Virus record (IMG/VR): IMGVR_UViG_3300021519_000017
Span: 1 to 46,648 of that record
Direction: 5' to 3' (one strand)
Origin: a virus
DNA: 46,648 nucleotides
Shown here: piece by piece, positions 1 to 46,648 of the stretch
Layout of the letters: each line of letters starts with the position of its first letter
Position numbering within the stretch: the stretch's first letter is position 1
Notes under the pieces: model-generated
What the model was told of the DNA's origin: nothing
The model's database searches: none
Seen by the model: only the letters and a program-made list of their open reading frames with translations
Program-made: the position numbers and the translations under genes

Positions 1-2
1 TT

Positions 3-182
3 GTCAGCAGCACAGAAGCCAACGGAGCGGCGGCAATCGATCCCACAGGCGGCACGGCTGCACTGGATGCGGGCGTTCCCATTCCTGCGGGCACGACTAT
101 CGAGATCACGGGCAAGGCCGCCCAGAGCGCCATGACCCAGATTGGAACGAACACCCAGAAACTCACCGTCTACACGGGGTAG
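3..182 (+). CDS. 3' end of an upstream phage structural gene (partial)
   Basis: An open frame enters from the left edge and ends at a TAG five bases before the fibre gene. The visible 59 residues are rich in Gly, Ala and Thr and finish with the residues LTVYTG. The composition suits the end of a beta-rich virion or tail protein, but I do not recognise a family. It is unlike the gene that precedes the second fibre copy (40515-40856). The two near-identical fibre genes therefore have different upstream neighbours, which is one of the clues that the left edge belongs to a different element (P) from the podovirus. The start lies outside the window. Confidence 0.55.
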   Translation, partial: VSSTEANGAAAIDPTGGTAALDAGVPIPAGTTIEITGKAAQSAMTQIGTNTQKLTVYTG

Positions 183-187
183 AGACA

Positions 188-1423
188 ATGGTGTTCCGGT
201 ACCTCGATAGGCCTCGCGGCGGCAGCAGCAGCAGCGCCTTCTACGATTTTTCGCTTGGCTTTTTGCCGGCCGGCGTCACGCTCACACGCGCCTCTGCGGG
301 CTATCGCTATAACAGCTCCGGCGTTCTCGTCTCGGAGGCGACGGATGCGGCTCGTTTCCAGTACGATCCGGTCGCGTTCACGTCGCGTGGTTTGCTGATC
401 GAGGAAGCCCGCACAGAAGCGCATCCGTACAACGTCGCTCTGGATGACGCATCGTGGATCAAAACGACAGTCACGGTCACCGCAAACACTGCCGTCGCCC
501 CTGACGGTACGACGACGATGGACAAACTGGTTCCGAACAACCTGTCCACGACTAACCAGTTGCGAAAGACAGTGACCTTTTATTCCTATGTGTCCGGCAC
601 GACATACACGTTTTCTGTCGTGGCGAAAGCCTCCGGTTGGGATTGGATGTTCATACAACCGACAGGCGGCTTTGCAACAACTCGCGCCTACTTCAATTTG
701 ACTACAGGGACGATTGGCACCCTTTCGGCCGGGGTGACGGCGTACATGCAGAACCTTGGCGGCGGGTTGTACCGCTGCACGATCATAATTACGGCGACGA
801 GCACGAACACCGGCTCCGTCCTGATTTCGGCCACCACGGCCAACAATAATCCCTCCCCAACGGGCGATGGTGTGAACGGCCTTCACGCTTGGGGCTTCTC
901 CCTTCAAGCGGGCAATAGCCAAACTAGCATCATCCCGACCACGACTGCGGCAGTCACCCGCGCTGCCGACGTTGCACTCATTACCAACGCGAACGCACTG
1001 GCGGATCAATGTTGGATCATTCGCGGTCGCACGCCACGAAAGATTGCGAGTGATGGTATCTGCACAGCCTTCCAAGTCGATAACGGGACGAACACCGACC
1101 GAAGGATGGTCCGCCAAGATGCTGATGGAACGCTACATGCTTACGCTGTTGTCGGCGGTGTTACGACTTGCGACATAAACCTAGGCGCCGTTGCGGCGGA
1201 CACAGACTTCACCGTTGCGGTCCGTTGGGCTGACAACAATTTTGCCGCCTCGTTGAACGGTGGCGCGATTGTCACTGACCTATCCGGTGCAAACCCCATC
1301 GGACTTACTACTGCAAGGATTGGTTCTCAGCCATCCAACGGCAATATGTGGAACGCAACCATCCGCACCATCGAGACGCGGCTCACGGCGAGCGATGCCG
1401 AGCTGCCGCTGCTATCGGCTTAG
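188..1423 (+). CDS. head-spike/tail-fibre protein, copy 1 (hybrid)
   Basis: 411 residues. After a short N-terminal tag (MVFRYLDRPRGG) comes the FYDFSLG / LTRASAGYRYN / RGLLIEEARTE pattern typical of proteins annotated as phage head spike fibre domain proteins. The rest is Thr/Ala/Gly-rich, as in beta-sandwich receptor-binding modules. ATG at 188 follows a weak purine-rich stretch. The first ~80 bases match the third fibre gene at 42139, bases 271-1183 are identical by eye to 40976-41888, and the 3' end carries its own variant. It lies directly upstream of a small partner gene and the portal gene. Role inferred: host receptor binding as an accessory spike. The hybrid structure is discussed in the findings. 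Confidence 0.75.
   Translation: MVFRYLDRPRGGSSSSAFYDFSLGFLPAGVTLTRASAGYRYNSSGVLVSEATDAARFQYDPVAFTSRGLLIEEARTEAHPYNVALDDASWIKTTVTVTANTAVAPDGTTTMDKLVPNNLSTTNQLRKTVTFYSYVSGTTYTFSVVAKASGWDWMFIQPTGGFATTRAYFNLTTGTIGTLSAGVTAYMQNLGGGLYRCTIIITATSTNTGSVLISATTANNNPSPTGDGVNGLHAWGFSLQAGNSQTSIIPTTTAAVTRAADVALITNANALADQCWIIRGRTPRKIASDGICTAFQVDNGTNTDRRMVRQDADGTLHAYAVVGGVTTCDINLGAVAADTDFTVAVRWADNNFAASLNGGAIVTDLSGANPIGLTTARIGSQPSNGNMWNATIRTIETRLTASDAELPLLSA
271..1183 (+). repeat. ~913-bp direct repeat, left copy
   Basis: Read base by base, this block has no difference from 40976-41888 (offset 40,705). Outside it the two fibre genes diverge: two adjacent mismatches at 269-270, and scattered mismatches from 1184 to the stop. 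It is longer than a short sequencing read, so its placement in an assembly could be ambiguous. Confidence 0.85.
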
Positions 1424-1433
1424 GGAGGCACAC

Positions 1434-1766
1434 ATGGCATGGGGTGACGCGATCTACGTGCAGTTTCCCGACGAGGCGACTGCACGCGCTTTTGCAACTG
1501 CTCTGGGCGTAGAGTTCCCTGATGACGGTACAATCCCTACTGGAAACGGCAACTACGCGATGTACGCGCCGATGCAGGCACCTTGGATCACGCCGCCTGT
1601 ATATAATGTTGACGGAGTGCTAATAACTCCCGGTGTTCCTGAATCTGGCTATTGGGCGATGCTTCGGCTCAACGATGACTTCGCGGGCTACGAGACGATC
1701 ATGGCGGCCATCGACGGGGCTGGCGTCCGGATCGACCCCGTCGACCCGCCTGTTGTGTGGGCATAG
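1434..1766 (+). CDS. small fibre-partner protein (copy V)
   Basis: 110 residues, ATG at 1434 preceded by GGGAGG overlapping the fibre stop. The sequence starts MAWGDAIYVQFPDE and ends DPPVVWA. A paralogue with the same ends sits at 43385-43717, also directly after a fibre gene. The constant pairing with the fibre suggests a chaperone, trimerisation helper or accessory tip subunit, but no known domain is evident. The middle of the protein differs most between the two copies (around residues 55-75), while both N-termini are nearly the same, so the pair forms an exchangeable cassette with the fibre 3' end. Function is inferred from position only. Confidence 0.7.
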   Translation: MAWGDAIYVQFPDEATARAFATALGVEFPDDGTIPTGNGNYAMYAPMQAPWITPPVYNVDGVLITPGVPESGYWAMLRLNDDFAGYETIMAAIDGAGVRIDPVDPPVVWA

Positions 1767-1778
1767 AGGAATACGTTC

Positions 1779-3413
1779 TTGAAGAACAAGCTGGCCGACG
1801 CGATTGTAGAACGGGAGAAGGCAAAGCGCGGCGAACGCTCCACCTGGGAAAGCCTGTGGCAGTCGATCGCCCGGTACTGCCTGCCCAACTCTGCCTCCTT
1901 CATGGAGCAGATCATGCCCGGCCAGGACCGCATGCGCTGGATTTTGGACAGCACGGCGCCGCGCTCGCTGGAAATGTTCGCGTCCTTCCTGCACACGCTC
2001 CTGAACAACCCGGCCTCCGAATGGGTGCGCCTGGGCGTTGAGGGCGAGCCGGAACTTCAGCTCTCTTCGTCGGTCCGCGCGTACATGGAGACGTGCCAGA
2101 AGCAGATCATGAACGCGCTGACGTCGCCCAGCGCGGATATCTATTCGCAGCTCCATCAGGTCTACCTCGATATCGGAGCTTTCGGCACGGCGGTCATGTT
2201 TGAGGACGTCGTCAAGCAGAAGCTGCGTTGCCGCGTCTATCACCTTGATGATTGCGTGATCGACGAGGGCGAGGACGAGAACATCGACAGCATGATCCGT
2301 CAGCGCAAGCAGACCAAGCGCGCGGCGCTCCAGCGGTTCGACAAGGAGAAGCTGGGCCGCGAGTACAACAATATCTCCGACGAGAAGCTGAACACCAAAG
2401 ACCGCTTCCTCCATGCGGTGTTCCCGGCCACCGATCCCCTGGCCGAGGAATTGCCGATGCGGCAACGCCTCAAGGGCGCGTCCTACTACTCCGTCTGGAT
2501 TTTGACGGGCCACGAGAACCGCATCCTGGAGTACGGCTCCTACGAGGAGTTCCCCTACTTCGTGCCGCGCTGGTACAAGGCCCGCGGCGAAATCTATGGG
2601 CGCAGCCCGGCCATGACCGCCATGCCCGATATCCGCATGGTCAACCGCATGTCGGATACGATCCTGCGCGGTGCCGAGAAGATCGTCGACCCGCCGCTGG
2701 TGATCCCCGATGGCTCGCTGGTGTCGCCTGTACGTACATATTCCGGTGGCCTGACCTTTACTGAGGGGCAGGTCGATATCAAGACGCTGATCCCGCCCGG
2801 CACCAGCCGGATCGAGACGGGCAACGAGTTGCTGATCGCCCGCCAGGGCGCCATCAAGGAAGCCTTCTTCACGCCGCTGTTCGTCACCCCGGACAGCCCG
2901 GTCAAGACGGCTACACAGGTCTTGCAGGAAGTCGACGAGCGCAACCGCGCTTTGTCCCCCATGCTCGTGCGTATGCAGACGGAGCTATTCTCTCGCCTGG
3001 TTACGCGCACGTTCAACATCCTCGATCGTTCGGGCATCCTGCCTAAGCCCCCCGCCGAGCTGGCCGGGAAGCGCTTGAAGCTGGAATACGTCTCGCCGCT
3101 GATCGCGTCGCAGAAGCAGATGGAGGGCCTGGCCCTTCAGCGTACCTTCGAACAGATGGGTCCGTGGGCACAGGTCGACAAGGGCCTGTTCGATTGGGTC
3201 GACACCGACATGGTGGCGCAGCTTATCCCGCTCGCCAATGGCGCCTCGGCCAAGATCGTGCAGAGCAGCACGAAGGTCAAGGCGATCCGCGCGGCACGTG
3301 CCCAGCAGGAGCAGGCCGCGATGCAGGCACAGCTCATGCCGGAAGCCTTGACCGCGGGTGCAGCGGTTATGACGGCGGGAGCAAAGGTAACACAGGCGAA
3401 TAATGCAGGGTAA
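1779..3413 (+). CDS. portal (head-to-tail connector) protein
   Basis: 544 residues, close to T7 gp8 (~536), with the T7-like connector pattern: N-terminal WESLWQSIARYCLPN, then RMRWILDSTAPRSLEMFASFLHTLLNNP, a central FGRSP-like block (IYGRSPAMTA) and a Gln/Ala-rich C-terminus. It would form the dodecameric ring at the unique capsid vertex through which DNA is packaged and ejected. The start is TTG at 1779, with AGAGGA about seven bases upstream. No ATG lies closer to the conserved region. It opens the V morphogenesis module and overlaps the next gene by 11 bases. In a circular V the terminase lies upstream across the fibre genes, the usual podoviral order. Confidence 0.92.
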   Translation: MKNKLADAIVEREKAKRGERSTWESLWQSIARYCLPNSASFMEQIMPGQDRMRWILDSTAPRSLEMFASFLHTLLNNPASEWVRLGVEGEPELQLSSSVRAYMETCQKQIMNALTSPSADIYSQLHQVYLDIGAFGTAVMFEDVVKQKLRCRVYHLDDCVIDEGEDENIDSMIRQRKQTKRAALQRFDKEKLGREYNNISDEKLNTKDRFLHAVFPATDPLAEELPMRQRLKGASYYSVWILTGHENRILEYGSYEEFPYFVPRWYKARGEIYGRSPAMTAMPDIRMVNRMSDTILRGAEKIVDPPLVIPDGSLVSPVRTYSGGLTFTEGQVDIKTLIPPGTSRIETGNELLIARQGAIKEAFFTPLFVTPDSPVKTATQVLQEVDERNRALSPMLVRMQTELFSRLVTRTFNILDRSGILPKPPAELAGKRLKLEYVSPLIASQKQMEGLALQRTFEQMGPWAQVDKGLFDWVDTDMVAQLIPLANGASAKIVQSSTKVKAIRAARAQQEQAAMQAQLMPEALTAGAAVMTAGAKVTQANNAG

Positions 3414-3699
3414 CCGAGAGGTGGGGCCAGAGGAAGTTCTTCTGGCGTATCAGGAGTGTTTCGGGTCGCCGGTTGGCCGCGTGGTCATGGCCCACTTGCT
3501 GACGAAGTTCGGCTTCCTGAGCAAGTCGACGAACGTGCCGGGCGACCCCTACGGCACGCACATAAACGAAGGTCACCGTGGGGTCATGGTTCATATCGGC
3601 AAGATGCTGTCCATGACGACGGACGATCTGAAGCAGCCGAAACAGGCCGAGGGCGAACCAGTTCAACAGAAGGGAGAGAGCCATGAGGGCGAGTTCTAG
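3403..3699 (+). CDS. Bbp19-like small protein
   Basis: 98 residues between portal and scaffold. The pattern (a short helix, GSPVGRVVMAHLL, then DPYGTHINEGHRGVMVHIGKML) resembles the Bbp19 family, first named in Bordetella phage BPP-1 and common at this position in podoviruses. The family has no firm biochemical role, and a virion-assembly role is inferred from position. It overlaps the portal end by 11 bases and the scaffold start by 17, so translational coupling is likely. The C-terminal third is charged and Gln/Glu-rich and probably flexible. The family call rests on the sequence pattern only. Confidence 0.65.
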   Translation: MQGNREVGPEEVLLAYQECFGSPVGRVVMAHLLTKFGFLSKSTNVPGDPYGTHINEGHRGVMVHIGKMLSMTTDDLKQPKQAEGEPVQQKGESHEGEF

Positions 3700-4678
3700 T
3701 TTCCGAGTTTATTATGATGGAGAAGGCGGCGATGGTGGCACCGGAGGCGGTGGGTCCGGTACTGGCGCTGGGGGTGGCGACGCTACTCTCATTGGCGGCG
3801 CTGGCGGCGGGGGTGATGGCGGCACGGTCGGAAAGGAAGGCGCGGGCGCTGGCGTCAAGGCCCCCGACACAACTGGAGCTGAATTTAAGCTACCCGAAGG
3901 CTGGGACTACCGATCGGCGCTCCCGCCCGAGCTGAAGGAAAGCCCTTCGGCCAAGAAGTACGCCAATATCGAGGAGCTGGTGCGCGGATTCGACAACGCC
4001 TCGCAGTTTATCGGGCGCCCGACTGAGCACCTGATCGAGCTGGCGCCGAACGCCACGCCCGAGACCAAGCGCACGGCCTTGGAGAAGATGGGCCTACCCA
4101 AGGAGATCGCGGGCTATGAGCTGAAGCCCCTCAAGGGCGAGGCGGCCAACCTCCTGAAGACGGACCACCCGAATTTCGGTGTGCTGAAGGAGACGGCGTT
4201 CAAGCTGGGCATCCTGCCGGACCAGTTCCAGGGCTTCGTTGAAGGCTTTGGCGATCTGGTGGTCAAGGGCCAGAAGGACATGGCCGCGGCTGAAATCCAG
4301 CGCAACGCCGACAACATCGAAGCCCTCAAGGGTGAGCTGGGCGAAGCGTTCGACGGCGACGTTGCGGCCGCAAATTTCGCGGTCAAGAAACTGGGCGGCG
4401 AGGAGCTGGCGGTCAGTATCAACAAGGCGGGCCTGGGCACTGACGCCCCGCTCCTCCGCATGCTGTCCAAGGTCGGTAAGATGCTGGCCGAGGATGAAGG
4501 CGGTGGCGACAAGCCCGGCGGGTTTGGCGAAGGCATTACGCCGGATGCGGCCAAGAGCCAGGCGCAGGACCTGCTACGCCAGGCGATCGAACTTCAGGCG
4601 TCCAACCCGATGAAGGCACGTGAGCTGAACGCAGAAGCGCAGAAGTTGTTCGCCCGCGCAGAGAAGAGGGCCAAATGA
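3683..4678 (+). CDS. capsid scaffolding protein
   Basis: 331 residues, directly upstream of the major capsid gene. The N-terminal ~60 residues are extremely Gly-rich (runs of GGGG and GAGG). A helical, Lys/Glu/Ala-rich region follows, with ALEKMGLPKEIAGYELKP and a C-terminal helix ending in KKLFARAEKRAK-like basic residues (AQKLFARAEKRAK). Scaffolding proteins of T7-like and related phages have this position, helical content and basic C-terminus that contacts the capsid shell. It would direct procapsid assembly and then leave. ATG at 3683 lies inside the end of the previous gene, after AGGGAGAG. The Gly-rich head is unusual and creates a long hydrophobic shadow frame. Confidence 0.82.
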   Translation: MRASSSFRVYYDGEGGDGGTGGGGSGTGAGGGDATLIGGAGGGGDGGTVGKEGAGAGVKAPDTTGAEFKLPEGWDYRSALPPELKESPSAKKYANIEELVRGFDNASQFIGRPTEHLIELAPNATPETKRTALEKMGLPKEIAGYELKPLKGEAANLLKTDHPNFGVLKETAFKLGILPDQFQGFVEGFGDLVVKGQKDMAAAEIQRNADNIEALKGELGEAFDGDVAAANFAVKKLGGEELAVSINKAGLGTDAPLLRMLSKVGKMLAEDEGGGDKPGGFGEGITPDAAKSQAQDLLRQAIELQASNPMKARELNAEAQKLFARAEKRAK

Positions 4679-4755
4679 TTTCCTTCATCGCCGGTATGGC
4701 GGTCGGCGCGGTTATCACCTACGCCGTGATGTTCTTTCGGAGCATCCGCTTCTAG
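4675..4755 (+). CDS. 26-residue single-TM micropeptide
   Basis: ATG at 4675 overlaps the scaffold stop (ATGA). The peptide is MISFIAGMAVGAVITYAVMF followed by a basic end (FRSIRF), that is, one membrane span with positive charge at the C-terminus. The start overlap suggests translational coupling to the scaffold gene. A membrane peptide between scaffold and capsid has no obvious structural role, so it could be a minor virion or lysis accessory product or a non-functional coupling ORF. It is seen in sequence only and I recognise no family. Confidence 0.45.
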   Translation: MISFIAGMAVGAVITYAVMFFRSIRF

Positions 4756-4758
4756 GAC

Positions 4759-4867
4759 TTGACAACTCCGTGGGATTATGGCAACCATACTCCCACGGAC
4801 CAAGTTCGGCCCCTTGATAGGGACACCCGGCGCGGTTCTCCAGAACCCCCACAACCTATCAAGTAGG
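4759..4867 (+). promoter_or_regulatory. structured leader of the capsid gene
   Basis: Two dyads lie between the micropeptide and the capsid ATG at 4880. Hairpin 1: 4768-4775 pairs with 4791-4798 (CCGTGGGA/TCCCACGG) and, after one mismatch, 4777-4781 with 4785-4789 around a 3-base loop. Hairpin 2: CTTGATAGG at 4813-4821 pairs with CCTATCAAG at 4855-4863 and encloses a small GGTTC/GAACC stem. The second arm overlaps the AAGTAGG that is the only candidate Shine-Dalgarno for the capsid. No T-tract follows either stem, so a translation or RNA-processing role is more likely than termination. Confidence 0.6.
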
Positions 4868-4879
4868 CAACGTATCTAA

Positions 4880-5758
4880 ATGCGTATTCTTTATTCTGTC
4901 GACGTTCCTGTATCCTATGTGACGCAGTTCTCGTCCAACGTCCATCTGCTCGCGGAGCAGAAGGTTTCTCGACTGCTTACGGCAGTCATGCGTGAAGACG
5001 TGACCGGCGAGAGCTGGGCGGTCGAGATCACGGGCGGCGTCGATGCCCCGAACCAGATCGAGAGCCGTCATTCCGACACCCCGCTTAACAGCACGCCGCA
5101 GACCCGGCGCTGGGGCTTCATCAAGGACTATGACGTCGCTGACCTGATCGACAAGCAGGACCGCGTCAAGCTCCTGATCCAGCTCGACAGCGTCTACACC
5201 ATGCGCCATGCGGGCACGATGGGCCGCGGTATCGATGACGCGATCATCGCTGCGCTCTACGCCACGGCCATCACCGGCCACACCGGCACGGGCACGACTG
5301 CCTTCCCGACGTCCACCCAGCAGCTCGCTTCGGGCTCGACGGGCATGACGATCGACAAGCTGAACCGCGCCAAGGAAATCCTCGACCACAACGAAGTCGA
5401 CGAGTTCTACCCGCGCTTCTGCGCCCTCACCTCGCGCCAGCTTCGTGAGCTGCTTGAGGACGACAAGATCACGTCGACCGACTTCAACACGGTCAAGGCG
5501 CTGGTCCAGGGCCAGATCGATACCTTCCTGGGCTTCAAGTTCATCCGCACCGAGCGCCTGATCTCGACGTCCAGCGTCCGCAATTGCTTCGCCTGGGCGC
5601 AGCCCGCCGTTCGCTTTGGTATGGCCATGGCCCCCAACTCGACCGCGTCGGTCCGCCCGGACAAGCGCAACGCTTCACAGATTTACACGAGCGGTTCGTG
5701 GGGCGCGATGCGTACCGAAGACGCGATGGTCGTGTCGATGCTGTGCAGCGAAAGCTAA
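4880..5758 (+). CDS. major capsid protein
   Basis: 292 residues after the scaffold gene, the size expected for a podoviral HK97-fold coat. The sequence has features of the phage coat families seen with Bbp19/gp8-type portals: VTQFSSNVHLLAEQK near the N-terminus, DLIDKQDRVKLLIQLDSVYTMRHAGTMGRGIDDAIIAAL in the middle, and LGFKFIRTERL with a late FGMAMAP. Around 415 copies would build a T=7 shell if T7-like (inferred). The ATG at 4880 lies downstream of a strongly structured leader. No frameshifted long form is evident after the stop. Codon use matches the neighbouring virion genes. Confidence 0.88.
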   Translation: MRILYSVDVPVSYVTQFSSNVHLLAEQKVSRLLTAVMREDVTGESWAVEITGGVDAPNQIESRHSDTPLNSTPQTRRWGFIKDYDVADLIDKQDRVKLLIQLDSVYTMRHAGTMGRGIDDAIIAALYATAITGHTGTGTTAFPTSTQQLASGSTGMTIDKLNRAKEILDHNEVDEFYPRFCALTSRQLRELLEDDKITSTDFNTVKALVQGQIDTFLGFKFIRTERLISTSSVRNCFAWAQPAVRFGMAMAPNSTASVRPDKRNASQIYTSGSWGAMRTEDAMVVSMLCSES

Positions 5759-5791
5759 TCGGTAAACCTAGTTAACAAGGACACATGACAT

Positions 5792-6223
5792 ATGGCTACT
5801 TTCGTTTCTGACCAGCTTACCAAGGTCCAGGCCACTCCGTTCCAGCCGCTCGACAGCTCGTTCTCCGAGGGCAAGGTGCGCGAGAAGGCTTTCACCTGGA
5901 CGGGCACCGCCGCGCAGAATGACATCGTTCAGTTCTGCACGCTCCCCAAGGGCGCGCGCGTTACCAGCGGCAGGGTCGACCTGGGCGCCTTCGGCACCTC
6001 AGTCACCTTCGCCATGGGCGATGGCACGACCGCCGCCAAGTATCTGGCGGCCTCGACCACGGCTGCGGCCGGTGGCCAGGTCGACTTCGCGAATACCTGG
6101 GCGCTCTACGGCCTGGCTCGTGAAGCCCTGACGGCGGGCATCACCCTGACGGGCACGATCGGCGGCGCCGCTCCGTCCGGCTCGGCCTCGATCCGCGGCG
6201 TCGTTCGCTACATCGTGGAGTAG
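5792..6223 (+). CDS. putative capsid decoration/structural protein
   Basis: 143 residues following the capsid, with AAGGA about ten bases before the ATG. After a short polar N-terminus (FQPLDSSFSEGKVREK) the chain is a run of short beta-like segments rich in Gly, Ala and Thr (FTWTGTAAQNDIVQF, TLTGTIGGAAPSGSASIRG). Small beta-rich proteins here are often head decoration or head-fibre subunits. I do not recognise a named family. The next gene starts five bases after its stop, so the two are co-translated. Structural role inferred from place and composition. Confidence 0.6.
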   Translation: MATFVSDQLTKVQATPFQPLDSSFSEGKVREKAFTWTGTAAQNDIVQFCTLPKGARVTSGRVDLGAFGTSVTFAMGDGTTAAKYLAASTTAAAGGQVDFANTWALYGLAREALTAGITLTGTIGGAAPSGSASIRGVVRYIVE

Positions 6224-6228
6224 GCTGA

Positions 6229-6456
6229 ATGGCCACTCTCACCTACAACGCATCGATCACCCCGTCACGGCAGATTACCGTGACGGCGGGAACGGGCGGC
6301 GCCCTTAGCGGGACCGTGGCGCTCCTGATCGACAACTCGGCCAACAAGTTCGACGTCCTCAAGCTTCTTGAGGCGATCGAGCGCACCGTCCACCGCCAGT
6401 TCTCCAAGGCGTCCAAGGTGTCCAGCGTCGCTACGACCGGCACGACCCTAGAGTAA
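6229..6456 (+). CDS. small structural protein
   Basis: 75 residues. It begins with a beta-like half (TLTYNASITPSRQITVTAG) and continues with a helical segment (FDVLKLLEAIERTVHRQFSKA). It sits between the decoration-like gene and a strong intrinsic terminator, so it closes the head-protein transcription unit. No recognised domain. The strict position in front of the terminator and tail-tube gene suggests a minor head or joining protein, but this is positional inference. Confidence 0.6.
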   Translation: MATLTYNASITPSRQITVTAGTGGALSGTVALLIDNSANKFDVLKLLEAIERTVHRQFSKASKVSSVATTGTTLE

Positions 6457-6496
6457 CTACGCGGCGGGTTTTTCCTCACCCTCCTCTCCCCGCCGC

Positions 6497-6530
6497 AGCC
6501 CCCTGGCCTTCTGGTCAGGGGGTTTCTCTT
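6497..6530 (+). terminator. intrinsic terminator after the head genes
   Basis: CCCCCTGGCC at 6497-6506 pairs with GGTCAGGGGG at 6511-6520 (one G-U pair, 4-base loop) and is followed by TTTCTCTTT. It lies 41 bases after the last head gene and just before a new promoter. Head and tail genes are therefore separate transcription units. Confidence 0.85.
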
Positions 6531-6543
6531 TGCCCGCCGTCTG

Positions 6544-6552
6544 TGCTAGTAT
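6544..6552 (+). promoter_or_regulatory. extended -10 promoter of tail tube A
   Basis: TG-C-TAGTAT with six bases between the hexamer and the ATG at 6559, so transcription would begin at or next to the start codon. No Shine-Dalgarno is present. The -35 is poor (CTCTTT at 6524-6529), compatible with an extended -10 promoter. Same design as at 17026, 33115, 36346, 36890, 39949 and 40243. Confidence 0.6.
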
Positions 6553-6558
6553 CGGGCG

Positions 6559-7182
6559 ATGGCTAGCCAAATCCAGATATGCAATCTCGCCCTCGTGCAT
6601 TGCGGCGAGGCGACGATCACCTCCCTCAATGAAGACGGCAAGGCCGCACGGGTACTGAAGCGCGTCTACGACATGGTCCTGGACCAGGCGCTCACCGACT
6701 ACCGATGGTACTTTGCGGTCGCCCGCGCCGAGCTGGCCGCGGACCCCACCGCCCCAGAGTTCGGGTTCACCCACCGTTTCCAGGTGCCATCCGATCTGGT
6801 GCAGCTCGTCGGCCTGTTCGACAGCCAGGAGGCGTCCCGCAATTACACGTCGGCCAAGGCCGCGTTCAAGCGCGAGGGGCAATACATCCTGTCCGACAGC
6901 TCGCCGCTCAAGATTTTCTACGTCAAGCGCATCACCGACGCAGGCCAGTACCCGCCCGAGTTCGTCAAGTACCTCGGCTACCTCCTGGCCACGACGATCT
7001 TCTACGACATGACCAAGGGCGCCGACCGCTACACCGCCCTCGTGCAGGGCCGCGAGCAGGCTGCCAAGCAGGCCAAGTTCAAGGGCGCTATCCAGAACAC
7101 ACCGGAGGTTATCATCGCCTCGGAGTGGATCGACAGCCGCTTTACCGACAACTACCCTTATCGTATCGGTCCTGTAATCTAG
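6559..7182 (+). CDS. tail tubular protein A
   Basis: 207 residues, close to T7 gp11 (196). The pattern is typical: N-terminal QIQICNLALVHCGEATITSL, then VLKRVYDMVLDQALTDYRWYFAVARAEL and a helical C-terminal half with FVKYLGYLLATTIFYDMTKG. In T7-like virions gp11 forms the dodecameric ring joining the portal to the nozzle. The gene has its own terminator/promoter boundary upstream and is followed one base later by tail tube B. The ATG at 6559 has no ribosome-binding site and appears to be leaderless. Confident from pattern and order. Confidence 0.88.
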   Translation: MASQIQICNLALVHCGEATITSLNEDGKAARVLKRVYDMVLDQALTDYRWYFAVARAELAADPTAPEFGFTHRFQVPSDLVQLVGLFDSQEASRNYTSAKAAFKREGQYILSDSSPLKIFYVKRITDAGQYPPEFVKYLGYLLATTIFYDMTKGADRYTALVQGREQAAKQAKFKGAIQNTPEVIIASEWIDSRFTDNYPYRIGPVI

Positions 7183-7183
7183 A

Positions 7184-9559
7184 ATGGCACGCGCCAATCC
7201 AATCCAGTCGAACTTCACGGCGGGCCTTCTCACCCGTCGCCTGCGGGCGCGCGATGATATCGAGCAGTACCATCAGGGTATGCGCCAGGCGCTTAACGGC
7301 ACGATCCTGCCGCATGGTGGGTTCATGCGCCGGGCGGGCTCTGTATTCGTCAACGAGGTAAAGAACCGCACCAGCACGAAGAACGCCCTTATCACGTTCG
7401 ACGTCGCGTCCGACCAGCAGTATATCATGGAGTTGGGCCACAACTATATCCGCTACTACGCCAACCATGGCCTCGTTGAGAGCAGCCCCGGCACGCCGCT
7501 GGAGACGGTAACGACGTATGGCAGCGGCGAGCAGCAGGACATCCGCACGGCCCAGCAAATCGATATCATGTATATGGTCCACCCCAATGGCCATCCGTAC
7601 AAGCTGACGCGCACGAGCCTGACGTCCTTCACATGGGAAAAGGTGGTGTGGAAGGACGGCCACGCTCCGATGCAGCCATCCAACATCACAGCGATTACCT
7701 GCACGATCGATAACGGCCCCCCGCTTACTGTGGCATACTCCGCGGAACCCAAACCCGGTGGCCTCACATCCGATGACGACGTCGGCCGCGCGATCCGCTG
7801 GTTTGATGGCGTGTACGTGATCGACACAGTGACAAGCACCACCACCGCCGAGGTATCGGTCCTGCACGCGGGCAGCGATCCGGCTGCCTCGTCCGGTACG
7901 GCCACGCTGGACTGGGCGCTGGGACTGTGTTCCGACACGGACGGCCCCCGCGCCGTTCTCTTTCACGACGGACGTCTTTGGTATGGTGGCACGCGCACGG
8001 CGCCGAACGTCATCGTCGGATCGGTGTCGGATGACTACGACAACTTCGATCGCGGTATCAGCTACGGCACGACGCCCACGATCAATCAGGACGACAAGGC
8101 CATCGTCAAGCGGGTGCAGGGCAAGCGCCTCCAGACGATCATGTGGCTGGCGTCGCAGGCCGACTATATGGCCATCGGCTCCGCAGGCGGCGAGTTCCGC
8201 ATGTTCTCTTCCGACGCCGCGGGGGTGATGACACCCAACGCCACGGTGGTCCGTTCGGCCACGTACCGCGGAAGCGCGTTCAAGACCCCGGTGCAGTTCG
8301 ACAACCAGATCATCTTCATCCAGCAGAACCTCCGCGAGCTGTACGAGCTGCGCTACGAAGTGGTCAAGGACAACTTCTCCTCGCGCAACCTCATGCTCCT
8401 GGCCGAGGACGTGCCCTATTCCGACGTCAACGGGCGCGGCGGACTTCTGCGCATGACGTATCAGGCATCGCCCGACAGCACGATTTGGATGGTGCATGGC
8501 GACGGCTCGCTGATCGGCCTGACCTACGAGCCGGACCAGAAAGTCTTGGGCGTGCATCCGCACTCCATAGGCAACGGCCTTGCGCTGGTCGACGATATCG
8601 CGGTGTGCCAGAACCCCACGTCTACCGCGCATGAGCTGTGGTTCCTGGCCACGATCGAGGTAGACGGCACGACCGAGCAATACGTCTGCTACATGGACAA
8701 GCAGTATCGCCCGGCCATGTCCTACGAGCGGGCGACCACAGACGAGAAGATCAGGGCGCTCGACGAAGCCTACTTTGTCGACGTCGGCCTAAAGTTCGAT
8801 AACCCGGTCCTCCTCGCCAGTTATACGCAGGCCGCGCAGGGCGTATTCACGGCCACGGCCCACGGCTTCAACGACGGGGACCGCGTCAAGCTGCGCGCGC
8901 CGCAAGGCCCGGAGCCGATGGACCGCCTGCCCGCGATCGTGTCAGACAAGACGACGGATACGTTCAAGCTGAAGGACGACGCGGGCGCGTACATCAACAC
9001 GACGGACTGGGTGGATCGCGGCACGGTTACGGACCCGTCCGTTACCAACTACAACTCCGCGCTCGTGCGCAAGGAAGTCACGACGATTACCGGTCTCGAT
9101 CATCTTGAGGGCTTGACCGTATGGGTCCTGGCCGATGGTATGGTCCATCCGAACTGCACCGTGACCAGCGGGTCTATCGAGCTGGCGCGGCGCGCGTCCA
9201 TTGTTGCGGTGGGTCTACCGTGTTCGTACCGTGGGGAGACGCAGCGCTTCACCGAGGGCGGCAAGCTGGGCACCGGGCAAGGCCAGCCCACGTCCATCGA
9301 CAAGGTGGCCGCGGTCCTGCACAACACCGTGGGCGGTTCCTTCTCCACGGGTAATGGCCTTGAACGCTTGGTAGAGCCGGTCAACCTACGCGACGGCAAC
9401 GGCCCGATGGATCAGTCCCCACCCCTGTTCACCGGCACGAAGCTTATCAATGTCGACACCAGTTGGGACACCGAGCCCACGGTCTACTTTGAGAACGAGC
9501 AGCCCTTGCCGATGACGGTCCTGGCCGTGGCGCCGCGGATGACCCTCAATGAAGGCTAA
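7184..9559 (+). CDS. tail tubular protein B (nozzle)
   Basis: 791 residues, matching T7 gp12 (794). It starts with NPIQSNFTAGLLTRRLRARDDIEQY and GGFMRRAGSVFV, the conserved opening of the podoviral nozzle. Repeated beta-propeller-like blocks follow (VLFHDGRLWYGGTRTAPNVIVGSVSDDYDNF, LLRMTYQASPDSTIWMVHGDGSLIGLTYEPDQ). Six copies would form the tail tip that carries the fibres. The start is one base after the stop of tube A and the stop overlaps the next gene by 11 bases. A segment around residues 545-640 (TGLDHLEGLTVWVLADG nearby) is the usual position of variable nozzle loops. Confident. Confidence 0.92.
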   Translation: MARANPIQSNFTAGLLTRRLRARDDIEQYHQGMRQALNGTILPHGGFMRRAGSVFVNEVKNRTSTKNALITFDVASDQQYIMELGHNYIRYYANHGLVESSPGTPLETVTTYGSGEQQDIRTAQQIDIMYMVHPNGHPYKLTRTSLTSFTWEKVVWKDGHAPMQPSNITAITCTIDNGPPLTVAYSAEPKPGGLTSDDDVGRAIRWFDGVYVIDTVTSTTTAEVSVLHAGSDPAASSGTATLDWALGLCSDTDGPRAVLFHDGRLWYGGTRTAPNVIVGSVSDDYDNFDRGISYGTTPTINQDDKAIVKRVQGKRLQTIMWLASQADYMAIGSAGGEFRMFSSDAAGVMTPNATVVRSATYRGSAFKTPVQFDNQIIFIQQNLRELYELRYEVVKDNFSSRNLMLLAEDVPYSDVNGRGGLLRMTYQASPDSTIWMVHGDGSLIGLTYEPDQKVLGVHPHSIGNGLALVDDIAVCQNPTSTAHELWFLATIEVDGTTEQYVCYMDKQYRPAMSYERATTDEKIRALDEAYFVDVGLKFDNPVLLASYTQAAQGVFTATAHGFNDGDRVKLRAPQGPEPMDRLPAIVSDKTTDTFKLKDDAGAYINTTDWVDRGTVTDPSVTNYNSALVRKEVTTITGLDHLEGLTVWVLADGMVHPNCTVTSGSIELARRASIVAVGLPCSYRGETQRFTEGGKLGTGQGQPTSIDKVAAVLHNTVGGSFSTGNGLERLVEPVNLRDGNGPMDQSPPLFTGTKLINVDTSWDTEPTVYFENEQPLPMTVLAVAPRMTLNEG

Positions 9560-9947
9560 ATTTCGCCCCCTGCGCGTGTCCGACTTCTACGAGATCGAGG
9601 TCCAGCCGCGCCACGCATATGCCGAGCCGATGTTCCGCGCCAACCCGCTCACACTACACGCGCTGACCGAGAGCCCGTTTTCCTTCACGATGACGGTAGA
9701 CGGCAAGCCGGTGGCCGCGCTCGGGCCAACCGATCAGCGCGAATGGTGGGCCTACCTGGGCTGTGACCTGAAGCGCAGCATGGTGCGCCTCGTGCGCTAC
9801 ACCAACGCCATGGCTGATATGTATGGTCCCCTGTGGTCGAGAGTGGATCGCACCAACCCGGAGGGCGAGCGGTTCATGTTGCTATTGGGCCTGCGAAAGG
9901 TTAAGGTAGACCAGAACGGAATTATGGACACATGGCTGCGCTCCTGA
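9549..9947 (+). CDS. internal virion protein A-like (T7 gp13-like)
   Basis: 132 residues, similar in size and place to T7 gp13 (138) directly after the nozzle gene. The motif pattern (KFRPLRVSDFYEIEVQPRHAYAEP, then VDGKPVAALGPTD and GERFMLLLGLRKV) resembles the GNAT-like fold noted for these proteins, without a convincing acetyl-CoA loop. In T7 gp13 is needed for assembly of the internal core but is not an abundant virion part. It overlaps the nozzle gene by 11 bases. The HNH gene begins inside its last 16 bases, indicating insertion right at its 3' end. Confidence 0.68.
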   Translation: MKAKFRPLRVSDFYEIEVQPRHAYAEPMFRANPLTLHALTESPFSFTMTVDGKPVAALGPTDQREWWAYLGCDLKRSMVRLVRYTNAMADMYGPLWSRVDRTNPEGERFMLLLGLRKVKVDQNGIMDTWLRS

Positions 9948-10477
9948 AAACGTGCACTAAGTGCAAAGAAGATAAGGACATATCCGTTTTTGGTGCGCGC
10001 CATGCGTCGGCGGGGGGAGGGTCTTATCCGGAATGTCGGGGATGCCGGTCCGCGCGGGGGCTAGCAGCGTACCACAAAAATAGAGAAGTGTATCGCGCTC
10101 GCATGAATGCGCGCCGCCGAGGCGTTTGCCGCAGCGCGAAGGAAATAGACGGTAATAAAGCGTGGGCGGGCGCCAATAAAGAACGGTGCCGCGCGGCGGT
10201 AGCGCGATGGAAGAAAAGAAACCCCGGAGTGGTTACGGCGTCGGTAACAGCGCGTATGGCGCATGTTAAGAAGGCGACCCCTCCATGGGTTGACCCCTCG
10301 GACATAAAATTTGTGTATGAAATCGCCAGCATGTTTGGTCAGTCGGTGGACCATATTTACCCATTGAGGGGGAAGAACAGTTCTGGACTGCATGTTCCGT
10401 GGAACCTTCAACTCATGCCAAAAGACGAAAACAGTCGCAAGGGAAACCGCGCGCCTGAAGAATACTATGCTCGTTAG
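9932..10477 (+). CDS. HNH endonuclease (inserted)
   Basis: 181 residues. Paired cysteines CTKCKEDK and CRGCRSARG lie at the N-terminus, and a C-terminal HNH core reads VDHIYPLRGKNSSG...NLQLMPKDENSRKGNR (DH, then N and the second-half N). This is the layout of free-standing phage HNH homing-type nucleases with an N-terminal zinc module. Codon use is visibly less GC-biased at third positions than in its neighbours, and it breaks the order of the internal virion genes. Its start lies inside the previous gene and its end overlaps the next by 11 bases, so it is embedded without spare sequence. It probably cuts a homing site in related phages (inferred). Confidence 0.85.
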   Translation: MAALLKTCTKCKEDKDISVFGARHASAGGGSYPECRGCRSARGLAAYHKNREVYRARMNARRRGVCRSAKEIDGNKAWAGANKERCRAAVARWKKRNPGVVTASVTARMAHVKKATPPWVDPSDIKFVYEIASMFGQSVDHIYPLRGKNSSGLHVPWNLQLMPKDENSRKGNRAPEEYYAR

Positions 10478-10925
10478 GTACGATCCATTCACCGCCGTCA
10501 TGGCGGGGGTCTCCGCTATCGGCTCCATTGCGGGCGGCGCGATGGCCAGCAACCAGGCATACGACGAAGGCACCTACAACCGGGACTTCTACAATTACCA
10601 AGCGGAGCAGGAGAAGATCGGCCTGAGCCGTGATCTTGACGCGCAGACGCGCGAGCGCACGGCCACGATCTCCCGCACACGGGCTATATTCGCCGCGCAG
10701 GGCGGGGGCTCGGAGCCGGATTACGTGGCCTCGCGCGAGGGCCTGTTCGAAGCACAGAACCTCTCCCTTATCCAGGACAGCGAGGCGCGGCAGTCCGTCC
10801 TCCGCACCAAGGCTGGGTTCGCCATGAAGGCGGGCCAGCAGGCAGGGGACAGCGCCATGATGAAAGGTATTATGGGCGCCATCCCCGGCATGTCGTCCCT
10901 GTATAAAGAAGCGACCAAGAAATAA
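10467..10925 (+). CDS. internal virion protein B-like
   Basis: 152 residues from ATG 10467. A longer in-frame start upstream would lie within the HNH gene and code for non-conserved residues. After MLVRYDPFT is a Gly/Ala helix (AVMAGVSAIGSIAGGAMAS) and then a long helical, charged region with RTRAIFAAQGGGSEPDY and a C-terminal helix. T7 gp14 (internal core) has comparable size, an N-terminal hydrophobic segment and the same place. It would be ejected with the DNA and insert in the outer membrane (family knowledge). Its first residues MLVRYD are also the first residues of the proteins at 39949 (MLVRHD) and 40243. Confidence 0.68.
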   Translation: MLVRYDPFTAVMAGVSAIGSIAGGAMASNQAYDEGTYNRDFYNYQAEQEKIGLSRDLDAQTRERTATISRTRAIFAAQGGGSEPDYVASREGLFEAQNLSLIQDSEARQSVLRTKAGFAMKAGQQAGDSAMMKGIMGAIPGMSSLYKEATKK

Positions 10926-13195
10926 TGGCGGGCAGGAACGCACGTATTCCGGGCACGGAGTTTGAAAGCACCGGCAACCGCGCTCGCGCCGTAACGGGCG
11001 GTAGCGGTGGCGGCCCGGTCGCGCCCCAGCGCAACACCGCGGGCGACATCGGCCTAGCGGCGGGGGCGATCCTTAACGAAGTCGAGAAGATCAACATTGA
11101 GCGCGACAGCGTCGCCTCAGTAAAGGCCGAGACGGATGCGGTAACGAAGGCCGAGAAGGCCACCGCCGACCTGGACCCGATGGCCCCTGACTACCAGGAC
11201 AAGGTCAAGCAGATTTGGGGTGACGTGGGCAAGAGTTCGCTGGAGACGTCCGGCATTACAACGACAGCGGTAAAGGACGACCTTGAGCGGCGCATGACGC
11301 GCCACGCCGCGGGCGCCGACCTTATCGCGGTCCGGCTGCGCAAGGACGCGGTGGGTAAGGAAGCGCTCCTGTCTGCGGGCGACGCCATGAACGCCACGGC
11401 GGCCAAGATCAGGAACGATCCGGGCAACGCCAATAACTATCTGGCCGAGCATCAGCAGGACATGGAGCGTCTCAAGGTTGGCATGGACCCCAACCAGCTT
11501 CGCGCGTTCTCGCGCAAGGCCGCCGACGAGTTCGCCAAGAACCAAGTGATCGGCTACGCGGAGAAGGGCAACTTCGGTGGCGCCCGCGCGGCCATCAAGT
11601 CGCAGGCCGAACACCTCGATACCAGTGTCGTAACGGGCCTGTCCAATTATGTGGACGGCAAGGAAAGCAAGGCCCGCGCGGACGGCGATCGTGCGCGCAC
11701 GCAGAATATTGCTACCTACCTCGTCGACATCGACGATCAGTATTCCGGCAACAAGGAGATCAACCCGAACAACCGCGCCAACCTGGACGCGATGAAGGCC
11801 CGCGGCGCGATCTCGCCCGAAGGCTACCTGACTGCGGTGCGGACGCTGAACAACGGCGAAGCCATTTTCAAGAAGGAAGCGGCCAAGAACGCCGAGGCCA
11901 TTGAGCGCGGCTCGACGGGTACGCTCACCAACCAGGAGCAGGCCGACCGCTTCGTGAACAACTCCATCGGCAATATCCCGATCGGGCGTATCGCGATCGA
12001 GGGCACGCCTGAACAGCGCGCAAACTCCATCAAGATTATGACGGGCGTTGCGGCCACGAACGGCTTTATGACCAGTCAGTTCAAGGACTTGCTGGAGAAC
12101 AGCGACAAGACAACGGACAAGTCCCGCGCCGGTCAGGTGGCCTTCGCCGCGGAAGCGGTAGACGAAATGGAGAACACCGCGCCACGCGCAACGGCGATCG
12201 CCAACCTAAGCTCGACGGGCACGCTGGCCATCGTGCGCGGCGAGGCCAAGCGCATGATCGAGGAAGGTGTCCCGAAGGCGCAGGCGTACAAGCAGGCCGC
12301 GGATACCTACATGAGCAAGGGGCCGCTCACGATCCAGGAAGAGAAGGACCGCGCGGACATCGGCAAGAAGATCATCGACAAGATAGACTTCAAGTCGGTG
12401 GTCGATCAGACCTTCTCCGGGTGGGCCGAGCGCAATGTCCCATTCGTGACAATGCCCGGCCAGGATATTGCCATGCAGGGGGAAGCCAAGCGCCTGACCG
12501 AGCAGGCGTTCATGCGGACCGGCAATATTGAGCAGGCCCAGTCGATCGCCAAGAAGCAGATCGACAGCATGTACGGCGTTACCCAGGTGGGAGCGGTCGA
12601 CAAGGCGCGCGTGAAGTCTGAAGCGGCGCCCGACACTGGCACGACAATGGACCCGACCTTCGGCACGGCCACGGAGAAGGGCGGCCTCGATACCGCGGGC
12701 GTGCGGCCGCAAATGGTGCGTCGCCCGATCGAGAAGTATTTGCCGCCCACCATAAAGTCCCTGCCGCCCGAGGACCAGGCGCTCATCATCCAGAACCAGA
12801 TCGAGGCGGGCGTCCAGAAGGCGGGCGTTACCCTCGTGAAGAACCCGGCCACTGGCCTCGCGTCCTATCGTCTACAGGCAGACGGGCAGACCGAGCAGGA
12901 TTTGCGGGACGGCCGCCCGCCCAGCTACCTCACGCAGGTTCTCCGCGCGGGTGGCGACGGCCAGTACGAGACGGTGCCCGGCCTGCCGCGCTTCCGTCCG
13001 CCGACCGACGCCGAAGTGCGCAACGACCCGACCTTCCAGTCCCTCGACGCGGAGCGTATCTCGCGCGACCTGAAGGCCCGCCAGGAAACCCTCACCAACC
13101 AGACTGAAATCCGCACGCGCAACGAGCGCACGGGGGTAAACGCCCCGCGCCCGAGCCAGATGCCGCAGCCGCTAGTTGAGAAGAGGAAGAAGTAG
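10925..13195 (+). CDS. internal virion protein C-like
   Basis: 756 residues, close to T7 gp15 (747), starting at an ATG that shares a base with the previous stop (TAATG). The chain is almost entirely helical and charged (long Ala/Lys/Asp/Glu stretches), with a Pro/Arg-rich C-terminus ending in LVEKRKK. T7 gp15 forms part of the ejected channel spanning the periplasm. No enzymatic motif is visible. The identification rests on length, composition and the fixed order between the gp14-like and gp16-like genes. Confidence 0.75.
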   Translation: MAGRNARIPGTEFESTGNRARAVTGGSGGGPVAPQRNTAGDIGLAAGAILNEVEKINIERDSVASVKAETDAVTKAEKATADLDPMAPDYQDKVKQIWGDVGKSSLETSGITTTAVKDDLERRMTRHAAGADLIAVRLRKDAVGKEALLSAGDAMNATAAKIRNDPGNANNYLAEHQQDMERLKVGMDPNQLRAFSRKAADEFAKNQVIGYAEKGNFGGARAAIKSQAEHLDTSVVTGLSNYVDGKESKARADGDRARTQNIATYLVDIDDQYSGNKEINPNNRANLDAMKARGAISPEGYLTAVRTLNNGEAIFKKEAAKNAEAIERGSTGTLTNQEQADRFVNNSIGNIPIGRIAIEGTPEQRANSIKIMTGVAATNGFMTSQFKDLLENSDKTTDKSRAGQVAFAAEAVDEMENTAPRATAIANLSSTGTLAIVRGEAKRMIEEGVPKAQAYKQAADTYMSKGPLTIQEEKDRADIGKKIIDKIDFKSVVDQTFSGWAERNVPFVTMPGQDIAMQGEAKRLTEQAFMRTGNIEQAQSIAKKQIDSMYGVTQVGAVDKARVKSEAAPDTGTTMDPTFGTATEKGGLDTAGVRPQMVRRPIEKYLPPTIKSLPPEDQALIIQNQIEAGVQKAGVTLVKNPATGLASYRLQADGQTEQDLRDGRPPSYLTQVLRAGGDGQYETVPGLPRFRPPTDAEVRNDPTFQSLDAERISRDLKARQETLTNQTEIRTRNERTGVNAPRPSQMPQPLVEKRKK

Positions 13196-16100
13196 TTGCC
13201 GTTTGAAACGGAAGTCCAGCCGCTAGCTCCTGAAGTCGCGGAGCGCTTCAACAAGCCCGAAGGCATGGACCAGGCGCTCATGTCGCGCATCGCCAAGCAG
13301 ACAGGCGCGGCGTTCCGGCTGGAGAACACGGTAGGCTCCACCCTGGCCGACACGGGTTTGCCCGACCAGAACCTTGGGCAGACGGACCCCCTTGCCGCGG
13401 CGCTGTTCGACGCTGAAGAGTTCCTGACACCCGAGGAGAAGGGCTACAGCGATCGCTTCACCGGGGCCAACAGCGGACGCGACGTGGAGGCCATCCGCTT
13501 CCGTATCGCAGACGAGAAGGCCGCCAAGGAGACGATGGCCAACGGACCGTTGCCCGAGTGGCTGATCGGTACGGTCGCCGCTATCGTCGATCCCACCACG
13601 GTAATTCCGGTCGCTGGGCCGCTTATCAAAGGCGGACGTGCGGCGGTGGCCCTGGGGTCTTTCGCTCGTGTGGGCCTCTCCGCAGCGGGCGGTGCGCTCG
13701 CGCAGGAGACGATCCTTCAGGGCACACAGGTCAGCCGTACCGCGGAGGAGAGCGCGGCCAGTGTCGTCGGCGCCCTCTTGCTGGGTGGCGTCATTGGTTC
13801 GGCGGCGGGCACGCTGGGGCGGCGCGAGCTGGCCCAGTTCACGAAGCAGATGGACGGCGTGCGCAAGAAGGTCGAGAGCGACATCACGCAAATCCTGCGC
13901 GCATCTAACCTTGGCGATCTTCCCCCGCCCAAGGCGGGCCTCCTCGATACCACGGCGGTAGGCCAGTATCTCGACGCGGTCAACGCCCCCGGCTTCACCC
14001 TGCCGCGCAGCCGTGTCACCAAGGCCGCGGACAGCGATATCCTGAACCACATTGCGGAGACGCAGCCCAAGCTTCTGGAGGATATCACCCGCCTGTCGAC
14101 GGATATCCAGAAGGCGGACGAACGCATCGCCAAACTGGAGGCCGACCCGACCACGCCTGTCACCCGCATGGTGATGCCGCGCGACCAGCCCACGATCGAC
14201 CTGATGGAAGCACTGGCCAAGGAGGGCACGCCGCAGGCCAAGGCGCAGCTCGCCAACATCCAGGAAAGCCTCCAGCCCAAGGTCACGCTCAACCGCCTGA
14301 AGCGCGAGAACGAACTATTGATGGAGGAATGGGAAGCCGCAGAGGGCCGCCTGGCCAAGACGATCGAGAACACCAAGAAGGCCATGGCCGAGATCGAGGC
14401 GGGGTTGAACCCCAAGGCCACGGCAGAAGCCAACCTTGAGCTGGCGCGTATGCAGGCCCAGTTCGAAAAGGAGCTGGCTGAAGGGCGCGACCCGCTGAAG
14501 CTGCGCCCACAGGGTAGCCCGATGGACTGGCTGCGCGGCTTCGCCCAGTACCCCGGCGAGAAGACGCCCAAGCCCCCGAAGGTCCCCGAGAAAGAGGGCA
14601 AGGTTCCCGTAGGCGAAGCACAGCCCGCGCCCAAGGACGCCTCGTCTGCGGCCACCGGCCCCGGCGCCCCGGCCAATGAGCTGATTTCCCGCCTGCGCAA
14701 CTCGGGCTACGTCGCGGAGGTTACGGCCAAGCTGGCCAAGATCGGCATGGCCATGCCCTCGCTCTATATGTCGACGTCCATGTTTGAAACGTCGCGCAAG
14801 ATCATCAACCGCCTGGCCTACACCGGCCTCCTCCTGGACGACCACTTCAAGGGCGCGCGCCACGCCGACGACTTCGAAACCGAGGTTAAAATCCTGGGCG
14901 AGCCCGCCATCATGCAGGTGCAGAAGATCGCTGACACCGCGTGGTCGGACTACAAGCAGGCCATGAAGGTCGACCCGAACACGCCGAAGATGACGCGCGG
15001 CCAGTTGTATGAGGCGATCGCCACCGCCATGACCGAAATGGACAAGGGCGCGCACGACATTATTACCAACGCGGCCAGGGCGTACCGCGTGATCGACAAG
15101 CACTTCGCGGACCTGGCGACCGAGTGGGGCGTGGGTGTCTTTAAAAACCCCGAGGCCGTGGCCAAGAAGATGGAGGGCAAGAGCCATCTTCAGCGTGTGT
15201 GGCACAACGAGCGTATCAAGGCGAACCCGACCGGCTTCAAGGAATTGGTCAAGGACTGGGTCACGCGCACGGCGAAGAGCCCCATCCCCGGCGACTTGCT
15301 GGACGACATTGCCGACGACGTCGTGAGCAAAATCCTCGGCCACACCGAAGGCCGCCTGCCCCCCGAGATCAAGGTCAGCGAAGGGCGCGGCTCGGCCAAG
15401 GAGCGCACGTTCGAAATCCCCGACGATTGGAAGACCGCGGACGGGCGCTACGCCGTAAAGGATTTCGTCGACCGTAACATCATCAACGTTATGGCCAGAT
15501 ACTCCAAGACCATGGCCGCGGACATCGCGTACCAGAAGATCATGGACGGCGACGAGGGCGTCAACTCGATCCTGAAGCAATTGAAGGACGAGAAGACCGA
15601 CATGCAGAAGGCGCTCGCGGACAAGGCGGAAGCCAGCATGAGCAAGGGCGAGGCCCCCAAGTCCGGCGCGCTCGAAAAGAAGATGCTCGAAATCGAGAAG
15701 ATGTACGAGCGCGACAAGTCCACGATCGAGACGCTTATCCACCGCATCCGCGGCACGGACCCGGCTGGCGCCGCAGACCCGCGCTACGCAGGCGCGCGCA
15801 CGATCGCGAAGGTGGTCAAGAACCTGAACGTCCCGGTGTTCATGGGCTCGTCCCTCGTGTCCCAGCTCCCCGACCTTGGGCGCATGGTCATGTCGGAGGG
15901 CATCATCCGCGTGTTTGGCGGGCTGATCGGCCACTTCGCGGACGGCTTCAAGTCCTTCAAGGTAGCCAAGGCAGAAGGCCAGCGTATCGGCACGATCAAC
16001 GATATGGTCATGGGCGGACGCGCAGGACAGATGGCCGACCTGACCGAGCAGTACACCAGCCAGTCCAAGATCGAAATGATGTCGGGCATCGTGGCCCACA

Positions 16101-17008
16101 AGTCCTTGATGCTGTTCGGCGTCAGCCCGTGGAACACCGTCATCAAGAGCCATGCGTCCTACATGGGCGCCGACACCATCCTGCGCCGCGTCGCGGACAT
16201 GGCCGATGGTAAGGAGCTGTCCAAGACACAGGCCGCGCAGATGCGGGCATGGGGCATCGGAGACTATGAGGTTGAGCAGATCGCCAAGGAGCGCGAGCTG
16301 TGGGGCGAGAACGTGCGTGGCGCGTTCTTCTCCAATGCCGACCAGTGGAAGAACGTGGAAGCGCGCAACGCTTTCGAGCGCGCCCTGCTTCGCTATATCG
16401 ACGGTAACGTTCTGACCCCCGGCGCCACCGACAAGCCGCTGTGGACCCAAGGCCCGGTGGGCTCCGTGCTGACCCAGTTCCAGGGCTTCGGCTTCGCCTC
16501 GCACACCCGCGTCCTGATCGCCGGGCTACAGCAGCGCGACGCCAATGCCATGTCCTCCATCCTGGCCATGACGGGTTTGGGCATGCTGTCTGTTGCGCTG
16601 CGGGATATCGTGCGGGACGGCAAGGTGGACGACAAGCGCGACACCCGCGCCTGGGTGCGTGACGGTATCGACAGGTCGGGCGTTTTGTCGCACCTTATGA
16701 ACCTGGATGCCATCGTCGGCAAGGCATCTGGCGTCAACGTCCAGCGTACCTTGACCGGGGAGGACGCCTCCAAGTTCCAGGGACGCAGTCTCGTTGGCCA
16801 GTTGGCGGGTCCGACCGCGGCCACGATCGACGGCACGGCACGGGCGCTGCGCGGTGTGGCGGACGGCTCTGTCACGGGCGCCGACGTCCACGCCATCCGC
16901 AAGACAATCCCCCTGCAAAACTTCCTGGCCACGCAGAAGATGTTCGACAAGATCGAGGAGGGCCTTGTCAACCAGTATGGATTGGTGCCTCGACAGCTAC
17001 CGAAGTAA
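13196..17008 (+). CDS. internal virion protein D-like, very large
   Basis: 1270 residues, similar to T7 gp16 (1318). The start is TTG, directly after the preceding stop with AGAGGAAGAAG upstream. Around residues 130-205 there is a hydrophobic region (VAAIVDPTTVIPVAGPLIKGG, then GALLLGGVIGSAAG) suitable for membrane insertion. Long coiled helices follow (300-450), then a Pro/Lys-rich linker (about 450-490) and a mostly helical C-terminal half. I see no lytic transglycosylase signature of the type found in T7 gp16, so wall digestion may be absent or done by another protein. It would be ejected into the inner membrane to complete the DNA channel. Confidence 0.78.
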   Translation: MPFETEVQPLAPEVAERFNKPEGMDQALMSRIAKQTGAAFRLENTVGSTLADTGLPDQNLGQTDPLAAALFDAEEFLTPEEKGYSDRFTGANSGRDVEAIRFRIADEKAAKETMANGPLPEWLIGTVAAIVDPTTVIPVAGPLIKGGRAAVALGSFARVGLSAAGGALAQETILQGTQVSRTAEESAASVVGALLLGGVIGSAAGTLGRRELAQFTKQMDGVRKKVESDITQILRASNLGDLPPPKAGLLDTTAVGQYLDAVNAPGFTLPRSRVTKAADSDILNHIAETQPKLLEDITRLSTDIQKADERIAKLEADPTTPVTRMVMPRDQPTIDLMEALAKEGTPQAKAQLANIQESLQPKVTLNRLKRENELLMEEWEAAEGRLAKTIENTKKAMAEIEAGLNPKATAEANLELARMQAQFEKELAEGRDPLKLRPQGSPMDWLRGFAQYPGEKTPKPPKVPEKEGKVPVGEAQPAPKDASSAATGPGAPANELISRLRNSGYVAEVTAKLAKIGMAMPSLYMSTSMFETSRKIINRLAYTGLLLDDHFKGARHADDFETEVKILGEPAIMQVQKIADTAWSDYKQAMKVDPNTPKMTRGQLYEAIATAMTEMDKGAHDIITNAARAYRVIDKHFADLATEWGVGVFKNPEAVAKKMEGKSHLQRVWHNERIKANPTGFKELVKDWVTRTAKSPIPGDLLDDIADDVVSKILGHTEGRLPPEIKVSEGRGSAKERTFEIPDDWKTADGRYAVKDFVDRNIINVMARYSKTMAADIAYQKIMDGDEGVNSILKQLKDEKTDMQKALADKAEASMSKGEAPKSGALEKKMLEIEKMYERDKSTIETLIHRIRGTDPAGAADPRYAGARTIAKVVKNLNVPVFMGSSLVSQLPDLGRMVMSEGIIRVFGGLIGHFADGFKSFKVAKAEGQRIGTINDMVMGGRAGQMADLTEQYTSQSKIEMMSGIVAHKSLMLFGVSPWNTVIKSHASYMGADTILRRVADMADGKELSKTQAAQMRAWGIGDYEVEQIAKERELWGENVRGAFFSNADQWKNVEARNAFERALLRYIDGNVLTPGATDKPLWTQGPVGSVLTQFQGFGFASHTRVLIAGLQQRDANAMSSILAMTGLGMLSVALRDIVRDGKVDDKRDTRAWVRDGIDRSGVLSHLMNLDAIVGKASGVNVQRTLTGEDASKFQGRSLVGQLAGPTAATIDGTARALRGVADGSVTGADVHAIRKTIPLQNFLATQKMFDKIEEGLVNQYGLVPRQLPK

Positions 17009-17018
17009 ATGGTACTAT
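16990..17018 (+). promoter_or_regulatory. sigma70-like promoter of the tail fibre gene
   Basis: TCGACA at 16990-16995, 17-base spacer, then TG-G-TACTAT (hexamer 17013-17018) and seven bases to the ATG at 17026. It overlaps the stop of the preceding gene. Predicted transcript start coincides with the ATG, and there is no Shine-Dalgarno. Confidence 0.65.
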
Positions 17019-17025
17019 CCCGTCT

Positions 17026-18189
17026 ATGAAGGTACGTTATACTGTTCCGTCCGATCAGTCCCGCGTTGGCTACTCGACGAACGGGTCTACCCAGCTTTTC
17101 ACCATACCTTTTGTGTTCTTTGACGACACGGATATCCAGGTTATCCTCGTCAATAACACCACCGCGGTCGAGACCCCGCTGGTTCTGACGACCGACTTTA
17201 CTGTGTCCGGGGGCAACGGCGCCACGGGCAGCATATCGACTGTAGCGACCTACGCCACCGGCTCTATCCTCGTAATCCAGCGCGATATCCCCTACACCCA
17301 AGAGATCGACTACCAGTCGAACGACGGCTTCCCCGCCGAGGTAAACGAGGAGGGCCTGGACCGCGGCGTCATGATGGCCCAGCAAGTCCTCTTGCGGGCG
17401 AAACAGTCGCCCAAGCTTCCGGCCACCTACGATCCCGATACCGGGGACATCACCTTTCCCCTGCCAGTTGCGGGCAAAACCCTAGTGGCCAACGCGGGCG
17501 CGACCGGGTGGGACAACGCCGATATCCCGACCGCGGGCTCGACCCTCCCGACTGCCTTGGTCAGCCTGGCCAATCGTGACCTTCTTGAGTACGACAGCGG
17601 TTCGGCTCTGTGGCGCAACCAGACTTTGATCACGGTCCTCGGGCGGTTGCTCACGACGCAGGGCGATATCCTGCGGCGCGGCGCTTCCGGTGTGGAGCGC
17701 CTGGCGATCGGCGCGGCCAACCGTCTCCTCAAGAGCAACGGCACGACGGAGAGCTGGGCGCAGGCAGACCTTACGACTGACGTTACGGGCGTCCTGCCCC
17801 GCGCCAACGGTGGCTTCACCGCGTCGAACCTTTCTAACGCCCTCGTGGCCGACATCACCATGTCGAACACGGCGATATACTACGATGGACCCACCGTCGC
17901 GCAGGGGACGTCAGGCCTGTGGTATGTCAGCGGAAGCATTACGCTAGGCGTCACGGCGGGCAATCCTATCAACGTCAAGCTGTGGGACGGCACGACTGTC
18001 GTGGCCAGCGCAGAGGCTACCGGCCCCGCCGTAACGGGTGTATTTCAAGTCCACTTGTCGGGCATCATCAATAGCCCGGCCGCCAGTTTGCGTATCTCAG
18101 CCCGGTCTACTGGAATTGCCGCCGCTATGTATTTCAACGTGAGCGGTAACAGCAAGGATAGCAACATTACCGCGTTCAGGATTGGCTAG
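17026..18189 (+). CDS. tail fibre protein with T7 gp17-type N-terminus
   Basis: 387 residues. The first ~135 residues match the T7 tail-fibre attachment domain pattern: STQLFTIPFVFFDDTDIQV, LVLTTDFTVSGGNGATGSIS, then GSILVIQRDIPYTQEIDY and NEEGLDRGVMMAQQVLLRAK. The rest is a shorter beta-rich shaft and tip with Thr/Gly repeats. The N-terminal domain docks to the nozzle/tube complex, and the C-terminus would bind the host surface. It is separate from the spike-type fibre genes at the edges, so V carries at least two potential receptor-binding proteins. It has its own promoter and is followed directly by the holin-like gene. Confidence 0.85.
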   Translation: MKVRYTVPSDQSRVGYSTNGSTQLFTIPFVFFDDTDIQVILVNNTTAVETPLVLTTDFTVSGGNGATGSISTVATYATGSILVIQRDIPYTQEIDYQSNDGFPAEVNEEGLDRGVMMAQQVLLRAKQSPKLPATYDPDTGDITFPLPVAGKTLVANAGATGWDNADIPTAGSTLPTALVSLANRDLLEYDSGSALWRNQTLITVLGRLLTTQGDILRRGASGVERLAIGAANRLLKSNGTTESWAQADLTTDVTGVLPRANGGFTASNLSNALVADITMSNTAIYYDGPTVAQGTSGLWYVSGSITLGVTAGNPINVKLWDGTTVVASAEATGPAVTGVFQVHLSGIINSPAASLRISARSTGIAAAMYFNVSGNSKDSNITAFRIG

Positions 18190-18431
18190 TGGAAAACTAC
18201 CATATCGAACGCGCCCTTGGCCGGGTAGAGGGCAAGGTCGACGGGATGGAGAACGACATCCAGGAGATCAAGAGGATGCTCCAGGAAAACAACACCGGCC
18301 TGTCCAAGCGTGTCGCCTCCCTGGAGCAAAGCCGTTCCAAGCTACTCGGTACGGTATCCGGCGTCGCCGCGGTCTTTGGCATCCTGGGTAGCTGGCTGGC
18401 CACCAACGTCCTGCCCCGCATCCCGCACTAG
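18189..18431 (+). CDS. coiled-coil plus TM protein, holin-like
   Basis: 80 residues. A heptad-rich N-terminal half (RVEGKVDGMENDIQEIKRML) is followed by a single hydrophobic segment (LLGTVSGVAAVFGILGSWLA) near the C-terminus. This resembles small phage membrane proteins of the XhlA/holin-accessory type. The start is GTG at 18189, sharing one base with the fibre stop (TAGTG). The last 90 bases overlap, tail to tail, the minus-strand DUF3310 gene. It is a candidate holin or holin partner for the V lysis genes that lie 8 kb away on the other strand. No experimental homologue is known to me. Confidence 0.55.
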   Translation: MENYHIERALGRVEGKVDGMENDIQEIKRMLQENNTGLSKRVASLEQSRSKLLGTVSGVAAVFGILGSWLATNVLPRIPH

Positions 18432-18788
18432 CTTCTCCTCCACCTCGATCAGCTTCTCCAGGAAGCGGATAGCCTTGCGCAAGTCCGTGATCCCATTCTT
18501 GTCCCGCCAGCGGGTGACGTACTTGATCGCGTTGCCTTCGAAGTAGCCCAACCCGTTGGCCGCAACATAGTCCCACGGCTCGATCGCGCGCTTGGTGTAG
18601 TGGTCTGGATGCACAGGGTCCGACGCGCGCATGTCATAGCCCCCGGCCATGGATGGCTTCTGCCACACAGGCGTCGCCTCTTTCACCGCAGCCCGCATCT
18701 TCTCTGCCGTCTGTTTGTTTGTTGGGCTCTCAGGGCACCAGTTTACATGCCCCGTCAACGCTCCGCACAACCTGCACCGTTCACCCAC
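18342..18788 (-). CDS. DUF3310 protein with N-terminal zinc knuckle
   Basis: 148 residues from GTG 18788, chosen because GGAGGAG lies six bases upstream and the start overlaps the previous stop. In-frame ATGs upstream would sit within that gene. Residues CRLCGALTGHVNWC form a zinc-knuckle-like cluster. The middle holds the DUF3310 signature (HPDHYTKRAIEPWDYVAANG, EGNAIKYVTRWRDKNGITDL, RKAIRFLEKLIE), related to the T7 gp1.1/2-type small 'nucleotide kinase' annotations, for which no activity is certain. It is the last gene of the leftward operon and converges on the holin-like gene. The domain call is firm, the function unknown. Confidence 0.82.
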   Translation of the reverse strand: MGERCRLCGALTGHVNWCPESPTNKQTAEKMRAAVKEATPVWQKPSMAGGYDMRASDPVHPDHYTKRAIEPWDYVAANGLGYFEGNAIKYVTRWRDKNGITDLRKAIRFLEKLIEVEEKLVRDAGQDVGGQPATQDAKDRGDAGYRTE

Positions 18789-20169
18789 GCCACTCTCCTC
18801 CATAAATCGTGCATAAGGCACGCTTGCCATTAGGGTACGCTACTCCGAACGTGTGCGTCCACGCACCAGGGCCGCTATTGTAGCCAAGGTCGAGAAGACT
18901 GCTAGTACCAACCATCCAAACCCCATCCACAATGCCAGCGCGGTGGCCGTGACCAATAAAGGACTTACGTCCCATCCGAGCAAAACCGAGCATAGAGCCC
19001 CGACCGCCGTTAACCCCAAGGTGGCCGTGCATACCCAGCTCAATCCCGCCATTAGCGTCTTTACATATGACATAGCTGTCGTCCTCCCGCAGGAAGTTCA
19101 CGTTCTTGACGCCGCGAGCCATCATAGCATGTTCGAACACAGAGAAGCGACGGTTCTTTGCCGCTTCATTTTTATATACTTCCCGCTGCAACTCTAGAAA
19201 CTCCAGCGCATTCCTAGGATCAGAACGGTAGTCTGCCGTGTCCAGCCACCGAAGGAGGGCTCCATCGTGATTACTCGCAACCACAATACCCTCGCACCAT
19301 GTCCTGCTACGCTTCGCCAGTTCGACACTAACTTCGTCGAGTTCCGCGCCAACGCAGTCGTCTTCCGGCGCCCCGACATACCGGCGAAAGCGCATCCGTC
19401 CGTTGCCGATCTCGTGGTGGTTGCGCGCGTGGAAGTCGAGAAGGTCATGAAAGACTTGCCGCTTGGGGCGCAGGGTATCAAGGACGCCCCCCTTTGCCCA
19501 GGCAAGCTTGGCCACAACGGGATCGGCTTTACGGACGTGGGCGTCGCCCCACACGATCGCCTCAACGCGGTGGCCCGTGGATACCTTGCCGTCCTTAACG
19601 CGAACGTCCAGGTCGTACATGGTGCCATTGTTAGCCGCCGTGACCTGGCGGCAGAACCACCCCCGTTCCGAGACTTCCACGAGAAGGGCGCCGTAGGCAT
19701 GGTGGAACTGCGCCACCTGGCCCGCCTTCTTCTGGATGTAGTTTTTCCGGGTAACGCAGCCAGTCGTGTAGATCAGCTTCGTGCCCTCGTGTTTCCCCGA
19801 GGCCACACTTTCAAGGGCGATCTTGGGATGGGGAATTATGCAGGAGTTGCGTCCTGTGTAGCTTTCGAACCCGCTGATCGGACGTTTGGCCGTAGGCAGG
19901 ATTTGCAGTTCGCCGCACCACTCCAAGCCGCTGGCCACCACAACCCGTTCGTCGCGGAAATAGGGGAGCGCGTCCTTGGGCCAGGATCGTTCTTCACGCG
20001 CAGACTTAGCTCGCGGTTTGGCGCTCTCGTTGTGCGTGGACAGGTCGTAAACAAACCGGGATAGGACGATCTCGGCGTTGTAGTGCTTGGCCAGGGCTAC
20101 GAGGTTGTTCCACGTAGGGCGGTGCAAAGGCGTGTCGTTCTGAGCCGACGAAAATAAATAGCGTTTCAA
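18781..20169 (-). CDS. T5 A1-like metallophosphoesterase
   Basis: 462 residues. A calcineurin-type metal-binding series is visible in order: WGDAH (D209, H211), FHDLLDFHARNHH (~240-252), SNHD (299-302), GMHGH (H381/H383) and GHGHR (H407/H409). That matches motifs I-V of metallophosphoesterases. The N-terminus (KRYLFSSAQNDTPLH, then YTGRNSCIIPHPKIAL) resembles phage proteins annotated as DNA transfer protein A1 of T5, which is needed for host DNA degradation and second-step transfer. In this phage it lies in the leftward early operon, consistent with host take-over or nucleotide salvage. Substrate unknown, and the A1 relationship is from memory of the pattern. Confidence 0.7.
   Translation of the reverse strand: MKRYLFSSAQNDTPLHRPTWNNLVALAKHYNAEIVLSRFVYDLSTHNESAKPRAKSAREERSWPKDALPYFRDERVVVASGLEWCGELQILPTAKRPISGFESYTGRNSCIIPHPKIALESVASGKHEGTKLIYTTGCVTRKNYIQKKAGQVAQFHHAYGALLVEVSERGWFCRQVTAANNGTMYDLDVRVKDGKVSTGHRVEAIVWGDAHVRKADPVVAKLAWAKGGVLDTLRPKRQVFHDLLDFHARNHHEIGNGRMRFRRYVGAPEDDCVGAELDEVSVELAKRSRTWCEGIVVASNHDGALLRWLDTADYRSDPRNALEFLELQREVYKNEAAKNRRFSVFEHAMMARGVKNVNFLREDDSYVICKDANGGIELGMHGHLGVNGGRGSMLGFARMGRKSFIGHGHRAGIVDGVWMVGTSSLLDLGYNSGPGAWTHTFGVAYPNGKRALCTIYGGEWRG
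18840..19073 (-). CDS. possible nested two-TM protein inside the A1-like gene
   Basis: A 77-residue frame on the same strand as, and out of frame with, the 3' third of the phosphoesterase gene. GGGAGG lies about nine bases before its ATG. The product has two strongly hydrophobic spans (about residues 9-30 and 37-66) separated by GWDVSP, with a basic tail (RGRTRSE), as expected of a small holin or membrane effector. Against it: GC-rich glycine-rich genes often give hydrophobic shadow frames. Reported as a candidate only. Confidence 0.3.
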   Translation of the reverse strand: MSYVKTLMAGLSWVCTATLGLTAVGALCSVLLGWDVSPLLVTATALALWMGFGWLVLAVFSTLATIAALVRGRTRSE

Positions 20170-20357
20170 CCGCGGAAACCTCCGATGTTCTTGTATGTAA
20201 TCTTGTGCCCCGATGCTACCTTGCGCTCAATCACCCGCTCATTGGTAATGCGGAAGTTCGTGCGCTCGGCGGCGCGGCGGTTCTGCTCCATCTTTCGGAA
20301 CACGCCCTCGGCCTCGCCGGGATAGAGTTCCTTGCTGACACCGTCCAGTTTGGCCAC
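20166..20357 (-). CDS. small basic hypothetical protein
   Basis: 63 residues, GTG start sharing one base with the previous stop (TAGTG), and the end overlaps the A1-like start by four bases. The sequence is charged and basic (RKMEQNRRAAERTNFRITNERV), without a recognised domain. The tight overlaps on both sides show it is translated as part of the operon. It could bind nucleic acid or an operon partner, but nothing specific can be claimed. Confidence 0.6.
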   Translation of the reverse strand: MAKLDGVSKELYPGEAEGVFRKMEQNRRAAERTNFRITNERVIERKVASGHKITYKNIGGFRG

Positions 20358-20680
20358 TAGAATGTTTCCTCCCGTTCCGTCACCAACTTAATAAAGTCCC
20401 GCGCGTCCATGACGACTACCCAGTCATTCTTGCTTTTGCGATGGAACACAGCGGGGATATTTCCACCGCAGTCTTCCTTGGCCTGGCTTAGCGCTGCCTC
20501 AAGGGCGAACTTCTCCGTGCGCTTTACCTCGATATGGAAACCGGGCAGGCCGGTGACGTCGGCGCTGTCCTTGCCGCCCTGATACTGCACCCCCCTCTTG
20601 CCTTCGAAGCCATACTCGCGGAGGAGCGCCGCCACTTCGCGCTCCCCCACCTTGCCCTTGAGAGTGGATAGCTTACCCAC
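20357..20680 (-). CDS. PD-(D/E)XK nuclease, Holliday-junction-resolvase-like
   Basis: 107 residues with the archaeal Hjc/phage resolvase layout: GKVGEREVAALL (E13/E15) near the N-terminus, D41 in SADVTG, then HIEVKRTEKF giving E51-x-K53, and a Gln/Lys helix. This set is the catalytic core of PD-(D/E)XK nucleases. It would cut branched DNA during replication or before packaging. It starts at a GTG that shares its G with the preceding TAG and ends overlapping the next start. The fold call is good, but resolvase versus another structure-specific nuclease cannot be decided from sequence. Confidence 0.8.
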   Translation of the reverse strand: MGKLSTLKGKVGEREVAALLREYGFEGKRGVQYQGGKDSADVTGLPGFHIEVKRTEKFALEAALSQAKEDCGGNIPAVFHRKSKNDWVVVMDARDFIKLVTEREETF

Positions 20681-20859
20681 TAGGCGGCCACCTTCTGACG
20701 ATAGCGCCCCCGCAGCGGGTTCTTACGCTGGGTTCCATCGATCGGGTGAAGCGTCTTCACGGGATTAGCCTTGATCGCGGCGCCCACAACCATCAGGCGG
20801 CGCATGAAGTCGAGCTTGTTCATGAAGCGCGCGTCCGCGGAGAGTTTATGCTGGCCCAT
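20680..20859 (-). CDS. small basic hypothetical protein
   Basis: 59 residues from ATG 20859, preferred over a longer in-frame start because GGAGGTGG precedes it and it shares a base with the upstream stop (TAATG). The sequence MGQHKLSADARFMNKLDFM followed by RRLMVVGAAIKANPVKTL is helical and basic, with a C-terminal RKNPLRGRYRQKVAA. No recognised family. It is translationally coupled between the DUF7448-like gene and the nuclease, so it is probably an accessory of the replication/recombination set. Confidence 0.6.
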   Translation of the reverse strand: MGQHKLSADARFMNKLDFMRRLMVVGAAIKANPVKTLHPIDGTQRKNPLRGRYRQKVAA

Positions 20860-21257
20860 TATGCCACCTCCTTCGTCTGTGCGAAGTCCACCGCTTCGCT
20901 GTAGTACCCATTGCTTTCGCCCAGCCAGCGCAGCGTGACCCGGCCCTTTACCGTGGCCCGCTTGTAGAACGTCCATGTCCAGCTATCCGGATACTCGGGC
21001 TTCGGCTCGCCGCCCTCATTCGTCACGACTTCTACCTGGAGAATAGGTGTCTCCAGCAAGTCGGCCAAGTCGCCAACAATCTCGTTCAAGCTGACCGTCT
21101 CGCAGCAATCTTGTCCGTGGTATAGCAGAAACTCCGAGCCGTCTGACGCCTTGAACGTCATACGATCCTTGTCTCCGTTAATTTCGATTGACCGAAGGGT
21201 CTTGCCCACCAACACGGCAAAATCAGTCGGCTTGTCGCACAATCCCCAATAGCTCAT
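20859..21257 (-). CDS. DUF7448-like protein
   Basis: 132 residues. The pattern MTFKASDGSEFLLYHGQDCC, then VSLNEIVGDLADLLETPIL and PDSWTWTFYKRATVKGRVT...GESNGYYSE matches a small family of phage and bacterial proteins now called DUF7448. The conserved HGQDCCE and YYSE hint at a metal or ligand site, but no activity is known. ATG at 21257 follows GAGGATGAC. The stop shares a base with the next start. Confidence 0.72.
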   Translation of the reverse strand: MSYWGLCDKPTDFAVLVGKTLRSIEINGDKDRMTFKASDGSEFLLYHGQDCCETVSLNEIVGDLADLLETPILQVEVVTNEGGEPKPEYPDSWTWTFYKRATVKGRVTLRWLGESNGYYSEAVDFAQTKEVA

Positions 21258-21264
21258 GTCATCC

Positions 21265-23268
21265 TCACTTTCTATACCGTTTGCCGCACCAACCTTCCGC
21301 CTTGATGGGCCACGTCGCGCACCAAGCCGGAAGATCGGCGGTCATGTAGTTTAGCAGGCGCTCGACCGGGAGATCAACACCTAGTTCTTCGTCCACCTCG
21401 GTCACGATCTCGTCGTACACTGTCATCAGGACGGGCATTTCCGCATCGCATCTACGCTGGCCATGGACCAGGATATCGCGGCACGTAGCCTGCGTCACAC
21501 CCTGCGCCAGCTTCCCGCCCCACGTATCGATCCTCGCCCAGTGGCCGTTCTTCTGGCTCATGTAGGTCAGCACCACTTCGGTCTTGTCCGTGTGGGGGTT
21601 GACCTTCTCCTGAAGGCGGGGATCGTAGTAGACGATGTTGCGCGAGGAGGGCAGTGTGCAGACGAGCCACCGGCCACGCACCTGATACTTCACACCGAAC
21701 GCCTCGACCTGCCTGCCGGGGTGCAGCACCGCCTCGTGCGCCGCGTCCTGGAGGCCATACCACAGGCCCACGCTGGCCTCGCCGTCCTTCACCGCCTGAT
21801 CCCACGGCGGGCGCGCAATGTGGGGATGCTTGCGGCGCCACACATTCTTGAAGTTGTTCACCTCATCATCGTCGAACTTGTCGCTATCGTCGAAATTGCG
21901 CCAAGCGCCAACCCCACCGCCAAACCCGAAAGCCAGCTCTCCAACCTTGCCCACATCCTGCCGCTCTCGGGGGTCATTGGCCTTTGTGATAGGACGCCCA
22001 AAAACATCACTAGCAAAAGCACAATAAGGATCATCCCCGCGCCTGAATAGCTCAAGTTTACTCTCCTCGCCTGCAACGGCCGCAATACCCACGCTCTCGA
22101 TCGACGACAGGTCGACGGCGCAGAGGTTCTTTCCCTCGGCCGCCATGAACATGGGACGCAGGCTGTCCGCGATACATTGCATGGGGTCGCCATACATCGC
22201 GCGCAGCCAGCCCGCGTCCCGGTGCGAGATCGCCTCGATCAAATCCTCGGGGCTTACGTCCAGCTTAGGGCGCGGCAGGTTGAGAGGCTGCACCAGACGA
22301 CCGGCATTACGACCAGTGAAAGCGCCATGATACTGACTAAGACCACGTACACGACCGTCGCTGCCAACGGCCGCCAATAGACCTGCCAATTTCTTGGTGC
22401 TGGCCTTGGCGAGGGACTGGCGTATTTCAAGGACGCGCCTTTCGACGCTGCCTTTTTCCGCGCGAGGGATCGCCTCTGCGACCACGTCTGCCGTGAGATC
22501 ACCCAACCCTCCATCAATTTTCCATCGCACAAAGTCCAGTATCTCGGCCACCTGGTTGGCGGTCCTGATCTGGCCGTCCGTGATATCCACCAGCTCCGCG
22601 GTCAACTCCTTCTCCACCTCGTTCACGATCGCGATGGCGTTGTGCACGCTCTCCACGTCGATCGTGATGCCGCGCGAATTCATCTTCTCGTTGAGGAGGA
22701 AGACTTGCCGCTCGGGTGCGGGCAGGGCACCGAGTTGCTGGCGCAGCCATTGCTCCACCCGCACGTCCTGCTTGCAGTAATCATACAGCTCGGCCAGCAG
22801 CTCCGGGTCTTGGATGCGGGTGCGCGGGTCTTTCTTCTTGGGCTTCTGCGGCTTGCATAGAAGCTGTATCAACTGCTTGCCGCGCTTGTCCTTGTCGAGC
22901 GGCGAACCAAGGGCGCGGGCGCACTGATCCAGGCCCAAGGGGAGCGCCCGGCTGGCCGCCCTGGCCATGGTGCAATCGTACTGGTGGGCCTCGATCTCGG
23001 GCCAGCCCGTCCGCTTGACGCAGACGTTCTCCCATATGGCACGCTCAAAGCCGACGTTGTGGGCGTCTACGATACACCCCGCTTTGATATGTTGAAACAG
23101 AAGGAAGGGCGGGTCGCTGTCGTTCGGGCACCAGATAAAGGGCTCCGCGTTTCCTATCGCATAGGAAATACACAGGACTTCCGTAGACGGATGCTCGCTG
23201 TACTTCCACGCGCCAGCCTTCTTCAGCTCACACTCAGAGTACGTCTCAAAGTCGATCGTGATATGCAT
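21265..23268 (-). CDS. family A DNA polymerase
   Basis: 667 residues. An N-terminal 3'-5' exonuclease has DFET (residues 6-9), HNVGFERAIW and YDYCKQDV in the three Exo motif positions. Polymerase motif A is near residue 385 (AVDLSSIESVGIA), the finger motif around ERQDVGKVGELAFGFGGG, and motif C near 610 (VYDEIVTEV, where many relatives have HDE, so a Tyr replaces His). It is the replicative polymerase of V. It sits between the cytosine-methylase-like gene, with which it shares one base (TAATG), and the DUF7448-like gene. Its start ATG 23268 is set by the exonuclease motif beginning at residue 4. Confidence 0.92.
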   Translation of the reverse strand: MHITIDFETYSECELKKAGAWKYSEHPSTEVLCISYAIGNAEPFIWCPNDSDPPFLLFQHIKAGCIVDAHNVGFERAIWENVCVKRTGWPEIEAHQYDCTMARAASRALPLGLDQCARALGSPLDKDKRGKQLIQLLCKPQKPKKKDPRTRIQDPELLAELYDYCKQDVRVEQWLRQQLGALPAPERQVFLLNEKMNSRGITIDVESVHNAIAIVNEVEKELTAELVDITDGQIRTANQVAEILDFVRWKIDGGLGDLTADVVAEAIPRAEKGSVERRVLEIRQSLAKASTKKLAGLLAAVGSDGRVRGLSQYHGAFTGRNAGRLVQPLNLPRPKLDVSPEDLIEAISHRDAGWLRAMYGDPMQCIADSLRPMFMAAEGKNLCAVDLSSIESVGIAAVAGEESKLELFRRGDDPYCAFASDVFGRPITKANDPRERQDVGKVGELAFGFGGGVGAWRNFDDSDKFDDDEVNNFKNVWRRKHPHIARPPWDQAVKDGEASVGLWYGLQDAAHEAVLHPGRQVEAFGVKYQVRGRWLVCTLPSSRNIVYYDPRLQEKVNPHTDKTEVVLTYMSQKNGHWARIDTWGGKLAQGVTQATCRDILVHGQRRCDAEMPVLMTVYDEIVTEVDEELGVDLPVERLLNYMTADLPAWCATWPIKAEGWCGKRYRK

Positions 23269-23879
23269 TACAGGGCGCCATACTGATCGGCCAGAGCTTC
23301 GGCAATGCCGCCGAACGTCTCGCTGCGATCGCGCTTGCGATTGGGGCCGGGCGACATTTTCCAGATGCGTTCCCGCTCCTTCGAAGGACGCTTCATCATT
23401 TCATCGTATACGTTATTGGTTTCCTTGAGAAGGGGCAGACGATCCAGCGCCAGGCCGGTCTTCTTCTTCTGCTCCATATGGCCGTGCTGCCACGGGTGGG
23501 TATACTGCACCCGCGCGCCGTACAGCTCCAGCACAGGGAAGATAACGCTGGCCGGATTTTCCAGCACAACCCCTACCTTCGTCCGGTGCCTTGCAAGCAT
23601 CCACAGACGCAGGGTCCACGCCATCGCGTCCTCACGCTGCCAGTAGTCCGCCTTTCCTTTTGCGTAATAGCGATTGCCGCTGACCGCCATGGCCGTGCAG
23701 TCCGGGTGGAGGATGGCCAGGTCCCAGTCCTGCTCCCACAGCGCAGCCATGACGTCCATCTGATAGTGTGGGCCGCCGTTACGGGCGGGTATAAGATCGT
23801 TGGACCAGGCATCGTGGCCGCGCCGCAGGAAAGCGTCGCGCACCTTGCCACTCTCTTCGCAGCCCACAAGAATTTTCAT
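23268..23879 (-). CDS. cytosine-DNA-methylase-like protein
   Basis: 203 residues. The start MKILVGCEESGKVRDAFLRRGHDAWSND (split here as the SAM-binding first motif, E9/S10 and D28) resembles C5-cytosine methylases. The catalytic-loop region reads HPDCTAMAVSG (cysteine kept, usual PPC replaced by PDC) and the ENP motif is VVLENPASVI. The target-recognition part is much shorter than in true Dcm enzymes. Such phage proteins may methylate or otherwise handle cytosine, or protect against host restriction. ATG at 23879 has CAGGAG upstream. It follows an internal terminator in the operon. Confidence 0.7.
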   Translation of the reverse strand: MKILVGCEESGKVRDAFLRRGHDAWSNDLIPARNGGPHYQMDVMAALWEQDWDLAILHPDCTAMAVSGNRYYAKGKADYWQREDAMAWTLRLWMLARHRTKVGVVLENPASVIFPVLELYGARVQYTHPWQHGHMEQKKKTGLALDRLPLLKETNNVYDEMMKRPSKERERIWKMSPGPNRKRDRSETFGGIAEALADQYGAL

Positions 23880-23892
23880 TCAATCTCCTGAT

Positions 23893-23919
23893 AAAAAGAT
23901 GCCCGGACTTGCACCGGGC
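23893..23919 (-). terminator. minus-strand intrinsic terminator before the methylase-like gene
   Basis: On the minus strand GCCCGG and CCGGGC (23914-23919 with 23901-23906, 7-base loop) are followed by ATCTTTTTATC. It lies between the SSB stop and the methylase-like gene and would reduce read-through from SSB into the polymerase part of the operon. Confidence 0.75.
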
Positions 23920-24003
23920 GTGGGGCTATACTGGTCCCTCGATAAGTCAACTAGTAGGCCGGGCTCAACCAGCCATTTACCGCCTGCCTCAACGCTTGGG
24001 CGC

Positions 24004-24657
24004 CTAGAAGTCCTCGTCGCCCGAAGTGGGGTCCGCAGCGGACGCGCCGCCGAGGGAGCCCTTGAACACGTCGTCACGCGACTTGCGGCCGAGGCGCGAG
24101 CCCTCGCCCACCTTCACGATGAAGTTCACGTAGGCGGTTAGATAGCGCGCAGTGTTCTCACCCTGCTCGATCTCGCTACCCACAATGTTGATCTCGGCCT
24201 TGGTCATGCAGCCCGAGTAGAACTCGCGCTCCGCAACCTCTGCCGGAACCTCCACAGCCTTGCCGCCCACGGCCTTGGACAGGTCGGGAGCGAACTTGGA
24301 CTTGGCCTCCAGGACCCACATGCCCCGCATGTAATCCATCCTATCGGCGGACTTGTCGGGGTTCTTCTTCAGGGCCTTCTCGATCACCTTCTCGCCCAAG
24401 GTGAACTTCTTGCTCCAGTCCTTGAACTCGACGCCCGAGTTGGCCTCGCGTGCGGCCTTGGCATAAGCGGCCTTGACCGCCTCCACCGTGGCCGTATCGG
24501 ACTGCGGGATCAGAAACGAAGCATTGTAGCTACCGTCCTCGGCAACGACCGACTTCTTGGTCTTACTGTCGTACTTGGTCTTGGTGAGGATGGGGTGGTA
24601 CAGGACCAGGGTGGCGGGTCCGATCACGACGAGCGACGGTGTCTTCTTGTCAGCCAT
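24004..24657 (-). CDS. single-stranded DNA-binding protein (DUF2815-like, gp2.5-type role)
   Basis: 217 residues from ATG 24657 (GAAAGG upstream). A TTG six codons earlier is the alternative. The sequence has the DUF2815 pattern: IGPATLVLYHPILTKTKYDS, SYNASFLIPQSD, MRGMWVLEAKSK, then YSGCMTKAEINI and a C-terminal NFIVKVGEGSRLGRK. It ends with an acidic, aromatic tail (SGDEDF), the hallmark of T7 gp2.5-type SSBs that contact the polymerase. It would coat ssDNA and aid annealing and recombination. It has its own minus-strand promoter and a downstream terminator, so it may be made in greater amount than its neighbours. Confidence 0.85.
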   Translation of the reverse strand: MADKKTPSLVVIGPATLVLYHPILTKTKYDSKTKKSVVAEDGSYNASFLIPQSDTATVEAVKAAYAKAAREANSGVEFKDWSKKFTLGEKVIEKALKKNPDKSADRMDYMRGMWVLEAKSKFAPDLSKAVGGKAVEVPAEVAEREFYSGCMTKAEINIVGSEIEQGENTARYLTAYVNFIVKVGEGSRLGRKSRDDVFKGSLGGASAADPTSGDEDF

Positions 24658-24701
24658 TTCAACTTTGCCTTTCAAAGCATTTAAGAGTGTTCAACCCAAC
24701 T

Positions 24702-24731
24702 ATTATGCCACGCTACGCTTACGCTGGTCAA
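24702..24731 (-). promoter_or_regulatory. minus-strand sigma70-like promoter of the SSB gene
   Basis: On the minus strand TTGACC (24726-24731), 18-base spacer, then TGG-CATAAT (hexamer 24702-24707), giving a leader of about 40 bases to the SSB ATG. The -35 overlaps the end of the upstream gene. Confidence 0.6.
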
Positions 24732-24991
24732 GCCGCCTCATAAATATCTTCAAAGATATCAGGCTTGCACGGATACAACTCACCCTTTGTGCCTTTGATA
24801 ATATAGTCTCCGACTTGGGCGGTCATTTCGCCTTCCAACGTGCGGATTAGCAAGACAGGAGGCTGATGCGGGACGATATAGATAATCCCTGCGCGTATGG
24901 CGTTCACCACCCACACCGGGTCGTCTTCCGGATCGGGACCACCCGTCCACTTAAACGCCTCAACTACTACAGGCTTCTTACGATACAACAT
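24728..24991 (-). CDS. conserved phage hypothetical protein
   Basis: 87 residues. The pattern RKKPVVVEAFKWTGG at the start and LEGEMTAQVGDYIIKGTKGE, then YPCKPDIFEDIYE at the end is found in many phage and prophage small proteins of unknown role. ATG 24991 is chosen over the GTG one codon earlier because it shares a base with the preceding stop (TGATG) and has GGGAG at good distance. No catalytic residues are evident. Confidence 0.78.
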   Translation of the reverse strand: MLYRKKPVVVEAFKWTGGPDPEDDPVWVVNAIRAGIIYIVPHQPPVLLIRTLEGEMTAQVGDYIIKGTKGELYPCKPDIFEDIYEAA

Positions 24992-26175
24992 CACAACACT
25001 CCCTTGAAAACATCGTCACGGTTGCGCACAGTTTGTCCCGAGCGTGCATCGGTATCCGGGGCCACGGTCATGCCGGTGTCGGGCTTGTACGCCCACTTGG
25101 CCACGAACTTCTTGCCCTCGGGCAGCTTTTCGATACCCGGTACACTCTTGCGCTTCTTCTCGTAGGCTTCGTCGCCAAACGTCTCGTCGATCGGCGCGTC
25201 GTCCTTGAACACACGGTCCGCTTTCTTCGCCACCATCTTCCACCCGCCGATCTTCTTACCAGCGCGCAGACGGGTGAACACCTCCTCGTCGAAGACCTTG
25301 GCCAAGCCCTTCACGATGCTCGTCTCCATGGCCGCGAGGCCCAGTTCCCAGTCTTCCATAGCCTTGATGATCTCCGGTGTGTAGGTCAGGACGCGCGCCC
25401 GTAGCTCCTTGATGGCCGGGCATGTTAGTCGCTTGGGGCAGAAACTAGAATTGCACCAAGGCCCCGGCTGAAGAAAGGGATCGTCCTGTTCTGTTCGTCG
25501 TGCGGCGGTAAGCCAATCATCCCGCAGCCACGATTTAAGTGCGCCCACATCTGTCCACCAAGAGCGTACTGGATCAGCTCCGTAGACCCGAGGTTGGCAT
25601 ATGTTGATTTCAACGGGGAAAGCGTCGTCATTCCAAGCCTCCGTTCCATAGAGCGCGCCCACCGCGTACTGCATGAGCTGGGTGTTCTTCTCGGCCTGCA
25701 CGACGATACCCGCGCCGTGCTTGTAGTCCCACACCTGGGCCTGCGACTTGCCGATCAGCGTGCAGTCTGTCGTGCCGAAGAAGTCAGGATGCACCTCGGC
25801 CAGGTGGAAGCGCTCCTCCACCAAGACTTGCGCCGGGATCGTATAGTTTCCGTTGACGTGAACCAGCTCGCGCACTTCATTCCGAATGGCGTCAAGATAT
25901 ACCTGTACCGCTTCCGCATCTTCCTCCTTGAACATCGCCTCGGTGGCGAAGTCCGCTTCTCCGAGGTAGACCGCAGCATCCTCGCCCGACTTCAGGCAAC
26001 GCGCCGCAATGTCGTGCGCCAGGGTGCCGTCGTCGGCATAGGAGCTGGACTTCTTGGCGCCCTCGCCCATGGCCTCGATAAGCTTGACGCTACCGGGGCA
26101 ATTGAACCATCTTTTTGTTGAACTCGCTCCGAGCTTGGAGTGCGCGGGGAGGTCTACTTGCACAGGCGCGTCCAT
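24991..26175 (-). CDS. DUF2800 RecB/Cas4-like exonuclease
   Basis: 394 residues. The opening SKLGASSTKRWFNCPGSVKL is the DUF2800 signature. FFGTTDCTLIGK followed by VWDYKHGAG gives D and D-x-K of a PD-(D/E)XK site, and CNSSFCPKRLTCPA near residue 250 supplies three cysteines like the iron-sulfur region of Cas4/AddB nucleases. It probably resects dsDNA ends for phage recombination together with the DUF2815 SSB, with which it is commonly paired in phage genomes. ATG 26175 follows AAGGAGG. The C-terminus overlaps the next start. Confidence 0.82.
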   Translation of the reverse strand: MDAPVQVDLPAHSKLGASSTKRWFNCPGSVKLIEAMGEGAKKSSSYADDGTLAHDIAARCLKSGEDAAVYLGEADFATEAMFKEEDAEAVQVYLDAIRNEVRELVHVNGNYTIPAQVLVEERFHLAEVHPDFFGTTDCTLIGKSQAQVWDYKHGAGIVVQAEKNTQLMQYAVGALYGTEAWNDDAFPVEINICQPRVYGADPVRSWWTDVGALKSWLRDDWLTAARRTEQDDPFLQPGPWCNSSFCPKRLTCPAIKELRARVLTYTPEIIKAMEDWELGLAAMETSIVKGLAKVFDEEVFTRLRAGKKIGGWKMVAKKADRVFKDDAPIDETFGDEAYEKKRKSVPGIEKLPEGKKFVAKWAYKPDTGMTVAPDTDARSGQTVRNRDDVFKGVL

Positions 26176-26333
26176 ACCGCGTTAGCCTCCTTGATCTGGG
26201 CCTTGGTGGTCTGCGTATCCCGCTCACCGTCATAGGTAATCGGAATATAGCTAGTGCAGTAGGTATCGGTGAAGCGGGGCGTACAGGCGCTAACGGCTAG
26301 GACGATTGCGGTTGTAAGGATCAGTCGCTTCAT
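26154..26333 (-). CDS. o-spanin lipoprotein (Rz1-like), V set
   Basis: 59 residues. MKRLILTTAIVLAVSAC is a lipoprotein signal peptide with a lipobox (VSAC), followed by a short periplasmic part with C-x-SYIPITYD and ending AVWTRLCK. Its first 44 bases lie, out of frame, inside the i-spanin gene, the classical Rz/Rz1 overlap. It would be anchored in the outer membrane and join the inner-membrane spanin to fuse membranes at lysis. Its mature part is clearly homologous to the P o-spanin at 45214. The start is set by the signal peptide. Nine further codons upstream are in frame but add charged residues. Confidence 0.82.
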   Translation of the reverse strand: MKRLILTTAIVLAVSACTPRFTDTYCTSYIPITYDGERDTQTTKAQIKEANAVWTRLCK

Positions 26334-26523
26334 CGGTAGGCTTCCCTCTCTCCTGCGCACGGGCCTCTGCCGCCCGGCGAATGTTGGTCAATGTCGCTTC
26401 AACCGTCTTGATCTTCTCTTCGTTGCGCCCCGCATCGAACACCCTCCAGACGAGGATGCCGATGAAGAGGAGCGCAATGCCCGCGCTGATCGCCCACAAC
26501 TTAAACTTGGCCAGATCGAACAC
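26290..26523 (-). CDS. i-spanin (Rz-like), V set
   Basis: 77 residues from GTG 26523, selected because GGAGG lies four bases upstream and it overlaps the stop of the previous small gene. N-terminal TM segment (LWAISAGIALLFIGILVWRVF) then a helical periplasmic part (EEKIKTVEATLTNIRRAAEA) and DPYNRNRPSR at the end. Shorter than lambda Rz, but with the same topology. Paired with the overlapping o-spanin. It is homologous in its second half to the P i-spanin at 44991 (EARA...DPFNRDRI). Confidence 0.78.
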   Translation of the reverse strand: MFDLAKFKLWAISAGIALLFIGILVWRVFDAGRNEEKIKTVEATLTNIRRAAEARAQERGKPTDEATDPYNRNRPSR

Positions 26524-26687
26524 TACGCCTCCAGCCTCATGCGCTTCGCCAGCTCCGTACCCAACGCCGCGTGAAACGCCTCCCACTTGGCGTAGGGGAG
26601 TTTCAGGGTGAGGCCGTCGAGGCCAGGAACCAGGAACGCAAAGTCCGCGCGCTCCAGATCGGGGATCACCTCGCGCTTGCTAGGCAA
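26523..26687 (-). CDS. small hypothetical protein in the lysis cluster
   Basis: 54 residues. TTG at 26687 overlaps the endolysin stop and has GAGG six bases upstream. A GTG six codons in is an alternative. Sequence MPSKREVIPDLERADFAFLV then PGLDGLTLKLPYAKWEAFHAAL is soluble, with no TM. The 3' end overlaps the i-spanin start by one base. Its place between endolysin and spanins is conserved by coupling only here, and function is unknown. Confidence 0.55.
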   Translation of the reverse strand: MPSKREVIPDLERADFAFLVPGLDGLTLKLPYAKWEAFHAALGTELAKRMRLEA

Positions 26688-27441
26688 TGTTGGCCTCGCT
26701 CATGTCCTTGCGATCCTTGCGCAGCCACAGGAAATACGCGCCGACACCGAGGCCGCTGAGAACGATCAGTCCGGCCACGATCAGGGCAATCTTCCAATCC
26801 TGGATGGTCGACAGCGCCGTGGTAGCCGAGACACCCGTGGCCATGATGTTTACCATCTGGCCCTGCGTGTTGATCTTCAGGGTCTCCGACTGCTTCATGT
26901 CCTCGCGCACGATGTTGCCATCGTCCTGCCGAACATAGCCCTTGGGCAGGCCCAGCGCCATGTCGACGCCCTCGCGGGCCTCAAGGATCGTGATGGTCGA
27001 CGCGCCCGCCTCCACGCGGTTCATGGCGCGCACGATCGACGCCAGCTTGCCGCGCCAGTACGCGCTCGGTTCCGGCGCCACGATGGCCGTCATATCGAAG
27101 TCGGCGGGCAGGCCGGTTTCCGCGCACACCGACCGCAGATAGCTGGCCGTGTGGTTCATGTCGATCCCGCCGACCGCCGACCCCGCCTGCCCGACGATCT
27201 CTCCTCCAGGCGGCGGGGGCGCCCAGCGGTAGATGACGTCGCGCAGCGTCTTCACGCCCGCGAACTTGACATAGGAGCGCATGTTGACGACCGCGGCACG
27301 CACGCCGTAGGTGTTGTCCTTGAACATGCAGAAGGCGCCCGTTACCGAGTTGCGATCGACGCCCACCTGGCCCTGCCACTGCTCCCCGCCCGGCAAGGGG
27401 CGGAGATTTAGCGGGTTCTTGTTCTTCTCTGCAAGGGTCAT
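26680..27441 (-). CDS. endolysin-like peptidoglycan hydrolase with C-terminal TM
   Basis: 253 residues. The N-terminal ~150 residues carry the pattern of phage muralytic enzymes of the NPxNLR type (KNPLNLRPLPGGEQWQGQVG, FKDNTYGVRAAVVNMRSYV, TLRDVIYRWAPP, then DMNHTASYLRSVCAETG). The C-terminal region has a clear TM helix (WKIALIVAGLIVLSGLGVGA) followed by basic residues, so the enzyme may be membrane-tethered or need no separate holin for export. It shares no similarity with the P lysozyme at 44209. ATG 27441 follows GAAGGAG. Confidence 0.7.
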   Translation of the reverse strand: MTLAEKNKNPLNLRPLPGGEQWQGQVGVDRNSVTGAFCMFKDNTYGVRAAVVNMRSYVKFAGVKTLRDVIYRWAPPPPGGEIVGQAGSAVGGIDMNHTASYLRSVCAETGLPADFDMTAIVAPEPSAYWRGKLASIVRAMNRVEAGASTITILEAREGVDMALGLPKGYVRQDDGNIVREDMKQSETLKINTQGQMVNIMATGVSATTALSTIQDWKIALIVAGLIVLSGLGVGAYFLWLRKDRKDMSEANIA

Positions 27442-27444
27442 GCC

Positions 27445-28032
27445 CTACTCCTTCGGCGCGTTTTCTTTGACGATCGCCTCAAGGTCCTTGAGGAAGTCGG
27501 CGCGCTCCTGCGGCTTGATCTTGGCCACCAGCGTCGTGCCGTACTTGGTATTGAACAGCTTCTTCACCTTGGCCGCATCCATGCCCGGCTTCTTGGACGC
27601 CGCGCCGCAGGCTTCCTGGAGCATCTTGTCGGTGATCTCGCTGACCTTCTCGGCCGGATCGCCAAAGTCGTCGTCTTCCGGCTGCTCGACCTTCGGGGGC
27701 TGGGCAGCCTTCTCGACTTCCTTGTCCGGAACAACCTGCGGGGCCGCCTTCTCGACGGTCTTCTCCGTTTCCGCGGTCGTGTCCTTCTTCGGGCGGCCCG
27801 GACCACGCTTGGCCGGATCGGTCGAAACCGCAACCAGCGTACCCGTTTCCTTGCCCAGCGCGATCATAACCTGGCGCCGAACCATGGACATGGTGGCCTC
27901 GATCGTGGTCTGCGCGTCCGCGCCCTCGTCTACCTTGCACTGGGCCGAGATTTCCGCTTTCTCGCTCTCGAAAGGAGCGGTCTGGACGGTCTTGGAGAAC
28001 GAAGCCGAGATAACGAAGGGCACGTCGGTCAC
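27445..28032 (-). CDS. acidic/basic protein with AT-hook-like motif
   Basis: 195 residues. The N-terminal part has SEKAEISAQCKVDEGADAQT then TIEATMSMVRRQVMIALG. The centre contains KRGPGRPKK, an AT-hook-like minor-groove motif, then a Glu/Pro/Lys-rich linker and a C-terminal helical domain (AKVKKLFNTKYGTTLVAKIK). This suggests a DNA-binding accessory protein. GTG 28032 is preceded by AAGGA about 11 bases upstream. It has its own promoter at 28071-28099. No family recognised, and replication or recombination association is inferred from its neighbours. Confidence 0.6.
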   Translation of the reverse strand: MTDVPFVISASFSKTVQTAPFESEKAEISAQCKVDEGADAQTTIEATMSMVRRQVMIALGKETGTLVAVSTDPAKRGPGRPKKDTTAETEKTVEKAAPQVVPDKEVEKAAQPPKVEQPEDDDFGDPAEKVSEITDKMLQEACGAASKKPGMDAAKVKKLFNTKYGTTLVAKIKPQERADFLKDLEAIVKENAPKE

Positions 28033-28070
28033 TGTATGATAATCCTTGCTGTTGAAATTCGGAGCTATTT

Positions 28071-28099
28071 ATTATCGGATTATACGGGAGCGCCGTCAA
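28071..28099 (-). promoter_or_regulatory. minus-strand sigma70-like promoter
   Basis: On the minus strand TTGACG (28094-28099), 17-base spacer, GATAAT (28071-28076), about 38 bases upstream of the GTG of the AT-hook-like gene. The -35 lies inside the helicase 3' end. Confidence 0.65.
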
Positions 28100-29705
28100 G
28101 TACCTTATGAACATTACGTCCCTTCGCGATCGCGCGGCCAAGGATACGTTCAGACAACGAGCCGGGCGCGACCATAAACTGCGCCAGAACAGAGCCTTGC
28201 TGTCCCATGCGATGCAGTCTATCCGTTTGCTGTTCGTTTTCCCCATTCACCCAAGATGCCTCCGCAAATACCGCGTGGCTGGCGACTTCCTGAAGGCCGT
28301 CTGTACCTGTACCAACCGACTGCCCTTGACCGAGGAACACACGCTTGTGGGGATCGTGTTTGAATTGCTCAACCGCAGTGCCCTTGTTCTTCGCAGACGT
28401 GTTTCCGTCCACTCGTATACAACCGTACGGGTTTAGACCTTTTTGCAACACGTCCAGCACAGAATGATGATGCGCGAACACCACCAGCTTCTCTACGCCA
28501 CCGTCCAAGATAACTTGGCAGTGTTCCAACACAGCGGGCGCCATGGCCTCGCCCATCTGGCGACGTACAGTACTTATCGCACCATCAATCTTCCCACCGG
28601 ATCGACGAAGCATTTCCTCTTCGTCGAAATCAAGCATTTTTTCGGCATGAAGCGCGAGTGCGATCTGGCCGCTCGTCTCAACCGGTACGATCTCGTAACG
28701 CTTTGCAGGCAGCGAATGGAGAACGTCTTCTTTGAGCCTGCGGACCATTATGGAAGTCCGGAGCCGGGCGTTCAGTTCCGGTAGCCTGGCCACATACTCC
28801 CACGTTGCACCCGTCTCGCGGTCGCTGCCTCCAGGATTGAAACGGTCCTTGAAGGTGTTGAAGTTCATCCAGTCTATAGATGAGGGATCAAGGGCGTTAG
28901 CGAGCGTGAAACACTCTCTAGGTCTATTTGGTAGCGGCGTGCCCGTGAGAGCGACAATTTGTTCTGCCCTCTCAGAAATCCCGCCACTTCCCGCGTAACG
29001 ACATTTACTCTGTCGAGAAGCTCCAAACAGCGCTCGCGTTCTAGCGGCGTCAGGTGTTTTGAGGTAATGGCCTTCATCGATCACCAACAGGTCCCAGTTG
29101 TAAGAGCGCAGCGTGTCCCATAGTCCGTCACGGGCTACTTCGAAGCTCGTGATGACATAGTTCGCGGTCGGGTGTACCCCGTCTGAAGACTTGAACACCG
29201 GATAGACGACGACTTTCGGCAACGTAGACCAAATTTTAATTTGGCGAGCCCATTGGGGGCGGACGTTGGCTGGACAAACCACAAGGACCCTTTTGCATCC
29301 TCGCAGATTAGCCAGGGCGATGGCTTGGATCGTCTTGCCAAGACCCGGTGCGTCCCCAATAAGGCAGTTAGCTCTGTCTCGCGCATAATGCACGCCCGCA
29401 ATCTGAAATGGCATCAACTCGCAAAACTCGGGCACCGGGACATGAAAGCCCTTCGGTGCCTCGCTCATGTTGGAACGCTCCCACTCCGTTCGTAGCGGCT
29501 GGAGCGCCCCCCTGGCCTTCTCGTCCGCGTGGTTCCACAGGTGCAGGACCGCATGAGGCTCGGGCGTGAAGTAGACATTGTGGCCGCGCGAGCGCGAAGC
29601 CGTGGTCGAGAGGGTCAGACCGGCATCCTTGGCCAGTGTCTCGACTTCAGCCTCTCGACCACCCCATACATAAACGTCTTGGGCCGCGTTACGGGTCAGA
29701 AGCAA
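28080..29705 (-). CDS. SNF2-type DNA helicase/ATPase
   Basis: 541 residues from TTG 29705. The longer ATG frame would run through two other genes. After an ~85-residue N-terminal domain (LLTRNAAQDVYVWGGREAEV) the helicase motifs occur in order: Q-like LMPFQIAGVHYARD, Walker A GDAPGLGKT, DEGH (LLVIDEGHYLKT), ALTGTPLPNRP, and a C-terminal QTDRLHRMGQ. This is the SF2/SNF2 (HepA-like) set, common in phages with a PolA and without a T7 gp4 helicase. It would remodel forks or act in recombination. The start overlaps a 27-residue micropeptide by ten bases. Confidence 0.85.
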   Translation of the reverse strand: MLLTRNAAQDVYVWGGREAEVETLAKDAGLTLSTTASRSRGHNVYFTPEPHAVLHLWNHADEKARGALQPLRTEWERSNMSEAPKGFHVPVPEFCELMPFQIAGVHYARDRANCLIGDAPGLGKTIQAIALANLRGCKRVLVVCPANVRPQWARQIKIWSTLPKVVVYPVFKSSDGVHPTANYVITSFEVARDGLWDTLRSYNWDLLVIDEGHYLKTPDAARTRALFGASRQSKCRYAGSGGISERAEQIVALTGTPLPNRPRECFTLANALDPSSIDWMNFNTFKDRFNPGGSDRETGATWEYVARLPELNARLRTSIMVRRLKEDVLHSLPAKRYEIVPVETSGQIALALHAEKMLDFDEEEMLRRSGGKIDGAISTVRRQMGEAMAPAVLEHCQVILDGGVEKLVVFAHHHSVLDVLQKGLNPYGCIRVDGNTSAKNKGTAVEQFKHDPHKRVFLGQGQSVGTGTDGLQEVASHAVFAEASWVNGENEQQTDRLHRMGQQGSVLAQFMVAPGSLSERILGRAIAKGRNVHKVLDGAPV

Positions 29706-29779
29706 ACGGGCAGGCCCAGGTAGAGGCCAATACCCGCGGCCATGAGGCCCGTCGCGAAGCCCCGGACGAAGGCGATCAT
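29696..29779 (-). CDS. 27-residue hydrophobic micropeptide
   Basis: ATG 29779 shares a base with the preceding stop (TAATG) and has GAAGGAG at good distance. The peptide MIAFVRGFATGLMAAGIGLY continues LGLPVCF, a single membrane span. Its stop lies inside the helicase start region. It may be a real membrane peptide or mainly a coupling device for helicase translation. Confidence 0.45.
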   Translation of the reverse strand: MIAFVRGFATGLMAAGIGLYLGLPVCF

Positions 29780-29958
29780 TACTGCTTCTCCTTCTTTTCC
29801 GGAGCGCCTTGCACGATCCCGATTGCAAAATGGCGGATAAAGCCGCGGGCCGCCGCAAATGTCTCGATCTCCCGCAACTTGGCCAACGCATCGTCAAAGC
29901 TGGCCTCGGGCACGTTACTGCGCGTGACTACCAGCTCAAGCTTGAAGTCTTGCTGCAT
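29779..29958 (-). CDS. small hypothetical protein
   Basis: 59 residues starting at ATG 29958, which shares a base with the previous stop (TGATG). A much longer in-frame start upstream falls inside the neighbouring gene. Sequence MQQDFKLELVVTRSNVPEAS then FDDALAKLREIETFAAARGF and ending KKEKQ: one alpha/beta unit, probably soluble. No recognised family. Part of the leftward early operon. Confidence 0.6.
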   Translation of the reverse strand: MQQDFKLELVVTRSNVPEASFDDALAKLREIETFAAARGFIRHFAIGIVQGAPEKKEKQ

Positions 29959-30299
29959 CAGACAGGCACCTTCACGAGAATGATATCCCGGCCAATACGC
30001 GGTCCGAATTGGTGCGCCCACGTTTCCTTGGTCTGAAGCTGGCTCCCGTCCAGGGCGTCGATGCCGGCCTTCCCGTCGACCGGGTCCTTGACCCAAATGC
30101 ACAGATGGTCCTTGTTGGGCTCGGGTACGTTCTCGATCCGGGAGAGGCCACCACCGTAAGGAGCGGTCTTCTGGAAATAACCATACTCGTCGACAACATA
30201 CGTATCACCATGAAAGCGAACGAGCGTGACACCCTCCTTCAGAACAGTAACTTTGTCACCGTGCAAACGCAGCGGCTTCGCAAAATCGATCTGCTTCAT
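29958..30299 (-). CDS. first gene of the leftward operon, hypothetical
   Basis: 113 residues. ATG 30299 follows GCAGGAG. The protein has alternating beta-like segments (VTVLKEGVTLVRFHGDTYVV, CIWVKDPVDGKAGIDAL) and ends with IGRDIILVKVPV. No known domain. As the promoter-proximal gene of the divergent control region it is expected to be expressed early. Role unknown. Confidence 0.62.
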   Translation of the reverse strand: MKQIDFAKPLRLHGDKVTVLKEGVTLVRFHGDTYVVDEYGYFQKTAPYGGGLSRIENVPEPNKDHLCIWVKDPVDGKAGIDALDGSQLQTKETWAHQFGPRIGRDIILVKVPV

Positions 30300-30381
30300 C
30301 CGGCTCTCCTGCTTAAACTAGACCCAAACATTGTGCCATGTTACAACCCGGTAGCGCAAGAGGCTTTATTTCTGCTATGCT
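30300..30381 (+). promoter_or_regulatory. divergent early control region
   Basis: The 77 bases between the leftward and rightward early genes contain an AACAT/ATGTT dyad (30327-30342) followed by TGTTACAAC, and a plus-strand extended -10 TG-C-TATGCT (hexamer 30376-30381). No good -35 is present on either strand, as expected of activator- or operator-controlled promoters. Exact start sites cannot be fixed from sequence. Confidence 0.45.
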
Positions 30382-30754
30382 GGACCCCTTGAACGAAGGG
30401 CGGGTACTGACCGTCAAGCAGGCCGCCCGCGTGGCCAAGGTCTATCCTAATACGGTAAGCCGTTGGATACAAAGCGGTTTTCTCAAAGTTGTCCCGCGCT
30501 GGGGGAAAGAGAAGGGTGATCGTGTTCTGCTCGGAGAAGTGTTGGAGTGTGCTAAAGCCCGGCGCCGGGGTTCTGCAACGAGCCGCGGCGGAACACGTAC
30601 AATGCCTCGTGACCGGCTTTGGTACAAACGCCAAATTGCTGCCACCCGTTTCCGTCGTCTTCTCGAAACCAGCGAGGAAAGAGAACGTCGCCTTGCCTGG
30701 CAGCGTGAGTACGGCAAGCGCAGAACCCGCAAGCGAAGGGAACAAGTAAAGTAA
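30377..30754 (+). CDS. excisionase/MerR-type HTH protein
   Basis: 125 residues. The N-terminal winged-HTH pattern LTVKQAARVAKVYPNTVSRW followed by IQSGFLKVVPRWGKEKGDRV is the HTH_17/excisionase type. The C-terminal half is highly basic (RDRLWYKRQIAATRFRRLL, KRRTRKRREQVK), so it should bind DNA. Start: ATG 30377 overlaps the promoter hexamer, and a TTG at 30389 lies seven bases after the hexamer and would be the leaderless start. It heads the rightward early unit and probably regulates the adjacent divergent region or assists replication initiation. It overlaps the primase gene by one base (TAATG). Confidence 0.7.
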   Translation: MLDPLNEGRVLTVKQAARVAKVYPNTVSRWIQSGFLKVVPRWGKEKGDRVLLGEVLECAKARRRGSATSRGGTRTMPRDRLWYKRQIAATRFRRLLETSEERERRLAWQREYGKRRTRKRREQVK

Positions 30755-32727
30755 TGCTCGATCGCGCCCTCAATTGGTCCCGGCATGGGTGGCCAGTATT
30801 CCCCTGCAATTCCAACGGCATACCCGCACTGAAGGAGTGGCAGAAGCAGGCCACGACAGACGAGGCCACGATCCGGGCGTGGGACTGGGCGGACAAGCGC
30901 GTAGCGGCGGTGCCGGGCCTGGCGGGCTGCTTCGTGATCGACGTGGACGTGAAGAACGGCAAGGACGGTGAAACGTCGCTGGCCAAACTGGAGGCGGAAC
31001 ATGGCTTTGAAGCGTGGGAATACCCGCAGCAATCGACCCCTTCGGGAGGGCGTCATATCTTTTTACTCGGGAGCGCGCCTTCATCCGTTCAGCGTTTGCT
31101 CGGTGAAGGTCTTGATACCCGAGGAGGAACTGGAGAGGGAGGGCTTGGCTTCGTCTACGCTTACGGGGATGAGCCGCCCTGCGTTGCAGATGATTGTATG
31201 GGGGCTCCCGGAAGCCTCATGCACGCCCTCGAAAGGGGCAAGCGTGAAGTCTCCGAAGACCGGGAAACGCCGCGGGTAGAGCTGGACCAGCCCGCCAACG
31301 TCGAGAGGGCGCTGGCGTATATCAAGGACCTGCCCTCCCCCGACGAGGGCGAGCGCAACATGAAAGTTTTTAAGACCGCCTGCACTTTGAAAGATTTGGG
31401 GCTTTCCCTTTCAAAGATATTCGAAGTGCTGGAGGAGTATCCGAGTGTTACGGGCATCCCGCCCCTGTGCCAAGAAAACCCCGAGGAGTTCAATGCGACC
31501 GTCCGCTCCGCATACCGCAACGGGCAACGCCAGCCCGGCATCGACGCGATCGACGAAGAAAGCCGCAACAAAGCCGCCGAAGGTTTCGACCTTGGAGAAG
31601 CGCGGCAAGTGGGCGAGGCTAAAGGCGCTGGAGGACGTAAGCGCCTTGGCCTTTGGTCAGAACGCAAGGGTCGTGCGCCGCCAGCTTGGCTAGTGCGGGG
31701 CCTGCTCACGAAGTCGAGCCTGGCGGGGCTGTACGGTCCCGGCGGGTCCTATAAATCGTTCATCGCCCTCGACATGGCCGCGGCGATCGCAACCGGAGTG
31801 GAAACGTGGGGTGGCAGAGCTGTCGCGCATGGCCCAGTTGTCTTCATCAGCGGTGAAGGAAGTGTGGAGCCGCGTGCGCTGGCGATCGAGACGAGGGGTA
31901 TCACGATCACGGACAACTTCGCGATCCTCGATGGCATCAACCTGGATGACACGGACCAGCTTCTGGAGGCCGTCGAGGATATCAACACCGCGGTGGCCGA
32001 GAACTGGGGCGGTCAGGTGCCCGCCCTGATCGTGGTGGATACCCTGGCCCGCGCGGCGCCGGGGCAGGACGAGAATTCGGCCCGAGACATGGGCAGGGTG
32101 GTGCAGTCGTGCGACGGATTTCGCAAGTTGTACGGGTGCTGCGTATTGTTGGTGCATCACACCCCGAAGGGCGGCCATGACTGGCGCGGCTCGACGGCGG
32201 TGTGGAATGCCCTCGACACTGGCCTGTCAGTGAAGCGTACCGGGCTCAACAGCGCCACGCTGAAGGTCGAGCGACAGAAGGATGGCGCAATCGGGCAGGC
32301 GTGGAAGATCGCGCTGGAGGAGGTGCCTACGGGCCGTGAGCGCGACGACGAGAAAGAGGCTTCGCTGGTGATCTCGCGCGCCGAGCCGATCGAGCAGGAG
32401 CGCCACGCACAAAAAGATACCGCAGCCGAGAAGAATGGTAGCTCGGCCAAGATGCAGGTTATCGCGGTCGATGAGCTGAGGGCGCAGACGGCGGTAAAGG
32501 TCATGGAGGCCGCGGCGCCCAATTTCGAATTGGGGCGAGACGAGGTGCTGAACTTCATGATGACCGAACTGGGGCCTGAAGCAAATCGCGGCGGCGTGAG
32601 GCGTTTCATCAAGGCCGTGGTCAAGAAAGGCGAAGTCCAGGCCGAACACCCGCTCGCAAAATACTTGTGTGATATCAATGGGTTATGCTTCAAGAGGGTA
32701 GTTGAAGAAAACAGCACTTCGGAGTGA
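30754..32727 (+). CDS. primase-helicase (Prim-Pol plus RepA-like AAA)
   Basis: 657 residues. N-terminal Prim-Pol domain: FPCNSNGIPALKEWQ, FVIDVDVKNGKDG (D-x-D metal site) and STPSGGRHIFL. The central/C-terminal part is a RepA/DnaB-like ATPase with Walker A GPGGSYKS near residue 330 (GLYGPGGSYKSFIALDMA), VVFISGEGS, Walker B ALIVVDTLAR and VLLVHHTPKGG. It would synthesise primers and unwind DNA for the family A polymerase, in place of T7 gp4. It is directly followed by the repeat-rich putative origin, and one arm of the 22-bp inverted repeat lies within its last codons. Confidence 0.9.
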   Translation: MLDRALNWSRHGWPVFPCNSNGIPALKEWQKQATTDEATIRAWDWADKRVAAVPGLAGCFVIDVDVKNGKDGETSLAKLEAEHGFEAWEYPQQSTPSGGRHIFLLGSAPSSVQRLLGEGLDTRGGTGEGGLGFVYAYGDEPPCVADDCMGAPGSLMHALERGKREVSEDRETPRVELDQPANVERALAYIKDLPSPDEGERNMKVFKTACTLKDLGLSLSKIFEVLEEYPSVTGIPPLCQENPEEFNATVRSAYRNGQRQPGIDAIDEESRNKAAEGFDLGEARQVGEAKGAGGRKRLGLWSERKGRAPPAWLVRGLLTKSSLAGLYGPGGSYKSFIALDMAAAIATGVETWGGRAVAHGPVVFISGEGSVEPRALAIETRGITITDNFAILDGINLDDTDQLLEAVEDINTAVAENWGGQVPALIVVDTLARAAPGQDENSARDMGRVVQSCDGFRKLYGCCVLLVHHTPKGGHDWRGSTAVWNALDTGLSVKRTGLNSATLKVERQKDGAIGQAWKIALEEVPTGRERDDEKEASLVISRAEPIEQERHAQKDTAAEKNGSSAKMQVIAVDELRAQTAVKVMEAAAPNFELGRDEVLNFMMTELGPEANRGGVRRFIKAVVKKGEVQAEHPLAKYLCDINGLCFKRVVEENSTSE

Positions 32728-32748
32728 AGTAAACCAAGTGATGGCGTG

Positions 32749-32847
32749 TAGTGTAAGCCCTTGATATATAACGATAATTCGGCAAACTAAGAAAAGGTCC
32801 AATAAAATGGGCCTTTTTTAGTGTAAGTTATTGATAACACACGATAA
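32749..32847 (+). repeat. pair of 29-bp direct repeats
   Basis: 32749-32777 and 32819-32847, 70 bases apart, share TAGTGTAAG, TTGATA and CGATAA in the same spacing, with differences between these blocks. A degenerate third relative starts at 32893. They could be iterons for an initiator protein. Confidence 0.65.
32792..32819 (+). terminator. intrinsic terminator after the primase-helicase
   Basis: AAAAGGTCC (32792-32800) pairs with GGGCCTTTT (32809-32817), 8-base loop, and six T residues follow. The A-run on the 5' side makes it potentially bidirectional. Confidence 0.8.
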
Positions 32848-32877
32848 AACGCTTCTACGGTATGCGAAGGCGTTTTA
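32845..32877 (+). terminator. second hairpin with A/T flanks
   Basis: TAAAACGC (32845-32852) pairs with GCGTTTTA (32870-32877), extended by TTC/GAA with one bulged G. It may be a second, bidirectional terminator or part of the origin structure. Confidence 0.5.
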
Positions 32878-32927
32878 GCCCTCATGAAGCATAACCCATT
32901 GAAATCATTAGATAAATTGCCGAAAAA

Positions 32928-32986
32928 CTCTATACTCTCTTATCTACCACCCCCCTATGAAGGGGGGTAGTAAGAGGGGTATAGAG
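32928..32986. repeat. long interrupted palindrome (extended hairpin)
   Basis: CTCTATAC (32928-32935) pairs with GTATAGAG (32979-32986), CTCTTA with TAAGAG, CTA with TAG, and CCCCCC (32950-32955) with GGGGGG (32962-32967) around a TATGAA loop. The result is a ~59-base hairpin with small bulges. No T-tract follows. The gap up to the promoter at 33080 shows nothing else recognisable. Confidence 0.7.
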
Positions 32987-33079
32987 GTAGAGAGTGTTAT
33001 TACGCCGGTCTGCGGCAAGCGGGATTGGTTTGTGCTTCAGGGGGAACCCGTGGCCTGACAATGGTTGGCGCCCCGTAGA

Positions 33080-33108
33080 TTGCAGATGCGGTGGGGGTGG
33101 TGTAGGGT
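33080..33108 (+). promoter_or_regulatory. sigma70-like promoter of the 33115 gene
   Basis: TTGCAG (33080-33085), 17-base spacer, TAGGGT (33103-33108), six bases, ATG. There is no Shine-Dalgarno. Same leaderless design as the tail tube and terminase-side genes. Confidence 0.5.
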
Positions 33109-33114
33109 GGTTCG

Positions 33115-33564
33115 ATGACAGGGATCACCAGCAAGCCCGATTTAGACACGCTCAAGGACGATCTGCGGATGGGCAGGCACCGCAAGGCGTTCTCCAGCCT
33201 TAGAGCGATGCGCAGGCTCCTGGAGAGGACTACGGTGGAGTGCTACGAGGGGCATAGGCCCATGAAGGATATGGCGGCCGTCGCGGTGGCGGTAAAGGCC
33301 ATGGCCGAGATATTCGTAGCAGAGAAGACGCTGGTGGCTGCGGGCCTGGATATGGAGGAGAGCAGCGAGCATCCCTTGGGCCATGACGGCGGGATGCCCG
33401 AGCTGGCGCCCAGGAATTACCGGGCCGTTACCAAGTCGTACAAGAAGGGCACTGGCGCCCGCGGTACGCCTGTGGACGAATTTCGCGTTACAGAAGAGGG
33501 CGACGGCGGGCCGGGATCGGACCTCGTGGCGATCGCCAACGATTTGGAAAACGAAGAGTTCTAG
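33115..33564 (+). CDS. hypothetical protein
   Basis: 149 residues. Helical N-terminal two-thirds (LKDDLRMGRHRKAFSSLRAM, RRLLERTTVECYEGH, VAVAVKAMAEIFVAEKTLV) then a polar C-terminal region ending in an acidic tail (DLVAIANDLENEEF). The acidic end and helix-rich body would fit a small terminase or a DNA-processing adaptor, but the HTH expected for a small terminase is not clear and the large terminase lies 4 kb away. Apparent leaderless start at 33115. I do not assign a function. Confidence 0.65.
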   Translation: MTGITSKPDLDTLKDDLRMGRHRKAFSSLRAMRRLLERTTVECYEGHRPMKDMAAVAVAVKAMAEIFVAEKTLVAAGLDMEESSEHPLGHDGGMPELAPRNYRAVTKSYKKGTGARGTPVDEFRVTEEGDGGPGSDLVAIANDLENEEF

Positions 33565-33901
33565 CGCGCTTGGCGATATGGTTTCGAAAAGTGACCGAAA
33601 TGCTCTCGGTAGCCGGGTCGGTTTCGAGCTGCGCTACGAGTGTTATAACATACCAAAATGAGCGGGCGCTCACGTTAACGGCGTTAAGCTAACGTTGTAA
33701 ACCAAGCTTCGCCGTGGGCTATTCGGCGTTCTTCGCCTTGCCTTGGTTCAGGTAGTCCGGTCGATTTCTTTTCGGTTTTCGCGCTTTTCTTGTTGCCAGG
33801 TATGCAGCTCCATGAAATAAGCGTTATGGGCGATGCACGATCCATCGCCCGCCATCGACGGTTTGACCGTCTATTGTAGCACCATTTGAAGGATTACCAC
33901 C
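33565..33901 (+). promoter_or_regulatory. 337-base intergenic region with operator-like palindromes
   Basis: No gene is seen. The 10-bp palindrome TGTTATAACA at 33641-33650 continues as TACC. TGAGCG-GG-CGCTCA lies at 33659-33672, then ACGTTA/TAACGT arms, and further GACGG/CCGTC stem bases near the downstream gene. The same two elements (GTTATAACATACC and a TGAGCGCTCA palindrome) recur at 36158-36194. No convincing -35/-10 pair faces the next gene. Confidence 0.4.
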
Positions 33902-34654
33902 ATGATCAAAAAGCCTACGGGTTTTATCATTTACCGGGGGCCTAGCGCCCTGGACGGCAAGCCCATCGTGGCCATTGCGATATCGCGGTCGAAAAACTCA
34001 AAAACTGCGAACATGGTGCAGACTTATATCCTGCGCGCCGATATCGACCCACGCCTTGCTAATCGGACCGGCCAAGATGCCAGCATATGCGGTGCCTGCC
34101 CGCATCGTGGCTCGCCCAATAACTACGTGCATGGATTGGCCACAAACCGGACCTGTTATGTGCGCATAGATCAAGGTCCGCTTATCGTCTACAAATCCAT
34201 GTTGCGCGGCATCTATCCTATCGCCACAGGTCACAAGGCAATCGCAGCTATCGGAGCCGGTCGCATGGTCCGGATTGGCACCTATGGAGATGGCGCGGCT
34301 GTCCCGTCCTATGTATGGGATAGCCTACTGTCACAAGCTGCCGGGCATACGGCATACAGTCATCAAAGCGGCATGGTGCAGTCGACCTATGACGCAGCGC
34401 GCTATATGGTGTCGGCTGACAGCGAGAAAGCTGCACGGGCTGCATGGGCGGACGGAGCTAGGACATTCCGCGTCATTCGTGGCGTGTCTGATGTGGTCAA
34501 GGGATCAGAAATCCTGTGCCCTGCCAGTGCCGAAGCTGGTCACAGGACAACGTGCGACAAGTGCGGCTTGTGTGGTGGCGCCAGTGTCAAGGCTAAGTCG
34601 ATCGCCATCGTGGCGCACGGTTCCGGGGCTAACATGTTCAAGGCAGGGAGATAG
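33902..34654 (+). CDS. DUF7227-like cysteine-cluster protein
   Basis: 250 residues. The ordered pattern KPIVAIAISRSKNSKTANM, VQTYILRADIDP, DASICGACPHRG, CYVRIDQGPLIVYKS, GRMVRIGTYGDGAAVP, AGHTAYSHQ, then CPASAEAGHRTTCDKCGLCGG and a final IVAHGSG matches phage/plasmid proteins called DUF7227. The cysteines (CGACPH; CDKCGLC) suggest a metal site, zinc or iron-sulfur. Function is not established. ATG 33902 follows GAAGGA. The gene leads a run of small early genes and is one of the few with a conserved family, so its product may act early in host take-over (inferred). Confidence 0.75.
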   Translation: MIKKPTGFIIYRGPSALDGKPIVAIAISRSKNSKTANMVQTYILRADIDPRLANRTGQDASICGACPHRGSPNNYVHGLATNRTCYVRIDQGPLIVYKSMLRGIYPIATGHKAIAAIGAGRMVRIGTYGDGAAVPSYVWDSLLSQAAGHTAYSHQSGMVQSTYDAARYMVSADSEKAARAAWADGARTFRVIRGVSDVVKGSEILCPASAEAGHRTTCDKCGLCGGASVKAKSIAIVAHGSGANMFKAGR

Positions 34655-34658
34655 CACC

Positions 34659-34859
34659 ATGCGCACATGTTTCACGTTTCTGGACGGCGCATGGCCCGTC
34701 AAGCTTGAACAATTCGCTAACGGTAAATTCCGCGTTACTTATGGTCTACAAGTGAATAGTGGGCTGTCATATAGCCAAGCGGCCATGGAGTTAGGCGCGT
34801 GCCTCATGCATTCGGCAGCGTGTGAAGGTGACCTAGACAACAATACAGGCGAGGAGTAG
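34659..34859 (+). CDS. small hypothetical protein
   Basis: 66 residues, ATG 34659 with GCAGGGAG upstream. A longer in-frame opening lies inside the preceding gene and is not convincing. Sequence has FLDGAWPVKLEQFANGKFRV then TYGLQVNSGLSYSQAAMELG and an acidic end (EGDLDNNTGEE). Probably a soluble early protein. No family known to me. Confidence 0.58.
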   Translation: MRTCFTFLDGAWPVKLEQFANGKFRVTYGLQVNSGLSYSQAAMELGACLMHSAACEGDLDNNTGEE

Positions 34860-34863
34860 CACC

Positions 34864-35031
34864 ATGACAAAGCGTATTCACGACGATAATGATGCGGCGC
34901 CGCTGGCGCGTTTCCTCGCACGCTATAGCCCTGTTGGACCCATGCCGGTAGACGCGCTTATTGCAATGCAGGATGCTAACCAACGTCGCCCAGGTATCCT
35001 GGCGCCGCGATCTGATAAAGAGGAGGATTAG
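34864..35031 (+). CDS. small hypothetical protein
   Basis: 55 residues starting five bases after the preceding stop (the same AGGAGGAT-type ribosome site is used in this gene series). Charged N-terminus (MTKRIHDDNDAAPLARFLA), then PVGPMPVDALIAMQDANQ and an acidic tail (DKEED). Codon use is like its neighbours. No domain recognised. Its spacing and regular Shine-Dalgarno support expression. Confidence 0.5.
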   Translation: MTKRIHDDNDAAPLARFLARYSPVGPMPVDALIAMQDANQRRPGILAPRSDKEED

Positions 35032-35032
35032 G

Positions 35033-35248
35033 ATGAAACACTATTTCGAGGCCGTTATGGTCGAAAGATATGGCCGCTTTTCTGTTCTCGATACCTTTGT
35101 AGTGACTAAGCGCCGTGACGCGGACGCGGCGTATGATGCGGCGGAAAAGCTTTGCGATCTAGTGCGCAGTATGCCACAAGCGCCAGCCGCTTTTGTGCGG
35201 GAGCGTAACGGTGAGGTAACGCGCCAAATTGCGAAAGGTGAAAGATGA
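35033..35248 (+). CDS. small basic hypothetical protein
   Basis: 71 residues. ATG 35033 follows GAGGAGGA at the end of the previous gene, a very strong ribosome-binding site. KHYFEAVMVERYGRFSVLDT, then VTKRRDADAAYDAAEKLCD and a basic end: alpha/beta, soluble. Short accessory early protein of unknown role. It overlaps the next micropeptide by four bases (ATGA). Confidence 0.58.
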   Translation: MKHYFEAVMVERYGRFSVLDTFVVTKRRDADAAYDAAEKLCDLVRSMPQAPAAFVRERNGEVTRQIAKGER

Positions 35249-35337
35249 AACCGCGCCACGTCATAGAAGGCCGGGAAACACTGGCCACCTTGACAGCTAT
35301 AGCGCTGGCCATCATGGCGCTAGGCTGGGTCATGTGA
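35245..35337 (+). CDS. 30-residue single-TM micropeptide
   Basis: ATG 35245 overlaps the previous stop (ATGA). The peptide has a basic N-terminus (MKPRHVIEGRE) followed by one membrane span (TLATLTAIALAIMALGWVM). It is the last gene before a strong terminator. Such early micropeptides can target host membrane proteins, but nothing specific is known here. Confidence 0.5.
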   Translation: MKPRHVIEGRETLATLTAIALAIMALGWVM

Positions 35338-35341
35338 GAGG

Positions 35342-35369
35342 AAAGCCCGGATAACATCCGGGCTTTTTT
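35342..35369 (+). terminator. strong intrinsic terminator
   Basis: AAAGCCCGGAT (35342-35352) pairs perfectly with ATCCGGGCTTT (35356-35366), with a 3-base loop (AAC) and further T residues. It closes the 33902-35337 gene group. Confidence 0.9.
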
Positions 35370-35433
35370 CTTGCTTGCGTGCCGCGCGCCGTTGCCCTAA
35401 TTATGGGGCGAGCAAACTTGAAGGGAGATTGAA

Positions 35434-35577
35434 ATGGAAGCTTTGCTAATTGCTACTTTCGGTTTTTTCGGCATCGCCTTTATTCTTGGCATGTGCATTG
35501 TAGAAATGCACGAAAGCGCCAAGCATCAGCGCTGGATCGAAGAAAACAATGCCCGCCGCTTTGCCAAGGGGGAATAG
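35434..35577 (+). CDS. 47-residue single-TM protein
   Basis: ATG 35434 with AAGGGAG eight bases upstream. The N-terminal half is one membrane helix (LLIATFGFFGIAFILGMCIV), followed by a charged cytoplasmic helix (HESAKHQRWIEENNARRFAK). Likely an inner-membrane protein with its C-terminus inside. Unknown function. It stands at the head of the next small-gene unit after the terminator. Confidence 0.55.
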   Translation: MEALLIATFGFFGIAFILGMCIVEMHESAKHQRWIEENNARRFAKGE

Positions 35578-35580
35578 GCT

Positions 35581-35784
35581 ATGCGTTTCCAAGATTTGGC
35601 CATAGGGCAGCGCTTCGATTGGATCAACGACGAGCGATCCGCCTTCACCTGTAATTCGTATTTCAAGCGCTGCGTTAAGACGAGCGCACGCAAATATGAA
35701 AGCATAGACGGGAAAGACAAGCTTACAGTAGGCAGCATCAAGGCGATTGTGCGCCATGTCGGCCCCGCGCCCTCAATTGATTGA
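35581..35784 (+). CDS. small hypothetical protein
   Basis: 67 residues. GGGGGAA precedes the ATG, which lies three bases after the previous stop. MRFQDLAIGQRFDWINDERS, then YFKRCVKTSARKYESIDGKD resembles short beta-barrel-like phage proteins that begin 'M-x-F-x-D-L-x-x-G-x-x-F', common in phage early regions without known activity. It ends VRHVGPAPSID. Confidence 0.6.
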   Translation: MRFQDLAIGQRFDWINDERSAFTCNSYFKRCVKTSARKYESIDGKDKLTVGSIKAIVRHVGPAPSID

Positions 35785-35797
35785 CCGGAGATTTAGC

Positions 35798-35974
35798 ATG
35801 TCGAATGTTACAGAATGTTACAAAGCCCCGGAGGGTGCCGTTCCCAAGCCGGACAATAGTCCGTTTTCGGAACTAATTTTGGGGATTGCCTTCTATTGCC
35901 TGACAGCGGACGCAAACGAAGAGGGCTATCAACAGGGGCTTAAAGACGCAGCTTGGGAGCGAGACGAATACTAG
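35798..35974 (+). CDS. small hypothetical protein
   Basis: 58 residues from ATG 35798 with GGAG upstream. A longer frame would overlap the previous gene. SELILGIAFYCLTADANEEG is partly hydrophobic, followed by a charged end (DAAWERDEY). It precedes a terminator, closing this small unit. No family recognised. Confidence 0.5.
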   Translation: MSNVTECYKAPEGAVPKPDNSPFSELILGIAFYCLTADANEEGYQQGLKDAAWERDEY

Positions 35975-35998
35975 TCCAGCTCCACCACATCTAGCCTG

Positions 35999-36025
35999 GC
36001 CCCCGCTTATCGGGGGCTTTTCTTT
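35999..36025 (+). terminator. intrinsic terminator
   Basis: GCCCCCG (35999-36005) pairs with CGGGGGC (36011-36017), 5-base loop, followed by TTTTCTTT. It ends the early small-gene region. Confidence 0.88.
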
Positions 36026-36310
36026 GCCTGCGATCTGGCCGCAATGGGCTAAGCCATTGATACCATTGGCTTTCATAACGATCACCGGCCAACAATACCG
36101 CATAAGATGCATTACGGCATATCTAACACCCCAGGCGGTTAGGCTGGCCATTAGTAAGTGAGCGCTCACCCCGCATGCAACGTTATAACATACCCCGTCT
36201 GAAATCTGGCCGATCGAGAAAGGGGTATGCCCGGCGTAAGATGGGTCCCCAGCCGCCGCCCTATGGCGATCAGATATATAATAGGATTTTTTGAAATCGA
36301 AGATGAACTA
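36026..36310 (+). promoter_or_regulatory. intergenic region with motif repeat and operator-like palindrome
   Basis: About 285 bases with no convincing gene. It holds one TAAGCCATTGATA (36050-36062), flanked by CAATGG and CCATTG words. The perfect 12-bp palindrome GTGAGCGCTCAC lies at 36158-36169 and GTTATAACATACC at 36182-36194. An isolated TATAAT at 36277-36282 lacks a -35 and may be fortuitous. Confidence 0.45.
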
Positions 36311-36339
36311 TGGACAGAACACGTTATGCGATGTATATT
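36311..36339 (+). promoter_or_regulatory. sigma70-like promoter of the second HNH gene
   Basis: TGGACA (36311-36316), 17-base spacer, TATATT (36334-36339), six bases, ATG at 36346. No Shine-Dalgarno. The same leaderless layout as other rightward genes. Confidence 0.6.
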
Positions 36340-36345
36340 AGATAG

Positions 36346-36873
36346 ATGGCAACTGCATTCCCCGTCACTGTTATGCGACAAAAATTACTCGATCGCTCCG
36401 AAGTCATGTGGGACACGGGGTGTCGAGAGTGGTTAGGCGCAAAGAACGAAAACGGCTACGGCCGGGTTTGGGACGGCGAGCGCCTGGTCTACACCCACCG
36501 CGCGATGTGGGAGGCAGAACACGGCCCGATCCCGCTGGGTATGAGTATTTGTCATACGTGTGACAACCCCCGCTGTATCGAGCTGGAGCATCTGTTCTGC
36601 GCCACGCACCAAGAGAACATGAAAGACTGTGACGTCAAGAGGCGCCGCAAAAACGGAGCCGCAAAGCGCCGCGGCCAGCCCAGCCCGGTCCGGGGCGCCA
36701 AGCACGTAAAGTCCCGCGCAACCGAGGAGCAGGTACGCGCCATTCTGATGGACAATCGCCCGGCCAAGGATATTGCGGTCGAATACGGAATTTCGGTCAG
36801 CCTGGTCTACGGGATACGCAATGGCCGCAACTGGGGATGGCTGAAAGCGGAGTTGGACGCCAGCCAGTTCTAG
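36346..36873 (+). CDS. HNH endonuclease with C-terminal HTH
   Basis: 175 residues. It begins with a WLGAKNENGYGRV block (NUMOD-like/HNH_3 family opening). The HNH core is HTCDNPRCIELEHLFCATHQENMKD, here described as H-x2-C...C-x4-EH...N. The C-terminal part (KDIAVEYGISVSLVYGIRNG) is a helix-turn-helix DNA-binding module. This is the typical phage homing endonuclease with an added recognition domain. It has its own promoter and stands between early and late regions, so it is likely a mobile insertion. Its target is probably in related phages at this position (inferred). Confidence 0.85.
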   Translation: MATAFPVTVMRQKLLDRSEVMWDTGCREWLGAKNENGYGRVWDGERLVYTHRAMWEAEHGPIPLGMSICHTCDNPRCIELEHLFCATHQENMKDCDVKRRRKNGAAKRRGQPSPVRGAKHVKSRATEEQVRAILMDNRPAKDIAVEYGISVSLVYGIRNGRNWGWLKAELDASQF

Positions 36874-36883
36874 ATGCTATACT
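36853..36883 (+). promoter_or_regulatory. extended -10 promoter of the late packaging unit
   Basis: TTGGAC (36853-36858), 19-base spacer, TG-C-TATACT (hexamer 36878-36883), six bases, ATG at 36890. The near-consensus extended -10 should be active with host polymerase. Leaderless. Confidence 0.65.
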
Positions 36884-36889
36884 GGTAGC

Positions 36890-37162
36890 ATGGCCAAGAC
36901 CCCGAAGTTCGAAATGCCGACCCGCATTGTGCGCATCCGCTGGGAAGACGCATCCAGCCAGGAGAGCGGCGGGTGGACGCCGTGGGAGGAGATACAGGCA
37001 TCAGGCCCGGCGTTGATACAGTCGGTGGGCTTCGTGGCCAAGGAGACGGAGAAGTTCATCGTCCTAGTGGCCTCGATCTGCGAGGAGGACGGTTCGTCGG
37101 GCGGTGATGTCTGCGTACCGAAGGCGTACATCGTAGGTGAGATAGAGGAGATGGTAAAGTGA
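36890..37162 (+). CDS. conserved phage hypothetical protein
   Basis: 90 residues. PTRIVRIRWEDASSQESGGW then ALIQSVGFVAKETEKFIVLV and VCVPKAYIVGEIEEMVK: a small beta-rich protein of a kind common in podovirus and siphovirus genomes next to the terminase. No function known. Apparent leaderless start at 36890. The stop overlaps the next start by four bases (GTGA). Confidence 0.65.
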   Translation: MAKTPKFEMPTRIVRIRWEDASSQESGGWTPWEEIQASGPALIQSVGFVAKETEKFIVLVASICEEDGSSGGDVCVPKAYIVGEIEEMVK

Positions 37163-37317
37163 CGGAAGAGGACAAGCAAGAACTTATGGAGCGTGCCGTG
37201 GCCGCGCTGGAGAAGCTGGCCGACCGGCCGGTGGTCCTGCCCAATGGCTACGTATGGGACGAGCAGACCAAGAACTGGGCGCACCCTGACGCATATGCGG
37301 GGCGGCGTAGCTCTTGA
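37159..37317 (+). CDS. small hypothetical protein upstream of terminase
   Basis: 52 residues, GTG 37159 overlapping the preceding stop, and the end overlaps the TTG of the terminase by four bases. A charged helix (EEDKQELMERAVAALEKLAD) is followed by RPVVLPNGYVWDEQTKNW. Its position matches that of small terminase or terminase-accessory genes, but the length and absence of an HTH make that assignment unsafe. Confidence 0.5.
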   Translation: MTEEDKQELMERAVAALEKLADRPVVLPNGYVWDEQTKNWAHPDAYAGRRSS

Positions 37318-38765
37318 GCCTCATTGCCAAGGTCGCCGCGATCGTTAAGGCGACGCAGAACTCCCGCATCGTCGACCTACCCGAGGACATCCGCGAGCTG
37401 ACGCGCTTCATCCCGCGCCCCCTACAGGGGGAAATGTACGCGCGCATGAAGCGCTTCAACTCGTGGGTGGTGCATCGCCGCTTCGGGAAGTCCGTCCTGG
37501 CCGTGAACGCCTTGGGCGAGAAGGCGATCGAGTGCCCATTCTCCAACGGGCGGTATGCCTACCTGGCCCCAACCTACGACATGGCGAGGAACATTGCATG
37601 GACCTACCTGAAAGACTTCGCGGATCGTATCCCCACAGCGGAAAAGATGGAGAGCAAACTTACTGTCGAACTTCCCACCCGGATGGGTGGGCGTGCGCAG
37701 ATTGCCCTGTACGGGACCGACACACCGAAGCAGCGCCTACGTGGCATGTACCTGGACGGTGTCGTATTCGACGAGTGGGCGCAGATACCCCCGCACGTCT
37801 GGACGCAGCAAGTCCGCCCGATGCTGTCGGACGTAAACCGTAACGGCTTCGATAATCGCCTGGACCCGAACCAGTGGGCGATCTTCATGACCACCCCGTT
37901 CGGCCGCAACCACGCCCATCACATGCACCGCCGCGCCGAGTTGTGGGCGCAAGGGCTGGGTGCTAAGATGGGTGGCGGCGAGATCGACAGCGCCGCGGGC
38001 GACGAGCTTGTATTCCGTAGTGACTGGGCCGCGGAACTTTGGAAGGCCAGCCAGACCGGCGTTCTCAACAAAGAGGAACTACGTCTGGCCAAGATGGACA
38101 TGAACGATGACGACGCCTACGAGCAGGAGTACGAGTGTTCTTGGGACGCCGCCGTCAAGGGAGCAATCTACGCCAAGCAGTTGGCCGAGCTTAAGGATCG
38201 TGACCGGATTAGGGTCGTGCCCTACAATCCTCTCCTCCCGGTACACACCGGATGGGACCTTGGTTTTGACGACTGCACTGCCATCTGGTTCGTACAATGT
38301 GTCGCTAACGAAGTGCGGGTCATCGATTACTATGAAGCTAGCGGAGCTGCGCTAGACCACTACGCAGACGTTCTGGAGAAGAAGGGGTATCGATATGGAA
38401 GACACTACTGGCCGCACGATGTCGAAGTCACCGAGCTTGGCTCTGGCAAGTCGCGGGCATCCGTACTCCGTGCCCTTGGAGTTCGCGGCGTCACTGTACC
38501 GCGCGCCAACGTGGAGGATGGCATTGCTGCGGTACGAATGCTTCTGCCGCGATGCATCTTCGACGCCAGCAGCACGCAAGATGGCCTTGACCGCGTGGCT
38601 CTGTACCACCGAGAGTATGATGAACGGCAGCAGGTATTCCGGCAAAAGCCCAAGCACGATTGGACGTCTCACAGTGCGGATGCACTGAGGACCTTGGCCA
38701 TGGGCCTACGTAAGTTCGCCCCGGAAGCAGGACAGGACCACTACCAGTCCAGCGCTATAATGTAG
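37314..38765 (+). CDS. terminase large subunit
   Basis: 483 residues from TTG 37314. The N-terminal ATPase has Walker A HRRFGKS (54-60), Walker B VFDEWAQ (D153-E154) and a coupling region near FMTTPFGRN. The C-terminal RNase H-like nuclease has D in GWDLGFDDCTAI, a second acidic site near HDVEVTELGSGK, and D in HDWTSHSADALR. It would dock on the portal and pump DNA, cutting concatemers. In circular V it lies upstream of the portal, separated by seven small genes and the fibre pair. No neighbouring gene is a clear small subunit. Confidence 0.93.
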   Translation: MSLIAKVAAIVKATQNSRIVDLPEDIRELTRFIPRPLQGEMYARMKRFNSWVVHRRFGKSVLAVNALGEKAIECPFSNGRYAYLAPTYDMARNIAWTYLKDFADRIPTAEKMESKLTVELPTRMGGRAQIALYGTDTPKQRLRGMYLDGVVFDEWAQIPPHVWTQQVRPMLSDVNRNGFDNRLDPNQWAIFMTTPFGRNHAHHMHRRAELWAQGLGAKMGGGEIDSAAGDELVFRSDWAAELWKASQTGVLNKEELRLAKMDMNDDDAYEQEYECSWDAAVKGAIYAKQLAELKDRDRIRVVPYNPLLPVHTGWDLGFDDCTAIWFVQCVANEVRVIDYYEASGAALDHYADVLEKKGYRYGRHYWPHDVEVTELGSGKSRASVLRALGVRGVTVPRANVEDGIAAVRMLLPRCIFDASSTQDGLDRVALYHREYDERQQVFRQKPKHDWTSHSADALRTLAMGLRKFAPEAGQDHYQSSAIM

Positions 38766-38774
38766 GAGGGTGAC

Positions 38775-38888
38775 ATGTATTACTTCTGGTTGGGCCGCGA
38801 GGCCGAGGAATTGAACGACACCCCAACGCTGAGCGAGCTTATCGCGCGGTGGTACGCCAGACGTATGGGCTGTAATGCAGTTTCGTAA
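38775..38888 (+). CDS. 37-residue micropeptide
   Basis: ATG 38775 follows AGGAGGGTGAC, a strong ribosome-binding site, nine bases after the terminase stop. Sequence MYYFWLGREAEELNDTPTLS then ELIARWYARRMGCNAVS: amphipathic helix, no TM. The next gene starts inside it. Unknown role. The good initiation signal supports expression. Confidence 0.5.
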   Translation: MYYFWLGREAEELNDTPTLSELIARWYARRMGCNAVS

Positions 38889-39396
38889 CGCGACCGGCGC
38901 GGAAATGCTGATCGCCCACTGCGTATGGGGCAACCACCTGTGGGCGGGCCTCAAGGGCGTCAGGATCGTGGATGATTACTTCAGGAGTGAATATGTCGAA
39001 GAACTCGTCACCCAATGGGGCTTCACCCGCCCAACTGGACCTGTTCATTCCGGAAGACCGGCTTTCGTCTCAGACGCTAGCGCCGCATACGCCTTTCTAT
39101 TTGCCCCCCAGTCCGCGGGCGCTGCGCAGTTATGCCATGAGATTGGGCATGCCGTTCACGACCGCTTATACCCCGCCAGCCGGGACTGGGGCCACGAGCA
39201 GGCCGAAGCCTTCGCGCTACTAGCCGACGTGAACGCTGGCCGGTGGCGTACCCTGGAGCCGCCCGAGCGTGCCTCGTTCGCCGCCCACATGCGGGGGTGC
39301 AGGAACAATCCCGGCTACGAGCGCGCCTTGCGCTGGGCGTTCTCGTTGCGTAAACTCAAGCTGAAGGAACAGATGGATGCCATTGCCCAAGGATGA
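38875..39396 (+). CDS. ImmA/IrrE-like zincin metallopeptidase
   Basis: 173 residues. The zinc motif is CHEIGHAVHD (H-E-x-x-H around residues 88-92), and a third-ligand helix follows about 20 residues later (GHEQAEAFALLADV, a Glu in the E-x-x-A-x-x-FA form of ImmA/IrrE proteins). Such peptidases cleave or bind repressors and regulators. A phage copy beside the terminase could act on a host or prophage regulator, or could be a virion-associated protease. ATG 38875 lies within the micropeptide before it. The fold call is from the motif, the substrate is unknown. Confidence 0.68.
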   Translation: MQFRNATGAEMLIAHCVWGNHLWAGLKGVRIVDDYFRSEYVEELVTQWGFTRPTGPVHSGRPAFVSDASAAYAFLFAPQSAGAAQLCHEIGHAVHDRLYPASRDWGHEQAEAFALLADVNAGRWRTLEPPERASFAAHMRGCRNNPGYERALRWAFSLRKLKLKEQMDAIAQG

Positions 39397-39532
39397 ATTT
39401 GCTACCTGTGACGACTGCGGGTGGAACGGGACCGTCAAAGAGCTTCTTCCCAACCCGCGATCCCCGATCCCGGATTGCTGTCCCGCGTGCGGCTCCCCGG
39501 AAACCTGGTGGCCGAGCGCCAGTCATGGATAA
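39377..39532 (+). CDS. 51-residue zinc-ribbon protein
   Basis: ATG 39377 lies in the last codons of the zincin gene. Two CxxC pairs (CDDCGW near residue 11 and CCPACGS near 34) form a zinc ribbon, and the chain ends ETWWPSASHG. Small zinc ribbons of this kind in phages may contact host polymerase or nucleic acid, but no particular family is evident. It overlaps the following gene by eight bases. Confidence 0.68.
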   Translation: MPLPKDEFATCDDCGWNGTVKELLPNPRSPIPDCCPACGSPETWWPSASHG

Positions 39533-39716
39533 CAACGGTGCGTACCGCGAAGGGTACTACGACAAGTACCACCGCCCTGAAAGCCAGTATTTGAGGGACT
39601 GCGTCTGCAAGATTGATAAGCAGGTAAAGTTCATCTTGGCCGAAAGGGACGCCATGGTGAAAGCGTATATGGGGTACGAAACCCTGTACGACGCGCAGAA
39701 AAGACGCCATGGCTGA
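39525..39716 (+). CDS. small hypothetical protein
   Basis: 63 residues from ATG 39525, overlapping the zinc-ribbon gene and, at the end, the next gene (eight bases each). Tyr/Arg-rich start (NNGAYREGYYDKYHRPESQY), then a helix (DKQVKFILAERDAMVKAYMG). Unknown. The chain of overlaps shows co-translation in the late unit. Confidence 0.58.
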   Translation: MDNNGAYREGYYDKYHRPESQYLRDCVCKIDKQVKFILAERDAMVKAYMGYETLYDAQKRRHG

Positions 39717-39930
39717 CGAGAAGCCCAGCGAAACAATCCGCCCGCGCCGCATCAAGTACCACTCCTCCACCCAGCGTGGAGTGGGATCGAGCGGGCGCGA
39801 CGACAGCGACAACCCCCTGTCGCAGAACTTCCTGCCCCCCGATGAGCGCGGGGAGAGTGGCAAGGCGCGCTGGTGGGCGCTGCATGGTAAACGCTTCGCC
39901 CGCAAGGACGTGGTTGAGTTCGACGGGTAG
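39709..39930 (+). CDS. small basic hypothetical protein
   Basis: 73 residues. Hydrophilic and Arg/Ser-rich (ETIRPRRIKYHSSTQRG), then SQNFLPPDERGESGKARWWA and ending DVVEFDG; probably partly disordered. The next promoter's -35 lies within its last codons. No domain recognised. Confidence 0.58.
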   Translation: MADEKPSETIRPRRIKYHSSTQRGVGSSGRDDSDNPLSQNFLPPDERGESGKARWWALHGKRFARKDVVEFDG

Positions 39931-39942
39931 TCGTGTTAGTAT
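39914..39942 (+). promoter_or_regulatory. sigma70-like promoter of the 39949 gene
   Basis: TTGAGT (39914-39919), 17-base spacer, TG-T-TAGTAT (hexamer 39937-39942), six bases, ATG. No Shine-Dalgarno, so a leaderless start is expected. The -10 and spacer to the ATG closely match those at 6544. Confidence 0.68.
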
Positions 39943-39948
39943 CCGGCG

Positions 39949-40206
39949 ATGCTAGTTCGCCACGACATTGAGAAACTGTTCCCCGGCCTCGGTAAATTCC
40001 TGACAGACGGGGCGCCTGGCGGGCTTCAGAACTATATCAATGGTGGCGCTCGCCCCGCGAGTACACCCGCATCCAGCTCCGCGGCTTCGACTGGAGACAA
40101 GGCATTGGGCAGTAGCGCAAGTCGTCCGGACACGCCTGCATCGTTGATAACCGCGCCTGATGCTGTCGATCGGAAAGACCGCAAGACCCTCCTGGGCGGC
40201 CTGTAG
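39949..40206 (+). CDS. small late protein, paralogue 1
   Basis: 85 residues. MLVRHDIEKLFPGLGKFL, then a Gly/Ser/Ala/Pro linker and a C-terminus SLITAPDAVDRKDRKTLLGGL. The gene at 40243 has the same ends (MLVRYD..., SLITAADSG...RKTLLGGT) with a different middle, so the two are paralogues. The N-terminus also matches the internal virion protein at 10467. It may be a virion or assembly protein with shared targeting or processing ends (inferred). Own promoter. Confidence 0.62.
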   Translation: MLVRHDIEKLFPGLGKFLTDGAPGGLQNYINGGARPASTPASSSAASTGDKALGSSASRPDTPASLITAPDAVDRKDRKTLLGGL

Positions 40207-40235
40207 TTGAAATAGCGGGTAAGGTGTGATAGCCT
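40207..40235 (+). promoter_or_regulatory. sigma70-like promoter of the 40243 gene
   Basis: TTGAAA (40207-40212), 17-base spacer, TG-A-TAGCCT (hexamer 40230-40235), seven bases, ATG at 40243. No Shine-Dalgarno. The second promoter in 300 bases, each serving one paralogue. Confidence 0.58.
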
Positions 40236-40242
40236 CCCGCCT

Positions 40243-40515
40243 ATGCTAGTTCGTTACGATCTCGGGTCTATCTTCGCCCCCATTATGCGGCTGTTCGGCG
40301 GCGGCGGCGACAGCGGCCCCAAGTATTTCAACACCGGCCCCTCGGCCGCGGACACGAAAGCGGCCGACGAGAAGGCTGCGCAGGACGCAAAGAACAAGAG
40401 CCTGGCTGACCAGGCCAACAAGCAGGGCGCTGCAAACTCGCTCATTACCGCCGCCGATAGCGGCGCGGGCTTCGGTGCCTTGAAGACCCGCAAAACCCTC
40501 CTCGGTGGAACCTGA
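40243..40515 (+). CDS. small late protein, paralogue 2
   Basis: 90 residues. MLVRYDLGSIFAPIMRLFGG, a Gly/Asp-rich loop, an Ala/Lys/Asp helix (DEKAAQDAKNKSLADQANKQ) and the C-terminus SLITAADSG... RKTLLGGT. Shares both ends with the 39949 product. KTLLG-type ends are common in small podoviral head or core proteins. The stop overlaps the next ATG (TGATG). Role unknown. Confidence 0.62.
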   Translation: MLVRYDLGSIFAPIMRLFGGGGDSGPKYFNTGPSAADTKAADEKAAQDAKNKSLADQANKQGAANSLITAADSGAGFGALKTRKTLLGGT

Positions 40516-40856
40516 TGGCGTATGCAACCGGCGGCAACGTCCGCACCGTAGAACAGGCCATTACGGCCCAAAACCAGTTCACTGCCTGGACGCGCCTCGA
40601 CAGTCGGCGCTCCAACAACGGCTTCACCGCCGCGCTCATGGACGACAGCACCACCCTCTCCGTCGTGTGGGTCGTTCAGGCCCGCCGCATCAAGTCGGAT
40701 GGCACAACCGGAAACATCGGAGATATCTATACCTCCTCCGCGGCGTCCAATGGAGGTATGCAGACCGCGCAGTTCGCGGGCGTGTGGGAGTTCCGCGTGG
40801 GCGTCAAGACAGGCGGCTACACGGCGGGCACGGGCGTCGCGTCATTGAGCTGGTAA
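40515..40856 (+). CDS. putative structural protein upstream of fibre copy 2
   Basis: 113 residues. Short beta-type segments rich in Thr, Gly and Ser (AYATGGNVRTVEQAITAQNQ, TLSVVWVVQARRIKSD, FRVGVKTGGYTAGTGVASLS) ending in W. Likely a head- or tail-associated beta protein. It is the V-side upstream neighbour of the fibre gene and differs from the P-side neighbour at 3-182. The stop directly abuts the GTG of the fibre gene. Confidence 0.6.
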   Translation: MAYATGGNVRTVEQAITAQNQFTAWTRLDSRRSNNGFTAALMDDSTTLSVVWVVQARRIKSDGTTGNIGDIYTSSAASNGGMQTAQFAGVWEFRVGVKTGGYTAGTGVASLSW

Positions 40857-42128
40857 GTGCCGGACTCAAATATCCTTCGCCCGGCCATGGGGGCCGCAAG
40901 CGGCCCCTCGCTTAGTGGTCCTTTTTCGGCGGGCGTTTCATCCTTCTACGATTTTTCGCTTGGCTCTTTGCCGAGCGGCGTCACGCTCACACGCGCCTCT
41001 GCGGGCTATCGCTATAACAGCTCCGGCGTTCTCGTCTCGGAGGCGACGGATGCGGCTCGTTTCCAGTACGATCCGGTCGCGTTCACGTCGCGTGGTTTGC
41101 TGATCGAGGAAGCCCGCACAGAAGCGCATCCGTACAACGTCGCTCTGGATGACGCATCGTGGATCAAAACGACAGTCACGGTCACCGCAAACACTGCCGT
41201 CGCCCCTGACGGTACGACGACGATGGACAAACTGGTTCCGAACAACCTGTCCACGACTAACCAGTTGCGAAAGACAGTGACCTTTTATTCCTATGTGTCC
41301 GGCACGACATACACGTTTTCTGTCGTGGCGAAAGCCTCCGGTTGGGATTGGATGTTCATACAACCGACAGGCGGCTTTGCAACAACTCGCGCCTACTTCA
41401 ATTTGACTACAGGGACGATTGGCACCCTTTCGGCCGGGGTGACGGCGTACATGCAGAACCTTGGCGGCGGGTTGTACCGCTGCACGATCATAATTACGGC
41501 GACGAGCACGAACACCGGCTCCGTCCTGATTTCGGCCACCACGGCCAACAATAATCCCTCCCCAACGGGCGATGGTGTGAACGGCCTTCACGCTTGGGGC
41601 TTCTCCCTTCAAGCGGGCAATAGCCAAACTAGCATCATCCCGACCACGACTGCGGCAGTCACCCGCGCTGCCGACGTTGCACTCATTACCAACGCGAACG
41701 CACTGGCGGATCAATGTTGGATCATTCGCGGTCGCACGCCACGAAAGATTGCGAGTGATGGTATCTGCACAGCCTTCCAAGTCGATAACGGGACGAACAC
41801 CGACCGAAGGATGGTCCGCCAAGATGCTGATGGAACGCTACATGCTTACGCTGTTGTCGGCGGTGTTACGACTTGCGACATAAACCTAAGCGCCGTTGCG
41901 GCGGACACAGACTTCACCGTTGCTGTCCGTTGGGCTGACAACAATTTCGCCGCCTCGTTGAACGGTGGCGCGATTGTCACTGACCTATCCGGTGCAAACC
42001 CCATCGGACTTACTACTGCAAGGATTGGTTCTCAACCATCCAACGGCAATATGTGGAACGCAACCATCAAAACCATAGAGACGCGGCGCACGGCGAGCGA
42101 TGCCGAGCTGCCGTTGCTATCGGCTTAG
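40857..42128 (+). CDS. head-spike/tail-fibre protein, copy 2 (hybrid)
   Basis: 423 residues. GTG start at 40857 directly after the preceding stop. N-terminal tag MPDSNILRPAMGAASGPSLS is unlike copies 1 and 3 and is taken as the V-type head. From FYDFSLG on it follows copy 1, with 913 identical bases. The last ~70 bases (from ACCATCAAAACC) match copy 3 instead, including the same third-position choices, so its 3' end is P-type. It is followed within ten bases by the third fibre gene rather than by a small partner gene. Role: receptor-binding spike, as for copy 1. Confidence 0.75.
   Translation: MPDSNILRPAMGAASGPSLSGPFSAGVSSFYDFSLGSLPSGVTLTRASAGYRYNSSGVLVSEATDAARFQYDPVAFTSRGLLIEEARTEAHPYNVALDDASWIKTTVTVTANTAVAPDGTTTMDKLVPNNLSTTNQLRKTVTFYSYVSGTTYTFSVVAKASGWDWMFIQPTGGFATTRAYFNLTTGTIGTLSAGVTAYMQNLGGGLYRCTIIITATSTNTGSVLISATTANNNPSPTGDGVNGLHAWGFSLQAGNSQTSIIPTTTAAVTRAADVALITNANALADQCWIIRGRTPRKIASDGICTAFQVDNGTNTDRRMVRQDADGTLHAYAVVGGVTTCDINLSAVAADTDFTVAVRWADNNFAASLNGGAIVTDLSGANPIGLTTARIGSQPSNGNMWNATIKTIETRRTASDAELPLLSA
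40976..41888 (+). repeat. ~913-bp direct repeat, right copy
   Basis: Identical by eye to 271-1183. The 40,705-base spacing equals the length of the putative circular V genome. Confidence 0.85.
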
Positions 42129-42138
42129 GGTAGAGACA

Positions 42139-43374
42139 ATGGTGTTCCGGTACCTCGATAGGCCTCGCGGCGGCAGCAGCAGCAGCGCCTTCTACGATTT
42201 TTCGCTTGGCTCTTTGCCGGCCGGCGTAACGCTCACCCGCGCGTCGGCAGGATACCGCTACAACAGCGCGGGTTTGCTCGTGTCGGAGACGACAAATGTA
42301 GCGCGCTTCCAGTACGATCCGGCGACGCTCGCGCCTCGCGGGCTGCTGATCGAGGACGCGGCGACCAATATAACGACGTACTCCGAGCAATTTGACCAAG
42401 CTGCGTGGAATAAAGCCGCAAGTACGATTACAGCAAACGCCGCTGTCGCCCCAGACGGCACGACGACGATGGATAAAATCGTAGAGGACAGCACGCTCGC
42501 GGCCCATTCCATTTCACGCAACGCCACTTTTACTTCTGGCTTAACCTATACACAGCAGGTTTTCGCGAAAGCAGGTGAGCGGCAATATGTGCTCTTTAGC
42601 TTCACCTCTAATGTATTTGGGGGTGTTGGCACACAAAGAGCTTTTTTCAATCTTGGGGCAGGCACCATTGTCAGCACCACTAGTCTTGTAACAGCATATA
42701 TTCAGTCAATCGGCGGCGGTATCTATAGGCTTGCCGCAAGTTGTCTTTGCACAAACATCAACACACAGCCGTATTCGCTTTCTTTATCTACTGATGGGAC
42801 AACCACCACTTATACGGGCGACGGGACAAGTGGTGTCTATGTGTGGGGGTATCAACTTACAGCTACCGACTTTGCGTCGAGCTACATTCAAACGACGACG
42901 GCCGCTGCCACGCGCGCTGCCGATGTGGCGCTCATCACGAACCCCGCAGTCCTTGGCGACCAGTGCTACATCGTGAAGGGCCGCACGCCGCGCAAGATCA
43001 GCGGCGGCGCGATTAACATCGCTCTCCAAGTGGACGATGGCTCGTCTAGTAATCGGCGAACGTTGCGCTACGGCACCGACGCCCGGCTGCACGTCATCGC
43101 AAGCGTCGCTGGCGTCGATCAATGCGATCTCGATCTCGGCGCAGTGGCCGCTGACACCGACTTCGCCGTGGCGATGCGCTTTGCCGACAACAACTTCGCC
43201 GCCTCCCTGAATGGCGGCGCGATTGTTACCGATCTGGCGGGAACCAACCCGCTCGGCCTGACGACTGCGCGCGTCGGGCGCAGCGCAACCGGCAGTTATT
43301 GGAGCAGCACCATCAAAACCATAGAGACGCGGCGCACGGCGAGCGATGCCGAGCTGCCGTTGCTATCGGCTTAG
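42139..43374 (+). CDS. head-spike/tail-fibre protein, copy 3 (P type)
   Basis: 411 residues, same length as copy 1. The N-terminal tag MVFRYLDRPRGG and the untranslated bases before it match copy 1, but from about residue 75 the sequence diverges (SEQFDQAAWNKAASTITANAA is the canonical head-spike fibre form). The C-terminal ~25 codons match copy 2. It carries RYNSAGLLVSETTNVARFQY and PRGLLIEDAATN, the family hallmark. It is followed by its own small partner (43385) and the P lysis genes. In P it would be the second gene of a tandem fibre pair. Receptor binding inferred. Confidence 0.75.
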   Translation: MVFRYLDRPRGGSSSSAFYDFSLGSLPAGVTLTRASAGYRYNSAGLLVSETTNVARFQYDPATLAPRGLLIEDAATNITTYSEQFDQAAWNKAASTITANAAVAPDGTTTMDKIVEDSTLAAHSISRNATFTSGLTYTQQVFAKAGERQYVLFSFTSNVFGGVGTQRAFFNLGAGTIVSTTSLVTAYIQSIGGGIYRLAASCLCTNINTQPYSLSLSTDGTTTTYTGDGTSGVYVWGYQLTATDFASSYIQTTTAAATRAADVALITNPAVLGDQCYIVKGRTPRKISGGAINIALQVDDGSSSNRRTLRYGTDARLHVIASVAGVDQCDLDLGAVAADTDFAVAMRFADNNFAASLNGGAIVTDLAGTNPLGLTTARVGRSATGSYWSSTIKTIETRRTASDAELPLLSA

Positions 43375-43384
43375 GGAGGCACAC

Positions 43385-43717
43385 ATGGCATGGGGTGACG
43401 CGATCTACGTGCAGTTTCCCGACGAGGTGACTGCGCGTGCCCTTGCAACTGCACTGGGCGTAGACTTCCCCGAGAGCGGCGCGATCCCCTCTGGCAATCA
43501 GAACTATGCACTGCACGCTCCGATGCAGTCGCCGTGGATCACGCCTCCGAAGGGGGGCACCGGCGATGACGGTCCCGTCGAAGGCATCGCTGAGCCGGGC
43601 TACTGGGCGATGCTTCGGCTCAACGATTCTTTCGCCGGCTATGACGGGATCGTGGCGGCAATCGAAGGGGCTGGCGTGCAGCGTGTGCTCGCCGATCCGC
43701 CGGTGGTCTGGGCGTAG
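43385..43717 (+). CDS. small fibre-partner protein (copy P)
   Basis: 110 residues, GGGAGG before ATG 43385. MAWGDAIYVQFPDEVTARAL and a C-terminal DPPVVWA are shared with the 1434 product, and the interior differs (GGTGDDGPVEGIAEPGYWAM). The same gene length and the same junction with the fibre stop show that the pair fibre-3'-end plus partner is a conserved cassette in both elements. Possible fibre chaperone. No known domain. Confidence 0.7.
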   Translation: MAWGDAIYVQFPDEVTARALATALGVDFPESGAIPSGNQNYALHAPMQSPWITPPKGGTGDDGPVEGIAEPGYWAMLRLNDSFAGYDGIVAAIEGAGVQRVLADPPVVWA

Positions 43718-43727
43718 TCGGAAATCC

Positions 43728-44036
43728 ATGCCTGACATCGCCAAAAAACTGACCTTCGATCCGACGATTAATCTGGGTCACATTTTGACGGCGATCTCGT
43801 TCCTCGTCGTGGGCACGGCGGGTTATGTGGCGCTGGACGGGCGCGTCACGAATCTGGAGCGCGCCGACGTGGTTATTGAGTCTCGGCTGCTGCGCGAGAT
43901 CGCCGCCCAGCGTGTGCATATGGATCAGGTCCAGATGCGGACGGCCGACGACATCCGCGAGATCAAGAGCATCGTGCGCGAGGGTTTTCGCGACCTCGAC
44001 GGCAAGCTCGAAAAAAAGGCTGAGAAGCCCCGGTGA
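43728..44036 (+). CDS. TM plus coiled-coil protein, lysis-module (P)
   Basis: 102 residues from ATG 43728. A longer frame upstream runs through the partner gene and is rejected. An N-terminal membrane span (ILTAISFLVVGTAGYVALDG) is followed by a long heptad-like helix (IESRLLREIAAQRVHMDQVQ, REIKSIVREGFRDLDGKLEK). It stands before lysozyme and spanins, so a holin-like or holin-regulating role is reasonable. The V counterpart at 18189 has the reverse order (coiled coil first). Confidence 0.6.
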   Translation: MPDIAKKLTFDPTINLGHILTAISFLVVGTAGYVALDGRVTNLERADVVIESRLLREIAAQRVHMDQVQMRTADDIREIKSIVREGFRDLDGKLEKKAEKPR

Positions 44037-44218
44037 TAAACCCCATGCCGCGCATTGTAAGCGAACACTGCCAGCCTGTGCGGTTGAAGGTTTTCGACGG
44101 CGAGCGCGACTTGGCGTTCCCGGTTTCCATGGGCGAACTGCGGAACCTCGTCGCGGACGGCATGACCGTTCTCATGCGCGAGATGCGCGAACAGGAAAGG
44201 GGCAAGCCATGCGCGTGA
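44033..44218 (+). CDS. small hypothetical protein in the P lysis module
   Basis: 61 residues from GTG 44033 overlapping the previous stop (GTGA). An ATG four codons in (44045) is the alternative. MPRIVSEHCQPVRLKVFDGE then FPVSMGELRNLVADGMTVLM is alpha/beta and soluble. It overlaps the lysozyme start by ten bases. Unknown, possibly a regulator of lysis timing or simply a coupled gene. Confidence 0.55.
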   Translation: MINPMPRIVSEHCQPVRLKVFDGERDLAFPVSMGELRNLVADGMTVLMREMREQERGKPCA

Positions 44219-44994
44219 ACCAGGAGGGCCGCGACCTCATTGCCGAGTTTGAAGGCCAGCGATTGACGGCCTACAGATGCCCGGCAGGCGTCTGGACCAT
44301 CGGCATCGGTAGCACTCAGCCGGCGGTGACGCAGGGCATGCAGATCACGGTCGATGAAATGTGGGAGCGGTTCGACCACGATATTGCGATTTTCGAGACC
44401 GGCGTGCTGGCGGCTCTGGCTGGAGCGCCGACGACGCAGAATCAATTTAATGCCATGGTCAGCCTAGCGTTCAACATTGGGCTCCAGGGATTTCGCACGT
44501 CCTCTGTGTTGAGGGCTCACAAGGCGGGCAACACGAGCGCCGCCGCTGGTGCATTTAGCCTTTGGAACAAAGCCACGGTTGACGGGCGGCTAGTCGAGGT
44601 TCCCGGCTTGACCCGTCGTCGGGCGGCAGAGGCGGCGCTATACCTCGCGTTGGGCGCTGACGGCTTCAGCGTGCCGGCCCCGGCCATGCCGCAGGAAGTC
44701 GCCAAGCCGGCCGGCGCTACCACGTCCAAGGCGGTGCAGACTAACGTGGCCGTCGCCGCTGGTGCCGTCACCCTGGCGGTCTCAAATCTCAAGCCCGCCA
44801 TCGACGCCGTGCAAGGTGCCGTAGAAGCCGCCAAATCTGCCCAAGGGACGTGGGCGAGCGTTGCCGACCTCCTATCCCCCCTTCGCAACGGGCACGTCTA
44901 CACGGTCATTATAACGGCCTGCATTACGGTCGCCGCGGTCTACCTGATCCGGCGGGTATTCAAGCGGGTCCGGGCTGGCGAGATGACGCCGTGA
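44209..44994 (+). CDS. phage lysozyme (GH24-type endolysin), P
   Basis: 261 residues from ATG 44209. The catalytic arrangement E-8aa-C-5aa-T (EGQRLTAYRCPAGVWTIGIG; Glu, Cys in place of Asp, Thr) is that of T4/P21-type lysozymes. Further GH24 features are FNAMVSLAFNIG and LTRRRAAEAALYL. The C-terminal ~110 residues carry an Ala/Val-rich linker and a TM span (VYTVIITACITVAAVYLI), so the enzyme is probably membrane-anchored at its end. It would cut the glycan strands of the host wall. Unrelated to V's endolysin. The stop overlaps the spanin start. Confidence 0.88.
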   Translation: MRVNQEGRDLIAEFEGQRLTAYRCPAGVWTIGIGSTQPAVTQGMQITVDEMWERFDHDIAIFETGVLAALAGAPTTQNQFNAMVSLAFNIGLQGFRTSSVLRAHKAGNTSAAAGAFSLWNKATVDGRLVEVPGLTRRRAAEAALYLALGADGFSVPAPAMPQEVAKPAGATTSKAVQTNVAVAAGAVTLAVSNLKPAIDAVQGAVEAAKSAQGTWASVADLLSPLRNGHVYTVIITACITVAAVYLIRRVFKRVRAGEMTP

Positions 44995-45251
44995 TCGCCG
45001 CCGCGCTGGGCCTGCTCTCCGGTGCCTGGGGCAAGGCGCTCCCGTGGCTCATCATGGCCGGGGTGGTGGCCGTCGCCGTCGTGCTGTTCGTCTCGCGGGT
45101 ATTCGGAGCCGGGAAGACCGCCGCCAAGGCAGAAGCGGCTATGGATGCCCTGCACCGGACCCGCGATGCCAACGAGGCCCGCGCCCGCGCCAGCCAGCCG
45201 ATTAGCAGGGGGGATGAGGCGCATGATCCGTTCAATCGCGACCGCATTTAG
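44991..45251 (+). CDS. i-spanin (Rz-like), P set
   Basis: 86 residues from GTG 44991, overlapping the lysozyme stop (GTGA). N-terminal membrane span (WLIMAGVVAVAVVLFVSRVF) and a helical periplasmic part (KAEAAMDALHRTRDANEARA) ending DPFNRDRI. Same topology and end motif as the V i-spanin at 26290. Overlaps the o-spanin by 38 bases. It would span the periplasm with the o-spanin for outer-membrane disruption. Confidence 0.8.
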   Translation: MIAAALGLLSGAWGKALPWLIMAGVVAVAVVLFVSRVFGAGKTAAKAEAAMDALHRTRDANEARARASQPISRGDEAHDPFNRDRI

Positions 45252-45408
45252 CGTGCTGCTCCTCGCCGGGTGCGCCGGGCGTGGGCCGGTAGACACGTCC
45301 TGCACCGCATTCCAGCCCATCACCTATTCGGCGTCTCAGGACAGCGAACCGACAAAGGCGCAGATTCGGGGGCACAATGCCGCCTGGAGCAAACTGTGCA
45401 CCAAGTAG
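45214..45408 (+). CDS. o-spanin lipoprotein (Rz1-like), P set
   Basis: 64 residues from ATG 45214. An internal ATG at 45223 gives 61 and is also possible, with GAGG in front. Signal peptide SIATAFSVLLLAGC with lipobox LAGC. Mature part CTAFQPITYSASQDSEPTKA then AAWSKLC, parallel to the V o-spanin (CTSYIPITYD..., AVWTRLC). Starts out of frame inside the i-spanin gene. The homology of the two sets is the only clear shared gene pair besides the fibres. Confidence 0.82.
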   Translation: MRRMIRSIATAFSVLLLAGCAGRGPVDTSCTAFQPITYSASQDSEPTKAQIRGHNAAWSKLCTK

Positions 45409-45500
45409 TTGCGTGGGGCGCAACAACGCCGTCACCGTTCATTCCCGACGCGAATCCTCGCCGTCTTGCCGGTCGCCAAGGCGAGGAGCCGAGGCAGGAG

Positions 45501-45755
45501 GTGTCCAAGGCGACGATCACCCCAGTCGGGCTGACCGCTCAGGATGACGTCGAGCGGCTTACGAGGGAGATTCTGCAGCGGCGGGATCGGGGGGACATCC
45601 ATGATCGAGACGCGATGCGGCTATGGACCAAACTTGAGATCCGGCACATGACTTCCGACGAGGCCGACGCCCTCTATTACCGAGTGCCCGAAGAAATCCG
45701 GAAGTCACCAAGGCAAGGGCGCCCACCAAAGCAAAAGTCTGGACGAAAGCGATAG
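45501..45755 (+). CDS. hypothetical protein
   Basis: 84 residues from GTG 45501 with GAGGCAGGAG directly before it. The frame stays open upstream, but no good start with a ribosome site is seen there. DDVERLTREILQRRDRGDIH then LWTKLEIRHMTSDEADALYY and a basic tail (RQGRPPKQKSGRKR). Mostly helical, and likely nucleic-acid contact through the tail. No family assigned. Confidence 0.5.
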   Translation: MSKATITPVGLTAQDDVERLTREILQRRDRGDIHDRDAMRLWTKLEIRHMTSDEADALYYRVPEEIRKSPRQGRPPKQKSGRKR

Positions 45756-45794
45756 CTGCGGCGCGAAGATTCGGCGCAGACTTTACGGGATGTG

Positions 45795-45814
45795 CGTAGA
45801 ACATTGATTCTACG
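45795..45814. repeat. small inverted repeat upstream of the HTH gene
   Basis: CGTAGAA (45795-45801) and TTCTACG (45808-45814) flank a 6-base loop. It could be an operator for the downstream HTH gene or a weak RNA hairpin. Confidence 0.4.
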
Positions 45815-45910
45815 GGCACGGGCGCGTTTCACGTTTCCTGCTTCGTGCAGAGTTTTCCTAAGCAAACACTCTCCCTGTTCGCAGCCACACAGGCGGACAG
45901 AGGAGATTGA

Positions 45911-46153
45911 ATGCCACTCAATACAGCGATCGAGGCCCGCAATCGCCATGAGCGAAGGGCGCAAGAAGTAGGCGGCGAGCCTCTAGCCGTGCCGATGACA
46001 AAGGTCACGGAGTGGCTGGGAATCAGCCGCTCCAAAGCCTACGAGGAAATCGCCGCCGGCCGGCTGAAGGCCAAGAAGTGCGGCTCCAAGACCATTATCC
46101 CGTACGCCTCTGGTGAGGCGTGGCTGAATGGCCTCCCCGAAATGGCCGCCTAA
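45911..46153 (+). CDS. excisionase/HTH_17-like DNA-binding protein
   Basis: 80 residues, ATG 45911 with GAGGAGATTGA upstream. The C-terminal half is a MerR-like winged HTH (VTEWLGISRSKAYEEIAAGR, LKAKKCGSKTIIPYASGEAW), as in prophage excisionases and small Xis-like regulators. Unlike the V HTH at 30377 it has no long basic tail. Prophage context (HTH followed by short alphaproteobacterial-type ORF and a nuclease gene) supports P being a temperate element near its end. Confidence 0.72.
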   Translation: MPLNTAIEARNRHERRAQEVGGEPLAVPMTKVTEWLGISRSKAYEEIAAGRLKAKKCGSKTIIPYASGEAWLNGLPEMAA

Positions 46154-46161
46154 ACAGAAAA

Positions 46162-46187
46162 CGCCACACGACGTGACTCGTGTGGCG
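46162..46187 (-). terminator. hairpin, terminator-like on the minus strand
   Basis: CGCCACACGA (46162-46171) pairs perfectly with TCGTGTGGCG (46178-46187), 6-base loop. On the minus strand it is followed by TTTTCTGTTT, so it would end leftward transcription coming from the GIY-YIG side. No T-tract on the plus strand. Confidence 0.65.
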
Positions 46188-46229
46188 CTGAAGCTGTTCG
46201 CCCCGAAATCCCTGCCAGGACACAGAACG

Positions 46230-46367
46230 ATGACCTCCAATGTATATGCGCTGCCGCGGCGCTTCAAGGCTCCGACCGTTTCTAACCCTTTCGACCAACT
46301 GACCGACGCCATCGTGCTTGCCCAAGCCGCGGCCGGCACGCTCGACCCGGCCGTTGAATCGGGTTAG
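46230..46367 (+). CDS. small prophage-type hypothetical protein
   Basis: 45 residues from ATG 46230: TSNVYALPRRFKAPTVSNPF then DQLTDAIVLAQAAAGTLDPA. I recall similar short ORFs in alphaproteobacterial prophages. An in-frame ATG at 46128, inside the HTH gene, gives a 79-residue version that runs through the hairpin, so the shorter start is preferred. No function known. Confidence 0.5.
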   Translation: MTSNVYALPRRFKAPTVSNPFDQLTDAIVLAQAAAGTLDPAVESG

Positions 46368-46397
46368 CCTATCCGCGCGGAACATACTGAAAATGCA

Positions 46398-46537
46398 GGC
46401 CGGCGAACCTTCTGCTAAGTCGTTGATATTGGCGACGAGTGGGGCAACAAGTGGATGTTGCCACCCTCAATCAAATCAATGGGTTGCAATCGGTGCACCA
46501 GAGGTTCGCCATAGGCCGGTTAGCCGCGCAACCCATT
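46398..46537. repeat. interleaved inverted repeats at the right edge
   Basis: GGCGAACCT (46402-46410, preceded by GGCC) pairs with AGGTTCGCC (46501-46509, followed after three bases by GGCC). CAATGGGTTGC (46477-46487) pairs with GCAACCCATTG (46527-46537). GGCAACA/TGTTGCC (46443-46462) is a local hairpin. The first two pairs interleave. It also holds TAAGTCGTTGATA (46416-46428). Confidence 0.55.
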
Positions 46538-46647
46538 GGGGAGTATCCGTTCTAGAGCTGGTTCTATTCCCATCGCCAACGCCTCAACGAATTCCTGCGT
46601 GGCGGGCGTCCAAGAAAACCATTCTCCCTGAATGCGCGCGCCAGCCA
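46519..46647 (-). CDS. C-terminus of a GIY-YIG-like nuclease (partial)
   Basis: A minus-strand frame enters from the right edge and ends at 46519. The 42 visible residues contain ARIQGEWFSWTPATQEFVEA, where R-x-x-GEWF is the last conserved block of GIY-YIG/T5orf172-type proteins. The catalytic GIY-YIG part would lie outside the window. The assignment rests on this short end only. Confidence 0.45.
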
Positions 46648-46648
46648 G

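Follow-up and report, generated by a model that had tools for sequence, protein, structure and literature searches.

Replication origins that lie directly behind the gene for their own initiator have been described in plasmids and mobile elements. In the Sulfolobus plasmid pRN1, which encodes the Prim-Pol/helicase ORF904, the origin is experimentally known to follow the initiator gene directly, and Bordetella phage BIP-1 was reported to have a similar stem-loop after its primase gene (PMC4234260). The same position is experimentally known for SaPI origins and is supported by binding data for SCCmec; in SaPI Rep and SCCmec Cch2, repeats are recognised by the C-terminal domain (PMC7581432). The oriV of RSF1010 combines RepC iterons, the RepA helicase, the RepB' primase and ssi hairpins (summarised in PMC4234260). 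A host protein can also take part: integration host factor (IHF), with the consensus TAAnnnnTTGATW (PMC10380432), assists origin opening in oriC, pSC101 and R6K, and in pSC101 and R6K gamma it is needed for this step together with the initiator (PMC5043065).

The DNA analysed here, referred to as the window, comprises positions 1 to 46,648 of IMG/VR virus record IMGVR_UViG_3300021519_000017 (46,648 nucleotides). Like pRN1, it encodes an AEP primase-helicase fusion, and in pRN1 a stem-loop downstream of the gene is essential and is preceded by a terminator (PMC4234260). The helicase of pRN1 belongs to SF3, whereas that of the window has a RepA-like RecA fold (AAA_25) and no SF3 assignment, and thus the window is not a member of the pRN1 family; in pRN1, iterons are absent and IHF-type sites are not described. 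SaPI Rep and SCCmec Cch2 share with the window an origin position directly downstream of an initiator helicase gene (PMC7581432) but differ in their helicases, in a separate primase and in that IHF-type sites are not described. RSF1010 oriV resembles the window in combining a hairpin with repeats and in the RepA match of the helicase, although it relies on three separate proteins and two ssi hairpins, as against one fused protein and one large hairpin. pSC101 and R6K gamma additionally use DnaA and an iteron-binding Rep, whereas no DnaA box was recognised by eye in the window. Among phages, Rhizobium phage RHph_N65 and Salicola phage CGphi29 carry a related primase-helicase gene followed by repeats and a hairpin; they differ in having clear short iterons (GCGGAGA, 12 copies, and GGGGACA, five copies, respectively), and no origin is annotated in the stretches of either phage that were examined.

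Repeats and hairpins behind the primase-helicase gene

The genome is podophage-like, with genes for a head-tail adaptor, an internal virion protein, a DNA polymerase and an exonuclease; compared with that of its nearest relative, it is circularly permuted. About 6 kb of its right end (from 40.5 kb) are absent from the closest relative, and three related tail proteins (phrog_5939) are encoded at 188-1423, 40857-42128 and 42100-43374.

An initial annotation had pointed to nested inverted and direct repeats with hairpins in an AT-rich block as a candidate replication origin. Repeat search, folding and a GC scan recovered all of these in place. The features are as follows (+ and - denote strands).

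30338..30754, +: gene for an HTH protein (HTH_17/excisionase-like), upstream of the primase
30754..32727, +: primase-helicase gene, the proposed initiator (Pfam, phmmer against PDB, Foldseek)
32672..32685, -: element copy 1, inverted, in the 3' end of the primase-helicase gene; TAACCCATTGATAT; exact IHF consensus (at 32673)
32747..32927, no strand: AT-rich stretch with the lowest GC in the window (0.36), probable DNA-unwinding region
32749..32777, +: second copy of the element, running into an AT-rich tail; TAAGCCCTTGATATATAACGATAA; matches the IHF consensus exactly over 32754-32766
32786..32822, +: T-run hairpin flanked by copies 2 and 3, probably the intrinsic terminator for the primase operon
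32819..32847, +: third copy of the element; TAAGTTATTGATAACACACGATAA; matches the IHF consensus exactly over 32824-32836
32845..32877, +: small, weak hairpin between copies 3 and 4 (z -1.67)
32887..32915, +: element copy 4; TAACCCATTGAAATCATTAGATAA; one base short of the IHF consensus
32928..32986, +: large outer hairpin of 59 nt with apex CCCCCCTATGAAGGGGGG (z -4.45; 0 of 200 shuffles as good)
32987..32994, +: third copy of the hairpin arm motif, directly outside the large hairpin; GTAGAGAG, single occurrence in the window

The primase-helicase combines AEP primase and helicase domains in one protein: a Prim-Pol domain (PF09250, residues 8-127, by Pfam) and an RSF1010-RepA-like helicase domain (AAA_25, PF13481, residues 307-474). 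The sole PDB sequence match of the helicase was RSF1010 RepA (1g8y, E 2.7e-8, phmmer), and RepA was also among the top fold matches in Foldseek. For the C-terminal domain (about residues 546-657), a PDB profile search gave no meaningful match, and its AlphaFold model is poor (pLDDT 54), too uncertain for a winged helix or another DNA-binding fold to be claimed. About 390 noncoding bases follow the gene.

The inverted repeat (32670-32698 and 32879-32907) is 29 nt long, 93% identical, has an 18-bp perfect core and encloses two hairpins; its left arm lies inside the initiator gene, as had been proposed. Nowhere in the window does a perfect inverted match within 400 bp exceed these 18 bp, and 60 dinucleotide shuffles reached at most 15, which agrees with the earlier view that the match exceeds chance. 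The direct repeats at 32749-32777 and 32819-32847 are 76% alike and 70 bp apart, and a third direct copy at 32887-32915 (62%) doubles as the right arm of the inverted repeat. Arms and direct repeats are thus the same element, and the nested arrangement is reducible to four copies of the pattern TAA(N4)TTGA(W)A (32685 on the - strand; 32754, 32824 and 32892 on the + strand), with spacings of 70 and 68 bp. That the repeats are a product of chance or a functionless relic might be suggested by direct copies just 62-76% alike; given the shuffle tests and the conservation in relatives, where the elements are conserved beyond their surroundings, this is highly improbable.

The IHF consensus is matched exactly at 32673, 32754 and 32824 and with a single deviating base at 32892. 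Exact matches number seven in the whole window, where 0.59 would be expected, and the block accounts for three of them. Another, at 36050-36062, is noncoding; relative L002 carries an exact site at the equivalent position, and the sequence of the site occurs once in the L003 contig. The noncoding end of the window (46368-46648) holds two opposed exact sites (46416 and 46474) together with inverted CAATGGGTTGC/GCAACCCATTG, a cluster that is perhaps a packaging or regulatory site.

The block had been described as AT-rich in a GC-rich genome, and it is in fact the most AT-rich place of the window, with a GC content of 0.36 versus 0.60 overall; only one of 4647 180-bp windows is equally low. GC skew, which the initial annotation had named as a check, was uninformative: its minimum lies at about 30-30.5 kb, some 2.5 kb from the block and at the flip in gene direction, and since skew tracks gene direction it provides no independent mark.

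The hairpin at 32786-32822 is modest (z -2.3) and was not listed by a pattern scan. A strong fold was obtained for the outer hairpin, which matches the roughly 59-base hairpin that had been placed outside the inverted repeat. Its arms hold GTATAGAG in inverted orientation (32979, + strand, and 32928, - strand), a motif found nowhere else in the window. Rfam gave no match. A region for transcription control or termination, with terminators, IHF sites and a leader hairpin but no role in replication, would account for the two hairpins between the repeats, one of them shaped like an intrinsic terminator, and for two weak promoter-like matches. It is nevertheless unlikely, as the outer hairpin has no T tail and one repeat is located inside the coding end of the gene; the comparisons below weigh against it as well.

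Conservation and exchange in close relatives

The origin idea was open to refutation if the repeats were not conserved in relatives, but conservation was found and the idea stands. The primase-helicase is 97% identical to that of the window in L002, 74-75% in L008/L009 and 58% in L007, and the block is kept in all four. Each has one inverted copy in the 3' end of the gene (the counterpart of copy 1), the rest behind the gene and the last just before the hairpin, with three to four copies in total and spacings of 76-77 bp in L007-L009. The strict element pattern occurs in these four contigs at this block only, and the counterpart of copy 4 in L002 and L009 reads TAAGTCATTGAAATCATTA. Between the window and L002, bases 32747-33004 show six differences in 258 (noncoding block 97-98% identical), whereas identity is 86% and 72% in the noncoding stretches that come next and 85% at primase third codon positions. 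Such near-perfect noncoding conservation across 250 bp argues against a mere transcription control region.

A terminator-like hairpin follows the primase gene directly in L007-L009 too. The outer hairpin surpassed all shuffles on folding in the window, L007, L008 and L003, and in L007 and L003/L005 compensatory changes (five pairs affected) preserve its structure. A stem-loop with conserved structure is thus present directly downstream of the initiator gene.

In L003/L005, parts of the system have been replaced. Compared with the window, the N-terminal Prim-Pol part is 87-92% identical, the helicase 51-52% and the C-terminus 22-24%, and the block there has six GACGC copies in 300 AT-rich bp (other windows average about one) and one element copy; a hairpin is retained, with a different stem. 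The helicase/C-terminal part and the origin repeats change jointly and so appear to belong together. This pairing of initiator helicase and C-terminus with the repeats is suggestive, drawn from sequences of few lineages, and a block that changes together with these parts is again not what transcription control would lead one to expect. In these relatives the primase gene is separated from the GACGC block by a reverse-strand ORF (L003:2785-3246, 153 aa; also in L005 and L006) that is missing in the window's clade.

The HTH protein had been proposed, besides the primase-helicase, as the binding partner of the repeats. It is 79-83% identical in L003/L005 and hence stays conserved where the repeats are wholly replaced, which makes it an unlikely reader of the repeats, and it was rejected as partner. 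As to the primase-helicase, the repeats fit the IHF consensus better than an initiator-specific site.

The element in distant phages

IMG/VR was also scanned at the DNA level alone: the 19-mer TAAGTCATTGAAATCATTR, from which copy 4 differs by two bases, yielded at least 120 stretches. According to a primase-helicase profile, 26 of the 167 stretches fetched with two patterns hold such a gene, among the matches listed. Outside the window's clade, the element was found at 13 loci 0-145 bp behind the gene stop, nearly always on the same strand (again among the matches listed), and at several other loci one extra gene is inserted between the two. Most of the 130 exact 19-mer matches listed have no recognised primase adjoining. 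As identity at the element positions is partly forced by the search expression, permissive matching was used instead; it usually located another copy at a distance of 56-57 or 66-70 bp, often with 0-5 mismatches, versus at least six in shuffled flanks. In RHph_N65, two copies of the element are separated by 68 bp. At distant loci the element is surrounded by phage-specific short repeats, e.g. GCGGAAG, CGAAAG, TCCAGACA or GGAGGTT, and is followed by a hairpin with z < -2 in 13 of 20 loci, not all. The tie of the block to one primase-helicase family in otherwise unrelated phages is a further point against a transcription region.

A survey starting from the protein covered 72 primase loci, and in 26 of them the 400 bp behind the gene contain a 7-mer five or more times; the same holds for 31 of 2676 control windows, and iterons are thus common behind the primase-helicase gene. 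The window itself has no such array, with two to three copies of any 7-mer, compared with 4-14 in many relatives outside the clade. The element marks a subset of loci: apart from RHph_N65 and the clade of the window, the relatives found in this way mostly lack it. Large hairpins formed by inverted short repeats were seen downstream of the primase in L031, L041, L045, L052, L055, L004 and L047, and the hairpin-forming repeat differs in each. The gene L221:6660-8726 is followed by the same origin-like block, and its AAA_25 product matches Toprim weakly and Prim-Pol not at all; the association of the block may therefore be with the RepA-like helicase.

The 19-mer is no common chromosomal word, being found in 0 of 396 actinobacterial genomes and in 1 of 385 genomes of an Agrobacterium's class. 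In an alphaproteobacterial genome (L288:228-246), it occurs as TAAGTCATTGAAATCATTG right at the end of a tRNA-Lys gene (245-320), where an integrated element possibly has its attachment site.

Attachment and cos sites typically contain IHF-type sites, and the block might accordingly be a recombination (attachment) or packaging site, the more so as the 19-mer is also found beside a tRNA gene. This is very unlikely: no tyrosine integrase (PF00589) was detected in the window or in seven close relatives, the window has no tRNA, and the site sits behind a primase-helicase gene and not behind an integrase or terminase gene. An attachment site was rejected on the first two grounds.

More weight has to be given to the possibility that the block is an origin whose element is a dedicated site of the phage initiator or of another shared protein, and not of IHF. 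The distant-phage element has TTGAAA, which departs from the IHF consensus by one base, with position 12 usually A and not T. Its near-constant 19 bases, with a conserved tail ATCATTR and two TCATTG half-repeats 9 bp apart, exceed what IHF requires. Such a dedicated site is a reasonable but less favoured option, because the layout of TAA, N4 and TTGA agrees with the IHF consensus and because, in an alphaproteobacterium, the 19-mer adjoins a tRNA-Lys gene, a kind of place where elements typically integrate. Moreover, the element is constant while the iterons vary from phage to phage, which points to a common host factor. The bending protein at the elements is thus probably IHF itself, judged from the sequence, and the initiator itself more likely makes contact with the outer hairpin, at its arms and flank, than with the repeats.

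A probable replication origin and its possible mode of action

The block at 32670-32994 is very probably a phage replication origin (probability roughly 0.75) that would be served by the phage's own primase-helicase and a host architectural protein, since the same kind of block is found behind the same gene in distantly related phages. The location proposed by the initial annotation has thereby gained comparative evidence, with the same place, elements and gene in close and distant phages.

According to the mechanism proposed, IHF, or a protein of the same specificity, would bind the TAA(N4)TTGAW elements and bend the AT-rich stretch. The C-terminal region of the primase-helicase would bind the inverted GTATAGAG motifs in the arms of the large hairpin and its flank. 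Bending and initiator binding together would unwind the AT-rich stretch, with the hairpin being extruded or exposed, whereupon the RepA-like helicase ring could load and the Prim-Pol domain make the first primer.

On balance, the data lean towards an undescribed class of origins across many phages with a primase/RepA-like helicase, built of a near-constant 19-mer, iterons and then a hairpin. In this class, TAAGTCATTGAAATCATTR would usually be present twice, with spacings stepping by about one helical turn (56-57, 66-70 and 76-77 bp), and the window's clade would be an iteron-poor offshoot relying on four element copies and the hairpin. The logic is known from pRN1, SaPI/SCCmec and RSF1010. A search of open-access papers did not turn up the combination, and the element's sequence appeared there only in three unrelated eukaryotic papers.

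To our knowledge, the origins of most phages are unknown. A signature of primase-helicase gene, element pair, iterons and hairpin would let origins be predicted in many uncultured phages, and the origin reading offers a concrete host dependence, namely on IHF. L003/L005 represent a natural experiment, with parts of the initiator and the repeats of the origin exchanged as a set.
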